DNA of 64,000 nucleotides from Ahrensia sp. (GTDB lineage Bacteria; Pseudomonadota; Alphaproteobacteria; Rhizobiales; Rhizobiaceae). The DNA lies in contig PAKZ01000044.1 in assembly GCA_002706335.1 (NCBI GenBank), positions 62,001 through 126,000 of the forward strand. Reading direction: 5' to 3'. Positions 1 to 64,000 of this stretch are shown here, in pieces. Each line of letters starts with the position of its first letter. Within the stretch, counting starts at the first letter, position 1. The notes under the pieces are model-generated. The model did no database searches. It was not told where the DNA came from and saw only the letters and a list, made by a program, of their open reading frames with translations. Made by a program: the position numbers and the translations under genes.

Positions 1-1
1 T

Positions 2-487
2 GGCGAACTCGATCCCGGTTTCGGCGCGATTTCGGAGGCTGTCATGGCTCCCTGCTGGGCCGCGATGTTCGCCTATCGGAAGAGGATCGGCGCGTTGCCG
101 GACATGGTTCGCGGAGACGACGCGTCGCCGCTCGGCTGGATGGCGCGCAACGGCTCCAAGCCCGGCCGGTATGGCGCAGAGACCGTGGTGGTCCATGCGG
201 GTGCCGCGTGGAGCGCCGATCACCTGGCGGAGGAAGCGGATGCGGTGCGTGGCCTGCTGACGACCGCGATGGCGGAGAGATTCGGCGACGATGCGGGCGA
301 TCCCGAATTCGGCGTCGCACATCGCTGGCGATATGCGCGTGTCGACCGGCCGGCAGGCCTGCCGTTTTTCAGCGGTTGCGACGGCCTGGTCCTGGCCTGC
401 GGCGACTGGTGTCTCGGCGGGCGCGCCGAGGCGGCGTTCGACAGCGGGCAGGCCGCAGCGCAGCGTCTCATCGAGGAATTGGCATAG
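2..487 (+). CDS. C-terminal part of an NAD(P)/FAD-dependent oxidoreductase (renalase/amine-oxidase-like), truncated by the window edge
   Basis: Frame is open from base 2 through the ATG at 44. The translation ends ...FSGCDGLVLACGDWCLGGRAEAAFDSGQAAAQRLIEEL, typical of the FAD-binding C-terminus of this family. Confidence 0.6.
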   Translation, partial: GELDPGFGAISEAVMAPCWAAMFAYRKRIGALPDMVRGDDASPLGWMARNGSKPGRYGAETVVVHAGAAWSADHLAEEADAVRGLLTTAMAERFGDDAGDPEFGVAHRWRYARVDRPAGLPFFSGCDGLVLACGDWCLGGRAEAAFDSGQAAAQRLIEELA

Positions 488-543
488 GCCGGTTCGATCG
501 CCTATATGCGCACAAGAAACCCATTGCCCTCGAGAGGCCTCCC

Positions 544-1614
544 ATGAGCGAACAATCCATCCCCGTCACCGTGCTGACCGGCTATCTCGGCTCCGGCAAG
601 ACGACGCTTCTCAACCGCATCCTCACCGAGGATCACGGCAAGCGCTATGCGGTGATCGTCAACGAGTTCGGCGAGATCGGCATCGACAACGATTTGATCG
701 TCGAGTCCGACGAGGAAATCTACGAGATGAACAATGGCTGCGTGTGCTGCACGGTGCGCGGTGACCTCGTTCGCGTGGTCGAGGGGCTGATGCGCCGGCC
801 GGGCCGTTTCGACGCCATCGTAGTGGAGACGACCGGGCTAGCCGACCCGGCGCCGGTGGCGCAGACCTTCTTCATGGATGACGATGTGCGCCAGAAGACA
901 AGGCTCGACGCCGTGGTTGCGCTGGTCGACGCCAAGCATCTGCCGCTCAGGCTGAAGGACTCTAGAGAGGCGGAAGACCAGATCGCCTTTGCCGACGTGG
1001 TGCTGCTGAACAAGACGGATCTTGTTTCCGAAGAGGAACTGCACGACCTCGAACACACCATTCGGGCGATCAATCCGCATGCGCGCATTCACCGGACCGA
1101 GCGGTCGAATGTCGCGCTGAGAGATATCCTCGACCGCGGCGCCTTCGACCTGCAGCGGGCGCTCGCCAACGATCCGCACTTCCTCGATCACGACGATCCG
1201 GACCATGTGTGCGGGCCGGCCTGCGATCATGATCATGAACACGGGCACCATCATCACGGCCATGACCATCACCATCATGGGCATGATCATCATCACGACC
1301 ATGGCGACGGCATTCACGGGACGACGATCCAGTCGGTTTCGCTGCGCGGCGGCGAGGTGGATCCGAAGAAATTCATGCCGTGGATCCAGAAGATCACCCA
1401 GCTCGACGGGCCGAACATCCTGCGGCTGAAGGGCATCATTGCTTTTCCGGACGATCCGCAGCGCTATGTCGTCCAGGGCGTGCACATGATCATCGAGGGT
1501 GACCACGAGCGCGACTGGAAACAGGATGAAAAGCGCGAGAGCCGCATCGTCTTCATCGGCCGCGAACTCGACCGCGAGAAGCTGGAGCGGACCTTCGCGG
1601 CCTGTGCGGCGTAA
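544..1614 (+). CDS. CobW/P47K (COG0523) family GTP-binding metallochaperone-like protein
   Basis: Translation starts MSEQSIPVTVLTGYLGSGKTTLLNRIL (Walker A); contains NNGCVCCTVRGDL (CxCC) and a His/Asp-rich segment CDHDHEHGHHHHGHDHHHHGHDHHHDHGDG. Confidence 0.93.
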   Translation: MSEQSIPVTVLTGYLGSGKTTLLNRILTEDHGKRYAVIVNEFGEIGIDNDLIVESDEEIYEMNNGCVCCTVRGDLVRVVEGLMRRPGRFDAIVVETTGLADPAPVAQTFFMDDDVRQKTRLDAVVALVDAKHLPLRLKDSREAEDQIAFADVVLLNKTDLVSEEELHDLEHTIRAINPHARIHRTERSNVALRDILDRGAFDLQRALANDPHFLDHDDPDHVCGPACDHDHEHGHHHHGHDHHHHGHDHHHDHGDGIHGTTIQSVSLRGGEVDPKKFMPWIQKITQLDGPNILRLKGIIAFPDDPQRYVVQGVHMIIEGDHERDWKQDEKRESRIVFIGRELDREKLERTFAACAA

Positions 1615-1656
1615 GCGCAGAGCCGGGCGCTACCGTCCCCCTGTTTCGAGATCGCA

Positions 1657-2697
1657 TTAATGGGCAGTCTTGTCGCTCGGCAGCTCGGTGTCCTCATCGA
1701 GCTGATCGCGCACCCACAGCATCTTGACGAGCACGAATATGACGACGGTCGCCGGCGCACCGAGGATCGCGCCGGACAGACCGAACAATGAGGCGAAGGC
1801 GAGGACGGCGAAGATCGTCACCACCGGCGGCAGGCTCACGGTGCGTTTCTGGATCAGCGGAATGAGGAAGATGCTCTCTGCCTGCTGGATGGCGAAATAG
1901 AGAAGCGCGACCCAGAGCGCCAGCCACGGGTCTTCGGAAAAGGCAACGGCGATCGCCGGAGCAGCGCTGGATATCGGGCCGACATAGGGGATGAATTCCA
2001 TCAGACCGGCGAGCACGCCAAGGCCGAAAGGGCTTGGCACGCCGAGCACATAAAGCCCGGCGGAGGTGATCACGGCGACGCAGACCATGGCGATCATCTG
2101 GCCGATGATCCAGAATCGCAACGCCGTCGCGAGCTCGGTCATCACTTCGCGTCCCTCCTCGCGGCGATCCGGCGGGATAAGCTTGAGAAAGCCGTTGCGA
2201 TAGAGTCCGGGATTGGCGGCCATGAACACGCCGCCCGAAAGAACCAGAAACAGGCCGATGACGCTGGATACGACGATCGAGGACGCGCCGGTCAGATTGC
2301 TGAAAAGCGATCCGCTGGACAGCAGTTGCGCGCCGCGGTCCGACAGCCATGCCTCGATGCCGGAAAGACCGAAGGTCTTCTCGATGTTGTCGAGAACGGC
2401 AGGCATACGGTCGGCGAGGTTCATCGCCTCCGCGACGAGCCGCGTGCCCATCAGCGCGAAAAAGGCGGATATGACCAGGATCGATGTCAAGACGACGATC
2501 GTGAGCGAAACGGTATCGCCCAGGCCGGTCCACTTGCAGACGAAGCGCTTCGCCGAGGCAAGGACGAGCGACAGGAGGATCGCTCCGAACACAAGGAACA
2601 GGAAGCGCTGAAGGTGCCATGCCGCGAGCGCCAGAACGGCCACCCCCAGTACTATGAGCAGGGGTTTGACGCGATCGGTCCAGTGTCTGGTCGGCAT
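1657..2697 (-). CDS. AI-2E family (PerM-like) transporter
   Basis: About 346 aa multi-TM protein with FIPYVGPISSAAPAIAVAF and LPPVVTIFAVLAFASLFGLSGAILGAPATVV. Start taken at MPTRHWTDRV; the ORF track extends further upstream. Confidence 0.85.
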   Translation of the reverse strand: MPTRHWTDRVKPLLIVLGVAVLALAAWHLQRFLFLVFGAILLSLVLASAKRFVCKWTGLGDTVSLTIVVLTSILVISAFFALMGTRLVAEAMNLADRMPAVLDNIEKTFGLSGIEAWLSDRGAQLLSSGSLFSNLTGASSIVVSSVIGLFLVLSGGVFMAANPGLYRNGFLKLIPPDRREEGREVMTELATALRFWIIGQMIAMVCVAVITSAGLYVLGVPSPFGLGVLAGLMEFIPYVGPISSAAPAIAVAFSEDPWLALWVALLYFAIQQAESIFLIPLIQKRTVSLPPVVTIFAVLAFASLFGLSGAILGAPATVVIFVLVKMLWVRDQLDEDTELPSDKTAH

Positions 2698-2868
2698 GCG
2701 ATCTCCAGGGCGCTTGATTTTTCCGGTGGACCCGGCGCGGGCCTCTACTGAAGGGACAAGTCCCCGGCATGCGCAAAGGTTCCTCTTGACGCGCCCGCCC
2801 GGAGGGGCGAGTTGTCCCGCGCCGCCGGCGGATGCGCCGCGCGCCTGCATCTGGACAAGGACTCGCGC

Positions 2869-3843
2869 ATGCCCACAGTCGCTCCCCTCGATCTCGACGG
2901 CTATTGCCTGTTTGCCGGGTTCCTCGGCGAGACGCCGGTCTTCGCGCTGGCCGACGGAACCGTGCACCGCCTAGACAACGGCCATCAGTCGGATCAGGTC
3001 CATGACGGGCTGACCTGCGCCGTCGTTTCGCTCGACGAAAAGGCGCTGATCACCGGGGGCGAGGACGGGCTGATCAAGCGGACGGACGGCGCAGGCGCGA
3101 GCGAGGAGATCGGCTCGGTCGGACGCAAATGGGTGACGACGCTCGCGGCGGGGCCGCAGGGCGCGGTCGCCTGGGCGGCGGGCAAGCAGGCATTCGTGCG
3201 GCTCGCTGACGGTACCGTGAAGGACTTTACCGAGGAACGTTCGGTAGAGGGGCTCGCATTCGCGCCGAAGGGGCTGCGGTTGGCGACGGCGCGCTACAAT
3301 GGCGGGACGCTTTTCTGGGTGATGACCGCCGGTAAGCCGATCGACCTCGAATGGAAGGGCGCGCATACCGCCGTGATGTACTCGCCCGACGGGAAATTCC
3401 TCGTCACGACCATGCAGGAAAATGCGCTGCATGGCTGGCGGCTCGACGACATGAAGCACATGCGCATGTCCGGCTATCCGGCGAAGGTGAAGAGCTGGTC
3501 ATGGTCAGCCAAGGGCAAGTGGCTGGCGACATCCGGCGCGCCGGCAGCGATCGTCTGGCCATTCCAGGGCAAGGACGGGCCGATGGGCAAAGCGCCGCTG
3601 GAACTCGGCACGCGCGGCGACCAGATGGTGACCGCCGTCGCCTGCCATCCGGAGGAGGATATCGTCGCCATCGGCTATTCGGACGGCATGGTGATGGCGG
3701 TGCGCTTCGCCGATTCCAAGGAGGTGCTGCTGCGTCGCGGCGGCAAGGGGCCGATCTCCTCCATGGCCTGGGACCGGGAAGGCTACCGGGTCGTCTTCGG
3801 CTCCGAGGAAGGCGACTGCGGCGTCATCGATATCAGGGGATAG
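2869..3843 (+). CDS. WD40 repeat-containing protein
   Basis: Starts MPTVAPLDLDGYCLFAGF; repeated beta-propeller-like segments (ALITGGEDGLIKRTD, GKFLVTTMQENALHGWRLDD, WLATSGAPAAIVWPF). Confidence 0.75.
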   Translation: MPTVAPLDLDGYCLFAGFLGETPVFALADGTVHRLDNGHQSDQVHDGLTCAVVSLDEKALITGGEDGLIKRTDGAGASEEIGSVGRKWVTTLAAGPQGAVAWAAGKQAFVRLADGTVKDFTEERSVEGLAFAPKGLRLATARYNGGTLFWVMTAGKPIDLEWKGAHTAVMYSPDGKFLVTTMQENALHGWRLDDMKHMRMSGYPAKVKSWSWSAKGKWLATSGAPAAIVWPFQGKDGPMGKAPLELGTRGDQMVTAVACHPEEDIVAIGYSDGMVMAVRFADSKEVLLRRGGKGPISSMAWDREGYRVVFGSEEGDCGVIDIRG

Positions 3844-4438
3844 AAAATGCAGGCGGCCGGAGATAACCGATCACCGCCCTGAGCACTCTTTCACGGATCC
3901 GGGTCGGATCCGTCTCGCCGGCCAACGCGGCGGTGTTGACGATCGCCCTGCATATGGCCACGACGTCGCGCGCCGTTGCCGCATCGGCCTGCGGATCGAG
4001 GCGGCGCAGGATGTTTCCGATCGCGGTCTCGATCGCGGCGGCCAGCGCGATTTCCTCGTTATCCATCGCAAGCCCAGTTTCCACGCGTTCGAGCTCCATC
4101 GCCATGGCGGGGCGCGCGAACTGGTGCCGCAGGGCGGCATCCACAAGGGCTCCGACGGCGGCAAACGGATCGCCGCCACCATCGGACGCGGCCCTGACAT
4201 CGTCGAGCAGCGCCGCCCGCTCGCGGCGCAGCAACTGGGCGATCACGGACCGCTTGTCGGGAAAATACTGGTAAAGCGAGCCAATGCTCACGCCGGCTCG
4301 CTCGGCAATTCGATTGGTGGTCAACGCCGATGCGCCATCCGCCTCCAGTATGCGAGCCGCCGCCTCCACTATGGCTTCCTGGGTGGCGCGGGCGCGGGCC
4401 TGGCGGGCGTGTTTTCTGGGCTGATGCGGCTTTGACAC
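3833..4438 (-). CDS. TetR/AcrR family transcriptional regulator
   Basis: ARATQEAIVEAAARILEADGASALTTNRIAERAGVSIGSLYQYFPDKRSVI is a classic TetR HTH. Start inferred as GTG at 4438 because no ATG lies near the HTH. Confidence 0.9.
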   Translation of the reverse strand: MSKPHQPRKHARQARARATQEAIVEAAARILEADGASALTTNRIAERAGVSIGSLYQYFPDKRSVIAQLLRRERAALLDDVRAASDGGGDPFAAVGALVDAALRHQFARPAMAMELERVETGLAMDNEEIALAAAIETAIGNILRRLDPQADAATARDVVAICRAIVNTAALAGETDPTRIRERVLRAVIGYLRPPAFSIP

Positions 4439-4463
4439 GGGCGAATCCGGAATGCGAGTTGCG

Positions 4464-4485
4464 AATGTGAGTAATTGCTCACATT
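4464..4485. promoter_or_regulatory. Near-perfect palindrome in the divergent tetR/darcynin-like intergenic region, likely TetR operator
   Basis: AATGTGAGTAATTGCTCACATT has 8-bp identical inverted arms AATGTGAG/CTCACATT. It lies between the divergent starts at 4438(-) and 4517(+). Confidence 0.65.
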
Positions 4486-4516
4486 TTTCGCTTGTACTCA
4501 ACCGGGAGAAACCCTG

Positions 4517-4837
4517 ATGAAACTGACTGTCTTCATGCTGCTCCACGCGCTGCCCGAATGGCTCTCGCTCGAACGGGCGGAGCGGAACGCCATCGCCGAG
4601 GAGGCGCTGGCCCATGCGTTCTCCGACGAGGCGGTACGCCTTCGTTTTTTCGATGCTGAGAGTTTCGACGCGGAGGTGAGCGATGTCGCAATGATCGAAG
4701 CAGAGACGGCTGAAGCGCATTATTTCGCCATGGAGCGGCTGCGCGACACGCCGCTTCTGGCCAAGCCCTATTTTCGGGTGGTGCGCATCATACCTGCCTA
4801 TGAGGAGGGATATCGCCAGTTCGAGGCGGCGGCTTGA
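4517..4837 (+). CDS. Small darcynin-like protein (about 106 aa)
   Basis: MKLTVFMLLHALPEWLSLERAERNAIAEEAL... resembles the darcynin family by memory of its N-terminus. Divergent from tetR. Confidence 0.55.
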   Translation: MKLTVFMLLHALPEWLSLERAERNAIAEEALAHAFSDEAVRLRFFDAESFDAEVSDVAMIEAETAEAHYFAMERLRDTPLLAKPYFRVVRIIPAYEEGYRQFEAAA

Positions 4838-4963
4838 AAAAAGACGAGCAGGACTGCCGCGTTCCCGGCGAATCATGGCTGGGCGGCGGTCCATTAACCC
4901 TCAAGGCACGGAGACGGCTGCGCGAGTTGACGATCACGCCTCAATCACGAATATGTGATCGGT

Positions 4964-5041
4964 GGCCTCGTGGCGGAATGGCTACGCGGGGGACGTGCAA
5001 AATCCTTCCAACCCTGGTTCGAATCCTGGGCGAGGCCTCCA
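4964..5041 (+). tRNA. tRNA-Cys(GCA)-like gene with encoded CCA and non-canonical arms
   Basis: Acceptor GGCCTCG/CGAGGCC, D stem GCG/CGC, T-loop TTCGAAT and 3' TCCA are all present. The anticodon region CGTGCAAAA reads as GCA after T33, but the loop is 9 nt (or 7 nt closed by a C-A mismatch), and the T stem has a T-T mismatch and one extra base. Confidence 0.7.
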
Positions 5042-5250
5042 TCTCTTTCCGACCATATAGCCGCGGCGGCGGTTCGTCGGTCATCGCCGGCACCGAGCGC
5101 ACCTTCCAATGGAAAACGAAGGCGGCGCGGGAGCCGAATTCCCCCCGAAATTCAGCTCAACCGCGCCGCAAGGAGCCCTTCTTTCAGGGCGCACGCGCTT
5201 TCGCGCGGATGGTTCGCCGGCAGGCGCCGACAAGCCGTCATGGGTAGGCG

Positions 5251-5272
5251 GCGCGGGAGCTTCCTCCCGCGC
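5251..5272 (-). terminator. Stem-loop downstream of the odc-GNAT unit (no U-tract)
   Basis: GCGCGGGAG-cttc-CTCCCGCGC, 9-bp perfect stem located just past the stop of the minus-strand GNAT gene. Confidence 0.4.
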
Positions 5273-5314
5273 TAAATCCGCGCCGCCATCGGCCCCCGCC
5301 GATAACTTTTGCGC

Positions 5315-5890
5315 TTATGCCACGAGGCGCAGCTTGCGCGGTTTGGATACCTTCGCACCGGTCGCCACGATCATGCCGGCGGCGCCGTCGAGCCAGCCTT
5401 CGGCCAGTTCGATGGCGAGGAAACGGTCGCGTTCGACCGGGCCGGGCAGGGCCAACGCCGCGGTCTTTTCGGCGGTGAAGCCGAAGCGGGCGTAATAGGG
5501 CGCGTCGCCGACGAGCAGCACCGCGCCATGACCAAGCCTGGCGGCTTCGGACAATGCGTGGCGCATCAGCAGCGAGCCGGTGCCCTTGCTTTTGGCGTCC
5601 GGATCGACGGCGAGCGGGCCGAGCAGCAGCGCGGAAATCGGGCGGCCGACCGCGTCGATGCCGGCCTGGATGTTCCAGAGCCGCCCCGTGCCGACGATCT
5701 CGCCGCGATTGTCGCGGGCGACGAAGGCGAGGCCTTCGGCCGGCTTGCGGCCGGCACGAAGTTTCCCGGAGGTTTTCTTCTTCCAGTTGGGCGCCATCGA
5801 CCTGTCGAGCAGGACATCGCGCGCGGCGATGTCCGCCCGGGATTCGAGCGCAATGGTGACGGCGTCGCCGTCATGAACCAGCGAGTTCAT
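5315..5890 (-). CDS. GNAT family N-acetyltransferase (YhbS-like)
   Basis: ALLLGPLAVDPDAKSKGTGSLLMRHALSEAARLGHGAVLLVGDAPYYARFGF, a GNAT acetyl-CoA binding region. Confidence 0.85.
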   Translation of the reverse strand: MNSLVHDGDAVTIALESRADIAARDVLLDRSMAPNWKKKTSGKLRAGRKPAEGLAFVARDNRGEIVGTGRLWNIQAGIDAVGRPISALLLGPLAVDPDAKSKGTGSLLMRHALSEAARLGHGAVLLVGDAPYYARFGFTAEKTAALALPGPVERDRFLAIELAEGWLDGAAGMIVATGAKVSKPRKLRLVA

Positions 5891-5918
5891 TGTGGTAGTC
5901 CCGAAAAGCTTGCCGCGG

Positions 5919-7064
5919 TCAGATGACGTAGGAACGCAGCGGTTCGAAGCCGTTGAACGCGACGGCCGAATAGGTCGTCGTGTAGGCGCCCGTGCCCTCG
6001 ATCAGAACTTCGTCGCCGATGGTCAGCGAGAGCGGCAGCGCATAGGGCTTCTTCTCATAGAGCACGTCAGCCGAGTCGCAGGTCGGGCCGGCAAGCACGC
6101 AGGGCTCGGCGGCGTCGCCGTCGCGCGGGGTGACGATGTTGTAGCGGATCGCCTCGTCCATCGTTTCGGCGAGACCGCCGAACTTGCCGATGTCGAGATA
6201 GACCCAGCGCACGTCGTCTTCCTCGGACTTCTTCGAGATCAGAACGATTTCCGACTTGATGACGCCGGCATTGCCGACCATGCCGCGGCCCGGCTCGATG
6301 ATGGTTTCCGGGATGCGGTTGCCGAAATGCTTGCGCAGTGCGTCGAAGATCGCCTGGCCGTAAGCCTTCGCGGACGGCACGTCCTTGAGGTAACGGGTCG
6401 GGAAGCCGCCGCCCATATTGACCATTTTCAGCGTGATGCCCTTTTCGGACATGCGCTCGAACACCCAGCGGGCGTCGGCCAGCGCCTTGTCCCATGCCTT
6501 GAGGTCGGTCATCTGCGAGCCGACATGGAAGGAGACGCCATAGGCGTCGAGGCCGAGGCGGGCGGCATGGGCCAGTACGTCGACAGCCATTTTCGGTGCG
6601 CAGCCGAATTTGCGCGACAGCGGCCATTCGGCGCCTTCGCCGTCGGTCAATACGCGGCAGAACACGCGGGCGCGGGGCGCAGCGCGGGCGATCTTTTCGA
6701 CTTCCTCGACGCAGTCGACGGCGAACAGGTTAATGCCGAGCTCATGAGCGCGCGCGATGTCGCGCTCCTTCTTGATCGTGTTGCCGAAGGAAATGCGTTC
6801 CGGGGTCGCGCCGGCGTCAAGCGCCATTTCGATTTCGGGAACCGAAGCGGTGTCGAAATTGGAGCCGAGCGAGGCGAGGAGCTTGAGGATCTCGGGCGCC
6901 GGGTTTGCCTTGACTGCGTAGAAGATGCGGCTGTCCGGGAGCGCCTTGGTGAAGGCGCAATAGTTGTCGCGCACCACGTCGAGGTCGACGACGAGGCAGG
7001 GGGAAGCCGGGCGGCGGGTGGCGAGGAAGTCCTGGATGCGAGCGGTCGTCATGTCTTTTCCCAA
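5919..7064 (-). CDS. Type III PLP-dependent ornithine/lysine decarboxylase
   Basis: FYAVKANPAPEILKLLASLGSNFDTAS (PLP-Lys motif), HVGSQ, GGGFP, EPGRGMVG, GPTCDSADVL. Start may be the internal MTTARIQDFL. Confidence 0.9.
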   Translation of the reverse strand: MGKDMTTARIQDFLATRRPASPCLVVDLDVVRDNYCAFTKALPDSRIFYAVKANPAPEILKLLASLGSNFDTASVPEIEMALDAGATPERISFGNTIKKERDIARAHELGINLFAVDCVEEVEKIARAAPRARVFCRVLTDGEGAEWPLSRKFGCAPKMAVDVLAHAARLGLDAYGVSFHVGSQMTDLKAWDKALADARWVFERMSEKGITLKMVNMGGGFPTRYLKDVPSAKAYGQAIFDALRKHFGNRIPETIIEPGRGMVGNAGVIKSEIVLISKKSEEDDVRWVYLDIGKFGGLAETMDEAIRYNIVTPRDGDAAEPCVLAGPTCDSADVLYEKKPYALPLSLTIGDEVLIEGTGAYTTTYSAVAFNGFEPLRSYVI

Positions 7065-7099
7065 TCACGAAGTTTGGGCAGCGGGGGCTGCGTCAACAT

Positions 7100-7480
7100 T
7101 TGCGGCTCCGAGAACGGAAGGTGCAGAAGCACCGTCCCGAAACTGGAACCCGGCGAAAAATCCCAGACCGGAAAAGACCGGCCTTGATTTGCCAATGATT
7201 GGTGGGGGACCCGACCGCACGGTTGGCAAGGATGGTAGTGTCTCTCGCTATTCCGACGTGTGGACCGTCAGACGAGTGGAAGACCCGACCGTCGTTGCTT
7301 CAAGATGTCCTCGCTTGTCCGGTTGGCCGGGAAGCGACCGGAGGGGTTAGCTCCGGGTACCTTGCCTTTCCTCTCACCGAATCGAGAGGTAGGCGGACAC
7401 CCACAGGCACATGCGACTTGGGGTAAGGCGCATTTAATCCCGCAGTCGTTGCTTTTCAATAAATAATTCGGGGTTGCCGA
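7100..7480 (-). ncRNA. Structured 5' leader of the decarboxylase gene, candidate speF element
   Basis: Long non-coding gap upstream of a minus-strand ornithine decarboxylase with nested hairpins, e.g. CCGGAG/CTCCGG (7338-7343 with 7351-7356) and CCTCTC/GAGAGG (7370-7375 with 7384-7389). The alphaproteobacterial speF motif (Rfam RF00518) occupies this position. Boundaries are approximate. Confidence 0.55.
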
Positions 7481-7580
7481 ATCTTTTTTTGCGTGCAGGA
7501 TTTCGAACAATCCGGCCGAGGAGTTCGATAGTAATGAACGATGGAATTCGCCGCTCCGTTCAGCCAAGGGAGCGCATGCC

Positions 7581-8486
7581 ATGGACACGCTGACACGCAT
7601 GCGTGCCTTTATCGCCGTGGTTGAAAACGAGGGCTTTTCGGCCGCCGCCCGCAAGATCGGCCGGTCGAAGGCGTTGTTGTCGAAATATGTGCGCGAACTC
7701 GAAGACGAGCTGGGCGCGTTGCTGCTCAACCGCACGACGCGGCAGTTCTCGCTGACCGAACTCGGCCACACCTATTACAAGCGGGCGGTGGAGATCGTGC
7801 GCGAGATCGACACGCTGCAGGACATGGTGCGAGACAGCCGTGAGGGTGTGCGCGGGCGCATCAAGGTCTCCGCGCCGCGATCCTTCGCTGACGCCTCGCT
7901 CGACCAGGCGCTGATCGATTTCGTCGCCGCCAATCCGGAAATCGGTCTCGACATCCATCTGGACGACCGTTTCGTCGACCTCGTCGAGGAAGGCTTCGAC
8001 CTTGCGATCCGGGTGACGACGCTGGAGGATTCCGGCCTGATCGCGCGGCGGCTGGCGCCGTTCCGGCTGATGATCACGGCGACACCGGAAACGATCGCGA
8101 AATACGGGATGCCGGAAAAGCCGGAGGATATGGCGAAGCGGCCCTGCATCGTCGACACCAATGCGAGACGGCGCAACAACTGGGTGCTGAAATCGGCGGA
8201 CGGTGCGCCCGTGGCGGTGACAGTGAACGGGCCGATCGAGGTCAACAGTCCGCTGTCGGCGCGACTGGCGGTTCTGGCCAATCTGGGGTTCGGGATGAGC
8301 CCCGACTTCGTCGTGCGCGAGGATTTGAAAGAAGGCCGGCTGGTGCAGGTGCTACCCGACGCGATGCTGACCGAGGCCGGAATCTACGCCGTTTATCCGC
8401 ATCGACGCTATTTGCCGGCAAAGGTGCGCGCATTCGTCGACTTCCTCGCCGACTGGTTCAAGGCTTATGAACAGCGTTCGTCATAA
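7581..8486 (+). CDS. LysR family transcriptional regulator
   Basis: MDTLTRMRAFIAVVENEGFSAAARKIGRSKALLSKYVRELEDELGALLLNRTTRQFSLTELG, LysR HTH. Confidence 0.95.
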   Translation: MDTLTRMRAFIAVVENEGFSAAARKIGRSKALLSKYVRELEDELGALLLNRTTRQFSLTELGHTYYKRAVEIVREIDTLQDMVRDSREGVRGRIKVSAPRSFADASLDQALIDFVAANPEIGLDIHLDDRFVDLVEEGFDLAIRVTTLEDSGLIARRLAPFRLMITATPETIAKYGMPEKPEDMAKRPCIVDTNARRRNNWVLKSADGAPVAVTVNGPIEVNSPLSARLAVLANLGFGMSPDFVVREDLKEGRLVQVLPDAMLTEAGIYAVYPHRRYLPAKVRAFVDFLADWFKAYEQRSS

Positions 8487-8543
8487 TACCGCCCGCATTT
8501 TCGGTTTTGGCTTCGCCAGATTTTCAGGGATGGCCCAGCACCA

Positions 8544-9194
8544 ATGATTCGGATCGCCACCTTCGCGATTTCATGCGTCGCAGGCTTTTTGTGCCTCGCG
8601 GCATCGGCGCTTGCGCATCCCCATGTGTTTGCCGATGCGCGGCTGGAAGTCGATGTCGCGCCGGACGGCAATGTCACGGTGATGCGGCATGTCTGGCGGT
8701 TCGACGAGGTGTTTTCGTCGACCGTGATGCTGGAATTCGATTCCGACACCGACAACAAGATGGAAGTTCCGGAACTGGAGCAGGTGGCCTCGGTCGTCAC
8801 CGAATCGCTTGCCGAGTTCAACTATTTCCAGACCATCCTCGTCAGCGGCGAAAGCATCGACGTTAAGCCGGTCGACGACATGAAAGCGCTGTTCGAAGAC
8901 GGGCAGCTGATCATTTTCTTCACGACGCATCCCGTGACGCCGGTAAACGTCAACTCGTCGCCTTCTTTCGGCGTCTACGATCCAACTTTCTATACAGCGA
9001 TCGACTTTCCGGATGACAGCCAGATGGTGCTGGAAGGCGCTCCGTCCAGCTGTTCGCACAAGATGGTCGTGCCCGATCCGGACGAGGCGCTGGCGCAGAA
9101 CCAGGCGACGCTGACGGACGCTTTCTTCAACGATCCGCAGGGCACCAACTGGTCGAAACTGCTGGCGACGCGCATGGAGATTTCCTGCAAATGA
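8544..9194 (+). CDS. DUF1007 family periplasmic protein
   Basis: Signal peptide then HPHVFADARLEVDVAPDGNVTVMRHVWRFDEVFSSTVMLEFD; typical partner of NicO/RcnA-type transporters. Confidence 0.88.
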   Translation: MIRIATFAISCVAGFLCLAASALAHPHVFADARLEVDVAPDGNVTVMRHVWRFDEVFSSTVMLEFDSDTDNKMEVPELEQVASVVTESLAEFNYFQTILVSGESIDVKPVDDMKALFEDGQLIIFFTTHPVTPVNVNSSPSFGVYDPTFYTAIDFPDDSQMVLEGAPSSCSHKMVVPDPDEALAQNQATLTDAFFNDPQGTNWSKLLATRMEISCK

Positions 9195-10213
9195 AACGCC
9201 ACGGTGCTGCACGCATCGCGCTTGTCGCTGCCGGCCTGATTCTCGTTGCGGCGGGCGCGGCTTCGGCGCAGTCATCGCTGGGCATCGGTTCCAACGAGGT
9301 ATCGATCGAGCCGACCGGCGGCGTGTTTGCGCACTTCTTCCTCTGGGTTTCAGAGATGCAGCGGTCCTTCTACCGGGAGATGACCGGGGCGCTGAAGGCG
9401 ATGCGCGATGACGGTTCGGCGGTGTGGCTTCTGGTCGGGCTCTCCTTCGCCTACGGCATATTTCACGCGGCGGGGCCGGGCCACGGCAAGGCGGTGATCT
9501 CCTCCTACATGCTGGCGAACGAGACGCTGCTGCGGCGCGGCGTCATCCTCTCTTTCATCTCCGCGATGCTGCAGGCGGTGTCGGCGATCGTGCTGGTCAG
9601 CGTCGCCTTCCTCGTGCTGCGTGGCACGGCGATCAAGATGACCGACGCGACATGGTTCATGGAAACGGCGAGCTATGCCTTGATCGCGCTATTCGGCTTC
9701 TGGCTGCTGGTGACGAAGCTCATGCCACGCCGGCAGGCCGTCTCGCTGTCGTCCGCAGCGGTTCACGACCATGGTCATGCGCACAGCCGTGACCATCATC
9801 ACGGGCATGACCATCACCATCATGGCGATGGCGAGGTTTGCTCGACCTGCGGCCACGCGCATGCGCCGGATCCGAAAATGCTGGCCGGGCCGATGAACTG
9901 GCGCTCGGCCTGGGCGGCTGTCGCCGCTGTCGGTCTTCGGCCCTGTTCGGGTGCACTAATCGTGCTGACCTTCGCATTGCTGAACGGGCTCGTTGCCGGC
10001 GGCGTGCTGTCGGTGTTCGCGATGGCGGTCGGTACGGCGATCACCGTCTCGGTGCTGGCGACGATTGCCGTGACGGCGAAGAACGCGGCGCTCAAATTCT
10101 CGGGCTCCGGCGCGATGTCGACGCGGCTGCATCGCGGCATCGAGATCGGCGGCGCGGCGCTGGTGATGGTGCTCGGGATAATCCTGCTCGGCGGGGCGCT
10201 GGCGGCTTACTGA
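9191..10213 (+). CDS. Nickel/cobalt transporter of the NicO/RcnA family
   Basis: FAYGIFHAAGPGHGKAVISSYML, His-rich loop HDHGHAHSRDHHHGHDHHHHGDGEVCSTCGHAH, VGLRPCSGALIVLTFAL. Overlaps the DUF1007 stop codon. Confidence 0.92.
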   Translation: MKRHGAARIALVAAGLILVAAGAASAQSSLGIGSNEVSIEPTGGVFAHFFLWVSEMQRSFYREMTGALKAMRDDGSAVWLLVGLSFAYGIFHAAGPGHGKAVISSYMLANETLLRRGVILSFISAMLQAVSAIVLVSVAFLVLRGTAIKMTDATWFMETASYALIALFGFWLLVTKLMPRRQAVSLSSAAVHDHGHAHSRDHHHGHDHHHHGDGEVCSTCGHAHAPDPKMLAGPMNWRSAWAAVAAVGLRPCSGALIVLTFALLNGLVAGGVLSVFAMAVGTAITVSVLATIAVTAKNAALKFSGSGAMSTRLHRGIEIGGAALVMVLGIILLGGALAAY

Positions 10214-11181
10214 AGCGATCCGCCCAACTCATCCTCGATATGAATGCGAATGATGTCGTCGAAAGAGGTTTCGGCGGTGAAGCCCAGTCTGCTCGCGCGG
10301 TTGGCCTCGAAACGTTGCGGCCAGAATTCGACGATGGCTGAAATCGCCGGATCATGTTGCTCCCGGATAAGCGCAACCGCCTTGTCGCCGGCGATGCGGC
10401 GCAGAGCCTCGATCTGTTCGCTGACCGAGACGGCGACGCCGGGCAGCGTGATGGCGCGGCGCGGGCCGATTTCTTCCGAGGGCAGCCCGGCGGCGTGCAG
10501 AAGGAAGCCGACCGCCGAGCGCGGGCTCGCATGGGTGTGCACCACGTCGCGCGACACCGGCAGGACGGCTTCCTTGCCGGCCAGCGGCTCGCGGATGATC
10601 GAAGAGAAGAAGCCGGACGCGGCGAGGTTGGGCTTGCCGGGCCGTACGCAAATGGTCGGCAGCCGCAGCGCGACGCCGTCCATGAAGCCGCGGCGGGGAT
10701 AGTCGGTCAGGATCAGTTCGCCGATCTGCTTCTGGGCGCCGTAAGAGGTCAGCGGCACTTGCTGGAAATCGTCGCCGATCGCCGGCGGGAAGGGCGCGCC
10801 GAAAACGGCGATGGAGGAGGAATAGACGACGCGGGGAGCGTAACCTTCCCGCAGCCGGATCGCGTCGAAGAGGAAGCGTGTGCCGTCGAGATTGGCGCGG
10901 TAACCCTTGTCGAAATTCGCCTCTGCTTCGCCGGAAACGACACCGGCGAGATGGAAGACCATGTCGGCATCGCGGGCGGCGAGAGCTTCGGCCACGCCCG
11001 GGTCGGCGAGATCGCTGGTCTCGGCGGTGATGTCGAACGAAGCCTGCGGCGGCTCGAAGGGCACGATGTCCTGCAGATGCAGGCTTTCGATGGCCGCGCC
11101 GTTCAGCGTACCGTCGGCGATCAGGCGTTCGGTCAGCTTGCGGCCGACCATGCCGGCGGCGCCGGTGATCGCGATCCTCAT
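10207..11181 (-). CDS. denD: D-erythronate dehydrogenase-like NAD-dependent epimerase/dehydratase
   Basis: MRIAITGAAGMVGRKLTERLIADGTLNG...VFHLAGVVSGEAEANFDKGYRANLDGTRFLFDAIR...ALRLPTICVRPGKPNLAASGFFSSIIREPLAG is characteristic of DenD. Confidence 0.85.
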   Translation of the reverse strand: MRIAITGAAGMVGRKLTERLIADGTLNGAAIESLHLQDIVPFEPPQASFDITAETSDLADPGVAEALAARDADMVFHLAGVVSGEAEANFDKGYRANLDGTRFLFDAIRLREGYAPRVVYSSSIAVFGAPFPPAIGDDFQQVPLTSYGAQKQIGELILTDYPRRGFMDGVALRLPTICVRPGKPNLAASGFFSSIIREPLAGKEAVLPVSRDVVHTHASPRSAVGFLLHAAGLPSEEIGPRRAITLPGVAVSVSEQIEALRRIAGDKAVALIREQHDPAISAIVEFWPQRFEANRASRLGFTAETSFDDIIRIHIEDELGGSLQ

Positions 11182-11393
11182 TTGTTTCTCCGGGCGCGGC
11201 CGCGCAGCCAAAGCCCGACGAACGGGAGGACAAGCACGGCGGCGACCACGACGGCGGCGAGGACAGGGCTTTGCGTCCCGATCGCCATCATGATCGAGGG
11301 CAGGAAATAGAGGATCAGCGCGAAGCCGAGGAAAAGGATCGCGGCGCTGATCAGCGTCTTGCGGTCATAATTGCCGTCACGGTTTTCGGACAT
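11178..11393 (-). CDS. Small two-TM membrane protein (71 aa)
   Basis: MSENRDGNYDRKTLISAAILFLGFALILYFLPSIMMAIG...VVVAAVLVLPFVGLWLRGRARRNK. Overlaps its neighbours' start and stop codons in a tight operon. Confidence 0.6.
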   Translation of the reverse strand: MSENRDGNYDRKTLISAAILFLGFALILYFLPSIMMAIGTQSPVLAAVVVAAVLVLPFVGLWLRGRARRNK

Positions 11394-12148
11394 CAGAGCG
11401 TCCAGCCTCCGTCGATGGGGATTGCGGTTCCGGTGGTAAAGGCGGCGGCGTCGCTGGCCAGATAGACGGCGAGGGCGGCGACCTCCTCCGGCCTGCCGAC
11501 GCGGCCCATAGGCTGGCGCTCGACGAACATGGCGAGCGCCTTGTCGGCGCCGCCGACCGACTTGCCGAGTTCCTCGACGCGGCCATGCCACGAGGGCGAT
11601 TCGATCGTCCCGGGGCAGATGGCGTTGCAGCGGATGCCCTGGCGGATGAAGTCCTGCGCGACCGACTTGGTCAGGCCGATGACAGCGGCTTTTGTCGCGC
11701 CATAGGCATAGCGGTTGGGAGCGCCCTTCAAGGATGAGGCACCCGACGACATGATGACGATCGATCCGGAGGTTTCATTGGCAGCAGCGCGGGTCAACAT
11801 TTCCGGCAGGAAGGCACGGATCATGCGGTGCATCGACTTGACGTTGAGGTCGAAGGAGAAATCCCAGTCGTCCTCGGAGCATTCCAGCACCGTGCCGTGA
11901 TGCACAAAGCCGGCGACATTGGCCAGAATGTCGATTCCGCCGACGGCGCCGGCATAGGCCTCGACTGCCTCCGTATCGGTGACGTCGAGGCGGGCCTTGG
12001 CGGCGTTGAGGCCGTCGAGCTTGTCGATATCACGATCGGAGGCGTGCACCGTCGCGCCCTCGGCGGCAAAGGCTTCCGCGATGGCGCGGCCGATTCCCTG
12101 ACCCGCCGCCGTCACCACGGCAATCTTTCCCTCAAGCTGTCCGGCCAT
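11393..12148 (-). CDS. SDR family oxidoreductase (2-keto-3-deoxy-fuconate/3-hydroxybutyrate dehydrogenase-like)
   Basis: VVTAAGQGIGRAIAEAFAAEGATVHASD, YAYGATKAAVIGLTKSVAQDFIRQGIRCNAICPGTIESPS. Confidence 0.9.
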   Translation of the reverse strand: MAGQLEGKIAVVTAAGQGIGRAIAEAFAAEGATVHASDRDIDKLDGLNAAKARLDVTDTEAVEAYAGAVGGIDILANVAGFVHHGTVLECSEDDWDFSFDLNVKSMHRMIRAFLPEMLTRAAANETSGSIVIMSSGASSLKGAPNRYAYGATKAAVIGLTKSVAQDFIRQGIRCNAICPGTIESPSWHGRVEELGKSVGGADKALAMFVERQPMGRVGRPEEVAALAVYLASDAAAFTTGTAIPIDGGWTL

Positions 12149-12167
12149 GTTACCTCCCGTCTTTCGG

Positions 12168-13295
12168 TCAGGCGACTGTCGCGACCATGTGCACCGCGAT
12201 GCGGTCGCCGCCCATATTCTCTTCGCGGTCTAGCACGAAGCCAAGGCGCTTGTACCACCCCAGGGCGGGATTGCGCGCATTCGTCATCAGCCTGATTTCC
12301 GGCAGGCCGAGCGCGCGGGCGCGATCGAAGGTTGCCTGCATCATCGCCTTGCCGAGGCCGCTGGCGGCGACCGCAGGCAGCGTGGCGATCGATTCCAGAT
12401 ACAGATAACCGGCCGCGCGGCGCAGGATCAGCAGTCCATGGCTGTTCGGGGCGAGCCAGGCCTCGCACTCGGCTAGAACCGAAGCATAGTCCCAGCGCAA
12501 CGGCATCGGTTCGCCGCCGGTGGCGTCGCGGGTGCGGGCATAGGCCTGGGCCTGGATCGCCTCGACAATCTCGCGATGCTCGGGGCCGATGCGTTCCAGC
12601 ACGACGCCATTCGCCTCCAGGCGACGCGCGGTGAGCGCGGACAGGGCGACGCGCTGCCGGCCTTCTTCATCGAAATTCTCCGGCGCGAGCCAGGTCTCGA
12701 AGGCGGCCTTTGCCTGCGGCCATTCGCGGTCGAGGAGCGAGAACCAGGTAGTGTCGCGATTTTCGCCCTTGACCACGGCCGCCTGTCGAAAGGTTCCTTC
12801 GCAGGTCATTGCAAACCGCTTCGCCGCGCGTTTCGACGGCTCGTTGCGGTCGTTGCATTTCCATTCGAAACGGCGGTAGCCGAGATCGTCGAAGACGTGG
12901 GCGGCGAAGAGGTAGAAGGCCTCGGTCGCCGCCGGGGTCTGCGCCATGATGGACGACCATAGGATGTGACCGATCTCGATGACGCCGTTCGCGGTGTCGA
13001 TGCGCAGGAAGGTCTGCCGGCCGGCGACCTTGCCCGAGGCCTTGTCGATGACGGCGTAATAGAGCGGATCGGTGCTGGTTTCCGCCTTGTCCAGCCATGG
13101 CTGGTAAGCCTCGCGGCTTGCCGGCGGCAATTCCGGCAGCCAACGGAAGCGTGAATCCGCATCATGCATGGTCGAGGCGGCAAAGAGCGCATCCCCGTGA
13201 CGGGCGGCCGAAAGGCGCTCCAGTCGCACGAAGCGGCCTTCCAGAACGTCGACATTCGGAGCGGAGCGTGGTGTCCAGTTCGACAGGTCTTGCAT
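12168..13295 (-). CDS. Tandem GNAT acetyltransferase: N-terminal RimJ/RimL-like domain fused to a C-terminal GNAT domain
   Basis: N-terminal half: GVIEIGHILWSSIMAQTPAATEAFYLFAAHVFDDLGYRRFEWKCNDRNEPSKRAAKRFAMTCEGTFRQA. C-terminal half: IATLPAVAASGLGKAMMQATFDRARALGLPEIRLMTNARNPALGWYKRLGF. Start set at MQDLSNWTPR. Confidence 0.85.
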   Translation of the reverse strand: MQDLSNWTPRSAPNVDVLEGRFVRLERLSAARHGDALFAASTMHDADSRFRWLPELPPASREAYQPWLDKAETSTDPLYYAVIDKASGKVAGRQTFLRIDTANGVIEIGHILWSSIMAQTPAATEAFYLFAAHVFDDLGYRRFEWKCNDRNEPSKRAAKRFAMTCEGTFRQAAVVKGENRDTTWFSLLDREWPQAKAAFETWLAPENFDEEGRQRVALSALTARRLEANGVVLERIGPEHREIVEAIQAQAYARTRDATGGEPMPLRWDYASVLAECEAWLAPNSHGLLILRRAAGYLYLESIATLPAVAASGLGKAMMQATFDRARALGLPEIRLMTNARNPALGWYKRLGFVLDREENMGGDRIAVHMVATVA

Positions 13296-13379
13296 GGCAA
13301 TTGTCCCGATCGGTGAGAATTGCGTTTCCTTAAGCGAAATGCCAGAGAGCTTCACGCCGGAAATTGTCAGGGAAACAAG

Positions 13380-14549
13380 ATGCTGCACACAGTCGCCGCC
13401 TATGATTGTATCGGGGAAGAAAACGCCTTTGCCGTGCTGGCGCGGGCGACGAAGCTGGCCGCGGACGGTCGCGACATCATCAATCTCGGCATCGGCCAGC
13501 CGGATTTCAAAACGCCGGATCACATCGTCGAGGCGGCGATCAAGGCGCTGCGCGACGGCCATCACGGCTATACGCCGGCCAATGGCATCCTGCCGGCGCG
13601 CGAGGCGGTGGCGCGGCGCACGCTGACCATGACAGGTATCGAAATCTCGCCGGAGAGCGTGATGATCATGCCGGGCGGAAAACCCACCATGTATGCGGCG
13701 ATCACGCTGTTCGGCGAGCCGGGCGCGGAGATCCTCTACCCGGATCCGGGCTTTCCGATCTACCGCTCGATGATCGAGTTCACGGGTGCGACGCCGGTAC
13801 CGGTGCCGGTCCGCGAGGAAAACGGGTTTGCCTTCTCGGCGGAGGAGACGTTGTCGTTAATCACGCCGAATACGCGGCTGCTGATCCTCAATTCGCCGGC
13901 CAACCCGACCGGCGGCGTGACGCCCAAATCGGAGATCGATGCGCTGGTGAAGGGACTGGCGGACTTTCCGGATGTGGCGATCCTATCGGATGAGATCTAC
14001 GACATCATGACCTACGACGGCGAAACGCATACGTCGCTGCTGACTTACCCGGAGATCCGCGACCGGCTGATCGTGCTGAACGGCTGGTCGAAGACCTGGG
14101 CGATGACCGGCTGGCGGCTCGGCTGGTCGATCTGGCCGGACGGGCTGATCGACAAGGTGCGCAAGCTCGCCGTCAATTGCTGGTCCTGCGTCAACGCGCC
14201 GTCGCAGTTCGCCGGCATCGCGGCGATCGACGGGCCGCAGGACGCGGTCGGGGAGATGATGGCCGCCTTCGACAAGCGCCGGCATATCGTCGTCGAGAAG
14301 ATGAATGCGCTGCCGGGTGTGAGTTGCGCGACGCCGAAAGGTGCGTTCTACGCCTTCCCGAATGTCTCCGAGACCGGCTGGAAGGCGAAGAAGCTTGCCT
14401 CGGCGCTTCTGGAGGATGCCGGCGTGGCGCTGATCGGCGGGCCGGATTTCGGCATTCTCGGCGAGGGCTATATAAGGCTCTCCTTTGCCAACTCGGCGGA
14501 GAATATCGAAAAGGCGATCGAACGGATCGGCGATTTCCTTCAGCGATAG
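13380..14549 (+). CDS. Class I/II pyridoxal phosphate-dependent aminotransferase
   Basis: INLGIGQPDFKTPDHIVEAAIKALRDGHHGYTPANG, LNSPANPTGGVTPKSEI, LNGWSKTWAMTGWRLGW (PLP Lys). Confidence 0.93.
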   Translation: MLHTVAAYDCIGEENAFAVLARATKLAADGRDIINLGIGQPDFKTPDHIVEAAIKALRDGHHGYTPANGILPAREAVARRTLTMTGIEISPESVMIMPGGKPTMYAAITLFGEPGAEILYPDPGFPIYRSMIEFTGATPVPVPVREENGFAFSAEETLSLITPNTRLLILNSPANPTGGVTPKSEIDALVKGLADFPDVAILSDEIYDIMTYDGETHTSLLTYPEIRDRLIVLNGWSKTWAMTGWRLGWSIWPDGLIDKVRKLAVNCWSCVNAPSQFAGIAAIDGPQDAVGEMMAAFDKRRHIVVEKMNALPGVSCATPKGAFYAFPNVSETGWKAKKLASALLEDAGVALIGGPDFGILGEGYIRLSFANSAENIEKAIERIGDFLQR

Positions 14550-14673
14550 GTCCGACTATCCCAGGACGGGCAGGAAAGGCCTGCCCGGGAGCGGCGAACG
14601 CGATAAATCGGGGCGGCACCGGGCCGGACCTCGACGAACAGCTTCAAGATTTTCGGAAGTCCAGACGCAAAGC

Positions 14674-14707
14674 GGGCGATCTTTTGAGAAAGATCGCCCG
14701 GCTTCTT
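14674..14707 (+). terminator. Rho-independent terminator-like hairpin after the aminotransferase
   Basis: GGGCGATCTTT-tgag-AAAGATCGCCC followed by ggcttcttt. Confidence 0.6.
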
Positions 14708-14955
14708 TAGACCGCAGAGGGAGGAGCTGTCGGCCTAATATGCCACCACTGTTTCAGGATGACACGAATCAGTAACCAAATGGTTAGCGATCCGGCGAAT
14801 ACATGCAATTCCGTGCAGTAACAGAGGAGCGTCTATTTGCGTTCACTGAGACATTTTCGCCACAGGACGGCAAAGTTCAGGCAAGTTTGACGACTACTTG
14901 CGCGTGTGTCTTCGAAATATAGGCAAGATCTTGCCTACCTTTAGGGAAGGAACGG

Positions 14956-14980
14956 GGTCCGGCGCCATGTGCGCCGGACC
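14956..14980 (-). terminator. Stem-loop just downstream of the dctM stop
   Basis: GGTCCGGCGC-catgt-GCGCCGGACC, 10-bp perfect stem. No long U-tract. Confidence 0.45.
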
Positions 14981-14988
14981 GTATCTGC

Positions 14989-16614
14989 TCAGCGGGTGAC
15001 GATCTCCGGTCCCATCAGCGCATAGGGCAGGGCGGTCGACAGGATCGGCACATAGGTAACCAGCACCAGGAAGACGAGCAGGACGGCCACGAAGGGCGCG
15101 GCGGCGCGCACGACCTGTATGAGGCTCATGCCGGTGATGCCGGATGTGACGAAGAGGTTCAGCCCGATCGGCGGGGGGATCATGCCGATCTCCATGTTGA
15201 CCACCATAATGATGCCGAGGTGGATCGGGTCGACGCCGAGTTCCATGGCGATCGGGAAGACGACCGGGGCAACAATCAACAGCAGGCCTGACGGCTCCAT
15301 GAACTGGCCGCCGAGGAGCAACAGCAGATTGACCGCGATCAGGAAGGTGAACCAGGTGAAGCCGGCGTCGACCATCAGGCCGGTGATCGCCTGCGGAATG
15401 CGCTCCGCTGTCAGCACATGGGCGAAGAGCAGCGCGTTCACGATGATGAACATCAGCATGATGATCGTCTTGGAAGAATCGATCATCACCTTGCGCGTGT
15501 CGGCGTGGAAAAAGGCGCTGACGAAATACCGGCTCATCATCGCAAGGTTGCGGCCCCAGACCGGCAGGCCGGCGGCGATGAAGCGCGGAATGTTCGCCGG
15601 GTTCGAAGCGGGGTCGCGCCACACCGAATAGGCGACAAGCACGGCCAGCGACAGGGCGAGGCCGACCCAGGCGCGCCCGGCGGCGGTGACATTCTCCCAG
15701 TCGGCGGTGGCGAAGAAGGAAAGCACCATCCAGACGAAGAAGAAGGCGAGCGCATAGACCGTGGCGGAAAAGCCGACATAGGCCGGCGTGCCGCGCACAT
15801 CCTCCTCGCGTAGCCAGCGTCGGCCAGCCATCGGGCCCATGTCGCGATAGACGAAGGTGGCGATAAAGAAGGCATAGACCGCGGCGACTGCGGCCGCTTC
15901 GGTGGGGGTGAAGACGCCGCCATAGATGCCGCCGATGATGATGATGATCAGGAAAAGGCCCCAGCCGGCTTCCTTGCCGCCATTCATCAGCTCGCCGAAG
16001 CCCTTCCATTCTTCCGCGGGAAGATTGCGGCGGCGCGCTATGATGTAGATCGCGGTCATCAGCATCAGGCCCGCGAGCAGGCCGGGGATGACGCCCGCCA
16101 GGAACATGCGGCCGACGGAGACGTTGGTGGCCGCCGCATAAACGACCATGACGATGGAGGGCGGGATCAGGATCCCAAGCGTGCCGGCATTGGCGATGAC
16201 GCCGGCCGCGAATTCCTTGGTGTAGCCGACCTGGCGCATTCCGGCGATGGCAATGGTGCCGATGGCGACGACAGTGGCCGGCGAGGAGCCGGAGAGCGCC
16301 GCGAACATCATGCAGGCAAGCACCGAAGCCATGGCGAGGCCGCCGCGGAAATGGCCAACCGTGGCGATGGAGAAGCGGATGATGCGCTTGGCCACACTGC
16401 CGGTCGACATGAAGGACGAGGCGAGCACGAAGAAGGGGATCGCCAGCAGCGTGTAGTTCTGAGACGCGGTGAAGAGCTGTTGCGCCACCGACGACATGGA
16501 GTCGTTGGAAAAGAAGGCGATGACGATGATGGAGGACAGGCCCAGCGAGACAGCGACGGGAACGCCGAGGAACAGCAGGCCGAGAACGAGGACGAAGAGA
16601 ATTCCGGTTTCCAT
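14989..16614 (-). CDS. dctM: TRAP transporter large permease (DctM), with an extra central insertion
   Basis: METGILFVLVLGLLFLGVPVAVSLGLSSI..., ALSGSSPATVVAIGTIAI, GTLGILIPPSIVMVVYAAATNVSVGRMFLAGVIPGLL, FTPTEAAAVAAVYA, HLGIIMVVNMEIGMIPPPIGLNLFV. Confidence 0.93.
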   Translation of the reverse strand: METGILFVLVLGLLFLGVPVAVSLGLSSIIVIAFFSNDSMSSVAQQLFTASQNYTLLAIPFFVLASSFMSTGSVAKRIIRFSIATVGHFRGGLAMASVLACMMFAALSGSSPATVVAIGTIAIAGMRQVGYTKEFAAGVIANAGTLGILIPPSIVMVVYAAATNVSVGRMFLAGVIPGLLAGLMLMTAIYIIARRRNLPAEEWKGFGELMNGGKEAGWGLFLIIIIIGGIYGGVFTPTEAAAVAAVYAFFIATFVYRDMGPMAGRRWLREEDVRGTPAYVGFSATVYALAFFFVWMVLSFFATADWENVTAAGRAWVGLALSLAVLVAYSVWRDPASNPANIPRFIAAGLPVWGRNLAMMSRYFVSAFFHADTRKVMIDSSKTIIMLMFIIVNALLFAHVLTAERIPQAITGLMVDAGFTWFTFLIAVNLLLLLGGQFMEPSGLLLIVAPVVFPIAMELGVDPIHLGIIMVVNMEIGMIPPPIGLNLFVTSGITGMSLIQVVRAAAPFVAVLLVFLVLVTYVPILSTALPYALMGPEIVTR

Positions 16615-16618
16615 GGCC

Positions 16619-17329
16619 TCAATCCTTCAGGAGGTCTTTGTTCTCGGCGACGAGGTCTTCCGCCTCGTGTCCGGCGATGATCAGTTCGCGTTCGCCGCGC
16701 GCGATGGCGACGATCGCCTGGAGGCTGCGGAAGGCGAGAAGGCCAAGCCCGATCGGCAGCATCAGATAGGCAACCCAACGCTGGACGCGTTCCTGCAGGC
16801 CGAAGCTCTCCTGCACCCAGACTGGATAGCGCAGATCGTCGAGGCCGATGCCGGTGTTGAACATCAGGGTCCAATAGCCGAGCGCGCCGGCCTGGCGGTA
16901 GGAGGTAACTTCCTTGCCGCCGAAGAAGGCGAGCCAGCCGGCGTGCAGCAGCATCAGCGCATAGAGAAGGCAGCAGACGGCGCCGAAGAAGGCGGCGGCG
17001 TGGAACAGGGGTTTCGGGAAAGTGCGGATCAGAGCGTCAACGCCCAGATGCATGCCCTTCTTCACGCCGTATGACATGCCGAACAGGATCAGCCATGCAA
17101 ACAGGATGCGCGTCAGCTCCAGCGCGCCGCTCCAGCCGGTGTGGAAGCCATAGCGGGCGACGACCTGCGAGAACGAGATGATGGTGATCGCGGCGAGAAG
17201 GATCGCGATGATGTTTTCTTCGATCCTGTCGACGGCGTCCGCATTCCAGCGCTCGGCAAGGAACAGCACCACGATCAGGACGACAAGCAGGACGGATGGC
17301 CAGAACAGTTCCATGATTACCTCCCCCAA
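16619..17329 (-). CDS. dctQ: TRAP transporter small permease (DctQ)
   Basis: VVARYGFHTGWSGALELTRILFAWLILFGMSYGVKKGMHLGVDALIRTFP. Start may be MELFWPSVLL (17314). Confidence 0.88.
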   Translation of the reverse strand: MGEVIMELFWPSVLLVVLIVVLFLAERWNADAVDRIEENIIAILLAAITIISFSQVVARYGFHTGWSGALELTRILFAWLILFGMSYGVKKGMHLGVDALIRTFPKPLFHAAAFFGAVCCLLYALMLLHAGWLAFFGGKEVTSYRQAGALGYWTLMFNTGIGLDDLRYPVWVQESFGLQERVQRWVAYLMLPIGLGLLAFRSLQAIVAIARGERELIIAGHEAEDLVAENKDLLKD

Positions 17330-17364
17330 ACAGAAAGCACCGCGGCGGATGGGCCGCGGGTGAA

Positions 17365-17389
17365 GGACCGGCGGGCTGGCCGCCGGTCC
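17365..17389 (-). promoter_or_regulatory. dctP-dctQ intercistronic stem-loop
   Basis: GGACCGGCGG-gctgg-CCGCCGGTCC, 10-bp perfect stem between the dctP stop and the dctQ start. Confidence 0.5.
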
Positions 17390-17401
17390 GATTTCAGGCG
17401 T

Positions 17402-18406
17402 TTACGAGCCGTTCGAGGAGACGGCGGCGTCGATCAGATCCTTGCCGATATCGCCTTCGAACTGCTCCCAGACGGGCTTCATGACAGCAACCCACTCGGC
17501 GCGCTGCTCGGGCGTCAGCTCGCGCACGGTTGCGCCGGCGTCGATGATGTTCTGACGGTTCGCGGCTTCCTTGTCTGCGACCTGGGCGTTGGCCGTCTTG
17601 GTCACGTCATCGACGATTGCGAGGAACTGGTCGCGCACCGCCGGATCGAGGCCGTTCAGCCAGTCGGTCGACGTGACGAGCAGATAGGCGAGCAGCTGGG
17701 GGTTGGTCTCGGTGCTGCCATCCTGCACCTCGAAGAACTTCTGGGTGTAGATGTTCGACCAGGAGTTTTCCTGTCCGTCGACAACACCGGTCTGCAGCGC
17801 GCCGTAGACTTCCTTGAAGGCGAGCTTCTGGGCCGAGCCGCCCATCGCCTCGATCATCGCTTCGGCGACGTCGGAGGTCTGTACGCGGAACTTGAGGCCC
17901 TCGGCGTCGGACGGCACGAGCAGCGGCTTGTTGGCCGAGAACTGCTTCAGGCCGGAGGACCAATAGCCAAGGCCGGTGTAGCCGTTCGGCTCGGTGACCT
18001 TCAGCAGATCGCGACCGGCGTCGGAATCGGCGAAGGTCGCAACGGCATCCAGCGAAGCGAACAGGAAGGGCAGGTCGAAGAGGCGGTATTTCTTGGTGTA
18101 GGCCTCGAATTTCGACAGCGACGGAGCGGCAAGCTGGACGTCGCCGAGCAGCAGCGCTTCCATGACCTTGTCATCGTCATAGAGCGTGGAGTTCGCGAAG
18201 ACCTCCATGCAGGCGGTGCCGTTCATCTCGTTGTTGACGCGCTCGGCCAGCATGGTCGCGGCATCACCTTTCGGGTGACCGGTCGCGGCGACGACATGGC
18301 TGAACTTGATGACCATTTCGCCGTCGTCGCAGGCGTTCTGCGCGAACGCCTGGCCAGTGGCAAAGGTGATGGCGAGCGCCGAGACGGCGCCGAGAAGTTT
18401 TTTCAT
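17402..18406 (-). CDS. dctP: TRAP transporter substrate-binding protein (DctP)
   Basis: MKKLLGAVSALAITFATGQAFAQ signal, VIKFSHVVAATGHPKGDAATMLAERVNN, GLKFRVQTSDVAEAMIEAMGGSAQKLAFKEVYGALQTGVVDGQENSWSNIYTQKFFEVQ. The ORF track starts slightly upstream (18421). Confidence 0.93.
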   Translation of the reverse strand: MKKLLGAVSALAITFATGQAFAQNACDDGEMVIKFSHVVAATGHPKGDAATMLAERVNNEMNGTACMEVFANSTLYDDDKVMEALLLGDVQLAAPSLSKFEAYTKKYRLFDLPFLFASLDAVATFADSDAGRDLLKVTEPNGYTGLGYWSSGLKQFSANKPLLVPSDAEGLKFRVQTSDVAEAMIEAMGGSAQKLAFKEVYGALQTGVVDGQENSWSNIYTQKFFEVQDGSTETNPQLLAYLLVTSTDWLNGLDPAVRDQFLAIVDDVTKTANAQVADKEAANRQNIIDAGATVRELTPEQRAEWVAVMKPVWEQFEGDIGKDLIDAAVSSNGS

Positions 18407-18537
18407 GAGATTTACCTCCACTTAGGGGACCATTCCCCGGTTCTCACGTCACAGGGAGGCGTTGGCTCAAGGCCTGCTTTCGCCGCGGTATCCGCGCTCC
18501 TCCCTCAAAAGGCGTCAAAACCTTTCGCAATAAAGGT

Positions 18538-18553
18538 AGCACGCACCGTGCCA
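18538..18553 (-). promoter_or_regulatory. Putative sigma-54 (-24/-12) promoter of dctP
   Basis: Reverse strand reads TGGCACGGTGCGTGCT; compare consensus TGGCACG-N4-TTGCW. It has the -24 GG and -12 GC, with one mismatch. Confidence 0.6.
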
Positions 18554-18601
18554 GTTTAGAGAATCGCGGAATTGCGGGCTTTATGCGGATGGATTGCCGC
18601 A

Positions 18602-18625
18602 GAATGGGTAGTTTTCTACCCATTC
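18602..18625. promoter_or_regulatory. Dyad upstream of the sigma-54 promoter, candidate DctD enhancer site
   Basis: GAATGGGTAG-tttt-CTACCCATTC, 10-bp perfect arms, centre about 60 bp upstream of the -24 element. Confidence 0.5.
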
Positions 18626-18647
18626 CCTCACGGCGATGTCACCGATA

Positions 18648-20018
18648 CTACCCCTCGGCGTCGGAGGCGATGCCGAGCTTGCGCATCTTGTCGTAGAGGC
18701 CCTTGCGGGAAATGCCGAGCGCTTCATGGACATCCTTCAGCTTGCCGCCGGCCTTGCGGATCTCGGCCTCGATAACGGCGCGCTCGAAAGCCGCCATGCG
18801 GTCGGACAGCGGTCCGCCGAAATCCTCTCCCGCGGACGCCGCGCCGTTGCCGAACCCGTTCCACAAGCCAAGCACCCAGCGGTCCGCGACATTGCGCAAT
18901 TCGCGTACGTTGCCGGGCCATTCATGCGCGAGGAGCTGGCGTTCCAGCTCCGGGGTGAAATCGGGAATTTCGCGGCGGTAACGGGCGCGGGCCAGGCGGG
19001 CGAGCCGCTCGAACAGGAGCGGGATGTCCTCGCGCCGGTCGCGCAGCGGCGGAATGGAAAGCGAGACCACATTGAGACGGTAGAACAGGTCGGCACGAAA
19101 GCGGCCGGCCTTGGCCTCCTCCGACAGGTCCGACTTGGTGGCGGCGATGAAGCGAACGTCCAGGGGGATGCGCTTGTTGGAGCCGAGGCGCTCGATGGCG
19201 CGTTCCTCGATTGCGCGCAGGAGTTTTGCCTGCAGGTCGAGCGGCATGGTTTCGATTTCGTCGAGGAAAACCGTTCCGCCGTCAGCGTGTTCGAGCTTGC
19301 CTATGCGCTGTTTCGATGCGCCGGTGAATGCGCCGGCCTCATGGCCGAAGAGTTCGGATTCGAAGATGTCGGGCGGAAGGGCGGCGCAGTTGAGCGCAAC
19401 GAAGCTCGATGTCGCGCGGGGCGAGAAATCATGCAGGGCGCGCGCGACGACCTCCTTGCCGGCGCCCGTCTCGCCGATGACGATGACATCCGCGCCAGTG
19501 TCGGCGACCAATTCGATCTCGTCGCGCAGCGCGGCGATCGCGGGCGAGCGACCGACGATGCGTTCGGCAATGCCGCTGACCGCATCTAGTTCGGAGCGCA
19601 GGATGCGGTTTTCCAGGACGAGGCGGCGCTTTTCCAGCGCGCGGCGGGTGACCGCGCCGAGGTCCTGAACGCGAAAGGGTTTAGGGATGAAGTCGTAAGC
19701 GCCCTCGCGCATCGCATCGACGGCGATCTGGATGTCGCCATGGCCGGTGACAAGAATGACGGGGATCGCCGGGTCCAACTCCAGAACCCTCGCCATGAAC
19801 TGCATGCCATCCATCTCGGGCATGCGGATGTCGGAGACGACGGCGCCCGTGAAGTCTCGGTGGATCGCCTCCAGCGCGTCGGAAGGGCGCTTGAAGTCGA
19901 CGACATCGAGATCGTCGAGTTCGAGGCCCTGCCTGAGTGCGTGGCGCAGATCGTCATCGTCGTCGACGAGGAGGATATCCGGTCCGGATTGGGTCAAGGG
20001 TGTCTGGTCCTCTCGAAC
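18648..20018 (-). CDS. dctD: Sigma-54-dependent C4-dicarboxylate response regulator (DctD/NtrC type)
   Basis: ILLVDDDDDLRHALRQGLELDDLDVV receiver, GETGAGKEVVARALH, ELFGHEAGAFTGASKQRIGKLEHADGGTVFLDEI, C-terminal Fis HTH. Start inferred as GTG at 20018 because the longer ORF (to 20123) would overlap dctB. Confidence 0.92.
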   Translation of the reverse strand, partial: VREDQTPLTQSGPDILLVDDDDDLRHALRQGLELDDLDVVDFKRPSDALEAIHRDFTGAVVSDIRMPEMDGMQFMARVLELDPAIPVILVTGHGDIQIAVDAMREGAYDFIPKPFRVQDLGAVTRRALEKRRLVLENRILRSELDAVSGIAERIVGRSPAIAALRDEIELVADTGADVIVIGETGAGKEVVARALHDFSPRATSSFVALNCAALPPDIFESELFGHEAGAFTGASKQRIGKLEHADGGTVFLDEIETMPLDLQAKLLRAIEERAIERLGSNKRIPLDVRFIAATKSDLSEEAKAGRFRADLFYRLNVVSLSIPPLRDRREDIPLLFERLARLARARYRREIPDFTPELERQLLAHEWPGNVRELRNVADRWVLGLWNGFGNGAASAGEDFGGPLSDRMAAFERAVIEAEIRKAGGKLKDVHEALGISRKGLYDKMRKLGIASDAEG

Positions 20019-20022
20019 GGCA

Positions 20023-21828
20023 TCATTCCGCCGCCTGTGCCTGTCGGTCGTCCGCCGGAATATCGATGATGAAGCAGGCCCCGGTTTCTCCCTCGCGGTC
20101 AACCAGCCGGACGGAGCCTTCAAGGTCGCGCACGACGCTGTCGACGATGGAAAGCCCCAGTCCGAGACCGGAACCGACCGGCTTGGTGGTGAAGAAGGGT
20201 TCGAAGACCTTGCCGCGCAAATCCGCGCCGATGCCGGGGCCGTTGTCGGCGATGCGGATCATGACACGATCGTTCTCGGTCCAGGCGACGATGTCGATGC
20301 GCGCGCCGGCCGGGGCAAGGCCGTCCTCACCCGCCAGCGCGTCGACGGCGTTACCGACCAGATTGACGACGATCTGGGAGAGGCGGATGGGCCCGGTGCG
20401 GGCGGTCAGGCCGGCGGGAATGTCGGTGGTGATCCTGACGCCGGCCTTCTTCGCCTTCTGGCCGACCAGCAGCAGCGCTTCGGACGCGACGCTGCCGATC
20501 GTGGCGGGGACGAGCGCCGTGCCGGGCTTTCGCGAGAATGCAAGCAATGTCTTCGACAGCTGGCTCATGCGGTCGACCATCTGACCGATGCGGGTGAGCA
20601 CATCCGGTACCGCGGCGGTCTTGCCGCGTTGGATCATCTTCGCGGCATTGTCGGCATAGGTCTTAATGGCGGCCAGCGGCTGGTTGTATTCATGGCTGAG
20701 CGTGGCCGACATCTGGCCGATGACGGCGAGCTTGGCTGCGTGAACCAGTTCGCCCTGGGTCTCGCGCAACTGTTCCTCGGTGAGGCGGCGCGCCTCGTTT
20801 TCCTGGCGCAGCGCCGCATTGACCTCGGAGAGTTCGGCGGTGCGGTCCCGGACAATCCTTTCGAGGCGCATGTTCTGCGCCTTCTCCCGGCGCATGCGTG
20901 TGACCGCCATTTCCTGGCGCCAGACGAGAAGCAGCGTCGACAGGCCGATCAGGAGTACCGCCAGTCCGGTGATCCAGGACGCGTTGCGCCGGGCGATGGC
21001 GACCGGTCCGGCATCGACCAGCACATGCATCGTCCAGCCGAGAATGGGGATGGACCTTTCGGCCTCGACGAAAAGCGCATTGCCTGCATCCGGCACACGA
21101 GTGAACTCGCCGGTGGCGAATGCAAGCGGCCCGATGCCGGGCGCGGCCTCGGATGCTGCCCAGGGCTCGCTCACCCATTGCGGGCGATTTGACAGGAAGA
21201 CGAATTCGCGCGCGTCGGTGACGAAGATCGGATGGCTCGACAGCGACCAGTTGGCCTCGATCGCCCCGAAAGGAACGGCGACGATGATCATGCCGGCATC
21301 CTGTCCGGGACGAGGCCCTGGAATGTGAGAGGCGAAGGCATAGGCGCGCGATCCGTCGGCCAGCCGCAATGCACTGCGGCCCAGCCGGCGCTGGGCGACC
21401 GTCTCCGGAAGGTTGGACCCGATAATGTTGCGGCTGCGGATCAGGCCGTTCGCCGACGCGAGAATTTCACCGTCGATCGTGGCGACGGCGATATCGCGCG
21501 CGCCGGAGGCCGCGGCGACGCTCGGCAGCAGCGGCTGCATGGAGTAGGCCTGCTCGCGTGGCGACCCGCCGAGGAAGAGATTGCGGACATCGGCACGCCG
21601 CGACAGGAGCGGCGGAATGAGCCGGTATTTCTCCATCACGCCGGACAGCGCCTCGATCTGCAAGGCGAGCGTCTCCTCGGCGGTGGAGGCGAGGGAGGTG
21701 CGGGCACGTTCGCCCGCCCAGTCGCGGGCGATCCAGACCGACAGGCCGAGGCACAGAAGCGTCAGGCCTATCACCGCACGGGTGACTACCCGATAACGTT
21801 TCTTCAATTGTGCGCCGCTTGCCGTCAT
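20023..21828 (-). CDS. dctB: Sensor histidine kinase (DctB)
   Basis: Two-TM periplasmic sensor, QMSATLSHEYNQPLAAIKTYADNAAKMI H-box, MIRIADNGPGIGADLRGKVFEPFFTTKPVGSGLGLGLSI ATPase. Confidence 0.92.
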   Translation of the reverse strand: MTASGAQLKKRYRVVTRAVIGLTLLCLGLSVWIARDWAGERARTSLASTAEETLALQIEALSGVMEKYRLIPPLLSRRADVRNLFLGGSPREQAYSMQPLLPSVAAASGARDIAVATIDGEILASANGLIRSRNIIGSNLPETVAQRRLGRSALRLADGSRAYAFASHIPGPRPGQDAGMIIVAVPFGAIEANWSLSSHPIFVTDAREFVFLSNRPQWVSEPWAASEAAPGIGPLAFATGEFTRVPDAGNALFVEAERSIPILGWTMHVLVDAGPVAIARRNASWITGLAVLLIGLSTLLLVWRQEMAVTRMRREKAQNMRLERIVRDRTAELSEVNAALRQENEARRLTEEQLRETQGELVHAAKLAVIGQMSATLSHEYNQPLAAIKTYADNAAKMIQRGKTAAVPDVLTRIGQMVDRMSQLSKTLLAFSRKPGTALVPATIGSVASEALLLVGQKAKKAGVRITTDIPAGLTARTGPIRLSQIVVNLVGNAVDALAGEDGLAPAGARIDIVAWTENDRVMIRIADNGPGIGADLRGKVFEPFFTTKPVGSGLGLGLSIVDSVVRDLEGSVRLVDREGETGACFIIDIPADDRQAQAAE

Positions 21829-21846
21829 GACCGGCTGTTTTACCGG

Positions 21847-22959
21847 TCAGTCGTGTTCCTGCACAAGCCGACGTTCGAAGGAGAGTGTCTTGATCAGCGC
21901 ATAGACCGTATTGCCCGGGCGCAAACCGAGATCCTCTACCGTGCGGCGGGTGACGCGCGCCTTGACAAGTTGCAGGCCGACAATGCCGCGGATTTCCACA
22001 GAGGCGCGGCCGTCTCCGATGATTTCCTCGATGACCATGGGAAGCTGATTGCGCACCGAGATGTCGCTGCGCGGAACCAACGATAGCGCGACATCGCTGG
22101 AATCGACGCGCAGGCGCAAGGCTGTTCCCGGCGCGGGCATGTCTTCGCGGTTCCGCGGCCCGAGAAGGTAGACCGTGTAACCTTCCAGATCGAGCTCCAT
22201 CATGTCGTGGTCTTCGTCGTAATGACGGAAAATCGCGCGCAGAAGCACGCTGGCGGACCCCTGACCGAGATGTTCGCCCAAATCGGAGCGGGCGAAAAGC
22301 GCTGTGGCGTCGCCGGAGGCGACGACGCGGCCTTGCGAGACGATCACCAGCGTGTCGGCGAGCCGGGCGATCTCGTCGATCTCGTGGCTGACATAGAGAA
22401 TCGGGATGCGCGTTTCGGAGCGGATGAGCTCCAGATAGGGCATGATCCGCGCGCGCCGGGCATGGTCGAGCGAGGCGAGCGGTTCGTCCATCAACAGGAT
22501 CTGCGGGTTCGACATCAAGGCCCGGGCAATGGCGACACGCTTGCGTTCGCCGCCGGACAGGGTTTCCGGCATGCGCTCGATCAGGGTATCTATGCCGAGC
22601 ATGGCGACGATCTGGTCGAAGTGCGGCTGGCCTGGCCGCGCCGCGTTGCGGGCGGCGCCATAGGCGATGTTGCGTCGGACGGTCATATGCGGGAACAGGC
22701 GGTCGTCCTGGAAGACGTAGCCGACCTTGCGGCGATGGGCGGCGACATCGATACCCTTGTTCGTGTCGTGCACGACGCGACCGCCATATTCGATGCGGGC
22801 GCGGTCCGGCCGGGTCAGCCCGGCGACGGATCGCAACAGTGTGGACTTGCCGGCGCCCGACTGGCCGAAGATCGCGGTGATGCCGTGTCCCGCCTCGAAG
22901 GCTGCCTCGAGCGTGAACGTGCCGGCCCTGACGCCGATATCTATGGCGAGCTCAGCCAT
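21847..22959 (-). CDS. modC: Molybdenum ABC transporter ATP-binding protein
   Basis: GITAIFGQSGAGKSTLLRSVAGLTRPD, LSGGERKRVAIARALMSNPQILLMDEPLASLD, C-terminal mop-like domain. Confidence 0.95.
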   Translation of the reverse strand: MAELAIDIGVRAGTFTLEAAFEAGHGITAIFGQSGAGKSTLLRSVAGLTRPDRARIEYGGRVVHDTNKGIDVAAHRRKVGYVFQDDRLFPHMTVRRNIAYGAARNAARPGQPHFDQIVAMLGIDTLIERMPETLSGGERKRVAIARALMSNPQILLMDEPLASLDHARRARIMPYLELIRSETRIPILYVSHEIDEIARLADTLVIVSQGRVVASGDATALFARSDLGEHLGQGSASVLLRAIFRHYDEDHDMMELDLEGYTVYLLGPRNREDMPAPGTALRLRVDSSDVALSLVPRSDISVRNQLPMVIEEIIGDGRASVEIRGIVGLQLVKARVTRRTVEDLGLRPGNTVYALIKTLSFERRLVQEHD

Positions 22960-23647
22960 TGCGGGCCTTCCTCACCGAGGGCAGGCGGGCGGCGACCCAT
23001 TCGGAGGCGAGGATCGCGCCGACAGCGAGAAACACGGAGAATCCGATCAGCCGCAGCGCGGCGGCGTCGCCTGTAGGGCTTTGCAGGAGCGAGTAGATCG
23101 CCAGCGACAGCGTCTGGGTCTGGCCCGGAATGTTCGAGACGAAGGTGATGGTCGCGCCGAATTCGCCCAGCGCCTTGGCGAAGCCGAGGATGATCCCGGC
23201 GAGGATGCCGGGAAAGGCGAGCGGCAGGACGATGGTGACGAGGATGCGCAGGCGGCCGGCGCCCAGGGTCTTCGCGGCTTCCTCGAGGCCCGGATCGATC
23301 GCTTCAAGCGACAGGCGGATCGGGCGGACGAGCAGCGGAAAGCCCATGACCGCGGCGGCGAGCGCGGCGCCGGTCCAGCGGAAGGCGAATTCGAGGCCGG
23401 TCATTTCGCGCAGCAGCCAGCCGAGGGGGCCGTTCGCGCCGAACCAGACGAGCAGCGCGTAACCGGTGACAACAGGCGGCAGGACAAGGGGCAGGGTCGT
23501 GACCGCCTGAAGCAGGCCGCGACCGCGGAAGCGCCAGCGGGCGAGCGCCCAGGCCACGAGAAAGGCGAAGGGGAGCGCCGCGACCATGGCGACGGTCGCG
23601 ACTTTCAGCGACAGCGCGATGATTGCAAGCTCGCCCCCCGTCAGCAT
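22952..23647 (-). CDS. modB: Molybdate ABC transporter permease
   Basis: LPLVLPPVVTGYALLVWFGANGPLGWLL, LGEFGATITFVSNIPGQTQTLSLAIYSLLQ. Start at MLTGGELAI. Confidence 0.94.
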   Translation of the reverse strand: MLTGGELAIIALSLKVATVAMVAALPFAFLVAWALARWRFRGRGLLQAVTTLPLVLPPVVTGYALLVWFGANGPLGWLLREMTGLEFAFRWTGAALAAAVMGFPLLVRPIRLSLEAIDPGLEEAAKTLGAGRLRILVTIVLPLAFPGILAGIILGFAKALGEFGATITFVSNIPGQTQTLSLAIYSLLQSPTGDAAALRLIGFSVFLAVGAILASEWVAARLPSVRKARNG

Positions 23648-23648
23648 G

Positions 23649-24434
23649 TCATCCCTGTCCGGCTTCGCCACCGGCAAGGAAGCCGAACCTGGCGAGAATT
23701 GCCTGCCCCTGCGGGGCGATCAGCCGGTCGAGAAAGGTCTGGCCGACCTCGCCGCCGCCGGAAAGCAGGACAGCCTCATAGGCGATTTCAGGATGGCTCG
23801 CCGGATCGAAGCGATAGGCGATGGCGAGGTCCGGCTGCATGCGCGCATCGGTGGAATAGACGATGGCCGCGCCGACCTCGCCGCGCGCGGCCATGGCGAG
23901 CGCGACACGGACATTCTCCGCAAAGGCGGCGTTGGCGGACACTGCGTCCCAGATGCCGAGCGTTTCGAGCGCTGCCTTCGCATAGATGCCTGCCGGCACA
24001 TTGGTCGGATCGCCCATCGCAAAGCGGGAAGAGAGGAGGTCGGCGATATCTGTCGCGCCGGTCGATATCGACGCGACGACGAGGCCGTTGTGCGCGATCA
24101 CCACCGGATTGCCGTCCAGACGCTCCGGAGCGTTTTCGCCAAGCCATTTCACCCAGTCGCGGTTGGCGGAGATGTAGACCCCGGCCGGCGCGCCTTCGGC
24201 GACTTGGCGGGCGAGTGTGGAGGAACTCGCGACCGAAACGGAGACGGCGCAGCCCGTGTTGGACGTGAAGGCATCGGCGAATTCGCCGACGGCGTCGGTC
24301 ATGGAGGCGGCGGCGAAGACGATCAGCGGGCCATCGCCGCAATCGAGGTCGGCGGCTCGTGCGGTGGCGGCAGACAGGGTCAGGGCGGCGAAGGTGGCGA
24401 GCGCCACCCGGCGCAACGCGGTCAGCGAAGTCAT
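23649..24434 (-). CDS. modA: Molybdate ABC transporter substrate-binding protein
   Basis: LIVFAAASMTDAVGEFADAFTSNTGCAVSVSVASSSTLARQVAEGAPAGVYISANRDWVKWL. Confidence 0.94.
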   Translation of the reverse strand: MTSLTALRRVALATFAALTLSAATARAADLDCGDGPLIVFAAASMTDAVGEFADAFTSNTGCAVSVSVASSSTLARQVAEGAPAGVYISANRDWVKWLGENAPERLDGNPVVIAHNGLVVASISTGATDIADLLSSRFAMGDPTNVPAGIYAKAALETLGIWDAVSANAAFAENVRVALAMAARGEVGAAIVYSTDARMQPDLAIAYRFDPASHPEIAYEAVLLSGGGEVGQTFLDRLIAPQGQAILARFGFLAGGEAGQG

Positions 24435-24445
24435 GGCGGTTCTCC

Positions 24446-24467
24446 GATGTGTTCTACGAAACATATC
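24446..24467. promoter_or_regulatory. Imperfect dyad in the modE-modA gap, candidate ModE (Mo-box) site
   Basis: GATGTGTTCTACGAAACATATC: outer 8 bp match as an inverted repeat with one mismatch. Confidence 0.35.
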
Positions 24468-24483
24468 GGGATTCCGCATCCTG

Positions 24484-24864
24484 TCAATTGTCCTTCGCAT
24501 CGGACGCGGCATCAGGCGAGAGCATGGATTTCAGCGTGTCGATTTCCGGCGCGGCGGCCTTGCCGGCCTTGTCCATCATGCGGCGATAGGTGGCCAGTAC
24601 TTCCTCGCCGGTTGCGGTGAGGCGCGCGCCGCCGCGCGCGCTGCCTCCGCGCTCTGTTTCGACGACGGGTTCGCGGAAGGCGGCGTTCATCGCCTCGACC
24701 AGTGACCAGGCGCGCTTGTAGCTCATCTTCATGCGCCGGCCGGCGGCGGCGATGGAGCCGGTGTCACGAATGCCTTCGAGCAAATCCGCCTTGCCGGGGC
24801 CGATCGCGAAATCTCCGACTAGCGCGATCCGCAGATGCAGCGGTCTCGCCGGGTTGTTGGTCAT
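24484..24864 (-). CDS. modE: ModE-type winged-HTH molybdate-responsive regulator lacking a C-terminal molbindin domain
   Basis: DFAIGPGKADLLEGIRDTGSIAAAGRRMKMSYKRAWSLVEAMNAAFREPVVETERGGSARGGARLTATGEEVL. Confidence 0.88.
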   Translation of the reverse strand: MTNNPARPLHLRIALVGDFAIGPGKADLLEGIRDTGSIAAAGRRMKMSYKRAWSLVEAMNAAFREPVVETERGGSARGGARLTATGEEVLATYRRMMDKAGKAAAPEIDTLKSMLSPDAASDAKDN

Positions 24865-24945
24865 GATGCGTCACTTTCCTCATGAGCGCGGAGGCTGGAA
24901 GGAAAAGGTAGCATCCACACCGGCTTCACTTGAAGCGGAAACGCT

Positions 24946-25668
24946 TCAGGCCGGTGCGCCTTCGGCGGTCGCGCCGCGGATCGTCGCCTCGACATGGTCG
25001 ACCAGCGCATCGGGAAGGCCGAGCCGGCCGGCCAGCAGGTCGAGATAGCCGCGTTCGGCGCGGCTGTCGGGGCTGATGGTCAGGCGCGAGGCCGTGTAAA
25101 GCTCCACTTTCTGGGCGTCGGTCTTGGCGGCGGCGATGATCGTGTCGAGGTCAAGCGGCGTCGCGAGTTCGCGCTTGATGAATTCGGCGGCGTCCTCGTC
25201 GACGCCGGACAGAGCAAGCTTGCCGGCGATCTGTTCGCGCTCCTCGTCGTCGACATGGCCATCGGCGCGGGCGGCGGCGATCATCGCGCGGATAAGTGCG
25301 AGCGCGAATTCATCCTCGCCCTGCGGCGCGGCGGCGGGATCGAATGCCGTGTCGGCGGGGGGCGGGAGCAAGTCCTGTTCGCCCGCTGCGTCCTGGCGGG
25401 TCTGCTCGGGCGACTTGCCGTCCTGGTAGTTCTGCCAGGCCTTCCAGGCAAGGCCGGCGACGGCGGCGGCCCCGCCGAGCTTGAGCGCCGACCCGGTGAT
25501 CGAACGTCCGGTCGAGGTGCCGAGCAGGATCGCGGCGATGGCGCCGGTGGCCAGAGGGTTGTCCTTGGCCAACTGGCCGACCTGCCCGGCCTTGTCGCGC
25601 ACGGAGCCTTGCGTGCCGGGAACGTTGCTGTCGAGAAGATCGGTCAGAAGCTTTTTCGGGTCGAACAT
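24946..25668 (-). CDS. DUF533 / TerB-like protein
   Basis: MFDPKKLLTDLLDSNVPGTQ...GAIAAILLGTSTGRSITGSALKLGGAAAVAGLAWKAWQNYQ...ALALIRAMIAAARADGHVDDEEREQI. Confidence 0.85.
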   Translation of the reverse strand: MFDPKKLLTDLLDSNVPGTQGSVRDKAGQVGQLAKDNPLATGAIAAILLGTSTGRSITGSALKLGGAAAVAGLAWKAWQNYQDGKSPEQTRQDAAGEQDLLPPPADTAFDPAAAPQGEDEFALALIRAMIAAARADGHVDDEEREQIAGKLALSGVDEDAAEFIKRELATPLDLDTIIAAAKTDAQKVELYTASRLTISPDSRAERGYLDLLAGRLGLPDALVDHVEATIRGATAEGAPA

Positions 25669-25775
25669 CGGCTGGTCCTCTTGTCGGGAAGCGCGGCGCG
25701 CCGTGCGCTGCGCAGGCCTCACGTGGTGTTTCTACAAAGCCAATGCAACAGAGCGATGATCGCGAAGGGTGCGAC

Positions 25776-25806
25776 GAAAAACCCCCGCTGGAGGGCGGGG
25801 GTTCTA
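25776..25806 (-). terminator. Rho-independent terminator of the TRAP QM unit
   Basis: Reverse strand: AACCCCCGC-loop-GCGGGGGTTTTT, GC-rich hairpin then a T5 run, just past the stop at 25814. Confidence 0.75.
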
Positions 25807-25813
25807 TGCCGGC

Positions 25814-27703
25814 CTACTGGATGGAAGGAGGATGGCCGAGGTCAGGCTGTGGGGCCGGTGCCGGTTCACCGGTTGGCGGCGGCGCGGCGTTCAGGTTGAG
25901 GCCGCCCGGAAGACCCGGCAGGCCCATAGACGGTTGGGCGGGCTGCTGACTGCCGCCGGACTGGTCGCCCAGGCCCGAAGGCGCGCCGTTGAGATTGAGA
26001 CCGCCGGGCAGGCCGAGCCCGCCGCCGCCATCCTGACCGGGCAGGCCCGGCAGGCCGCTCGGCGCCCCGGGCGCAGTCGGTGCTCCCATACCCGGCAGCT
26101 GTATCTGAACGTCCTCGAGATTCACCGGCTTTTCATCATCCTTGTAGTGGGTGACGAGGCGCGGATAGAAGATCACGATCATGATCGCCAGGAACTGGAT
26201 AACGATATACGGCAATGCGCCCTTGTAGATCTCGGTGGTGCGGATGCCCTCGATAAACTTGCCTGTCACCACATCGTTCCAAGCCTTCGCCGGCGAGATG
26301 GAACGCAGGTAGAAGAGCGCGAAGCCGAAGGGCGGCGTCAGGAAGGACGTCTGCAGGTTGATGCCGAGGATAATGCCGAGCCAGATCAGGTCGATGCCAA
26401 GTTTCTCGGCCGGGCCGACCAGCAGCGGCACCACGATGAAGGCGATTTCGAAGAAATCGAGGAAGCAGCCGAGAATGAAGACGATGATCGTGACGACGAC
26501 AAGGAAGCCGTGCTCGCCGCCAGGCAGCGAGAGCAGCAGTTCTTCGATCCACAGATGGCCGTTGATGCCATAGAAGGTCAGGCCGAAGACGCGTGCGCCG
26601 ATCAGGATGAACATCACGAAGGATGTCAGCTTGGTGGTCGAATCGAGCGCTTCCTTCAGCGACGTCATGTTGAGGCGGCGCTTGATGAAGGCGAGGATCA
26701 GCGCACCCGTCGCGCCCATGGCACCGCCTTCCGTCGGCGTGGCGATGCCGAGGAAGATCGTGCCGAGCACGAGGAAGATCAGCGCCAGCGGCGGGATCAG
26801 CACGATGATGACCTGTTCGGCAAGGCGCGAAATGATGCCGAGCTTCAGATAGCGGTTGGCGAGGCTGACGACGAGCGCGGTGGCGGTCGCCAGCGTCGCC
26901 GACCAGACGAAGCGCGTCTCGTAGCGCAGGCCGTCGAAGACGAAATGATAGAGCAGGTAATGCAGGCCGACTGTAAGGCCGATCATCACGAGAAGCGAAA
27001 GGACGCCGCCGCCCAGTGTGCGGAATTCCGCCGGAAGGGCGGGCGCGGCTTTCGGCCGGATGAGCGTGACGACGAAGATGTAGGCACAGTAGAGAGTGAC
27101 GATCATCACCGCCGGGAGTAGCGCGCCGACATACATGTCGCCGACCGAGCGGCCCAGCTGGTCCGACATCACGATCAGGACGAGCGACGGCGGCACGATC
27201 TGCGCCAGCGTGCCGGAGGCGGCGATGGTGCCGGTGGCGAGCGAACGGTCATAGCCGTAGCGCATCATGATCGGCAGCGAGATCAACCCCATGGCGATGA
27301 CCGAAGCGGCGACGACACCGGTGGTCGCGCCGAGCAGCGCGCCCACGAAGATAACCGCATAGGCAAGGCCGCCGCGGATCGGGCCGAAGAGCTGGCCGAT
27401 CGTGTCCAGCAAGTCCTCGGCCATGCGCGATCGTTCGAGGATCAGCCCCATGAAGGTGAAGAAGGGGATCGCCAGCAACGTGTCGTTGCGCATGACGTCG
27501 AATATTCGGTTGGCGTTGGCCTGAAGCAGATTGGGAAACAGGCGAATCTGGTCGGGAGCGAAGATCGACAGTTCGACGCCGAGGAAGAAAAAGACGAGGC
27601 CGCCGGCAGCGAGCGTGAAGGCGACCGGGTAACCGAGGAGGAGAAGCGCCATCACCGACGTGAACATGATCGGCGCGAGGTTGTGGGCGATAAGCTCGAT
27701 CAT
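25814..27703 (-). CDS. TRAP transporter large permease with a Pro/Gly/Leu-rich C-terminal tail
   Basis: [61 protein letters not shown]; tail ...[30 protein letters not shown]...[18 protein letters not shown]. Confidence 0.93.
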   Translation of the reverse strand: [629 protein letters not shown]

Positions 27704-28293
27704 GCTTTAGGCCCTTCTTCGGAGAGATGCGCGGGCGTTTCCATCTCGCGGACTGCGGGTGGCAGATCGCTCTCCTCGTTCGGGTCCTCGATGACACCCG
27801 CGATCACGGCGATCCGCTTGATGATCTCCGAAAATGCCTGGGCGAGCAGAAGCAGGAAGCCGAGGAAGACCATGGCCTTGGCCGGCCATAGCGTCAGGCC
27901 GCCGGCATTGACCGAAATTTCGCCGGAGCGGATCGCGTTCATCATGAAGGGGTAGCCGAGCCAGACCATGATGCCGCAAAAGGGCAGCAGGAAGAAAATA
28001 TGGCCGAGCAGGTCGATCCAGTCGCGAACCTTTTTGGAAAAGTTCGACACGACGATGTCGATGCGGACATGCTCGTTGCGTTGCAGCGTATAGGCGGCGG
28101 CGAGCATGAAGACCGTGCCGTACAAATACCACTGCAGTTCTAGCCAGGCGTTCGACGACGTGTCGAACACCTTGCGGATCGTCGCATTGCCGGCGCTGAC
28201 CAGCACGGCGACCAGGATCAGCCATGACACCGACCGGCCGATAAAGGCGGTCACGGCGTCAATGGCGCGTGACAGTTTCAACAATGGAGCCAT
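27700..28293 (-). CDS. TRAP transporter small permease
   Basis: MAPLLKLSRAIDAVTAFIGRSVSWLILVAVLVSAGNATIRKVFDTSSNAWLELQWYLYGTVFMLAAAYTLQRNEHVRIDIV. Confidence 0.9.
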   Translation of the reverse strand: MAPLLKLSRAIDAVTAFIGRSVSWLILVAVLVSAGNATIRKVFDTSSNAWLELQWYLYGTVFMLAAAYTLQRNEHVRIDIVVSNFSKKVRDWIDLLGHIFFLLPFCGIMVWLGYPFMMNAIRSGEISVNAGGLTLWPAKAMVFLGFLLLLAQAFSEIIKRIAVIAGVIEDPNEESDLPPAVREMETPAHLSEEGPKA

Positions 28294-28467
28294 CTCTCTC
28301 CCCACATGCGGGCTATGTGAAGGGAATGTCCGGGCAACGACCCCTCCCGCGGTCGTCATCCTCGTCCCCTTGCAGCAGCGTCCGATACGTCAGACGCACA
28401 TGAAAAGCCCCGCCGGTCAAGGCGAAGTGCGCGGCTTGCTAGCATTCCGCTCGGGAATTCACAATCG

Positions 28468-28490
28468 AGTGGTCAGGATTTTTGACCACT
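28468..28490. promoter_or_regulatory. Inverted repeat in a divergent intergenic region, candidate operator
   Basis: AGTGGTCA-ggatttt-TGACCACT, 8-bp perfect arms between TRAP (-) and the SBP gene (+). Confidence 0.5.
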
Positions 28491-28647
28491 ATTCCGCCGT
28501 TCGCGAGGCGCCGGCTACATAAAACCGTCTAACGACTGTGCAAGCTTGGTCGATTGAGGGGTATGATGCGCTCAGGGCGCGTAAAGACTTGCCCTGACGA
28601 CGGAAATTATATTTGATTGATGAGTCAAACAAAAAGGGAGAGTTTCA

Positions 28648-30237
28648 ATGAGCAAATCTCATGATTTGAGATTTCCAGTTGGCGGTTCGGCGACCAGGCG
28701 CCATTTTCTGCAGGCGGGCGCCGCGACCGGCCTTGCCGTTGCGGGCTTTTCCGCCGGTATGGCGCCACGACCGGCCTTTGCGCAGCCCAAGAGGGGCGGG
28801 ACCATTCGCCACGCCAAGGGCCATGGCAATACGAGCGACACGCTCGATCCGGCAACATGGACGAACGGTTTCACGGTCGCGCTGCCCTTCGGCATGCATG
28901 GCTTCCTGACGGTGGTCGCGCCGGACGGTTCGCTGGAGGCCTCGCTGGCAGAAAGCTGGGAGGCGACGCCGGACGCAAAGGTCTGGCGCTTCAAGATCCG
29001 CAAGGGCGTGACCTTCCATTCCGGCAAGCCCCTGACGCTCGACGACGTTGTCGACTCGGTCAATTACCACCGCGGCGAGAACTCGACCTCGGTCGCCAAG
29101 CCGATCGTCGCTTCGATCCAGAATATCTCCACGGAAGGCGGAGACACGGTCGTATTCGAGCTTGAAGCCGGCAGCGCCGACTTTCCGTTCGTTTTCACCG
29201 ACTACCACATGGCGATCTGTCCGTCCGACGGCAATGGCGGTATCGACTGGCGGTCCGGCGACGGCTGCGGCCCCTACAAGCTGATGAATTTCGATCCGGG
29301 CGTCATCGCTCAACTGGAACGGTTCACCGATGACTGGAACCAGAATCGCGGCTGGTTCGACGCCATCGAGATGCTCTCAGTGGTCGACCTGAACGCACGC
29401 ACGACGGCGCTCGTTTCGGGCGATGTCGACATGATCGACAAGCTCGACCTGAAAACCGTCGGTCTGCTCGGCCGCAAGCCGGGCGTCGAGATCAACTCGA
29501 TCGCGGGACCGCAATATTATTCCTTCGCGGCGCGATGCGACACGGCGCCCTTCAATGACGTGAATGTGCGCCTTGCCCTCAAGCATGCCATCAACCGGCA
29601 GGAACTCGTCGACAAGATCCTGTTTGGCCACGGCACGGTCGGCAACGACCAGCCGATCGGTCCGAGCTACCGCTTCTACGACGGCGACATCCCGCAGACT
29701 ACATACGATCCCGACAAGGCCAAATTCTATATGAAAGAGGCCGGGCTCGACAGCCTCGAGGTTGCTCTTTCGGCCGCCGACGCGGCCTTCCCGGGCGCGG
29801 TCGATTCTGCTGTTCTCTACCAGGACGCAGCCGCCAAGGCCGGCATCAAGGTGACGGTCAATCGCGTGCCGAATGACGGCTACTGGTCAGATGTCTGGCT
29901 GAAGGCGCCATTCTGTGCAGTCTATTGGGGCGGACGGCCGACAGAGGACCAGATCTTCACCACGGCCTATGCGTCGGGTGCTGCCTGGAACGACAGCTAC
30001 TGGGACAACGCCAAGTTCAACGAACTTCTGGTGGCGGCTCGCGCCGAGCTAGACGAGCCGAAACGGGCTGCGATGTACTCCGAAATGCAGCAGCTGGTCT
30101 CGCAGGATGGCGGCACCGTGCTGCCGATGTTCGCAAACTTCGTCTTCGCCACGAACGACAAGATCGCTCATGGCGACATGGCGTCGAACTTCGACTGCGA
30201 CGGCGAGCGCTGGATGGAGCGCTGGTGGTTCGCCTGA
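28648..30237 (+). CDS. ABC transporter substrate-binding protein, family 5 (peptide/opine type), Tat signal
   Basis: SATRRHFLQAGAATGLAVAGFSAGM (Tat-like twin Arg); LAESWEATPDAKVWRFKIRKGVTFHSGKPLTLDDVVDSVNYHR. Confidence 0.92.
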   Translation: MSKSHDLRFPVGGSATRRHFLQAGAATGLAVAGFSAGMAPRPAFAQPKRGGTIRHAKGHGNTSDTLDPATWTNGFTVALPFGMHGFLTVVAPDGSLEASLAESWEATPDAKVWRFKIRKGVTFHSGKPLTLDDVVDSVNYHRGENSTSVAKPIVASIQNISTEGGDTVVFELEAGSADFPFVFTDYHMAICPSDGNGGIDWRSGDGCGPYKLMNFDPGVIAQLERFTDDWNQNRGWFDAIEMLSVVDLNARTTALVSGDVDMIDKLDLKTVGLLGRKPGVEINSIAGPQYYSFAARCDTAPFNDVNVRLALKHAINRQELVDKILFGHGTVGNDQPIGPSYRFYDGDIPQTTYDPDKAKFYMKEAGLDSLEVALSAADAAFPGAVDSAVLYQDAAAKAGIKVTVNRVPNDGYWSDVWLKAPFCAVYWGGRPTEDQIFTTAYASGAAWNDSYWDNAKFNELLVAARAELDEPKRAAMYSEMQQLVSQDGGTVLPMFANFVFATNDKIAHGDMASNFDCDGERWMERWWFA

Positions 30238-30247
30238 TCTGAATAGC

Positions 30248-30282
30248 CAGCCGCGCGGACGCGATCAGGGTCCGCGCGGCTG
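30248..30282 (+). terminator. Large GC-rich stem-loop after the SBP gene
   Basis: CAGCCGCGCGGAC-gcgatcagg-GTCCGCGCGGCTG, 13-bp perfect stem. No U-tract. Confidence 0.55.
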
Positions 30283-30445
30283 CAATCTCGCGACGGCGGC
30301 GAATGCCGCGCGGTTTCCGGAAGTTGCGCATTTCTTTTGCATCAATCCCGTTTGTTGCACCGGAAGTTTCTGATTTTTCTCAATCTTTCTGTTTCGCTTC
30401 GCTAAAGCGAATTCATTTGACGTATTCGCCGCGAAGACCAAGACT

Positions 30446-33400
30446 GTGTCCCGGGTAGAACGAGTCCTCGTGGAGAACCACATGCAGCTCAACCCGGTCA
30501 CGCTTGACGACAAGTACGACCTGACCTGCGACAGAATTTACGTTACCGGTTCGCAAGCCATCGTGCGCATGCTGCTCATGCAGCGCGAGCGCGACCGCCT
30601 TTCGGGGCTGGATACGGCCGGTTTCGTCTCTGGCTATCGCGGGTCGCCGATCAGCGGGCTCGATCAGCAATTGTGGTCGGCCGAGCGCCAACTCGAACAA
30701 TCCCGCATCACCTTTCAGCCCGGCCTCAACGAGGAACTGGCGGCGACAGCCTGCTGGGGCACCCAACAGGCTGAGATCGGCGGGCAGGGCCGTTACGATG
30801 GCGTCTTTGCGCTCTGGTACGCAAAGGGACCGGGCGTTGACCGCAGCGGCGATGTTTTCCGCCACGCCAATCTTGCCGGGACGTCAAAACATGGCGGCGT
30901 GCTCGCGCTGATGGGCGACGATCATACGGCGGAGTCCTCGACGAATGCCCACCAGAGCGAATTCGCCTTTGTCGACACCTCGATCCCGATCTTCAATCCC
31001 GCCGGCGTGCAGGAGATCATCGATTACGGTCTGCACGCCTATGCGATGAGCCGCTTCGCGGGCACCTGGGCGGCGATGAAATGCGTCAAGGACAACATCG
31101 AATCGACCGCATCTGTCCATGCCGGAATGGATCGCGTCGTCCCGCGCATGCCGAATTTCGAGATGCCGCCGGGCGGGCTCAATATCCGCCCGATGAGCGT
31201 CGACTTCCTCGGCCAGGAAGATCGGCTGCATCGCTACAAGCGCGAGGCGGCGATCGCTTATTGCAGGGCAAACGGCATCGACCGTGTCGTGTGGAGCGGC
31301 GGGGCGAGACCAAAGCTCGGGCTGGTCGCGTCAGGCAAGAACTATCTCGATCTGCGCGAGGCGATGGCCGATCTGGGCATCGACGAAGCCGCCGCCGAGA
31401 GACTCGGCATCCGGCTCTACAAGATCGGCATGACCTGGCCGCTCGACCCGGAAGACCTCAAGCAGTTCGCTAACGGGTTGCACACGATCTTCGTCGTCGA
31501 GGAAAAGCGCGGCCTGATCGAGGTGCAGATCAAGGAAGAGCTCTACGGGCTCGCCAACCGGCCTTTGGTGATCGGCAAGCGCGACGAGGAAAATCGCGAC
31601 CTCTTCCCGATCATGGGAGCACTCGACCCGAACGACATCGCCATCGCGGTTGGCGAACGCGTGCTGTCGATATGCGGCGAAAGCGAGGAAATCCGGCAGC
31701 GCATCGCGCATTTGAAATCGATCCAGGACGCCTATGCCGGCAAACAGCATGTCGCCGCGCGGTTGCCGACCTTCTGCCCCGGCTGCCCGCACAACACCTC
31801 GACGCGGGTGCCGGAAGGCGCGCGCGCCTCGGCGGGGATCGGTTGTCATTTCATGGCGGTCTGGATGGAACGCGACACCGAAGGCTTTACCCAGATGGGC
31901 GGCGAGGGCGCCAACTGGGTCGGCGAGGCGCCTTTCTCGAAGCGTGATCATATCTTCCAGAATCTCGGCGACGGCACCTATAACCATTCCGGTTCTCTGG
32001 CGCTGCGTTTCGCACTCGCCGCGAACGTCAACATCACCTACAAGATCCTCTTCAACGACGCCGTTGCGATGACCGGCGGGCAGCATGTCGAGGGTAATCT
32101 GACCGTCGACGAAATCGCCCGGCAGGTACGCGCGGAAGGTGTCGAGCGTATTGCCGTCGTCTCCGACGAGCCGGGCAAGTATGCCGGCCATGCGACCTTT
32201 CCCGGCAACACGACGATCCATCACCGCGACGATCTCGACACCGTGCAGCGCGAATTGCAGACCCTGCCCGGCGTATCGGTTCTGCTCTACGACCAGACCT
32301 GCGCGGCGGAAAAGCCCCGGCGCAGGAAGCGCGGAACGTTCCCCGATCCCGATAAGCGGGTGCTGATCAACGAACTGGTCTGCGAAGGCTGCGGCGATTG
32401 CGGCGTGCAGTCGAACTGCGTGGCGATCCAGCCCGTGGAGACCGAGTTCGGCCGCAAGCGCCGGATCGACCAGTCGAGCTGCAACAAGGATTTCTCCTGT
32501 GTGAAGGGTTTCTGTCCGTCCTTCGTGACCGTACACGGCGCGAAGATGCGGAAACCGAAACCGGCCGAGCGCAAGATCGATCCGCTGGATGGCGTTCCCG
32601 AGGCACCTGTTTTCGCGCTTCATGACGATCGCGAGGAGTGGGCCGCCATCATCGACGGGATTGGCGGTACGGGCGTGGTGACGATCGGCGCGATCATCGG
32701 CATGGCTGCGCATCTGGAAGGCAAGGGCATCGGCGCCATCGACATGGCGGGGCTGGCGCAGAAGGGCGGCGCGGTCTTCACCAATATGCGCATCGGTCGG
32801 TCGCCCGAGGCCGTTTCGACCATCCGCGTCTCGCCGGGCAAAGCTGATCTCGTGCTCGGCTGCGACATCGTCGTGACCGGCAACCGCAAGGTGCTCGGCG
32901 CGATGCGCAAGGACGAGACGGTCGTCATCGTCAACAAGGCCGAGGTGATGCCCGGCGATTTCGCCCGTCACCGCGACTTCAAACTTCCGACAGACAGGCT
33001 GGTCACCGCCATTCGCGAAGCTGCCGGCGAGACGAGGCCGCTTTTCGTCGATGCGGCACGCATCGCCGAAGTCCTGTTCGCCAATTCCATCGCCGCCAAC
33101 ATGTTCATGCTGGGGATCGCCGCGCAGCAGGGCGGCCTGCCCGTCTCCACGCAGGCGATCGAACAGGCCATCCGGCTGAACGGGCAGGCTGTCGATATGA
33201 ATGTCGCCGCGTTCCGCTGGGGCCGGCGCATGGCGCATGATCCCGGGGCGGTAACGGATATGATGGACACGCGCGGCCGTGGCTCGGACCGCAAAATCGC
33301 GCAGACGCTCGACGAAATCATCTCGGTTCGCGAGGATTTTCTCGCTGTTTACCATAACCGCTCTTATGCGAAGCGCTTCCGTGACCGGATTGATGCGATC

Positions 33401-33940
33401 GCGGCGCGCGAAAGCGCGGTGACCAAGGGGCCGGGCGTGCTGACGGAAACCGCGGTGCGGCAATTGTTCAAGCTGATGGCGATCAAGGACGAATTCGAGG
33501 TTGCGCGGCTCTACACTGCGCCGGAATTCGGCCGGCAACTGGCCGGCGAGTTCGACAGTTGGCAAAAGCTCGAATTCCATCTCGCGCCGCCGATCCTGGG
33601 CCGCAAGGACAGCAATGGCCGGCCGAAAAAGTCGGTGTTCGGGCCGCGGATGATGACGGTGTTTGCCCTGCTTAGCCGATTGAAACCGCTTCGCTTTTCG
33701 CCGCTGAATCCGTTTGCCCGACATCCCGATCGACGTATGGAGCTGGAGACGCTGGCGCTCTATGAGGCTGATCTCGACCGCATCGCGGCAAATGCCGGCG
33801 AAGACAATATCGCCGACGCTGCGCGGTTTGCCGCCTGGCCGGACCGTATCGCCGGCTACGGCCCCGTACGCGTCAAGAGCATTGAGGAGGCGATGGCGCA
33901 CCGCTCCGATTTCAATCCGGTTTTCAAAGCCAAGATCTGA
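30446..33940 (+). CDS. Indolepyruvate ferredoxin oxidoreductase, fused alpha/beta type
   Basis: GFVSGYRGSPISGLDQQLW, LPTFCPGCPHNTSTRVPEGARASAGIGCHFMAVWMERDT, LVCEGCGDCGVQSNCVAIQPVETEFGRKRRIDQSSCNKDFSCVKGFCPSFV, GIGGTGVVTIGAIIGMAAHLEGKG. Start may be MQLNPVTLDD (30482). Confidence 0.95.
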   Translation: MSRVERVLVENHMQLNPVTLDDKYDLTCDRIYVTGSQAIVRMLLMQRERDRLSGLDTAGFVSGYRGSPISGLDQQLWSAERQLEQSRITFQPGLNEELAATACWGTQQAEIGGQGRYDGVFALWYAKGPGVDRSGDVFRHANLAGTSKHGGVLALMGDDHTAESSTNAHQSEFAFVDTSIPIFNPAGVQEIIDYGLHAYAMSRFAGTWAAMKCVKDNIESTASVHAGMDRVVPRMPNFEMPPGGLNIRPMSVDFLGQEDRLHRYKREAAIAYCRANGIDRVVWSGGARPKLGLVASGKNYLDLREAMADLGIDEAAAERLGIRLYKIGMTWPLDPEDLKQFANGLHTIFVVEEKRGLIEVQIKEELYGLANRPLVIGKRDEENRDLFPIMGALDPNDIAIAVGERVLSICGESEEIRQRIAHLKSIQDAYAGKQHVAARLPTFCPGCPHNTSTRVPEGARASAGIGCHFMAVWMERDTEGFTQMGGEGANWVGEAPFSKRDHIFQNLGDGTYNHSGSLALRFALAANVNITYKILFNDAVAMTGGQHVEGNLTVDEIARQVRAEGVERIAVVSDEPGKYAGHATFPGNTTIHHRDDLDTVQRELQTLPGVSVLLYDQTCAAEKPRRRKRGTFPDPDKRVLINELVCEGCGDCGVQSNCVAIQPVETEFGRKRRIDQSSCNKDFSCVKGFCPSFVTVHGAKMRKPKPAERKIDPLDGVPEAPVFALHDDREEWAAIIDGIGGTGVVTIGAIIGMAAHLEGKGIGAIDMAGLAQKGGAVFTNMRIGRSPEAVSTIRVSPGKADLVLGCDIVVTGNRKVLGAMRKDETVVIVNKAEVMPGDFARHRDFKLPTDRLVTAIREAAGETRPLFVDAARIAEVLFANSIAANMFMLGIAAQQGGLPVSTQAIEQAIRLNGQAVDMNVAAFRWGRRMAHDPGAVTDMMDTRGRGSDRKIAQTLDEIISVREDFLAVYHNRSYAKRFRDRIDAIAARESAVTKGPGVLTETAVRQLFKLMAIKDEFEVARLYTAPEFGRQLAGEFDSWQKLEFHLAPPILGRKDSNGRPKKSVFGPRMMTVFALLSRLKPLRFSPLNPFARHPDRRMELETLALYEADLDRIAANAGEDNIADAARFAAWPDRIAGYGPVRVKSIEEAMAHRSDFNPVFKAKI

Positions 33941-33961
33941 GCAACCTCGCCGCCGCAGAAT

Positions 33962-36412
33962 TTGTCCGCCCTGGCGGCCACGGATCGCGGGTCTCATATC
34001 GAGACGCCTAAACCCTTCCTTAAGCGCGCGCTGCTAGCGTCTGCGCAAACATTTGGGGGGCGTGTCGAGGCGATTTTGAAGCAGACCACGTCAAAACAGG
34101 TCACAGCCGAGGTGTACACGTCGTTCGTGGACACTTTCTTCGCGGATTCGCGCTCGCTTGCGGTGGGCGCGGGTTTGCAGGCTGTTATTGTCGGTTCGGC
34201 TTGGCTCGACACGGGCCACCGGATCTACATTCTGCTCGTCATCGCCATGCTGGGGACGGCGCTCCTCCGGCTGCGCCAGGCGGAATCCTATCACCGCGAC
34301 CGCGAAACCACTACGCATCTCGATCTCGATGCGCGCGTGCGCTGGGCCACGATGTGGGAAAACCGCTACATGTGGTTGACCGGCGCCGCGACGACGCAGA
34401 TCGGGCTTTACGCCTTCTGCGCGTTGCAGATCGCGCCAAGCGAATATTCGATCATTTCCTCGGTGATCATGGTCTTCGGCACGCTCCCGACCGTCGTCGG
34501 GCGTATCTACGGTTCGGACAGGCTGGCGGCCGTCATCGTGGTCTCGCTGCTGCTGCCGACGGCTTTCGGTACGATTTTGCGCGGCGATGCGGCGCATGTC
34601 CTGATCGCTTTCCTGACGCTGCCCTACCTTCTGCTGGTGCGCACACTCGTGCAGGATGTGCGCTCGGCGGTGCTCGACGCGATCCAGGGACGATGGAAGA
34701 ACCAGGAAATCGCCGAACGGTTCGATATCGCGCTGAACAACATGTCGCACGGGCTGATCATGTTCGATGGTGATCTGAGCGTCCTCGTCGCGAACAAGAC
34801 CGCGCGGACTTTGTTCGATCTTCCCGAGCACATCAGTCTGGAAGGCAGGCATTTCGACTCCATCCTCCGATACGGGCGAATTCGAAAGGTCCTGTCGGCT
34901 CGGCAGGTCGAGAAGCTCAGGCGGCAGCTGGTTCCGATGATCCTGGAAGGCGGCGCCGCGAAGCGTTTCGTCATGAATGATGGCCGGCATGTCGAATTCC
35001 GTTCCAACCCGCGCGCCTTTTCCGGCGCTGTGTTGACGTTCGAGGACATTACCGAACGCATCAATGCCGAAAAGCTGATGATCAATATGGCGCGTTACGA
35101 TGCGCTGACCGGGCTTCCCAACCGCAGCTATTTCGCCACTTTGATCGCCGAGCGACTAAAGCAGAAGACGGAAGGCGGCGCCTGCATGCTCGTCATGCTC
35201 GATGTCGACGACTTCAAGCATGTCAATGACACGCTGGGCCATTCGCAGGGCGACGCCTTGTTGCGGGCGGTCGCGAACCGGCTGAAGGATTTCCACCTGC
35301 GCGATATCCTGATCTCGCGTCAGGGCGGCGACGAGTTCATGGTCTTCATTCCGGAACAACCCGCCGACGAGGCGCCGGACGAGGTCGCCAATCTCCTGCA
35401 CACCAAGCTGACCGGTGTCTACGAACTGTCCGGCGAGCAGGTGCATGTAACCGTGAGCATCGGGCTGGCCGTTTCCGACCACAGTTCCTTCGACCTGACG
35501 CGAATGATGGTGAAGGCGGATCTGGCGCTGTATCGCTCTAAGGCGCTCGGCAAGGGCGCATGGTCGGTCTTCGAAGACTCCATGGACGCCGAATACAAGC
35601 GCCGCCAGATGGTCAAGAACGAATTGGCCAAAGCGCTGGACAATGAAAGCCTTAATGTCCGCTACCAGCCGATCGTCGACGCGAAGAGCGGCAAGATCGT
35701 GGCCTGCGAGGCGCTTTCGCGCTGGAACCACGCCAAGCTGGGCGACATTTCCCCCGCCGAATATATTCCGCTGGCCGAGGAAATGGGCATGATCGGCAAG
35801 GTCAGCCGTTCGGTGCTGAACCGGGCCACGCTCGATTGCGCGTCCTGGCCGGAAGAGGTCAATATCTCCGTCAATCTGTCGGCCATCGATTTCCGCCGAT
35901 CGCGCCTGCTCGATGAGATCGATTTCGCCCTGAAGCAATCCGGAATCTCTCCGAATCGCCTCGAAATCGAGGTTACCGAAACCGCAGTCATCGCCAACGA
36001 GACGGAGATGCTGACAGTGCTGCAGCAGATCCGCGACCGAGGCATCAAGGTATCGCTGGACGATTTCGGAACAGGTTATTCATCGCTCAGCTATCTTCAC
36101 AGATTGCCGTTGGACAAGGTCAAAATCGACCGGTCCTTCGTGGAAGGAATCGAGAGCGGTCAGACGCCAATCGCACTGCTGCGCGGCGTCACCACGCTTT
36201 GCCGCACGCTCGGACTGCAGGTGACGATCGAGGGCGTTTCTTCCGACGACCAGCTCAATCTGGTCCTCGCTACAGACGGGGTTAGCCGCATACAGGGATT
36301 CGCCCTGGGTCCGGCGCTGCCGTCATCTTCGATCCTGGAACTCGCCCGCCATACGCTTCTACCGGTATCGCCGGTGCGGCATATCGCCAAGAAGGCCGCG
36401 GCCGTATCCTGA
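33962..36412 (+). CDS. Membrane-associated GGDEF-EAL (c-di-GMP) protein with PAS-like sensor
   Basis: ARYDALTGLPNRSYFATLIAERL, RQGGDEFMVFIPEQ, ACEALSRWNHAKLGDISPAEYIPLAEEMG, SLDDFGTGYSSLSYLHRLPLDKVKIDRSFV. The start codon (TTG in the track) is uncertain. Confidence 0.92.
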   Translation: MSALAATDRGSHIETPKPFLKRALLASAQTFGGRVEAILKQTTSKQVTAEVYTSFVDTFFADSRSLAVGAGLQAVIVGSAWLDTGHRIYILLVIAMLGTALLRLRQAESYHRDRETTTHLDLDARVRWATMWENRYMWLTGAATTQIGLYAFCALQIAPSEYSIISSVIMVFGTLPTVVGRIYGSDRLAAVIVVSLLLPTAFGTILRGDAAHVLIAFLTLPYLLLVRTLVQDVRSAVLDAIQGRWKNQEIAERFDIALNNMSHGLIMFDGDLSVLVANKTARTLFDLPEHISLEGRHFDSILRYGRIRKVLSARQVEKLRRQLVPMILEGGAAKRFVMNDGRHVEFRSNPRAFSGAVLTFEDITERINAEKLMINMARYDALTGLPNRSYFATLIAERLKQKTEGGACMLVMLDVDDFKHVNDTLGHSQGDALLRAVANRLKDFHLRDILISRQGGDEFMVFIPEQPADEAPDEVANLLHTKLTGVYELSGEQVHVTVSIGLAVSDHSSFDLTRMMVKADLALYRSKALGKGAWSVFEDSMDAEYKRRQMVKNELAKALDNESLNVRYQPIVDAKSGKIVACEALSRWNHAKLGDISPAEYIPLAEEMGMIGKVSRSVLNRATLDCASWPEEVNISVNLSAIDFRRSRLLDEIDFALKQSGISPNRLEIEVTETAVIANETEMLTVLQQIRDRGIKVSLDDFGTGYSSLSYLHRLPLDKVKIDRSFVEGIESGQTPIALLRGVTTLCRTLGLQVTIEGVSSDDQLNLVLATDGVSRIQGFALGPALPSSSILELARHTLLPVSPVRHIAKKAAAVS

Positions 36413-36493
36413 GCCGCAGTTTTCTTTCCTCCGCGGACCCGCGAAAACTCGCCCCTGAAAGCACGCAATTACCCAGCGGTATTTACTCAAATT

Positions 36494-36523
36494 TTAACCA
36501 TGTTTGAAATTAATCATGGTTAA
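36494..36523. promoter_or_regulatory. Inverted TTAACCAT half-sites, candidate CtrA-binding region
   Basis: TTAACCATG-tttgaaattaat-CATGGTTAA upstream of the GTG at 36600. It also contains TTAA-N6-TTAAC. Confidence 0.5.
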
Positions 36524-36599
36524 CAGGGACTTAATGAAATCTTGCTATTTACAACTTTAAGGTCTCGTTTACGCTGATCCTTGCAATGGGGACATCATC

Positions 36600-37343
36600 G
36601 TGAACGCACCAGTTGGACATGTCAGCAAGGTAGACGGCGCAAACAGCCTGAATGACCGCATATTCGAGGTGATGGAAAACATCGAATATCGCCGCATCGT
36701 GACTCCGGAAGATTTCGAATCCATCGGGCGCTTGCGCGCCAGCGCCTTCGACGCGCGCGTGGTCTATGCGAAGAAGCTGGGCAACAATGCAGTCGACGAG
36801 ATGGACCGGGCCGATAACGCTTTTGTCTTCGGCATGTATTATTACGGAGAGCTGGTTGCGACGGTGCGGTTGCATGTCGTTTCTCGCGAACACCCGGACT
36901 CCTATTCCGTCCGCATGTTTCCGAACATCATGAAACCGCTGATCGACCAGGGCATGTCGTTCATCGATCCGACCCGCTTCGCCATTGACGAGACCGTCTC
37001 GCACGAAGTGCCAGGCTTACCGATGCTGATGTTGCGGGTCCCGTTCATGGCGACCGTCTTCTACGGGGCGGATGCCTGTCTCGCGCTGGTCAAGGAGGCG
37101 CATGCGCCGTTCTACCGCCGCGTTTTCCGCTCGACCATGCTTGCCGGACCGCGGAAATTCGATGATTTCGCGGTTCCGCTGGTTCTGTTCGCCAGCCCGC
37201 GCCAATATGAGCAGGACGTTTACAGGCGTTACCCGTTGTTCGCCTCGACCGCCGGGGAGCGGCGCATGATGTTCGGGTCGGACGCGATCAGTGCTCCCCT
37301 CACTGTGCTTCCGACAGCGAAATATGTCGCCGAAGCGGCTTGA
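36600..37343 (+). CDS. FeeM/LuxI-like N-acyl amino acid (or acyl-homoserine lactone-type) synthase, GNAT fold
   Basis: LRASAFDARVVYAKKLGNNAVDEMDRADNAFVFGMYYYGELVATVRLHVV...FIDPTRFAIDE parallels the conserved R..F..., D-x-x-D, VRL and E/D-xxRF(A/V) pattern of LuxI/FeeM enzymes. Confidence 0.7.
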   Translation: MNAPVGHVSKVDGANSLNDRIFEVMENIEYRRIVTPEDFESIGRLRASAFDARVVYAKKLGNNAVDEMDRADNAFVFGMYYYGELVATVRLHVVSREHPDSYSVRMFPNIMKPLIDQGMSFIDPTRFAIDETVSHEVPGLPMLMLRVPFMATVFYGADACLALVKEAHAPFYRRVFRSTMLAGPRKFDDFAVPLVLFASPRQYEQDVYRRYPLFASTAGERRMMFGSDAISAPLTVLPTAKYVAEAA

Positions 37344-37432
37344 TGCCGCATTCGGGCAAAGAGGGCATTGAAGTCGCGGCGGCTTTTCGCTAATCGCAAA
37401 GCCTGAAAACACTGCCCAGCGGAGCGAAAGCC

Positions 37433-37657
37433 ATGGCCGACAACCACCCTACAGGACCTGCCGAGACCGGCGCCGAGATGGATTACGCGGAACACGAGCG
37501 CACCTATGCGATGTTCCTGTCGATGAGCAAATGGCTCGTCATCGTTTGCGTTGCGCTGCTGATCTCGATGGCCTTCGGCTTCTTCGCCGGCGGCGGCCTG
37601 TTCGGCGGCATCGTCGCCTTCATCGCGCTGACGGTCCTCGCCTTTTTCCTGGCCTGA
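37433..37657 (+). CDS. aa3-type cytochrome c oxidase subunit IV
   Basis: MDYAEHERTYAMFLSMSKWLVIVCVALLISMAFGFFAGGGLFGGIVAFIALTVLAFFLA. Confidence 0.88.
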   Translation: MADNHPTGPAETGAEMDYAEHERTYAMFLSMSKWLVIVCVALLISMAFGFFAGGGLFGGIVAFIALTVLAFFLA

Positions 37658-37718
37658 CCCCGGAAGCCCGGGCCTACCGAAGCATTAGGGCAGGCTAAGG
37701 GCCCGGCGACGAAATCAA

Positions 37719-37754
37719 GAAAACCGGTGCGATCGTTGATCGCGCCGGTTTCTT
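37719..37754. terminator. Bidirectional-looking terminator between convergent genes
   Basis: AAACCGGtGCGATC-gtt-GATCGCgCCGGTTT then ctttatttg, between the + gene ending at 37657 and the - gene ending at 37783. Confidence 0.75.
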
Positions 37755-37782
37755 TATTTGCGGAAATCCTGACTGAATGGCT

Positions 37783-38664
37783 CTATCCGCCGACGCGGGC
37801 GAGGCCGCTGCGCGCCGGTTCGTACTGGCCGTCCAGTTGCAGTGCGCGTTGATAGGATTTCTTCGCCTTGGCCAACTCGCCTTGCTTTTCATAGACGAGC
37901 GCCTGGTTCGCCCAGCTTTCGGCCAGGTTTTCATCGAGCCGCAGGGCGTAGTTGAAATCGTCGAAGGCGTTGTCGAGCTGGTTCAGCGCGACATAGGAGA
38001 GGCCGCGGCCGTTATAGGGCTCCGGTGCGCTGGGCTGAAGCGAGATAGCTGTCGAGAAATCATCGATGGCGAAGTCGTGCTGGCCACGGGTCTGGTAAAT
38101 GAGACCGCGGCGGAAATAGGCGCGAGGATCCGTCGTGTCGAGCTGGATCGCCTTCTGGAAATCGTTGAAGGCCTCGTTGCTGCGGCCAGCGCGACGGTAA
38201 AGTTCGCCGCGGCCGATATAGGCCGTGTCGTAGCTCGGATTGAGTTTGATCGCCTGGTTGTAGTCTTCCGCGGCGCGGCCGAGATCGCCGAGATTGCGAT
38301 GGATCAGCGCCCGGTTGGCATAGGCTTCGAAAAAGCGTGGATTGAGTTCGATCGCCTTGTCGAAATCGCGTAACGCGTCCTGATAGCGACCCGCCCGGCC
38401 AAAGGCCGAGCCACGCACATTATAGGCGCTCGGGTCGGTCGGATTGGAGCGGATGACATTGGTCAGCGATGCGATGTTTTCCTCGCTACCCTGATCGGCG
38501 TCGATGGTCGTCGCAAAACGGGTGTCGACGCTCGAGGTCTCGCAGCCAGCAAGACCCATTGCCAGAAGCGCAGCGGCGCAAGCCAAACCGGCGCGCCGCA
38601 AGGCGGGATGTCTGGCGCGGGCCGAACACTCCGTCGACCGCTTCTCGCCGCCTGTCATTTCCAT
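37783..38664 (-). CDS. TPR repeat lipoprotein (NlpI-like)
   Basis: Lipobox LLAMGLAGCETSS; repeated TPRs (SAFGRAGRYQDALRDFDKAIELNP, AYIGRGELYRRAGRSNEAFNDFQKAIQLD). Confidence 0.9.
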   Translation of the reverse strand: MEMTGGEKRSTECSARARHPALRRAGLACAAALLAMGLAGCETSSVDTRFATTIDADQGSEENIASLTNVIRSNPTDPSAYNVRGSAFGRAGRYQDALRDFDKAIELNPRFFEAYANRALIHRNLGDLGRAAEDYNQAIKLNPSYDTAYIGRGELYRRAGRSNEAFNDFQKAIQLDTTDPRAYFRRGLIYQTRGQHDFAIDDFSTAISLQPSAPEPYNGRGLSYVALNQLDNAFDDFNYALRLDENLAESWANQALVYEKQGELAKAKKSYQRALQLDGQYEPARSGLARVGG

Positions 38665-38775
38665 GGAAGTGGTTCCCTCATCCTCGCGTCGCCACAGATA
38701 CAAAAAAGGCGGCGCGCTTTTTAAAGCATCGCCACCTTTTCAGATCAAAAAGAGACGAAATCGCGACAGCGCGCC

Positions 38776-38997
38776 TTAACGGCTGCGTCCGCCCAGAAGA
38801 CCCTCGCGCTGAGCGCGCTTGCGGGCGAGCTTGCGTGTGCGGCGCACAGCCTCAGCCTTTTCGCGGGCGCGTTTCTCGGAAGGCTTTTCATAATGTCCGC
38901 GCATCTTCATTTCGCGGAAAATGCCTTCGCGCTGCATCTTTTTCTTCAGGGCGCGCAGCGCCTGGTCAACATTATTGTCGCGTACGAGAACTTGCAC
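38776..38997 (-). CDS. rpsU: 30S ribosomal protein S21
   Basis: [69 protein letters not shown] start at 38997. Confidence 0.95.
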
Positions 38998-39149
38998 GTG
39001 TATCCCAACTTTCTTCACAGGTTGATGAATTCTCCGGGATACAACCATCCCGTCCCGCGATGGTGCCACCGCAGATTCGACGGTGCCATTATCAAAATGC
39101 TCCCGATTTGTCCACTGTTTTAAGGGTTTTTGCGGCGCATTTTGAGATT

Positions 39150-39390
39150 TCGGCACTGCAGAGTTCTGTCGCTCACGAATTCGTGAACCGAATCAAAGGG
39201 CAAATCGTTTTCCCATGCGCTCGAATTCGCTGTATTACGTAAGGAGAGTTTTACCAGTGAAATCTGCCTCCCGATAAATGGCGGAGGCGACGCTGGCAGC
39301 AAACAGATTCGGAATAGGTAGCCATCTTTCTTTTTCGAAAGGCTGCCTGGAAGGCACGGGATACGCCCCATCCCCGTGCCTTCCTTTTTT
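39150..39390 (+). ncRNA. Candidate intergenic small RNA ending in a strong intrinsic terminator (5' end unknown)
   Basis: No + strand ORF of note upstream. Hairpin GCCTCC-cgataaatggc-GGAGGC (39266-39288) nested in ATCTG...CAGAT, then the terminator at 39349-39390. Confidence 0.5.
39349..39390 (+). terminator. Strong rho-independent terminator with no obvious upstream gene
   Basis: GGAAGGCACGGG-atacgccccatc-CCCGTGCCTTCC followed by TTTTTT. Confidence 0.85.
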
Positions 39391-39534
39391 GTGGCGGGAC
39401 ACCCTTGCCGAGCGCGCCATGCCGAGTCGCAAAAAGGGCAGGGTATCGGCAGGCGCGGCGATAATGCTACATTCCGGCAGCGTCCGGCGTAAGGATCGCG
39501 ACGCGCCCAGAGACGACCTACAGGGTGGATTGCG

Positions 39535-40788
39535 ATGCGGAAATATTCCGGATTTGCCGTGGCGCGCGAGGCGATGCGCGGTCACAAGGGCTGGGGCCAG
39601 CAGTGGGCTTCGCCGGAGCCGCGCAAAGAGTATGACGTCATCATCATCGGCGCGGGCGGACATGGGCTGGCGACCGCCTATTACCTCGCCAAGGAGCACG
39701 GCATTACCAATGTCGCCGTGCTTGAAAAGGGGTGGCTCGGCGGCGGCAATACCGGCCGCAACACGACGATCATCCGCTCCAACTATCTCTATGACGAATC
39801 TGCGGGTCTCTACGATCACGCCGTGAAGCTGTGGGAGAATCTGAGCCAGGATCTCAATTACAACGTCATGTATTCGGCACGCGGGGTGATGATGCTGGCG
39901 CACAACGTGCACGACGTGCAGGTGTTCAAGCGCCATATCCACGCCAACCGGTTGAACGGCGTCGACAATGAGTGGCTGACGCCCGAGCAGGCGAAGGAGT
40001 ATTGCCCGCCGCTCAACATCTCCGCCTCGGCGCGCTCCCCTGTGATGGGCGCGGCGCTGCAACGGCGCGGCGGCACGGCGCGGCACGATGCGGTCGCCTG
40101 GGGCTATGCGCGCGGCGCTTCGGACCGCGGCGTGCACATCATCCAGAATTGCGAAGTGACCGGGATCCGCCGCAGCGGCAACGGCCAGGTGACGGGCGTC
40201 GAGACCTCGCGTGGCTTCATCGGCGCCAAGAAGGTCGGCGTGGTGGCTGCCGGCAACACCTCGGTCGTCATGCAGATGGCCGATGTGCGCATGCCGCTCG
40301 AAAGCTTCCCGCTGCAGGCGCTGGTTTCCGAGCCGGTCAAGCCGTGCTTTCCCTGCGTCGTCATGTCGAACACGGTGCATGCCTACATCTCCCAGTCCGA
40401 CAAGGGCGAACTGGTGATCGGCGCGGGCACCGACCAGTATACTTCCTATTCGCAGACTGGCGGGCTGCACATTATCCAGCACACGCTGGACGCGATCTGC
40501 GAAATGTTTCCGATCTTCACGCGCATGCGGATGCTGCGATCCTGGGGCGGCATCGTCGACGTGACGCCGGATCGTTCGCCGATCATCGCGAAGACGCCGG
40601 TTTCCGGGCTCTATGTCAATTGCGGCTGGGGCACGGGCGGCTTCAAGGCTACACCTGGATCGGGCCATGTCTTCGCCCACACGATCGCCAACGACAACCC
40701 GCACCCGATCAATGCCGGTTACACGATGGAACGGTTCACGACGGGCCGTCTGATCGACGAGGCGGCCGCCGCGGCGGTGGCGCACTGA
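39535..40788 (+). CDS. soxB: Sarcosine oxidase subunit beta
   Basis: [84 protein letters not shown]. Confidence 0.97.
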
Positions 40789-41219
40789 TGTCCGCGGTTC
40801 CGGCGCTTCTGTCTGCCACGATGGCGGCGGTGCTGGCGGCGCCGGCGGGCTGGATGGATGTGGACAGCCAATATGGCGGTATCCTGCCGGAAATGACGAT
40901 CCGAGCGGCCGAGAGCGCGCATGATTGGCCGTTTTCGGTGGAAAAGGGAACGCTCACCTGTGTCGAGATGGGCAGGCAGAAGGTTGTGCTCTTCAGCGAG
41001 CCCTGGCGCAAAGACGTTCCGCAGGAATATGGCGACATGACGCTGCCGCGCAGCGTCGTCGTCTCGACCAATCCGATTGCGCTGCTCGCCTCGATCGAGG
41101 ACCGGGCGCTCTACCGGCCATTCGACAGCCTCGAAACGCTGATCGTCCGGCTCGCCCCGTTCGAGGAAATGGGACGCGCTCTATGCGATGGCGACGCCGA
41201 GGCCGAACGCGAAATCTGA
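40788..41219 (+). CDS. Uncharacterised about 143-aa protein inserted between soxB and soxD
   Basis: ATG overlaps the soxB stop (TGATG). [143 protein letters not shown]. Possible N-terminal signal. Confidence 0.75.
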   Translation: MSAVPALLSATMAAVLAAPAGWMDVDSQYGGILPEMTIRAAESAHDWPFSVEKGTLTCVEMGRQKVVLFSEPWRKDVPQEYGDMTLPRSVVVSTNPIALLASIEDRALYRPFDSLETLIVRLAPFEEMGRALCDGDAEAEREI

Positions 41220-41232
41220 GGACCAAGACAGC

Positions 41233-41565
41233 ATGCTTCTCATTCATTGCCCCTATTGCGAAGAAAAGCGTCCGGAGCTGGAATTCCGGCATGCTGGTGA
41301 GGCGCATGTCGCGCGGCCGGCGGATATCGCAAATATCTCCGATGCGGAGTTCGCGCATTATTTCTTCTACCGCGACAATCCGAAGGGAGTCGCCTACGAG
41401 CGCTGGCGCCATATCCATGGCTGCGGACGCTTCTTCAACGCCGCGCGCGACACGATATCCGACAAGTTCCTGACGACCTACAAGGCCGGCGAACCGAAAC
41501 CGGAGCTGGTCGAGGCTGCGAACGAGAACAAGGCCGAAGCGCAGAAAGGAAACAGCGCGAAATGA
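41233..41565 (+). CDS. soxD: Sarcosine oxidase subunit delta
   Basis: MLLIHCPYCEEKRPELEFRHAGEAHVARP...YFFYRDNPKGVAYERWRHIHGCGRFFNAARDT. Confidence 0.96.
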   Translation: MLLIHCPYCEEKRPELEFRHAGEAHVARPADIANISDAEFAHYFFYRDNPKGVAYERWRHIHGCGRFFNAARDTISDKFLTTYKAGEPKPELVEAANENKAEAQKGNSAK

Positions 41566-44500
41566 GTGCCGCGGGAGCCAATCGCATTGCAGGCGCGGGC
41601 CGGCTGACGCCGGCCAACACCGTGCGCTTCACCTTTGACGGACGCGATTATACGGGCCTGGAAGGCGATACGCTCGCCTCGGCGCTGATCGCCAATGACG
41701 TTCATCTGGTGGGGCGGTCGTTCAAATATCACCGCCCGCGCGGCATCCAGACGGCGGGGCCGGAAGAGCCGAGCGCGCTGGTCGGCATTCGCCGCGACGC
41801 CGCGCGCCACGTGCCGAATATTCGCGCGACGGTGCAGGAAATCCATGACGGGCTGGCCGCGGTCAGCCAGAACCGCTGGCCGTCGCTGGCCTTCGATATC
41901 GGCGCGGTCAACGATATCGGCTCGCCGTTGTTTTCGGCGGGGGTCTACTACAAGACCTTCATGTGGCCGAAAGCCGCGTGGAAACATGTCTATGAGCCGG
42001 TGATCCGCAACGCGGCCGGTCTTGGCGTCGCGCCGGACCAGCCGGATCCGGACCGTTACGCTTCGCGCTATGTACATTGCGACGTGCTGGTGATCGGCGG
42101 CGGCGTCGCCGGGCTCGCCGCCGCGCTTTCGGCGGCCGAATCCGGCGCGCAGGTGATCCTGTGCGACGAGAACGCCAATATGGGCGGCGCGCTTCGTTTC
42201 GAGGGCGAGGCGAAGCTCGACGGGCTTGAGGGCTATGAATGGGCACAACAGGCCGTCGACCGGCTGTCGGTGATGGACAATGTCCGGGTTCTGCAGCGTA
42301 CAACCGCTTTCGGTTATTACGCGCAGAACTTCGTCGGCCTCGTCGAACGGGTGACCGATCATCTGCCGGCTCCGGATCCGGATACGCCGCGCGAGCGATT
42401 GTGGCAGGTGCGCGCGAAACGCGTGATCATCGCCGCCGGCGCGATCGAACGGCACATGGTTTTCGCCAACAACGACCGGCCGGGCATCATGCTGGCGTCG
42501 GCGGCGCGCATGTATCTCAATCATTACGGCGTGGCGGTCGGCCGGAAGGTCGGCGTCTATACCGCCAATGACAGCGCCTATGCGGCGGCGATCGACCTGA
42601 AGAAGGCCGGCGTGGACATCCCGGCGATCGTCGATCTGAGAACCGATCCCGACAGCGGGCTGGTCGAGGAGGCGAAAGGGCTTGGCATCCGCGTACTGAC
42701 CGGTCACGCGGTGACAGGCGCGGGGGGCAAGTTGCGTGTCGCCTCGATGACGGTGGAACCGGCCAATGGCGGGTCCAAGGCCGAGATCATTCCCGTCGAC
42801 GCGATCGTCATGAGCGCGGGCTGGACGCCGTCGGTTCATATGTATTCGCAGTCGCGCGGCAAGGTGGTCTGGAACGAGGAAAGCCAGCGCTTCCTGCCCG
42901 GCGAGTATCCGCAGGACGCGGTCTCGGTCGGCGCATGCAACGGCACGGACGGATTGCAGGCGAGCGTGACGGAAGCGCTTGCCGCGGGCGAGACCGCAGC
43001 AAAAGAAACCTGCCCGAAAGCGAAAAAGTCGGGCGTGAAAATCACGGTCGACGGCGAGGGCAAATGGGCCGGCAACATGGTCGGCGCCGGTCCCGGCGCT
43101 GGTGCCGGCAAGGTCATGAAGGCCTTTGTCGACTTCCAGAACGATGTGACCGCGAAGGATATCCGTCTTGCCGTTCAGGAGGGCATGCATTCCATCGAAC
43201 ACGTCAAGCGCTTCACCACCAACGGCATGGCGACCGACCAGGGCAAGTTGTCGAACCTGCACGGGCTCGCCATCGCGGCCGAGGCGCTGGGACGGCCGAT
43301 CCCGAAAGTCGGCCTGACGACCTTCCGGCCGCCCTATACGCCGACGACGTTCGGCGCGATCGTGGGCCATGCGCGCGGCAAGCTGTTCGACCCGACCCGC
43401 AAAACGCCGATGCATGTGGCCGAGGAAGCCGCGGGCGCGGTGTTCGAGGATGTCGGCCAATGGAAACGCGCCTGGTATTATCCGCGCGCCGGCGAGGACA
43501 TGCACGCCGCTGTCAATCGCGAGTGCCGGACCGTGCGCGAGGTCGCCGGCATGTTCGATGCCACGACGCTCGGCAAGATCGAAGTGGTCGGGCCGGACGC
43601 GGCGCAGTTCCTGGACCTGCTCTATACCAACCCGTTCATGAAGCTCGGCGTCGGAAAGCTGCGCTACGGCATCATGTGCCGCGAGGATGGCTTCATCTAT
43701 GACGACGGCGTGGTGGCGCGGGTGGCCGAGGATCGATTCCACGTCACGACGACGACCGGCGGCGCGCCGCGCGTGCTGCATCACATGGAGGACTATCTCC
43801 AGACCGAGTTCCCGCATCTGAAAGTGTGGCTGACCTCGACCTCCGAACAGTGGGCGGTTATCGCCGTGCAGGGGCCAAAGGCGCGCGAGATCATCGAACC
43901 CTTCGTCGAGGGCATCGATCTGTCAAACGAGACTTTCCCGCACATGTCCTACGCCGAGGGAAAAGTTTGCGGCGTGCCTGCACGGGTCTTCCGGATGTCG
44001 TTTACCGGCGAGGCGGGGTACGAGATCAACGTACCGGCCGATTTCGGCCGGCAGGTCTGGGACGCGATTTACGAGCGCGGTGCGCCGATGGGCATGTGCC
44101 TCTACGGCACCGAAACCATGCATGTGCTGCGCGCAGAAAAGGGCTACATCATCGTCGGGCAGGACACGGACGGCACCGTGACGCCGCATGATGCCGGGCT
44201 TTCCTGGGCGGTCGGCAAGAAGAAGACGGATTTCGTCGGAATTCGCGGATTGAACCGCCCCGACCTCACCGCTCCGGGCCGGCGCCAGCTGGTCGGTCTG
44301 AAGGTCAAGGACGGCAAGACGGTGCTGGAGGAAGGCGCGCAGATCGTCGCCAACCACAATCAGAGCCCTCCGATGAACATCATCGGCTGGGTGTCGTCCT
44401 CCTACTGGTCGGAAAATTGCGGTCATCCGATTGCCATGGCGCTGGTGGAGGACGGGTTCAACCTTATGGGCAAGACGCTTTACGTGCCGATGCCGGACCG

Positions 44501-44567
44501 GGTGATCGAGGTCGAGGTCCGCGACACGGTGTTCTTCGACAAGGAAGGAGGCTGGATCCATGGCTGA
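41562..44567 (+). CDS. soxA: Sarcosine oxidase subunit alpha
   Basis: FTFDGRDYTGLEGDTLASALIANDVHLVGRSFKYHRPRGIQTAGPEEPSALV, GGGVAGLAAALSAAESGAQVILCDE, C-terminal GcvT-like domain. Confidence 0.97.
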   Translation: MSAAGANRIAGAGRLTPANTVRFTFDGRDYTGLEGDTLASALIANDVHLVGRSFKYHRPRGIQTAGPEEPSALVGIRRDAARHVPNIRATVQEIHDGLAAVSQNRWPSLAFDIGAVNDIGSPLFSAGVYYKTFMWPKAAWKHVYEPVIRNAAGLGVAPDQPDPDRYASRYVHCDVLVIGGGVAGLAAALSAAESGAQVILCDENANMGGALRFEGEAKLDGLEGYEWAQQAVDRLSVMDNVRVLQRTTAFGYYAQNFVGLVERVTDHLPAPDPDTPRERLWQVRAKRVIIAAGAIERHMVFANNDRPGIMLASAARMYLNHYGVAVGRKVGVYTANDSAYAAAIDLKKAGVDIPAIVDLRTDPDSGLVEEAKGLGIRVLTGHAVTGAGGKLRVASMTVEPANGGSKAEIIPVDAIVMSAGWTPSVHMYSQSRGKVVWNEESQRFLPGEYPQDAVSVGACNGTDGLQASVTEALAAGETAAKETCPKAKKSGVKITVDGEGKWAGNMVGAGPGAGAGKVMKAFVDFQNDVTAKDIRLAVQEGMHSIEHVKRFTTNGMATDQGKLSNLHGLAIAAEALGRPIPKVGLTTFRPPYTPTTFGAIVGHARGKLFDPTRKTPMHVAEEAAGAVFEDVGQWKRAWYYPRAGEDMHAAVNRECRTVREVAGMFDATTLGKIEVVGPDAAQFLDLLYTNPFMKLGVGKLRYGIMCREDGFIYDDGVVARVAEDRFHVTTTTGGAPRVLHHMEDYLQTEFPHLKVWLTSTSEQWAVIAVQGPKAREIIEPFVEGIDLSNETFPHMSYAEGKVCGVPARVFRMSFTGEAGYEINVPADFGRQVWDAIYERGAPMGMCLYGTETMHVLRAEKGYIIVGQDTDGTVTPHDAGLSWAVGKKKTDFVGIRGLNRPDLTAPGRRQLVGLKVKDGKTVLEEGAQIVANHNQSPPMNIIGWVSSSYWSENCGHPIAMALVEDGFNLMGKTLYVPMPDRVIEVEVRDTVFFDKEGGWIHG

Positions 44568-45102
44568 CATGCAGTTTTCGCGTGAGTTGCCGTTAGCCGG
44601 GATGATGCATGGCGGGCCGGGCGTGTCGATATCCGCCGCCCCGGAGGCCAATCGTATCAATCTGCGCGCCGGGGACGATGCGCTTGCCGGCCTGTCGAAG
44701 GGTCTCGGCATCACCTTGCCGAAGAAACCAAAGACATCGGCTTCGAATGGCAGCCGCCATGCGTTGTGGATCGGGCCGGACGAGTGGCTGGTGATCGACG
44801 AGGAAGGCGATCCGGCGGCCGATTGCGCCAAGGTGAAGGCCGCGCACAGCGCAGTCGACGTTTCGCACCGGAACACGGCGATCCTGGTGAGCGGGCCTTT
44901 CGCCGCCGACGTGATCAATGCAGGGTGCCCGCAGGATCTGTCGCTGGAGATATTTCCGGTCGGCGCCTGCTCGCGCACCGTATTCGGCAAGATCGAAGTG
45001 GTGCTCTACCGGACGGCGGAAGACGCGTTCCGGGTGGAATGCTGGCGCTCGTTTTCCGACTATGCGTTCGAGTTCCTGAAGGACGCGGCAAGAGGCGCCT
45101 GA
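44560..45102 (+). CDS. soxG: Sarcosine oxidase subunit gamma
   Basis: Overlaps the soxA stop; HALWIGPDEWLVIDEEGD...AHSAVDVSHRNTAILVSGPFAADVINAGCPQDLSLEIFPVGACSRTVFGKIEVVLYR. Confidence 0.93.
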   Translation: MADMQFSRELPLAGMMHGGPGVSISAAPEANRINLRAGDDALAGLSKGLGITLPKKPKTSASNGSRHALWIGPDEWLVIDEEGDPAADCAKVKAAHSAVDVSHRNTAILVSGPFAADVINAGCPQDLSLEIFPVGACSRTVFGKIEVVLYRTAEDAFRVECWRSFSDYAFEFLKDAARGA

Positions 45103-45176
45103 GGGGGCTGTCCGCTAAACCCGGTCTTAAGCCGCCTGTGTTCCAATGAACGCTGGCGGCAAGACCGGGAATCTCG

Positions 45177-45725
45177 ATGCTGGAATCCATTGTAGGACAA
45201 CTGGAAAAGGCCGAGGGCATTGCCCAAGTCGAAGATTTCGGCTCTGTCCATTCCGGCCGGCTCGGTTATGCGGATTGCGAGACGCGGCTTGCGCTGGAGA
45301 CGTGGAAGAACGTCTACTTCGTCCGAGTGACGGTCATACAGACCAAAGGCCGGGGTATGAAAAAGACCCGGGTTGTCAAATGGCCCTATTCAAAAGACAG
45401 CCCGAAAGCGCTCGGCGCGGTGGTCGAAGACCTGGATACCTTTGTCAACGGACTGACAAATGGATGTCTTCACGATAACCGGACGGCTTTCGGCCGTTTC
45501 TTCGATGCTCTGACCCGAACCGACCATCTCGGCCGATACGAGTTCCTATCGCCTATCGGCGAGCCGTTCGAAATCAAGGTTACGGGCCAAATCGTCCGAT
45601 ATGGCGAGCACATCGAGGCGACCCTTACGGAACGCCGGCCCGGTCACGGGTTCATCTTAGCCCAGACACCGCTTGAGGCAGTCGATACGATCGCCTCGAT
45701 CCTGAGGAACTACGCAGCAGCTTAA
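45177..45725 (+). CDS. Hypothetical protein (182 aa)
   Basis: MLESIVGQLEKAEGIAQVEDFGSVHSGRLGYADCETRLALETWKNVYFVRVTVIQTKGRGMKKTRVVKWPYS...; complete ORF in an otherwise empty gap. Family not recognised. Confidence 0.55.
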   Translation: MLESIVGQLEKAEGIAQVEDFGSVHSGRLGYADCETRLALETWKNVYFVRVTVIQTKGRGMKKTRVVKWPYSKDSPKALGAVVEDLDTFVNGLTNGCLHDNRTAFGRFFDALTRTDHLGRYEFLSPIGEPFEIKVTGQIVRYGEHIEATLTERRPGHGFILAQTPLEAVDTIASILRNYAAA

Positions 45726-45786
45726 ATTTCTTACTGTCTTATGTAGCGCAGATCGGTACCGGCCGACTGAAGCGCTCCGTGCCGGA

Positions 45787-46254
45787 TCAGTTCCGTTCCA
45801 GGATGGAAAGTGTCTTCCAGACCGCGGTCAGTGCCGGCTTCAGGCTGTTTTCGATTTCCAGCTTCACATCGTAGGTGGCCAGGATGCGGCCGGACGGGCG
45901 GATATCGGCATCGGAAAGGATAAAGATGGCGCGGATGCGCGCACCGGTTTTTACCGGCGCCATGAATCGGATCTGCTCGAACCCGTAATTGATGCCCATC
46001 ACGGAGCCCTCGACGGTCGGCAGCGCCTCGAAGGCGAAGGTCGAGAGCATCGACAGTGTCAGGAAGCCGTGGGCGATGGTGCCGCCATAAGGCGTTTCGG
46101 CCGCGGCGCGCTCCGGATCGAGATGGATCCACTGATGGTCGTCCGTCGCGTCGGCAAAGCTGTTGATCATCTCCTGGGTGATTGCACGCCATTCGGAGCG
46201 ACCGATCTCGCTGCCGACCATGGCGGGGATTTGCTCGACCGTGATTGTGTTCAT
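45787..46254 (-). CDS. MaoC family dehydratase
   Basis: MNTITVEQIPAMVGSEIGRSEWRAITQEMINSFADATDDHQWIHLDPERAAAETPYGGTIAHGFLTLSML. Confidence 0.93.
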   Translation of the reverse strand: MNTITVEQIPAMVGSEIGRSEWRAITQEMINSFADATDDHQWIHLDPERAAAETPYGGTIAHGFLTLSMLSTFAFEALPTVEGSVMGINYGFEQIRFMAPVKTGARIRAIFILSDADIRPSGRILATYDVKLEIENSLKPALTAVWKTLSILERN

Positions 46255-46344
46255 GTTCGTTTCCGTGAGGGCCCTTATGCCTGACCGGGCAGCCTTAAGC
46301 ATCGCGGAAAGCGCAATCAACCCCGGAGGCCCGGCCGTTCACAG

Positions 46345-46620
46345 TCAGGCGCGCTTGAGAACCTTGACGATCACCAGCAGAATCACGGCGCCGATGGTGG
46401 CCGACAGGATCGCCCCGAGCAGACCGCCGCCCAACATGAAACCGATGCGCGGCAGCAGAAAGCTGGAGATCACGGCACCGAGTATGCCGACGACAATGTT
46501 GCCGCCCAGGCCGAAGCCGCCGCCGCGTACGATCAGCCCGGCGAGCCAGCCGGCTATACCGCCGACGATCACCACGACGATAATGACGAACAAAAGTCCC
46601 ATTCCGAATGCTTGTCCCAT
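46345..46620 (-). CDS. GlsB/YeaQ/YmgE family stress-response membrane protein
   Basis: GGIAGWLAGLIVRGGGFGLGGNIVVGILGAVISSFLLPRIGFMLGGGLLGAILSATIGAVILLVIVKVLKRA. Confidence 0.9.
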   Translation of the reverse strand: MGQAFGMGLLFVIIVVVIVGGIAGWLAGLIVRGGGFGLGGNIVVGILGAVISSFLLPRIGFMLGGGLLGAILSATIGAVILLVIVKVLKRA

Positions 46621-46808
46621 AGTATCTTACCGTCCCCGATTCGTTGAGCGCCGCTATCCTACGCCGAAAACACGTCACTGTAATCGCGCCCGTTGCCGCA
46701 GGGACATGGCGCAAATGTCTGCCCCAATGACGTTAGGCCGCAGGCGCGGGACCCGCCTCTCGGGCAAGCTCTTGCCGAATTACGCCTTCACTGCCGAAAG
46801 GACCATCC

Positions 46809-47720
46809 ATGCCGCTTTCCGTGAACCGTGAGGTTTTCATTACGTGCGCCGTGACCGGATCGGGCGGAACGCAGGATCGTAGTCCACATGTCCCGCGCTC
46901 GCCGAAACAGATCGCCGACAGCGCTATTGAGGCCGCGAAAGCCGGCGCGGCGATCGTGCATTGCCATGTGCGCGATCCGGAAACCGGCGCTCCGTCGCGC
47001 AATCCGGCGCTTTATCGCGAGGTGACGGAGCGGATCCGCGAGGCGGAAACCGACGTGGCGCTCAACCTGACCGCCGGGATGGGCGGGGACATGGTGTTCG
47101 GCTCGACCGAAGCGCCGCTGCCGCTGAAAAACCGGGGCACAGACATGATCGGCGCGGCGGAGCGCGTCGTGCATGTCGCGGAGTGCCGGCCGGAAATCTG
47201 CACGCTCGATTGCGGCACGATGAATTTCGCGGAAGCGGACTACGTGATGACCAATACGCCCGGCATGCTGCGAGCGATGGGCGCGATGATGACCGAAATG
47301 GGCGTAAAGCCGGAGATCGAGGCCTTCGACACCGGCCATCTCTGGTTCGCCAAGCAGCTTGTGGAGGAGGGCGTTCTGGCGGGGCCGGCGCTGGTTCAGC
47401 TTTGCATGGGCGTTCCGTGGGGCGCGCCGAACGACCTCAACACCTTCATGGCGATGGTCAACAATGTGCCGGCCGACTGGCACTGGTCGGCCTTTTCGCT
47501 CGGCCGCGACCAGATGCCCTATGTCGCAGCTGCGGTGCTGGCCGGCGGCAATGTGCGTGTCGGGCTGGAAGATAATCTGTTCCTCGACAAAGGCGTCCTG
47601 GCGACCAATGCGCAACTGGTCGACCGCGCCGCCGGCATTATAGAGCGAATGGGCGCGCGTATCATCGGGCCGGATGCTGTGCGCGCGAAGCTCGGGCTGA
47701 CCAAGCGGGCGCCGCAATGA
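46809..47720 (+). CDS. BKACE (DUF849) beta-keto acid cleavage enzyme, likely dehydrocarnitine cleavage
   Basis: VFITCAVTGSGGTQDRSPHVPRSPKQIADSAIEAAKAGAAIVHCHVRDPETGAPSRNPALYREVTERI; directly upstream of carnitine dehydrogenase. Confidence 0.9.
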   Translation: MPLSVNREVFITCAVTGSGGTQDRSPHVPRSPKQIADSAIEAAKAGAAIVHCHVRDPETGAPSRNPALYREVTERIREAETDVALNLTAGMGGDMVFGSTEAPLPLKNRGTDMIGAAERVVHVAECRPEICTLDCGTMNFAEADYVMTNTPGMLRAMGAMMTEMGVKPEIEAFDTGHLWFAKQLVEEGVLAGPALVQLCMGVPWGAPNDLNTFMAMVNNVPADWHWSAFSLGRDQMPYVAAAVLAGGNVRVGLEDNLFLDKGVLATNAQLVDRAAGIIERMGARIIGPDAVRAKLGLTKRAPQ

Positions 47721-49156
47721 CGGCGCGGAGAAAGGCCGCGATTCTCGGCGGCGGGGTGATCGGCGGAGGCTGGCTGGCGCGCTTCCTGCTCAATGGCTGG
47801 GATGTGGCGGTTTACGACCCCGATCCGCAGGCGGAACGCAAGATCGGGGAGGTGCTGGTGAATGCGCGCCGGGCGCTTCCGATGCTTTACGAGGTGCGTT
47901 TGCCCGAAGAAGGGAGGCTGCTCTTCTGCGACACGCTCGCCGAAGCGGTTGCCGACGCGGACTGGATCCAGGAAAGCGCGCCCGAGCGGCTCGACCTGAA
48001 GCATACGATCCTTGCGGATATCGGGCGGCATGCGCCGGAAACAGCAATCGTCGGATCGTCGACTTCCGGCTTCATGCCGTCGCAATTGCAGGAGGGTCTG
48101 GACCGTCCGGGTGCGGTGCTGGTCGCGCATCCGTTCAACCCGGTCTATCTGCTGCCGCTTGTCGAAGTCGTGCCGTCGACCAGGAATTCCGCTGGAAGCG
48201 TGGAGCGGGCCGTGGAGATGCTGCGGTCGATCGGCATGTTCCCGCTCGTCATCGGCAAGGAGATCGACGCGCATATCGCGGACCGGCTGCTGGAGGCCGT
48301 GTGGCGCGAGGCGCTTTGGCTGGTGAAGGACGGAATGGCCACGACCGGCGAGATCGACGATGCGATCCGTTACGGTTTCGGACTGCGCTGGGCGCAGATG
48401 GGCCTGTTCGAGACCTACCGCATCGCAGGAGGCGAAGCCGGGATGAAGCATTTCCTGGCGCAGTTCGGCCCGGCGCTGCAATGGCCCTGGACGAAGCTGA
48501 TGGACGTACCGGATCTGACCGCGGAACTGGTCGACACGATCGCTGCGCAGTCGGACGCCCAGTCGGGTCACATGACGATCCGCGAGCTGGAGCGGCTGCG
48601 CGACGACAATCTGGTCGCGGAGATGCGGGCGCTGAAAGGGCGCAATGCGGCGGTGGGCGTGCTGTTGGACGCGCATGAAAAGACGATCGCGCAGCGCGGT
48701 GCGCCGCAGGCCGGCGAGCCGCTGGAAACGATCGCGCGCATCGTCCCGGTCGACTGGACCGACTATAACGGTCACATGAACGAGAGCCGCTACGGACAGG
48801 TGTTTTCCGATGCGGCGGACGCCGTTCTGGCGCTGATCGGGGCGGGCGAGGACTATGTCGCGGCGGGGTTCAGTTTCTTCACTGTCGAGACGTCGATCAA
48901 ATATCTCGCCGAATTGCATGCCGGGGCGCTGATCCGGGTCGAGACAGTGGTGACCGAGGGCGCGGGAAAGAAGCTGCGACTTTCCCATCGACTGCTTGGC
49001 GCGGACGGTACGGTGCATGCAACGGGCGACCAGTTGCTGATCCATGTCAGCCTCGAAACACGGCGTGCCTGCGAGCCGTCTGGGGCAGTGCGCGACGCGC
49101 TGGAAACGCTGGCGACGTCGCATTCCATCTTGCGGCCATACGATCCCGGTCGATAG
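47717..49156 (+). CDS. L-carnitine 3-dehydrogenase fused to a thioesterase (betainyl-CoA thioesterase-like) domain
   Basis: ILGGGVIGGGWLARFLLNGWDVAVYDPDP, SSTSGFMPSQLQEGLDRPGAVLVAHPFNPVYLLPLVEVV; C-terminal hotdog VDWTDYNGHMNESRYGQVFSDAAD. Confidence 0.92.
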   Translation: MTARRKAAILGGGVIGGGWLARFLLNGWDVAVYDPDPQAERKIGEVLVNARRALPMLYEVRLPEEGRLLFCDTLAEAVADADWIQESAPERLDLKHTILADIGRHAPETAIVGSSTSGFMPSQLQEGLDRPGAVLVAHPFNPVYLLPLVEVVPSTRNSAGSVERAVEMLRSIGMFPLVIGKEIDAHIADRLLEAVWREALWLVKDGMATTGEIDDAIRYGFGLRWAQMGLFETYRIAGGEAGMKHFLAQFGPALQWPWTKLMDVPDLTAELVDTIAAQSDAQSGHMTIRELERLRDDNLVAEMRALKGRNAAVGVLLDAHEKTIAQRGAPQAGEPLETIARIVPVDWTDYNGHMNESRYGQVFSDAADAVLALIGAGEDYVAAGFSFFTVETSIKYLAELHAGALIRVETVVTEGAGKKLRLSHRLLGADGTVHATGDQLLIHVSLETRRACEPSGAVRDALETLATSHSILRPYDPGR

Positions 49157-49199
49157 TAATGGCGAAAGGGCGACCGGGAGACGGCATATTTCGAACAGG

Positions 49200-50702
49200 G
49201 TGGATGCGACCGGTGGCCTGGAGGCGTGGATAAGAGGTCCGCGCCTGCTGCTGTTGCTTGCGGGCTTTGCTCTCCTGATACGACTGCCGTTCTTTTTTCC
49301 CGCCGTCATAGACTGGGACGAGAGCACGTTCATCCTGATGGGGCAGGACCTGCTGGACGGCCATCTGCCCTACACGCATCTCTGGGACAACAAGCCGCCG
49401 CTCCTGTTCGGCGCGTTCGCGATGATGATCGCGGCATTCGATTCGATACCTGGCATTCGCGCCTGCGGTTGGTTGCTGGTTGCAGGCACCGGCTATCTGA
49501 TCTTCCGTCTCGCCAGTGGCATCAGCGGCTGGTCGGCGGGGCTGGCGGCTGCACTGATCGGCATGTTCTTCATGACCGTGACGGGCGGTCAGGCCGTGAT
49601 GAGCGAGTTGCTCGCCGCGCCGCCGATAATGGGCGGGCTCCTGTTGCTAAGCCGACCCGGTGGTGCGGGACGATACTTCGCTGCCGGATTGTGCTTCATG
49701 CTGGCGGCGCTGTTCCGCACCAATCTGGCGATCGTCGTCGTTGCTCTTTGCGTTTATGCGTTCGTCACTACGCGGTCATGGCGCTATCGCGATAGGTTCA
49801 TATGGTTCGCAGCCTTGGCTGCCGGCATGATATTGCCGCTGGCGCTGCTGACGATTCCCTATCTGGCGACGGGGCAGGCCGATTTGCTGTTCCGGTCCGT
49901 CGTTCTCGCGCCGCTGAGCGACACCGGGGAAAGGCCGGGAATCGGGGCCACCCTGTGGGGCTTTCTGCGCGGCGGCATAAGCGGCCAGAGCGGGCTGTGG
50001 TTTCTCGCGGCGATCGGCGCCGCCCTGGCGATCCGGGGATGGAAACGCGGCCCGGATGCGGGCGTGGCAGGCTATGTCGGCGTCATGGCCGTTGCCTCGA
50101 CGCTTTCTGTGCTGGCGACGCGCGCGGCGCACGGGCATTATCTGATCCAGGTGGTTCCGCCGCTTGCCGTCTTCGCGGGGATCGCATGGCAGGAAACAGC
50201 ACGGCGTTCGTTCCGCCTCGTATTCCTCCTGCTGATTCTTGTGACGTCGGTCATGCCTCTCGGCGACATCGCGCGGGAATATGGAAATCTGATTGCGCGC
50301 GCGGCAAACGGCGAGCGGCTGGCAAGCGGTCGCGCTTACCAGATCGCCGCGTTGCTCGAGGCGGAGAATGCGCGCGACAAGCGGGTCTACCTGATGACGG
50401 ACCATATCGTTTACTGGATGCTTGGGACGGAGCCGCTGGCGCCCATCGCGACACACCCCTCCAATATCGCGAAGGAGGGGCTTCTAATCTTCGTGGAAGG
50501 GCGCGGCGCGACCACGGAGACGGTTCTGGCGACGTTGCTGGCGACGAGGCCCGACTATATCGTCAAGGAGGCCGAAACGACGTGGCTGGAGGACAAACCG
50601 GCCGCAGCCTCGCTGCTGGCCGGGCGTCTGGCGGAAGACTACGAACGGATCGCAATAATCGGGAAAGCCGAAGTCTTCCGGCTTGTTGACGCGTCCGGGT
50701 GA
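49200..50702 (+). CDS. GT39-like (ArnT/PMT family) integral membrane glycosyltransferase
   Basis: LIRLPFFFPAVIDWDESTFILMGQDLLDGHLPYTHLWDNKPPLLFGAFA (DE catalytic loop). GTG start at 49200 inferred. Confidence 0.82.
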   Translation: MDATGGLEAWIRGPRLLLLLAGFALLIRLPFFFPAVIDWDESTFILMGQDLLDGHLPYTHLWDNKPPLLFGAFAMMIAAFDSIPGIRACGWLLVAGTGYLIFRLASGISGWSAGLAAALIGMFFMTVTGGQAVMSELLAAPPIMGGLLLLSRPGGAGRYFAAGLCFMLAALFRTNLAIVVVALCVYAFVTTRSWRYRDRFIWFAALAAGMILPLALLTIPYLATGQADLLFRSVVLAPLSDTGERPGIGATLWGFLRGGISGQSGLWFLAAIGAALAIRGWKRGPDAGVAGYVGVMAVASTLSVLATRAAHGHYLIQVVPPLAVFAGIAWQETARRSFRLVFLLLILVTSVMPLGDIAREYGNLIARAANGERLASGRAYQIAALLEAENARDKRVYLMTDHIVYWMLGTEPLAPIATHPSNIAKEGLLIFVEGRGATTETVLATLLATRPDYIVKEAETTWLEDKPAAASLLAGRLAEDYERIAIIGKAEVFRLVDASG

Positions 50703-50759
50703 TCGCTTACGATGACCGCTGTTTCAGCTGACAGGTCGTGATCGGGCCGGCGACATGGC

Positions 50760-51821
50760 TTATCTTGCCGCGTAGATCTGGTAGTTCCGTGCTGAATCAG
50801 GCGCCTCGGCGAGTGCATGGAAGCGCATTTTGTCGCTACCGGCCTTCAGTGCCTCGGCCAGTGCCTTTTCCGATTGTCCTATGAGGTCGCCGGCGCTTGT
50901 CGCCGTCGAAGCCAGCGCAATGCCGAAAGACATAGTGAGTTTCTCGTTTGCCATGTTCTTGCGGGTGACAAGCAGCCGCTTGGCGGCCAATGCGTTGCGG
51001 ATGCCCGTGATGAAGCCGGTGATACGATCCGGATTCTCCGTGTTGAGCACGAAGGCGAAACGGCCCTTTTCCATATTCGCGATGAATTGCCGGGTCGGAT
51101 TGCCGCCTTTCAGCGCGGCGCCGATTTCCTGCAGCGTCCTGTTGGACCAGGGGGACTGACCGCTCGCATTGAAGTTCTGGTAATCGTCGATCTCGGCGAT
51201 GGCGAGCCCACAGGCCGACGGTTTGTTGGGATTGGCGTAGATGCCGACCACCGTCTTGTTGAAGGAACGGCGGTTGGCGAGGCCGGTAACCGGGTCGGTC
51301 CATTTGCGGGCCTCGATCGCGTCCATTTCCTTCTTGAGATCGCTGATCGCCGCATTTTGCGCCGCTGCCGCGTCGCTCAGCGTCTTGTTGGTCCGGGCCT
51401 GTTGTTCAGTCGCCTTCGACAGCCGGTCGATCGACTTGGCGATCGCCGCGCGGTCGATTTCGGTATCGGAACTCATCGCGCGGCTGGCTTCGCTCACCGC
51501 CTTCTCGAATTCCGCAAGGGATGAGGCCTCGTTCTGGATCAGCTTGAGGAACTCGAACATCTGGCTCTGCATGGTGTCGTTGGCCTTGGCCAGAACGCCT
51601 TCCTCATGCTGGTGGGGGAGATACTTCCTGCCGATCTCGTCGAGAACGCCCTGGGTCTTCGGGCCTTCGATGGCCATGAACTCCCGCGTCAGCTCTGGAT
51701 TCGAACCTGAATAGGCGTCGTAGATGAGTTCGTAATTGCGCGGAAGGCTCTCGACCCGTTCGCGATCCATCAGGGTCGCGATACGAAGGGCGACGGAAGG
51801 TGTCTGTTTCCCGTTGTTCAT
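50760..51821 (-). CDS. GGDEF-fold protein with a degenerate signature (probably not a cyclase)
   Basis: WTDPVTGLANRRSFNKTV is the start of a GGDEF domain, but the signature position reads MEKGRFAFVL. Confidence 0.85.
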   Translation of the reverse strand: MNNGKQTPSVALRIATLMDRERVESLPRNYELIYDAYSGSNPELTREFMAIEGPKTQGVLDEIGRKYLPHQHEEGVLAKANDTMQSQMFEFLKLIQNEASSLAEFEKAVSEASRAMSSDTEIDRAAIAKSIDRLSKATEQQARTNKTLSDAAAAQNAAISDLKKEMDAIEARKWTDPVTGLANRRSFNKTVVGIYANPNKPSACGLAIAEIDDYQNFNASGQSPWSNRTLQEIGAALKGGNPTRQFIANMEKGRFAFVLNTENPDRITGFITGIRNALAAKRLLVTRKNMANEKLTMSFGIALASTATSAGDLIGQSEKALAEALKAGSDKMRFHALAEAPDSARNYQIYAAR

Positions 51822-52451
51822 GACAGGCAGTCTCGATGTTCTTGTTGTTCTTTAGTGTTCGGGCCGCTCGGGGTCGCGCCGGCGCGCAAAGGACGAAGAC
51901 CGCCATCAACGCGGATCGGAATTTTCTGTTTGATCAGAATTACATGCCGCCCCAAGAACCGGTTTCCCCGTGTCGTTTATCACACCCATACTACCCGCCA
52001 TTGTTTAATCAAGAATTGCGAACTCTGATGACGCAGAGGAAGTGCATTAACATCCTTCTTATCGTTTACACCTGGTTATCACCGATGCGAGTTTTGCATC
52101 GAAACGGACCCGAAAAGACTTCCATCTTTTTTCCCGGGCGGTGTGTCTTGTTGACCTACCAGGCACGGCCGCCTGCGCCGGTCCGGCGTTGATCGGGAGC
52201 CAATCGCAGACCCGTCGCTCGGAAGGACGCGCCGGCTTTGATGATAATGCTCGGTTCGAGGGGCTTCTCGCATTCTGACGGGTGACAAGGAGTTTGCGCG
52301 CCGCTATTTCGGTCCCAGCGAAACTTTCGTCGGCGCGGAGCATAACACCAGCCTACGCGCGGGCGGCGCTCGCCATGCAAATTACTGTCGGGATCCGGCG
52401 TCCCCGGGACGGGGCCACGTATGATCCTGCTTCAACGAAAAGGTTCGTCAC

Positions 52452-53900
52452 ATGCTTTCGCTCAAAGATGAGAAACTTCTCGAAACACGCGCCTATGTGA
52501 ATGGCGAGTGGGTCAGCGCGGACAAGACGTTTCCGGTTGAAAACCCGTCCACAGGCGAGGTTATTGCCGAGGTTGCCGATCTGGGCGCCGATATAGAGCC
52601 GGCGATCGACGCAGCCTATGCGGCGCGGAAGGGATGGGCCGGGAAATCCGGCAAGGAACGTGCGGGCATTCTGCACCGGCTCTATGAACTCATGGCCGAG
52701 AACGCCGATGATCTTGCCTCGATCCTGACCGCCGAGATGGGCAAACCCTGGGCGGAAGCGCGCGGCGAGATTCTCTATGGCGCGTCCTATGTCGAATGGT
52801 TCTCCGAAGAAGCCAAGCGCGTTTATGGCGATGTCATTCCGGGACCGACTTCCGACAAGCGTTTTGTCGTCGTCAAGCAGCCAGTGGGCGTCGTGGGCGC
52901 GATCACGCCGTGGAACTTTCCCAACGCCATGCTGTCGCGCAAGATGGCGCCCGCGCTCGCCGCGGGTTGCACCATGGTCGCTCGGCCTGCCGAACTGACG
53001 CCGCTTTCGGCTATTGCGATCGCCGTTCTGGCGGAGCGGGCGGGCGTGCCGGCCGGCGTGTTCAACGTGATCCCGTCTTCGCAGTCCGCGAAGGTCGGTG
53101 AAATTCTCTGCGCCTCCGAGAAGGTGGCCAAGCTTACCTTCACTGGTTCGACCCGGGTCGGTAAGATCCTGATGCGGCAGGGTGCCGAAACCATCAAGAA
53201 GCTGTCGCTGGAGTTGGGCGGCAACGCGCCGTTCATCGTCTTCGACGATGCCGATGTCGATGCGGCCGTCGAGGGCGCAATGATCGCCAAGTTCCGCAAC
53301 AACGGACAGACCTGCGTTTGCGCCAACCGTATTTATGTGCAGGCCGGCATCTACGACACATTTGCCGAGAAACTCGCTGCCGCGATGGACGGGCTGACGC
53401 TGGGAGACGGTTTTGCCGATGGCGTGACCACGGGGCCGCTGATCAACAAAGCGGCTCTCGGCAAGGTCGAGGAGCATATCGACGACGCCCTGTCGAAGGG
53501 GGCGACCCTGATGAAGGGCGGCCAGCGCTCTAATCTCGGCGGAACGTTCTACCAGCCGACTCTTCTAAGCGGCGTGACACAGACCATGAAGGTCGCCCGC
53601 GACGAAACCTTCGGGCCACTCGCGCCGTTGGTGAAATTCGAGCATGAGGACGAGGCGATCGCCTGGTCCAACGATACGGAATTCGGTCTTGCCTCCTATT
53701 TCTACACCCGCGATCTGGCCCGGGCCTGGCGCGTCGGCGAAGCGCTGGAAACCGGTATGGTCGGCATCAATACGGGCGCCATTTCGACCGAGCTTGCCCC
53801 CTTTGGAGGAGTCAAGCAGTCTGGCATTGGGCGCGAAGGGTCGAAATACGGGATCGACGACTATCTCGAGATCAAGAGCATGTGCTTCAGCGGCATTTGA
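52452..53900 (+). CDS. gabD: NAD(P)-dependent succinate-semialdehyde dehydrogenase-like aldehyde dehydrogenase
   Basis: AITPWNFPNAMLSRKMAPALAAGCTMVARPAELTPLSA, LSLELGGNAPFIVFDDADVDAAVEGAMIAKFRNNGQTCVCANRIYVQ. Confidence 0.93.
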   Translation: MLSLKDEKLLETRAYVNGEWVSADKTFPVENPSTGEVIAEVADLGADIEPAIDAAYAARKGWAGKSGKERAGILHRLYELMAENADDLASILTAEMGKPWAEARGEILYGASYVEWFSEEAKRVYGDVIPGPTSDKRFVVVKQPVGVVGAITPWNFPNAMLSRKMAPALAAGCTMVARPAELTPLSAIAIAVLAERAGVPAGVFNVIPSSQSAKVGEILCASEKVAKLTFTGSTRVGKILMRQGAETIKKLSLELGGNAPFIVFDDADVDAAVEGAMIAKFRNNGQTCVCANRIYVQAGIYDTFAEKLAAAMDGLTLGDGFADGVTTGPLINKAALGKVEEHIDDALSKGATLMKGGQRSNLGGTFYQPTLLSGVTQTMKVARDETFGPLAPLVKFEHEDEAIAWSNDTEFGLASYFYTRDLARAWRVGEALETGMVGINTGAISTELAPFGGVKQSGIGREGSKYGIDDYLEIKSMCFSGI

Positions 53901-54223
53901 GGGCTCGGCGGGGAGCGTCTCGGGACGTCTGCAGGTAGAGCAAATTCTTTCGTAACGCGGGTGCTGCGTCCAGAGACTGCCATGCATGTTAAGCTGTATG
54001 GTCCCGTCTTGACCTCGCAGCATTTCTTTCCCGGAAGCCCGGTGTCCCGATAGCGGCTAACGAGATCCGCGAGTGTGATCGATTTGAGCGCCTTGCTGTC
54101 CGGGGCTAGTTATCCTGAACTTCGATGTTGCGGTCTTTTCCAGAATCCTGGGCGCACCGTGGGTCGAGTTTTGCAGGGAGATCTTCGACGGCCGCGTTAG
54201 TCTGCGATCCATGAAAGCAAAGC

Positions 54224-54940
54224 TCAGCTTACGCTTCCGCCTCCGTCTACCAGTATCACGCTCCCTGTCATGAACCCGTTCAGCATGATGTGAACTATCT
54301 GACCGGCGATCTCGTCGGCGCCCCCGACGCGGTTCACCGGCAATCGCGCTGCCGTGGCGTCGAGCAATGCGCGCTTCTGGTCTTCCGGCAAGCGATCCCA
54401 CCATGGTGTATCGAGCCGGCCGGGGGAAACACAGTTCACGCGCGCCGGGGCCATCTCGGTCGCGAGCGCTTTCGCCAACGTGTCGAGCGCCGCATTGATG
54501 ACGCTCAGCACCGTTGCGCCGCCAGAGGGGCGCACGCCCAGCATGCCCGATACGAGGGTCAGGCTGCCACCATCGCGGATATTCGCGGCATGGGCGACAT
54601 GAAGCGCGCCCCAAAGCTTGCTGTCCATCGCTTCCCTCGCCTCGACTAGAGGTCGCGACCTTAAAGGGGAGGTCTGCAGATCCGCGGCTGACACGACGAC
54701 ATGATCAAAGGCCTCGCGTTCCTCGAAAATACACGCGACCGCTACCGCATCCCGAATATCGACCGCGATGGTCTCGACCGCGCCCAGTTGGGCGGCGGCC
54801 GCATCGAGGCGTTTTCGGGTTCTGGAGGCGATCGTGACCTGCGCTCCGCGGGCAAGGCACTGTTCGGCAACCGCGAGGCCGACGCCGGATGAACCGCCGA
54901 AAACAATGACGCGCTCGCCGTCCATCCGGTCGGAGATCAT
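54224..54940 (-). CDS. SDR family oxidoreductase
   Basis: VIVFGGSSGVGLAVAEQCLARGAQVTIASRTRKRLDAAAAQLG; SVINAALDTLAKALATEMAPARVNCVSPGRLDTPWW (variant active-site segment lacking a clear YxxxK). Confidence 0.85.
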   Translation of the reverse strand: MISDRMDGERVIVFGGSSGVGLAVAEQCLARGAQVTIASRTRKRLDAAAAQLGAVETIAVDIRDAVAVACIFEEREAFDHVVVSAADLQTSPLRSRPLVEAREAMDSKLWGALHVAHAANIRDGGSLTLVSGMLGVRPSGGATVLSVINAALDTLAKALATEMAPARVNCVSPGRLDTPWWDRLPEDQKRALLDATAARLPVNRVGGADEIAGQIVHIMLNGFMTGSVILVDGGGSVS

Positions 54941-55863
54941 TTGCCCGGCTCGTCCTTTGCGCCGGGTGCCAGTTCGCTTCCCGCCAGCATCTCGCTGAAG
55001 CGGGCGACCGCCGTGTGATCCTGACCCGGGCCCATCCATTTCTGCGCGCCGGACCAGAGGTCGCGGCACAGGCCCGACAGCGGCGCGGCTGTGTCGGTCG
55101 CGCGTGCGACACCCATGGCAATGCCGAGATCCTTGACCATCAGGTCGAGCCCGAAACCGGCATCAAATTGCCGCGACAGGACGAACTGTTTGAACTTCTT
55201 TTGTGTCGAGTTGTTCATGCCCGTGGAGGCGTTGAGAACGTCGACCATCAATTCGGGATCGAGGCCGAAACGCGAGCCGATCAAAAGCGCCTCTATGCCG
55301 ATCAGGAAGCCCCCGGCGCTGACGAGATTGTTCAGCGCCTTCATGGCATGCGCGCTGCCGACCGGGCCGGTGCGGATGACCTTGCCCATGGCGGCGAGCA
55401 CCGCTTCGGATTTGGCAAAGGCTTCGTCCGGTCCGCCGACCATGATTGCGAGTTCGCCGGTCTTGGCGCGGGACACGCCGCCGGACACCGGTGCATCGAG
55501 AAGCGTGACGCCATTTTCTGCGGCCTGGGTCGCGAGTTCGCGCGTCACGTCCGGCACACCGCTCGACATTTCCAGGATCACGCCGCCGTCGCGAAAACCC
55601 GCGAGCACGCCACTCTCGCCGCCGAGCACCTGGCCGACGATGGCGCTGTTCGGCAGCATGGTGACCACGATGTCCGCCTGTCGCGCCAGATCGGCTGCCG
55701 ATTCGGCCGCTGTGGCCGAAAGCTCGCTCGCGACGCTGGCGGTGCGGCCGGCATCGGCGTCCAGAACGGTCAGCGCGAAGCCGGCCCGTGAAATGCAGGC
55801 CGCCATCGGATGTCCCATCGCTCCGAGGCCGATCAGGCCAACTCTGCGCTTGTCTTCATGCAT
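54937..55863 (-). CDS. Beta-hydroxyacid dehydrogenase (3-hydroxyisobutyrate / tartronate semialdehyde / GHB dehydrogenase family)
   Basis: VGLIGLGAMGHPMAACISRAGFALTVLDAD, LLDAPVSGGVSRAKTGELAIMVGG, GSAHAMKALNNLVSAGGFLIGIEALLIG, FDAGFGLDLMVKDLGIA. Confidence 0.92.
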   Translation of the reverse strand: MHEDKRRVGLIGLGAMGHPMAACISRAGFALTVLDADAGRTASVASELSATAAESAADLARQADIVVTMLPNSAIVGQVLGGESGVLAGFRDGGVILEMSSGVPDVTRELATQAAENGVTLLDAPVSGGVSRAKTGELAIMVGGPDEAFAKSEAVLAAMGKVIRTGPVGSAHAMKALNNLVSAGGFLIGIEALLIGSRFGLDPELMVDVLNASTGMNNSTQKKFKQFVLSRQFDAGFGLDLMVKDLGIAMGVARATDTAAPLSGLCRDLWSGAQKWMGPGQDHTAVARFSEMLAGSELAPGAKDEPGK

Positions 55864-55887
55864 GGTCAGGCGAGGCTCCTTGTGTGA

Positions 55888-57204
55888 TCAGTTTGCGAAC
55901 ATCTGCTGCGGCAGCCACAGCGAAAGTTGCGGGAAGGCGATGAGCAGTATCAGTACGATCGCCTCGATGACGATGAACGGGAATATGCCGCGATAGATGT
56001 CGCTGAGCGACACCTTGCCCTCCGATGCGCCGATGACGGCAAAAAGGTTCATCCCCACCGGCGGCGACAGCACCGCAAGTTCGACCAGCTTCACCATGAT
56101 GACGCCGAACCAGACTCCGTCGTAACCGAGGGACGTCACCATCGGGTAGACGAAGGGCAATGTCATCACCTGCATGGCGAGCGGGTCCATGAACATGCCC
56201 AGCACCATGAAGACGACCACCAGAAGCATGATGAAGACGACGGGCGACAGCTCGAAGGATTGCAGCAGATCGGTTGCCGACGTCACGGTTCCCGCCACGA
56301 GGAAGAAGCGCGTGAACATAAGACCGCCGATTATCACGATGAACAGCGCGGCGGTGACGCCGGCGCTGGATCGCAGGCAATCCGCCAGTTCAGCCCGCGA
56401 GAGCCGGCGGCGGGTGAGGGCGATCAGCAATGCGCCGATCGCGCCCAACGCACCCGCGCCGGACGGCGTTGTGAAACCGAGATAAATACCGCCAATGACC
56501 AGCGCGGCGAGCAGGAAAGTGGCCCACAGCCCTTTCGCGCTTATGCCGATCTCGCGCAGTGTGGCGCGCGGCTGCGGTTCCGGCGCGAGATCCTTGCGGA
56601 CGCGCACGAGGAAGCTCGTGCCGATCATGTAGCCGGCGGCCGTCAGGACGCCCGGCACGACACCGGCGATCAGCAGCTCGGCAACGGATTCCCCTGTCAG
56701 CAGTCCGTAAATGACGAAACTGATCGACGGCGGGATGAGCGCCGCAATGGTGCCGGCGGCGGCGATGCAGCCGGCGGAATAAGCGCGGTCGTAGCCGAGG
56801 CGCAACATCTCCGACAGCGCGATCCGGGTGAACAGGGCAGCGTTGACGAGAGTGGAACCCGAGATTGCGGCGAAACCGGCGGAAGCAAGGATCGTAGCTT
56901 GGTAGAGCGCGCCGCGGGTTGAGCGCAAGATGAGGTTCGAGAAGCCGAACAGTTCCTGCGTGATCCCCGAACTCGACGCGATTGCGCCCATCAGAACGAA
57001 CATCGGGATGACCACGAAGGAGTAATCGGAGGCGGTCGCGAAAGGCAGGTTCGTCAGGACGTTCAGCGCAAAGGCTGGACCGCCGGTGATCCAGAGACCG
57101 ACAACGGCGACAGCGCCCATGGCCATGCCGACAGGGACGCCGGCGATCGAAAGCGCCAGCATCGCTACGATGGCAATCAGGCCAATGTAAAGGGGATCAA
57201 TCAT
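55888..57204 (-). CDS. TRAP transporter large permease
   Basis: MIDPLYIGLIAIVAMLALSIAGVPVGMAMGAVAVVGLW, FAAISGSTLVNAALFTRIALSEMLRLGYDRAYSAGCIAAAGTIAALIPPSISFVIYG. Confidence 0.94.
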   Translation of the reverse strand: MIDPLYIGLIAIVAMLALSIAGVPVGMAMGAVAVVGLWITGGPAFALNVLTNLPFATASDYSFVVIPMFVLMGAIASSSGITQELFGFSNLILRSTRGALYQATILASAGFAAISGSTLVNAALFTRIALSEMLRLGYDRAYSAGCIAAAGTIAALIPPSISFVIYGLLTGESVAELLIAGVVPGVLTAAGYMIGTSFLVRVRKDLAPEPQPRATLREIGISAKGLWATFLLAALVIGGIYLGFTTPSGAGALGAIGALLIALTRRRLSRAELADCLRSSAGVTAALFIVIIGGLMFTRFFLVAGTVTSATDLLQSFELSPVVFIMLLVVVFMVLGMFMDPLAMQVMTLPFVYPMVTSLGYDGVWFGVIMVKLVELAVLSPPVGMNLFAVIGASEGKVSLSDIYRGIFPFIVIEAIVLILLIAFPQLSLWLPQQMFAN

Positions 57205-57715
57205 CGGTCCGGTGCTCCGGCATTTCGAGGCCGACAATGCGGTAGACAAGCTGCCGGGCAAACTCCGCGACAGCCAGCCATGCGCCGAAGCAGGCGACCG
57301 TCTTGAACGGTGCGACGGGGAAGGCGAGGGCGCCCAGAGCGGTTTCGTTGAAGTGCCACGACGTGCCGGCGAGCTTGGTCGCCTTCCAGGCGATCAGGCC
57401 CATGAAGATCGTTCCGATTGCCAGCGAGAAGATCGCGCTCACGCGCTTGGCCGTCGGCTTCAGATGCTGCGTCGCGATGTCGATCACGATGTTCGATCCT
57501 CGCGCCTGCGCCTCGGCAAGACCGAGAAACACGATGACGGCGAGCAGTGCGCCCGAGAGCTCGACCATGCCGGGAATGGGCTTCAGGAAGAGGTTGGTCG
57601 ATACGACATCCGCCGCACCGATGAGGCCAACGATCAGCAGCAAGGCCGAGGCGGCGAGAAATCCGAGATAGGATATCCTGCGCAAGAGCAGGTCAAGACG
57701 ACTGAAAATCCACAT
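57197..57715 (-). CDS. TRAP transporter small permease
   Basis: ADVVSTNLFLKPIPGMVELSGALLAVIVFLGLAEAQARGSNIVIDIATQHLKPTAKR. Confidence 0.9.
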   Translation of the reverse strand: MWIFSRLDLLLRRISYLGFLAASALLLIVGLIGAADVVSTNLFLKPIPGMVELSGALLAVIVFLGLAEAQARGSNIVIDIATQHLKPTAKRVSAIFSLAIGTIFMGLIAWKATKLAGTSWHFNETALGALAFPVAPFKTVACFGAWLAVAEFARQLVYRIVGLEMPEHRTDD

Positions 57716-57790
57716 TCGAGTACCGCTATGACAGATGAGCAGGCGGCGATGCAGTCATGCACCGCCGCCCGTCGGGAGATTTCCTGGATA

Positions 57791-58807
57791 TTAGCGATTT
57801 TCGCGGATGTAGTCCGCGACTTCCTTCGCCTCGGCTTCCTTGCCGGTGGTCTCTGCCATCTGCTTGACCCACAGGTCGAGCATGTCCGGAATGTCGGCCT
57901 TCAGCTTGTCCATTTCCTCGAAGGGCACAATTTCCATGCCGGAGGCCTCGAGTTCGGAAATTGCCTTGGCTTCGTCAGCGGCGATCAGTTCGTTACCGAA
58001 CTTCTCGGCATCGGCTGCGGTCTCTTCGAAGAGGGTCCGCACGTCTTGCGGCCAGGATTCCCACTTCTCCTTTGAGATGAAGAGGGTGTGAGCGCTGATG
58101 ACGCCGAAGCTGATATCGGTGCCGTAATCGGCGACCTGATCGACCTTGAAGGCCTTGACCGCGGAATTGAACATGTAAGTGCAATCCATCGCGCCGGACT
58201 GCATCGCCTGGATCATGTCGACCGGCGGGATGTTGACCGGAACCGCGCCGAGCGCCTCGAACATCTTCGGAACGAAGGAGCCGTAGGAACGGATCTTCCG
58301 ATTCTTGAAGTCTTCCATCGTCTTGACCGGATCGTTGCAGTAGATGCGGTAGTCCGGTAGATAGCGATAGATCAGCGGATGCAGGTTCGCCGCATCGAGC
58401 TCGGCTTTGATCGTCTCGTTGCTGGTGAAGAGATCGCGAGTGATCTTGTTGACCGTCGGGCCGTCGGTAAAGGTGGCCGGCAGGGCGTTGGTGACAGCGG
58501 CGAACGGCATACGCGCCTGCTGGTTACCCATGACGATCAGGCCGAGATCGATTGCGCCGGAGCCGACGAGATCGACGATTTCGGCTTCGCCGCCGAGCGT
58601 GTTCGCCCAGAAATGCTGGATCTTGATATTGCCGCCCGAACGCTTCTCGATTTCCGACGAGAAATAGGTGTCGATCTTGGAGGTGTTGACGACCTCCGGA
58701 ATGTTCGACGAGTAGCGGAGCGTCATTTTCGGATAATCTTGCGCCTGGGCGGGCGAAATGGCGAAAGCCACCGCCGCGACGGCTGTCATCATATGGAGCA
58801 GTTTCAT
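57791..58807 (-). CDS. TRAP transporter substrate-binding protein
   Basis: MKLLHMMTAVAAVAFAISPAQAQ signal; TLRYSSNIPEVVNTSKIDTYFSSEIEKRSGGNIKIQHFWANTLGGEAEIVDLVGSGAIDLGLI. Confidence 0.93.
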   Translation of the reverse strand: MKLLHMMTAVAAVAFAISPAQAQDYPKMTLRYSSNIPEVVNTSKIDTYFSSEIEKRSGGNIKIQHFWANTLGGEAEIVDLVGSGAIDLGLIVMGNQQARMPFAAVTNALPATFTDGPTVNKITRDLFTSNETIKAELDAANLHPLIYRYLPDYRIYCNDPVKTMEDFKNRKIRSYGSFVPKMFEALGAVPVNIPPVDMIQAMQSGAMDCTYMFNSAVKAFKVDQVADYGTDISFGVISAHTLFISKEKWESWPQDVRTLFEETAADAEKFGNELIAADEAKAISELEASGMEIVPFEEMDKLKADIPDMLDLWVKQMAETTGKEAEAKEVADYIRENR

Positions 58808-58885
58808 GGTGATCCTCCCTGAACGAGTGTTTGTTTTGCGCTCTCCGGCGCTGATCCCTAAGGATATCCCTGCCACAAAGACAGT

Positions 58886-58896
58886 TTGTCATACAA
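58886..58896. promoter_or_regulatory. TTGTCATACAA motif, candidate GntR site, copy 1
   Basis: TTGTCATACAA (TTGT-N3-ACAA) in the divergent gap TRAP(-)/MBL(+). A further TATGAT half-like sequence follows at about 58905. Confidence 0.55.
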
Positions 58897-58946
58897 CATG
58901 ACGGTATGATAATTCAAGCCGGAGTTTGATCCGAGCGGAGTGAAAC

Positions 58947-59750
58947 ATGATGCCGAACTATGAAGTGCTCGCTCTTCGATACGCGACGACGGACCCGCTT
59001 CGTCCGCGAAGCGAGAATTTCCTTCCGGGGATGGACCTTCATGATGGTCCCATGCCGCTCGACTATTATATCTGGGTCATTCGGGGAGGCGGCCGCACCT
59101 TCGTGGTCGACACCGGCTTTGGCGCGGATGCGGCGAAAGAGCGCGGCCGCAATCTGTTGCACGAGCCTGCCGCGATTCTTGCCGATGCCGGTGTCGACCC
59201 GGCCACCGTCGCCGACGTTATCCTCACCCATCTGCATTACGACCACGCGGGCTCGCTCGATGCGTTCCCGGCGGCGACATTCCATCTGCAGGACGACGAG
59301 ATGCGCTACGCGACCGGGCGTCACATGTGTCACGGCTGCCTGAGCGCGCCATTCAATGTGCGAGACGTCATGGAGGCGGTCGGGCTGGTGCATGCCGGGC
59401 GCGTGCGGTTTCACGACGGGACCTCGGAGTTGGCGCCGGGCATCACGCTTCATCGGGTTGGCGGTCATTCGGGCGGATTGCAGGTGGTGCGCGTCGCGAC
59501 GGAACGCGGTCCGCTGGTGCTTGCCTCCGACGCCTTTCATTTCACAGAGAACAGAAAGCGCCGTGCCCCGTTTCCGCTGGTCTTCCATGTTGGCGAAATG
59601 ATGGAGGGATTTTTGCGCTGCGAGGCGCTCGCCGACGGGCGCGAGGATCTGCTCATACCCGGCCACGATCCGGAGGTCCGGCAGCGCTGGCCGGCACCCG
59701 ATCCGGCTCATCCCGATATTCTGCGTCTCGACCTTGCGCCGCTCTCTTGA
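58947..59750 (+). CDS. Metallo-beta-lactamase fold hydrolase of the N-acyl homoserine lactonase (AttM-like) family
   Basis: VILTHLHYDHAGSLDAFPAATFHLQDDEMRYATGRHMCHGCLSAPFNVRDV, HDGPMPLDYYIWVIRGG, LLIPGHDPEV. Confidence 0.88.
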   Translation: MMPNYEVLALRYATTDPLRPRSENFLPGMDLHDGPMPLDYYIWVIRGGGRTFVVDTGFGADAAKERGRNLLHEPAAILADAGVDPATVADVILTHLHYDHAGSLDAFPAATFHLQDDEMRYATGRHMCHGCLSAPFNVRDVMEAVGLVHAGRVRFHDGTSELAPGITLHRVGGHSGGLQVVRVATERGPLVLASDAFHFTENRKRRAPFPLVFHVGEMMEGFLRCEALADGREDLLIPGHDPEVRQRWPAPDPAHPDILRLDLAPLS

Positions 59751-59771
59751 ACCGACAATAATGTTGACGTA

Positions 59772-59782
59772 CTGTCATACAA
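59772..59782. promoter_or_regulatory. CTGTCATACAA motif, candidate GntR site, copy 2
   Basis: 10/11 match to copy 1, upstream of the serine hydrolase start at 59825. Confidence 0.5.
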
Positions 59783-59824
59783 TCTGATACTCACCATCGA
59801 AAACAGAGACCTTCGGGAGGAACG

Positions 59825-61009
59825 ATGCAGTTCGACAAGACGGTGTCCGCGCGCGGGCACGAATTCCATTTGCAAGGTTCATATGACGAGGCGTTCGCGG
59901 GCATCGCTGAAGCCTTCGCCGAGAACTATGTTTTCGAAGAAGAAATCGGTTCCGCGACCGCGGTCTATGTCGATGGAAAGAAGGTCGTTGATCTCTGGGG
60001 CGGCTACCGCGATCCCGACTACTCGCAGCCGTGGAACGAGGACACAATTGTCTGCATGATGTCGGTCGCCAAGGGCATCGCCGGCATGTCGTTCAATATC
60101 CTGATCGACCGCGGTATTGTCGACCCCGACAAACCGGTAGCCGAATACTGGCCGGAATTCGCGCAGAACGGCAAGGAAGGCGTGCTCGTGCGCCACGTGC
60201 TGGATCACACCGCTGGCCTACCCGTGGTGATGGAGCCGATGTGGCGTGGCGCGATCTTCGACTGCGACGCGACCGTCGCCGCACTGGAAAAACAGGCGCC
60301 GCTCTGGGAGCCCGGCACGGTTGCCGCCTACCACATCCACACTCAGGGCAACATCCTCGGCGAGATCGTTCGCCGCGTCACCGGCAAGCGCTTCCCGGCC
60401 TTCATCAAGGATGAGGTGACCGGCCCGCTCGGCATGGACTATCAGTACGGCAATCTGTCGGACGCCGACCTTGCCCGCTGCGCCACGCTGGTTCCGACCG
60501 TCGAGGGCACGCTGCTGGCGCGCCGCGACACCGATCCGGATGCGCTGATCTCCAAGGGCTTCACGCAGTTTCCCGATGCGCCGATGCCGGATATCCTGAA
60601 TTCGACGGAATGGCGTCGTGCCGAGATCACCAGCGCCAGCGGGCACGGCAATGCTCGCGCCGTGTCTCGCGTCTACGCGGCGATCGCGCGCGGTGGCGAA
60701 CTCGACGGCGTCAAGCTGATGAAGCCCGAAACCATCCGCGACATGCTGACGGAACAGCACAACCAGACCGAGCGCATGCAGGAGCGTCCGTATCATCAAG
60801 GACGCGGCGTCCTGCTCAATACGCCGGTCTCGGTGTGGATGGGTCCGAACCCGCACGCCTTCGGTCATCACGGCTTCGGCGGCTCGATCGGCATGGGCGA
60901 CTCCGACGCAAAAATCGGCTTCTCCTACAGCTGTAACAAGATGCATGCCCGCGGCGACAACGGGCCGCGCGCTCGCCGCATCATCGAAGCGCTCTACGAG
61001 GCGATCTGA
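59825..61009 (+). CDS. Serine hydrolase of the class C beta-lactamase/EstB esterase family
   Basis: CMMSVAKGIAGMSFNILIDRGIVDPDKPVAEYWPEFAQNGKEGVLVRHVLDHTAGLPVV (SxxK); GHHGFGGSIGMGDSDAKIGFSYSCNKM. Confidence 0.92.
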   Translation: MQFDKTVSARGHEFHLQGSYDEAFAGIAEAFAENYVFEEEIGSATAVYVDGKKVVDLWGGYRDPDYSQPWNEDTIVCMMSVAKGIAGMSFNILIDRGIVDPDKPVAEYWPEFAQNGKEGVLVRHVLDHTAGLPVVMEPMWRGAIFDCDATVAALEKQAPLWEPGTVAAYHIHTQGNILGEIVRRVTGKRFPAFIKDEVTGPLGMDYQYGNLSDADLARCATLVPTVEGTLLARRDTDPDALISKGFTQFPDAPMPDILNSTEWRRAEITSASGHGNARAVSRVYAAIARGGELDGVKLMKPETIRDMLTEQHNQTERMQERPYHQGRGVLLNTPVSVWMGPNPHAFGHHGFGGSIGMGDSDAKIGFSYSCNKMHARGDNGPRARRIIEALYEAI

Positions 61010-61011
61010 TC

Positions 61012-61800
61012 GTGGCCGAAACGACGCAAGCGCCGGTCGCGGCGGTTACCGGCGGCGCCGGCGGCATCGGCGAGGCGACCGTCAAGCGGCTTCGGGACCA
61101 GGGTTGGCAGGTGGCGGTTCTCGATCTGAACGCCGACCTCGCCAGGGAAGTGGCGGAGCGGCATGGCGCCGTCGCCCGCGAGACGGATCTGGGCGATGCC
61201 CGCAGTATCGAGGACGCCGCGCGCTGGGTCGAGAGCGAACTCGGCCCTTGCCAGGGTCTCGCCGCCGTCGCGGCGCATCTTGAAAATCCGCACATGCCCG
61301 AGGCGCAGGATTACGACGAGTGGGAAGCGATCCTTCGGGTTAACCTCACCGGCACGTTCCGTTCGATGACCGAATTCGGCCGCGGCATGCTGGAACGCGG
61401 TTCCGGTTCGATCGTGACGATCGGCTCGATCACGGCCTTCAATTCCAGCCCGTTGCAGGCCTATGGCCCGACCAAGGCCGCGATCCTCAACATGACCCGC
61501 AACTTCGCGGTCGCGTGGGGACGTCGCGGCGTTCGCGTCAATTGCGTCTGCCCCGGCCCGACAAGGACGCCGGCGGTCGAGGCGAGCTATGCGCGCGGCG
61601 AGCGTGATCCTCAGACCATGATCGATCAGACCGCGCTCGGACGGCTCGTCAAGCCGGGCCAGGTAGCCAGTGCAATCGCCTTCCTGCTGTCGGAAGACGC
61701 CGGCGCGATCACCGGAGTCGAACTGCCGGTCGACGCTGGCACCAGCGCAACCGGACTTTGGGGCATGTATGGCGGCGTCGCCAAGCTGCCGACAGCATGA
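61012..61800 (+). CDS. SDR family oxidoreductase
   Basis: AAVTGGAGGIGEATVKRLRDQGWQVAVLDLNAD; YGPTKAAILNMTRNFAVAWGRRGVRVNCVCPGPTRTP. GTG start. Confidence 0.92.
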   Translation: MAETTQAPVAAVTGGAGGIGEATVKRLRDQGWQVAVLDLNADLAREVAERHGAVARETDLGDARSIEDAARWVESELGPCQGLAAVAAHLENPHMPEAQDYDEWEAILRVNLTGTFRSMTEFGRGMLERGSGSIVTIGSITAFNSSPLQAYGPTKAAILNMTRNFAVAWGRRGVRVNCVCPGPTRTPAVEASYARGERDPQTMIDQTALGRLVKPGQVASAIAFLLSEDAGAITGVELPVDAGTSATGLWGMYGGVAKLPTA

Positions 61801-61826
61801 AGAACGGAAATTCGAGGGAGAAGTCG

Positions 61827-62582
61827 ATGTCATCCAGTGTTGAAGGCCAGGTGGTCCTGGTGACCGGCGCGGGCCGCGGAATAGGCGCGGCCGCCGCGCG
61901 CATTCTCGCCGAACGTGGCGCCGCAGTGGGCGTTCTCGACATCTCGTCGGAACTGGCCGGTGAGACCGCCGGGTCGATCGAAAAAGCCGGTGGCAAGGCG
62001 ATGGCGATCACTGCCGACGTATCCGACCGCCAGGCGATGCTGGATGCAGCCGCAGTGCTGCACGAGAAATTCGGCCCGCTGACCGCAGTAGTAAACGACG
62101 CGATCTGGATTCGTTACGAGCCGGTAGAGAGCGTCACCGAAGAGACCCTCGATCGCATGCTGGCCGTCGGCCTCAAAGGGACGTTCTGGGGTGTGCAGGC
62201 GCTGCTGGCGCATCGTGGCGACAAACCCGCAAGTATCGTCAATATCGCCTCTCCGGTCGCCGATCTCGGCACGGCCAACACGGCGTCCTACACCTCCATC
62301 AAGGGGGCGATCGCCGCGCTGACGCGCCAGCTCGCCGTCGAACTCGGCCCGCAGGGCATCCGCGTCAATGCGGTCACACCCGGCGCGGTCCCGACGCCCG
62401 GGGCGCGTGCCATCGTCGACGAGGCCGGATATGCAAAGCGCCGCGCGCAAACTCCGCTCGGCCGGCTTGGCGCTGAAGAGGAAATCGCGGCAGGCATCGC
62501 CTTCCTGATCGGCGGAGACGCCTCGTTCATCACCGGCGAAATCCTGCATGTCGACGGCGGCATTACCGTCAAGTCGATGTAA
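61827..62582 (+). CDS. SDR family oxidoreductase
   Basis: VVLVTGAGRGIGAAAARILAERGAAVGVLDISSE; YTSIKGAIAALTRQLAVELGPQGIRVNAVTPGAVPTPG. Start at MSSSVEGQ with an upstream Shine-Dalgarno-like GGGAGA. Confidence 0.93.
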   Translation: MSSSVEGQVVLVTGAGRGIGAAAARILAERGAAVGVLDISSELAGETAGSIEKAGGKAMAITADVSDRQAMLDAAAVLHEKFGPLTAVVNDAIWIRYEPVESVTEETLDRMLAVGLKGTFWGVQALLAHRGDKPASIVNIASPVADLGTANTASYTSIKGAIAALTRQLAVELGPQGIRVNAVTPGAVPTPGARAIVDEAGYAKRRAQTPLGRLGAEEEIAAGIAFLIGGDASFITGEILHVDGGITVKSM

Positions 62583-62609
62583 CGGCCGAAACCGATGTCA
62601 TCCGCCCCT

Positions 62610-63293
62610 TCAGTCCTTGCGAGTCGATATCGTCTTCAGCGCAGCCTCCGCCGCTGCCTCGACATGAGCCACGCAAAGTTTGAAGGCCAGTTCCTCGTCG
62701 CGCGCCTCGAGGGCCGACAGGAATTCCCGCAGTTCGCGGATCGATTCCCGAGCCCGTTCCTCGCTGCCGAGCGAGACGACGCGAAGCTGCGAGACGCGGG
62801 TGTGGATGCGCCGAAGCATGTCGGCCGCGACCTCGTTGCCGGAGCCTTCGCACAGGATGTCGTAGAACCGGGTCTTGGCGGCGATGAAGGTCTCGGCGGA
62901 AAAATCCTCATAGACCTCAGCGAGGCGGTCGACGCTCTCGCGCAGCTGTTTCATCTGCACGGGCGTCGCGTTGCGGGCGAAAAGACGCGCGGCCAGGCTT
63001 TCCAGCACGACGCGGACCTCGTAGATCGACCGGGCCGTCTTCTCGCTGACGACGCTGACGCTCATGCCTCTGTTCGGCTGCAGCGTGATAAGGCCGTCGG
63101 CCTGCAGTTCACGCAGCGCTTCGCGCAGCGACGTGCGCGACACGCCCATCATCTCGCAGAGCTCGCGCTCGATCAGGCGGGTCCCGGCCGGAAAGCGCCC
63201 GGTGGCGATCGCCATGCGCAGCCGTTCCGCGACCTGCTCGCGAAGGCCCGGCAACGTCTGCACGCGCATGGAAAGGTCGTCAGTGGCGGTCAT
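62610..63293 (-). CDS. GntR family (FCD) transcriptional regulator
   Basis: LREQVAERLRMAIATGRFPAGTRLIERELCEMMGVSRTSLREALRELQADGLITLQPNRGMSV and a C-terminal FCD region. Confidence 0.94.
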   Translation of the reverse strand: MTATDDLSMRVQTLPGLREQVAERLRMAIATGRFPAGTRLIERELCEMMGVSRTSLREALRELQADGLITLQPNRGMSVSVVSEKTARSIYEVRVVLESLAARLFARNATPVQMKQLRESVDRLAEVYEDFSAETFIAAKTRFYDILCEGSGNEVAADMLRRIHTRVSQLRVVSLGSEERARESIRELREFLSALEARDEELAFKLCVAHVEAAAEAALKTISTRKD

Positions 63294-63387
63294 TCTTCAG
63301 GCTCCTCGATCGCAATCGGCGGCGCCGTATTCGCTTTGGCCCGCGGTCGTACCATGAATCGGCACGGATTGCCGCCATATTGTAATT

Positions 63388-63398
63388 TTGTATGTCAA
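63388..63398. promoter_or_regulatory. TTGTATGTCAA motif (reverse TTGACATACAA), candidate GntR site, copy 3
   Basis: Reverse complement matches copy 1 at 10/11, in the divergent GntR(-)/CMD(+) gap. Confidence 0.5.
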
Positions 63399-63415
63399 AG
63401 AACAAGAGGACTAAC

Positions 63416-63823
63416 ATGACCGACAAGGACAAAACCGTATCGACTCTCTTCGAGGAAGGTCTGAGCCTGCGTCGGCAGGTTCTCGGCGCCGAGTATGTGG
63501 ACCGGTCCATGAGCTCCGCCAACGAGTTCATGACCGCATTCCAGCATATCACCACCGAATGGTGCTGGGGCTATGCCTGGGGACGCGACACGCTCGACCT
63601 GAAGACCCGCAGCATGCTGAATCTCGTCATGCTGACGGCGCTGAACCGCTCCGCCGAGGTCAAGCTGCATGTTCGCGGCGCGATCAATAACGGCGTAACG
63701 GTCGAGGAAATCCGCGAGATCCTTCTGCATGCGACGGTCTATTGCGGTATTCCTGCCGGTCTCGATGCATTCAAGGCCGCCAACGAAGTTCTCTCCGAGA
63801 TGAAGCCCGAAGGCTGGAGCTGA
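63416..63823 (+). CDS. Carboxymuconolactone decarboxylase (CMD/AhpD-like) family protein
   Basis: WGRDTLDLKTRSMLNLVMLTALNRSAEVKLHVRGAINNGVTVEEIREILLHATVYCGIPAGLDAFKAANEVL. Confidence 0.92.
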   Translation: MTDKDKTVSTLFEEGLSLRRQVLGAEYVDRSMSSANEFMTAFQHITTEWCWGYAWGRDTLDLKTRSMLNLVMLTALNRSAEVKLHVRGAINNGVTVEEIREILLHATVYCGIPAGLDAFKAANEVLSEMKPEGWS

Positions 63824-64000
63824 TCGCACTGTCCGCTGGTTCGGCAAAAATCGGGGCGATTGGCGAAGACCCGGCGCACCTGGCGGAGCTGAAGCGGGCC
63901 GGCTGGGCCGTGCGCAGCGATCGCGGGGTCGAGGTCGTACGCCACCGGCAGGGCATCGCGGTGCTGGATCGCCGCGTGCTGGAAAAGGGTACATCTTTCC

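Follow-up and report, generated by a model that had tools for sequence, protein, structure and literature searches.

The 64,000-nt stretch of DNA analysed here (the window) contains on its + strand a 12-bp perfect stem followed by T6 at 39349-39390, which the initial annotation had assigned to a short unannotated RNA, noting that the nearest + strand coding sequence ends at 37657 behind its own terminator. Both observations were confirmed, the latter terminator lying at 37721-37751. Sequence comparison suggests that the stem likely belongs to a stand-alone gene for a small RNA of roughly 110-160 nt, restricted to the genus Oricola and lying in the divergent rpsU-soxB spacer. This is probably an RNA gene of an ordinary kind that is undescribed, absent from Rfam and not found in the other sampled genera.

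Location and distribution of the element

The window belongs to the genus Oricola (Rhizobiaceae), and a pattern search of named genomes gave O. nitratireducens, O. indica, O. cellulosilytica and Oricola sp. HH_bin22 as the nearest sequences. In all six Oricola genomes the element is placed between the divergent rpsU, on the minus strand with a start codon near 38997 in the window, and soxB, which starts on the + strand at 39535 and is followed by more sox genes. The rpsU-soxB spacer measures 472-537 nt in Oricola, while in other genera with divergent rpsU/soxB it lacks the element and is mostly 306-363 nt long (495 and 691 nt in two). A minus-strand rpsU promoter, TGGACA-N17-TAATGG-like, was recognised by eye near 39089-39115 and has counterparts in other genera. 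Likewise, many Rhizobiaceae genera have upstream of soxB the motif GTCGCAAA and then TARTGNTA, in a comparison that left out rows G014, G015, G020, G034 and G035 for wrong orientation; in Oricola it lies 3′ of the terminator and, judging from this comparison, is probably the sox promoter together with its operator. Since the rpsU and sox promoters are both older and flank the element, the latter constitutes an insert between two older promoters, and this position favours a separate gene over a sox leader, though transcription may also read through into sox. In a near genus (g29; L106 1-2401), a gene resembling by eye a major-facilitator transporter is inserted in the rpsU-soxB spacer, with the soxB upstream motif retained.

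By BLAST, the element was found in one copy in each of the six Oricola genomes and in none of 55 genomes from elsewhere in the family and order. A covariance model (R1) trained on five of the Oricola sequences recovered the remaining one, from O. cellulosilytica, with 42.6 bits, and model scores ranged from 43 to 105 bits across the six genomes. Among 200 family genomes, R1 matched the three Oricola sampled there, and the only further matches were two weak ones from other genera (L093 and L094), which resemble ordinary terminators at other sites and were rejected. Also rejected were one-mismatch pattern matches in other genera (L007-L011, L015-L018), which fell in unrelated sequence. The sister-genus spacers held no element, viral and plasmid sequences gave no match to it, and DNA, pattern and covariance-model searches alike did not find it in the other sampled genera.

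Structure and conservation of the element

Four blocks were kept among the Oricola species, namely a palindrome, the hexamer TAT[TG]AC, a first hairpin (hairpin 1) and the terminator hairpin. The features of the locus, all on the + strand, are as follows.

39172-39187, +: palindrome CTCACGAATTCGTGAA (genus form YTCACGNNTTYGTGAA), probable operator, from conservation
39208-39214, +: TTTTCCC tract, presumed -35 region, kept in three of five aligned species
39233-39238, +: TATTAC, presumed -10 hexamer (TAT[TG]AC in five of six species), then an ACGTAA-like sequence, from conservation
39245-39390, +: predicted small RNA of about 146 nt, with a putative 5′-end and a 3′-end taken from the terminator
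39262-39308, +: GCCTCC/GGAGGC nested within ATCTG/CAGAT, in the window only, with CCTCC paired
39317-39347, +: hairpin 1, stem GGTAGCC/GGCTGCC, with three pairs changed at both positions and still paired
39349-39384, +: terminator hairpin of 12 bp, with two pairs changed at both positions across the genus
39364-39371, +: CGCCCCAU, terminator loop core and candidate seed, invariant in six species, with CGCCCC exposed in predictions
39385-39390, +: T6 tail of the terminator, from sequence
39426-39470, +: ancestral soxB promoter motif GTCGCAAA...TARTGNTA, given as context outside the small RNA gene

In the terminator, GGAAGGCACGGG (39349-39360) pairs with CCCGTGCCTTCC (39373-39384) in 12 perfect base pairs around a 12-nt loop, and no other perfect stem of 9 bp or more with T5 after it occurs on either strand of the 64-kb window (mean 0.1 in shuffles). 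A simple terminator scanner, limited to loops of 8, overlooked it. The loop core CGCCCCAU was unchanged in all six species, even in O. cellulosilytica, where the stem is altered and the T-run is weak (TTCCCCC), and its CGCCCC was predicted to be unpaired with a probability of at least 0.97 in five species and at least 0.80 in O. cellulosilytica. As a control, the terminator at 37721-37751 gave no conserved BLAST match in any relative, though its flanking genes matched; a nearby ordinary terminator thus drifts faster, and conservation of terminators is not the rule here. Being intergenic and carrying its own intrinsic terminator, the element has what is expected of a trans-encoded small RNA gene.

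Folding of 39240-39392 gave z-scores of -4.1 for the + strand and -3.5 for the minus strand; folding alone thus leaves the strand undecided, and it is the T-run and the conserved blocks that assign it. In the six-sequence alignment, which was fitted to the structure of the model and draws most of its signal from one divergent species, 99.1% of base-pair cells were standard pairs and five pairs had changed on both sides. None of 500 shuffles reached the observed pairing values, in a test that six genomes give little statistical power and that their relatedness inflates, and sliding the partner by 1-3 columns lowered pairing to 43-54%. The same covariation test on the five closer species alone was not significant, while free prediction by RNAalifold returned the same two hairpins. 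Taken from these alignments, the covariation support appears good, not overwhelming. The loop of hairpin 1 is pyrimidine-rich and variable in sequence, and the part between TAT[TG]AC and hairpin 1 varies in both length and sequence.

Upstream of the hairpins, the TAT[TG]AC hexamer starts 51-53 nt downstream of the palindrome centre in five of six species, and its distance to the terminator varies. Neither the palindrome nor the hexamer can be recognised in O. cellulosilytica, which retains both hairpins. A promoter scanner found no consensus sigma-70 site in the region, the conserved hexamers being far from that consensus, and no Oricola genome contains a second exact copy of CTCACGAATTCGTGAA.

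The initial annotation had also described nested hairpins just upstream and proposed that their CCTCC acts as an anti-Shine-Dalgarno-like segment. Both repeats are present (GCCTCC 39266-39271 with GGAGGC 39283-39288, and ATCTG 39262-39266 with CAGAT 39304-39308, one G being common to both), but the outer pairing lies outside the minimum-energy fold and neither is conserved in relatives. The proposal for CCTCC did not hold, as this segment is paired in the window (unpaired probability at most about 0.03) and is not conserved at that place. The predicted structures make the C-rich terminator loop a better candidate seed than CCTCC.

Alternative explanations

The element could be read as the 5′ leader of the sox operon, with transcription from an upstream promoter attenuated at the terminator and read-through feeding soxB. 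It shares the strand of soxB, its terminator ends 145 nt before the soxB start codon, and the linkage to soxB is constant within the genus. However, the cross-genus sox promoter motif (39426-39470) stands downstream of the terminator, and, judged by this motif, the terminator does not lie between the only promoter of the operon and its first gene, as it would in a leader or attenuator. Moreover, other genera have sox genes and no element, no riboswitch family matched the region, and freeing the terminator 3′ arm cost 14-20 kcal/mol in the predicted fold of each of the six species, so that no competing anti-terminator fold was seen. We therefore regard a sox leader as unlikely. A bare insulating terminator, which would halt antisense or read-through transcription from the rpsU side and shield the sox promoter with no functional small RNA, would suit the position between rpsU and the sox promoter and the strand of the signal; it seems improbable, since 1.7 kb separate the element from the nearest + strand gene upstream, which has its own terminator, and insulation leaves the fixed palindrome-hexamer spacing, the covarying hairpin 1 and the invariant loop bases unexplained.

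Very little credence is given to a small messenger for a short peptide. The window does offer GTG AAA TCT GCC TCC CGA TAA at 39258 behind AAGGAG, but this is absent in the other five species. The conserved core falls in differing frames with differing starts from species to species, and a coding role was rejected because no frame or start codon is common to the species. The long + strand ORF at 38469-39242 was likewise discarded, being antisense to rpsU and a TPR gene and interrupted in most relatives by stops or gaps. A conserved structure without a conserved reading frame is what a small RNA gene is expected to display. The strand, terminator and small RNA assignments made initially were supported by the promoter-like block, hairpin 1 and the terminator, which are kept while the rest drifts, and the proposal of an independent short + strand RNA gene also agrees with the lack of a kept frame and with a downstream sox operon that has its own ancestral promoter motif.

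Proposed action of the putative small RNA and comparison with known systems

For the small RNA gene favoured here, transcription would start just after TATTAC (39233-39238), a regulator may bind the palindrome, which lies about 63 nt before that start, and transcription would stop at the terminator to yield a transcript of about 115-160 nt made up of a 5′ part that varies, the stem-loop and the terminator hairpin. This RNA may act in trans, the C-rich loop bases, chiefly the invariant CGCCCCAU, pairing with G-rich ribosome-binding sites, and Hfq at the U-tail, a role in keeping with U-tailed small RNAs in general, would probably help the pairing. The 10-nt loop complement GGATGGGGCG has 91 sites in the six Oricola genomes; no start-codon site was kept across the genus, and the largest conserved group comprised three genomes and was not at a start codon. 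As this search for conserved targets failed, the trans mode is put forward by analogy. That the gene arose or inserted at the base of Oricola, with the CGCCCCAU of its own terminator loop as the main pairing site for G-rich ribosome-binding sites, is a tentative and rather doubtful extension.

With this element, a marine member of the Rhizobiaceae that has been little studied gains a probable small RNA that is genus-restricted and undescribed. Since neighbouring genera have the same two genes side by side and lack the element, it offers a clean case in which the acquisition of a small RNA gene between fixed promoters could be dated and tested; general views of riboregulation would stay unchanged.

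In its manner the element resembles NfeR1, AbcR1/2 and IsrR, and the defining features of each of these are lacking. The alpha-r14 RNA NfeR1 of Sinorhizobium has three hairpins, each with CCUCCUCCC, and works through the exposed CCUCCUCCC (PMC10746234). The predicted Oricola RNA is similarly short, intergenic, built of hairpins and of comparable length, and in both the unpaired C-rich bases are conserved and the stems vary (PMC10746234, PMC8844928), whereas CCUCCUCCC is absent from all six predicted Oricola transcripts, which instead expose a single CGCCCCAU in the terminator loop. With AbcR1/AbcR2 (alpha-r15, RF02345), which act through the exposed C-rich motifs CUCCUCCC and UUCCCCUC (PMC8844928), it shares a similar length, a hairpin architecture and unpaired C-rich motifs, the pairing with ribosome-binding sites being putative in Oricola; however, neither CUCCUCCC nor UUCCCCUC is conserved in the element, and RF02345 did not match it. 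Staphylococcal IsrR, whose C-rich regions pair with Shine-Dalgarno regions (PMC9410917), likewise combines a promoter, hairpins, a Rho-independent terminator and exposed C-runs (PMC9410917), the Oricola promoter being putative. Unlike the Oricola element with its conserved terminator loop, IsrR has a poorly conserved terminator and its C-rich regions elsewhere, and no sequence relation between the two was shown.

We found no paper on small RNAs of Oricola. The covariance search against Rfam suggested initially placed no alpha-r family at the locus: no family exceeded the gathering cut-off in the region, riboswitch families included, and ar15 (RF02345) had no match there up to E = 5. Genome-wide, AbcR (ar15, RF02345) exceeded its cut-off in 12 of the 41 genomes searched and in none of the six Oricola genomes, where the best scores were 27.6 and 23.0 bits; AbcR may have been lost or have strongly diverged in Oricola. 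That the Rfam scan of the window was working is shown by its detection of ar45 (RF02347) elsewhere, at 7279-7424 on the minus strand with 126.3 bits, upstream of and divergent from an ORF that by eye resembles a LysR-type regulator.
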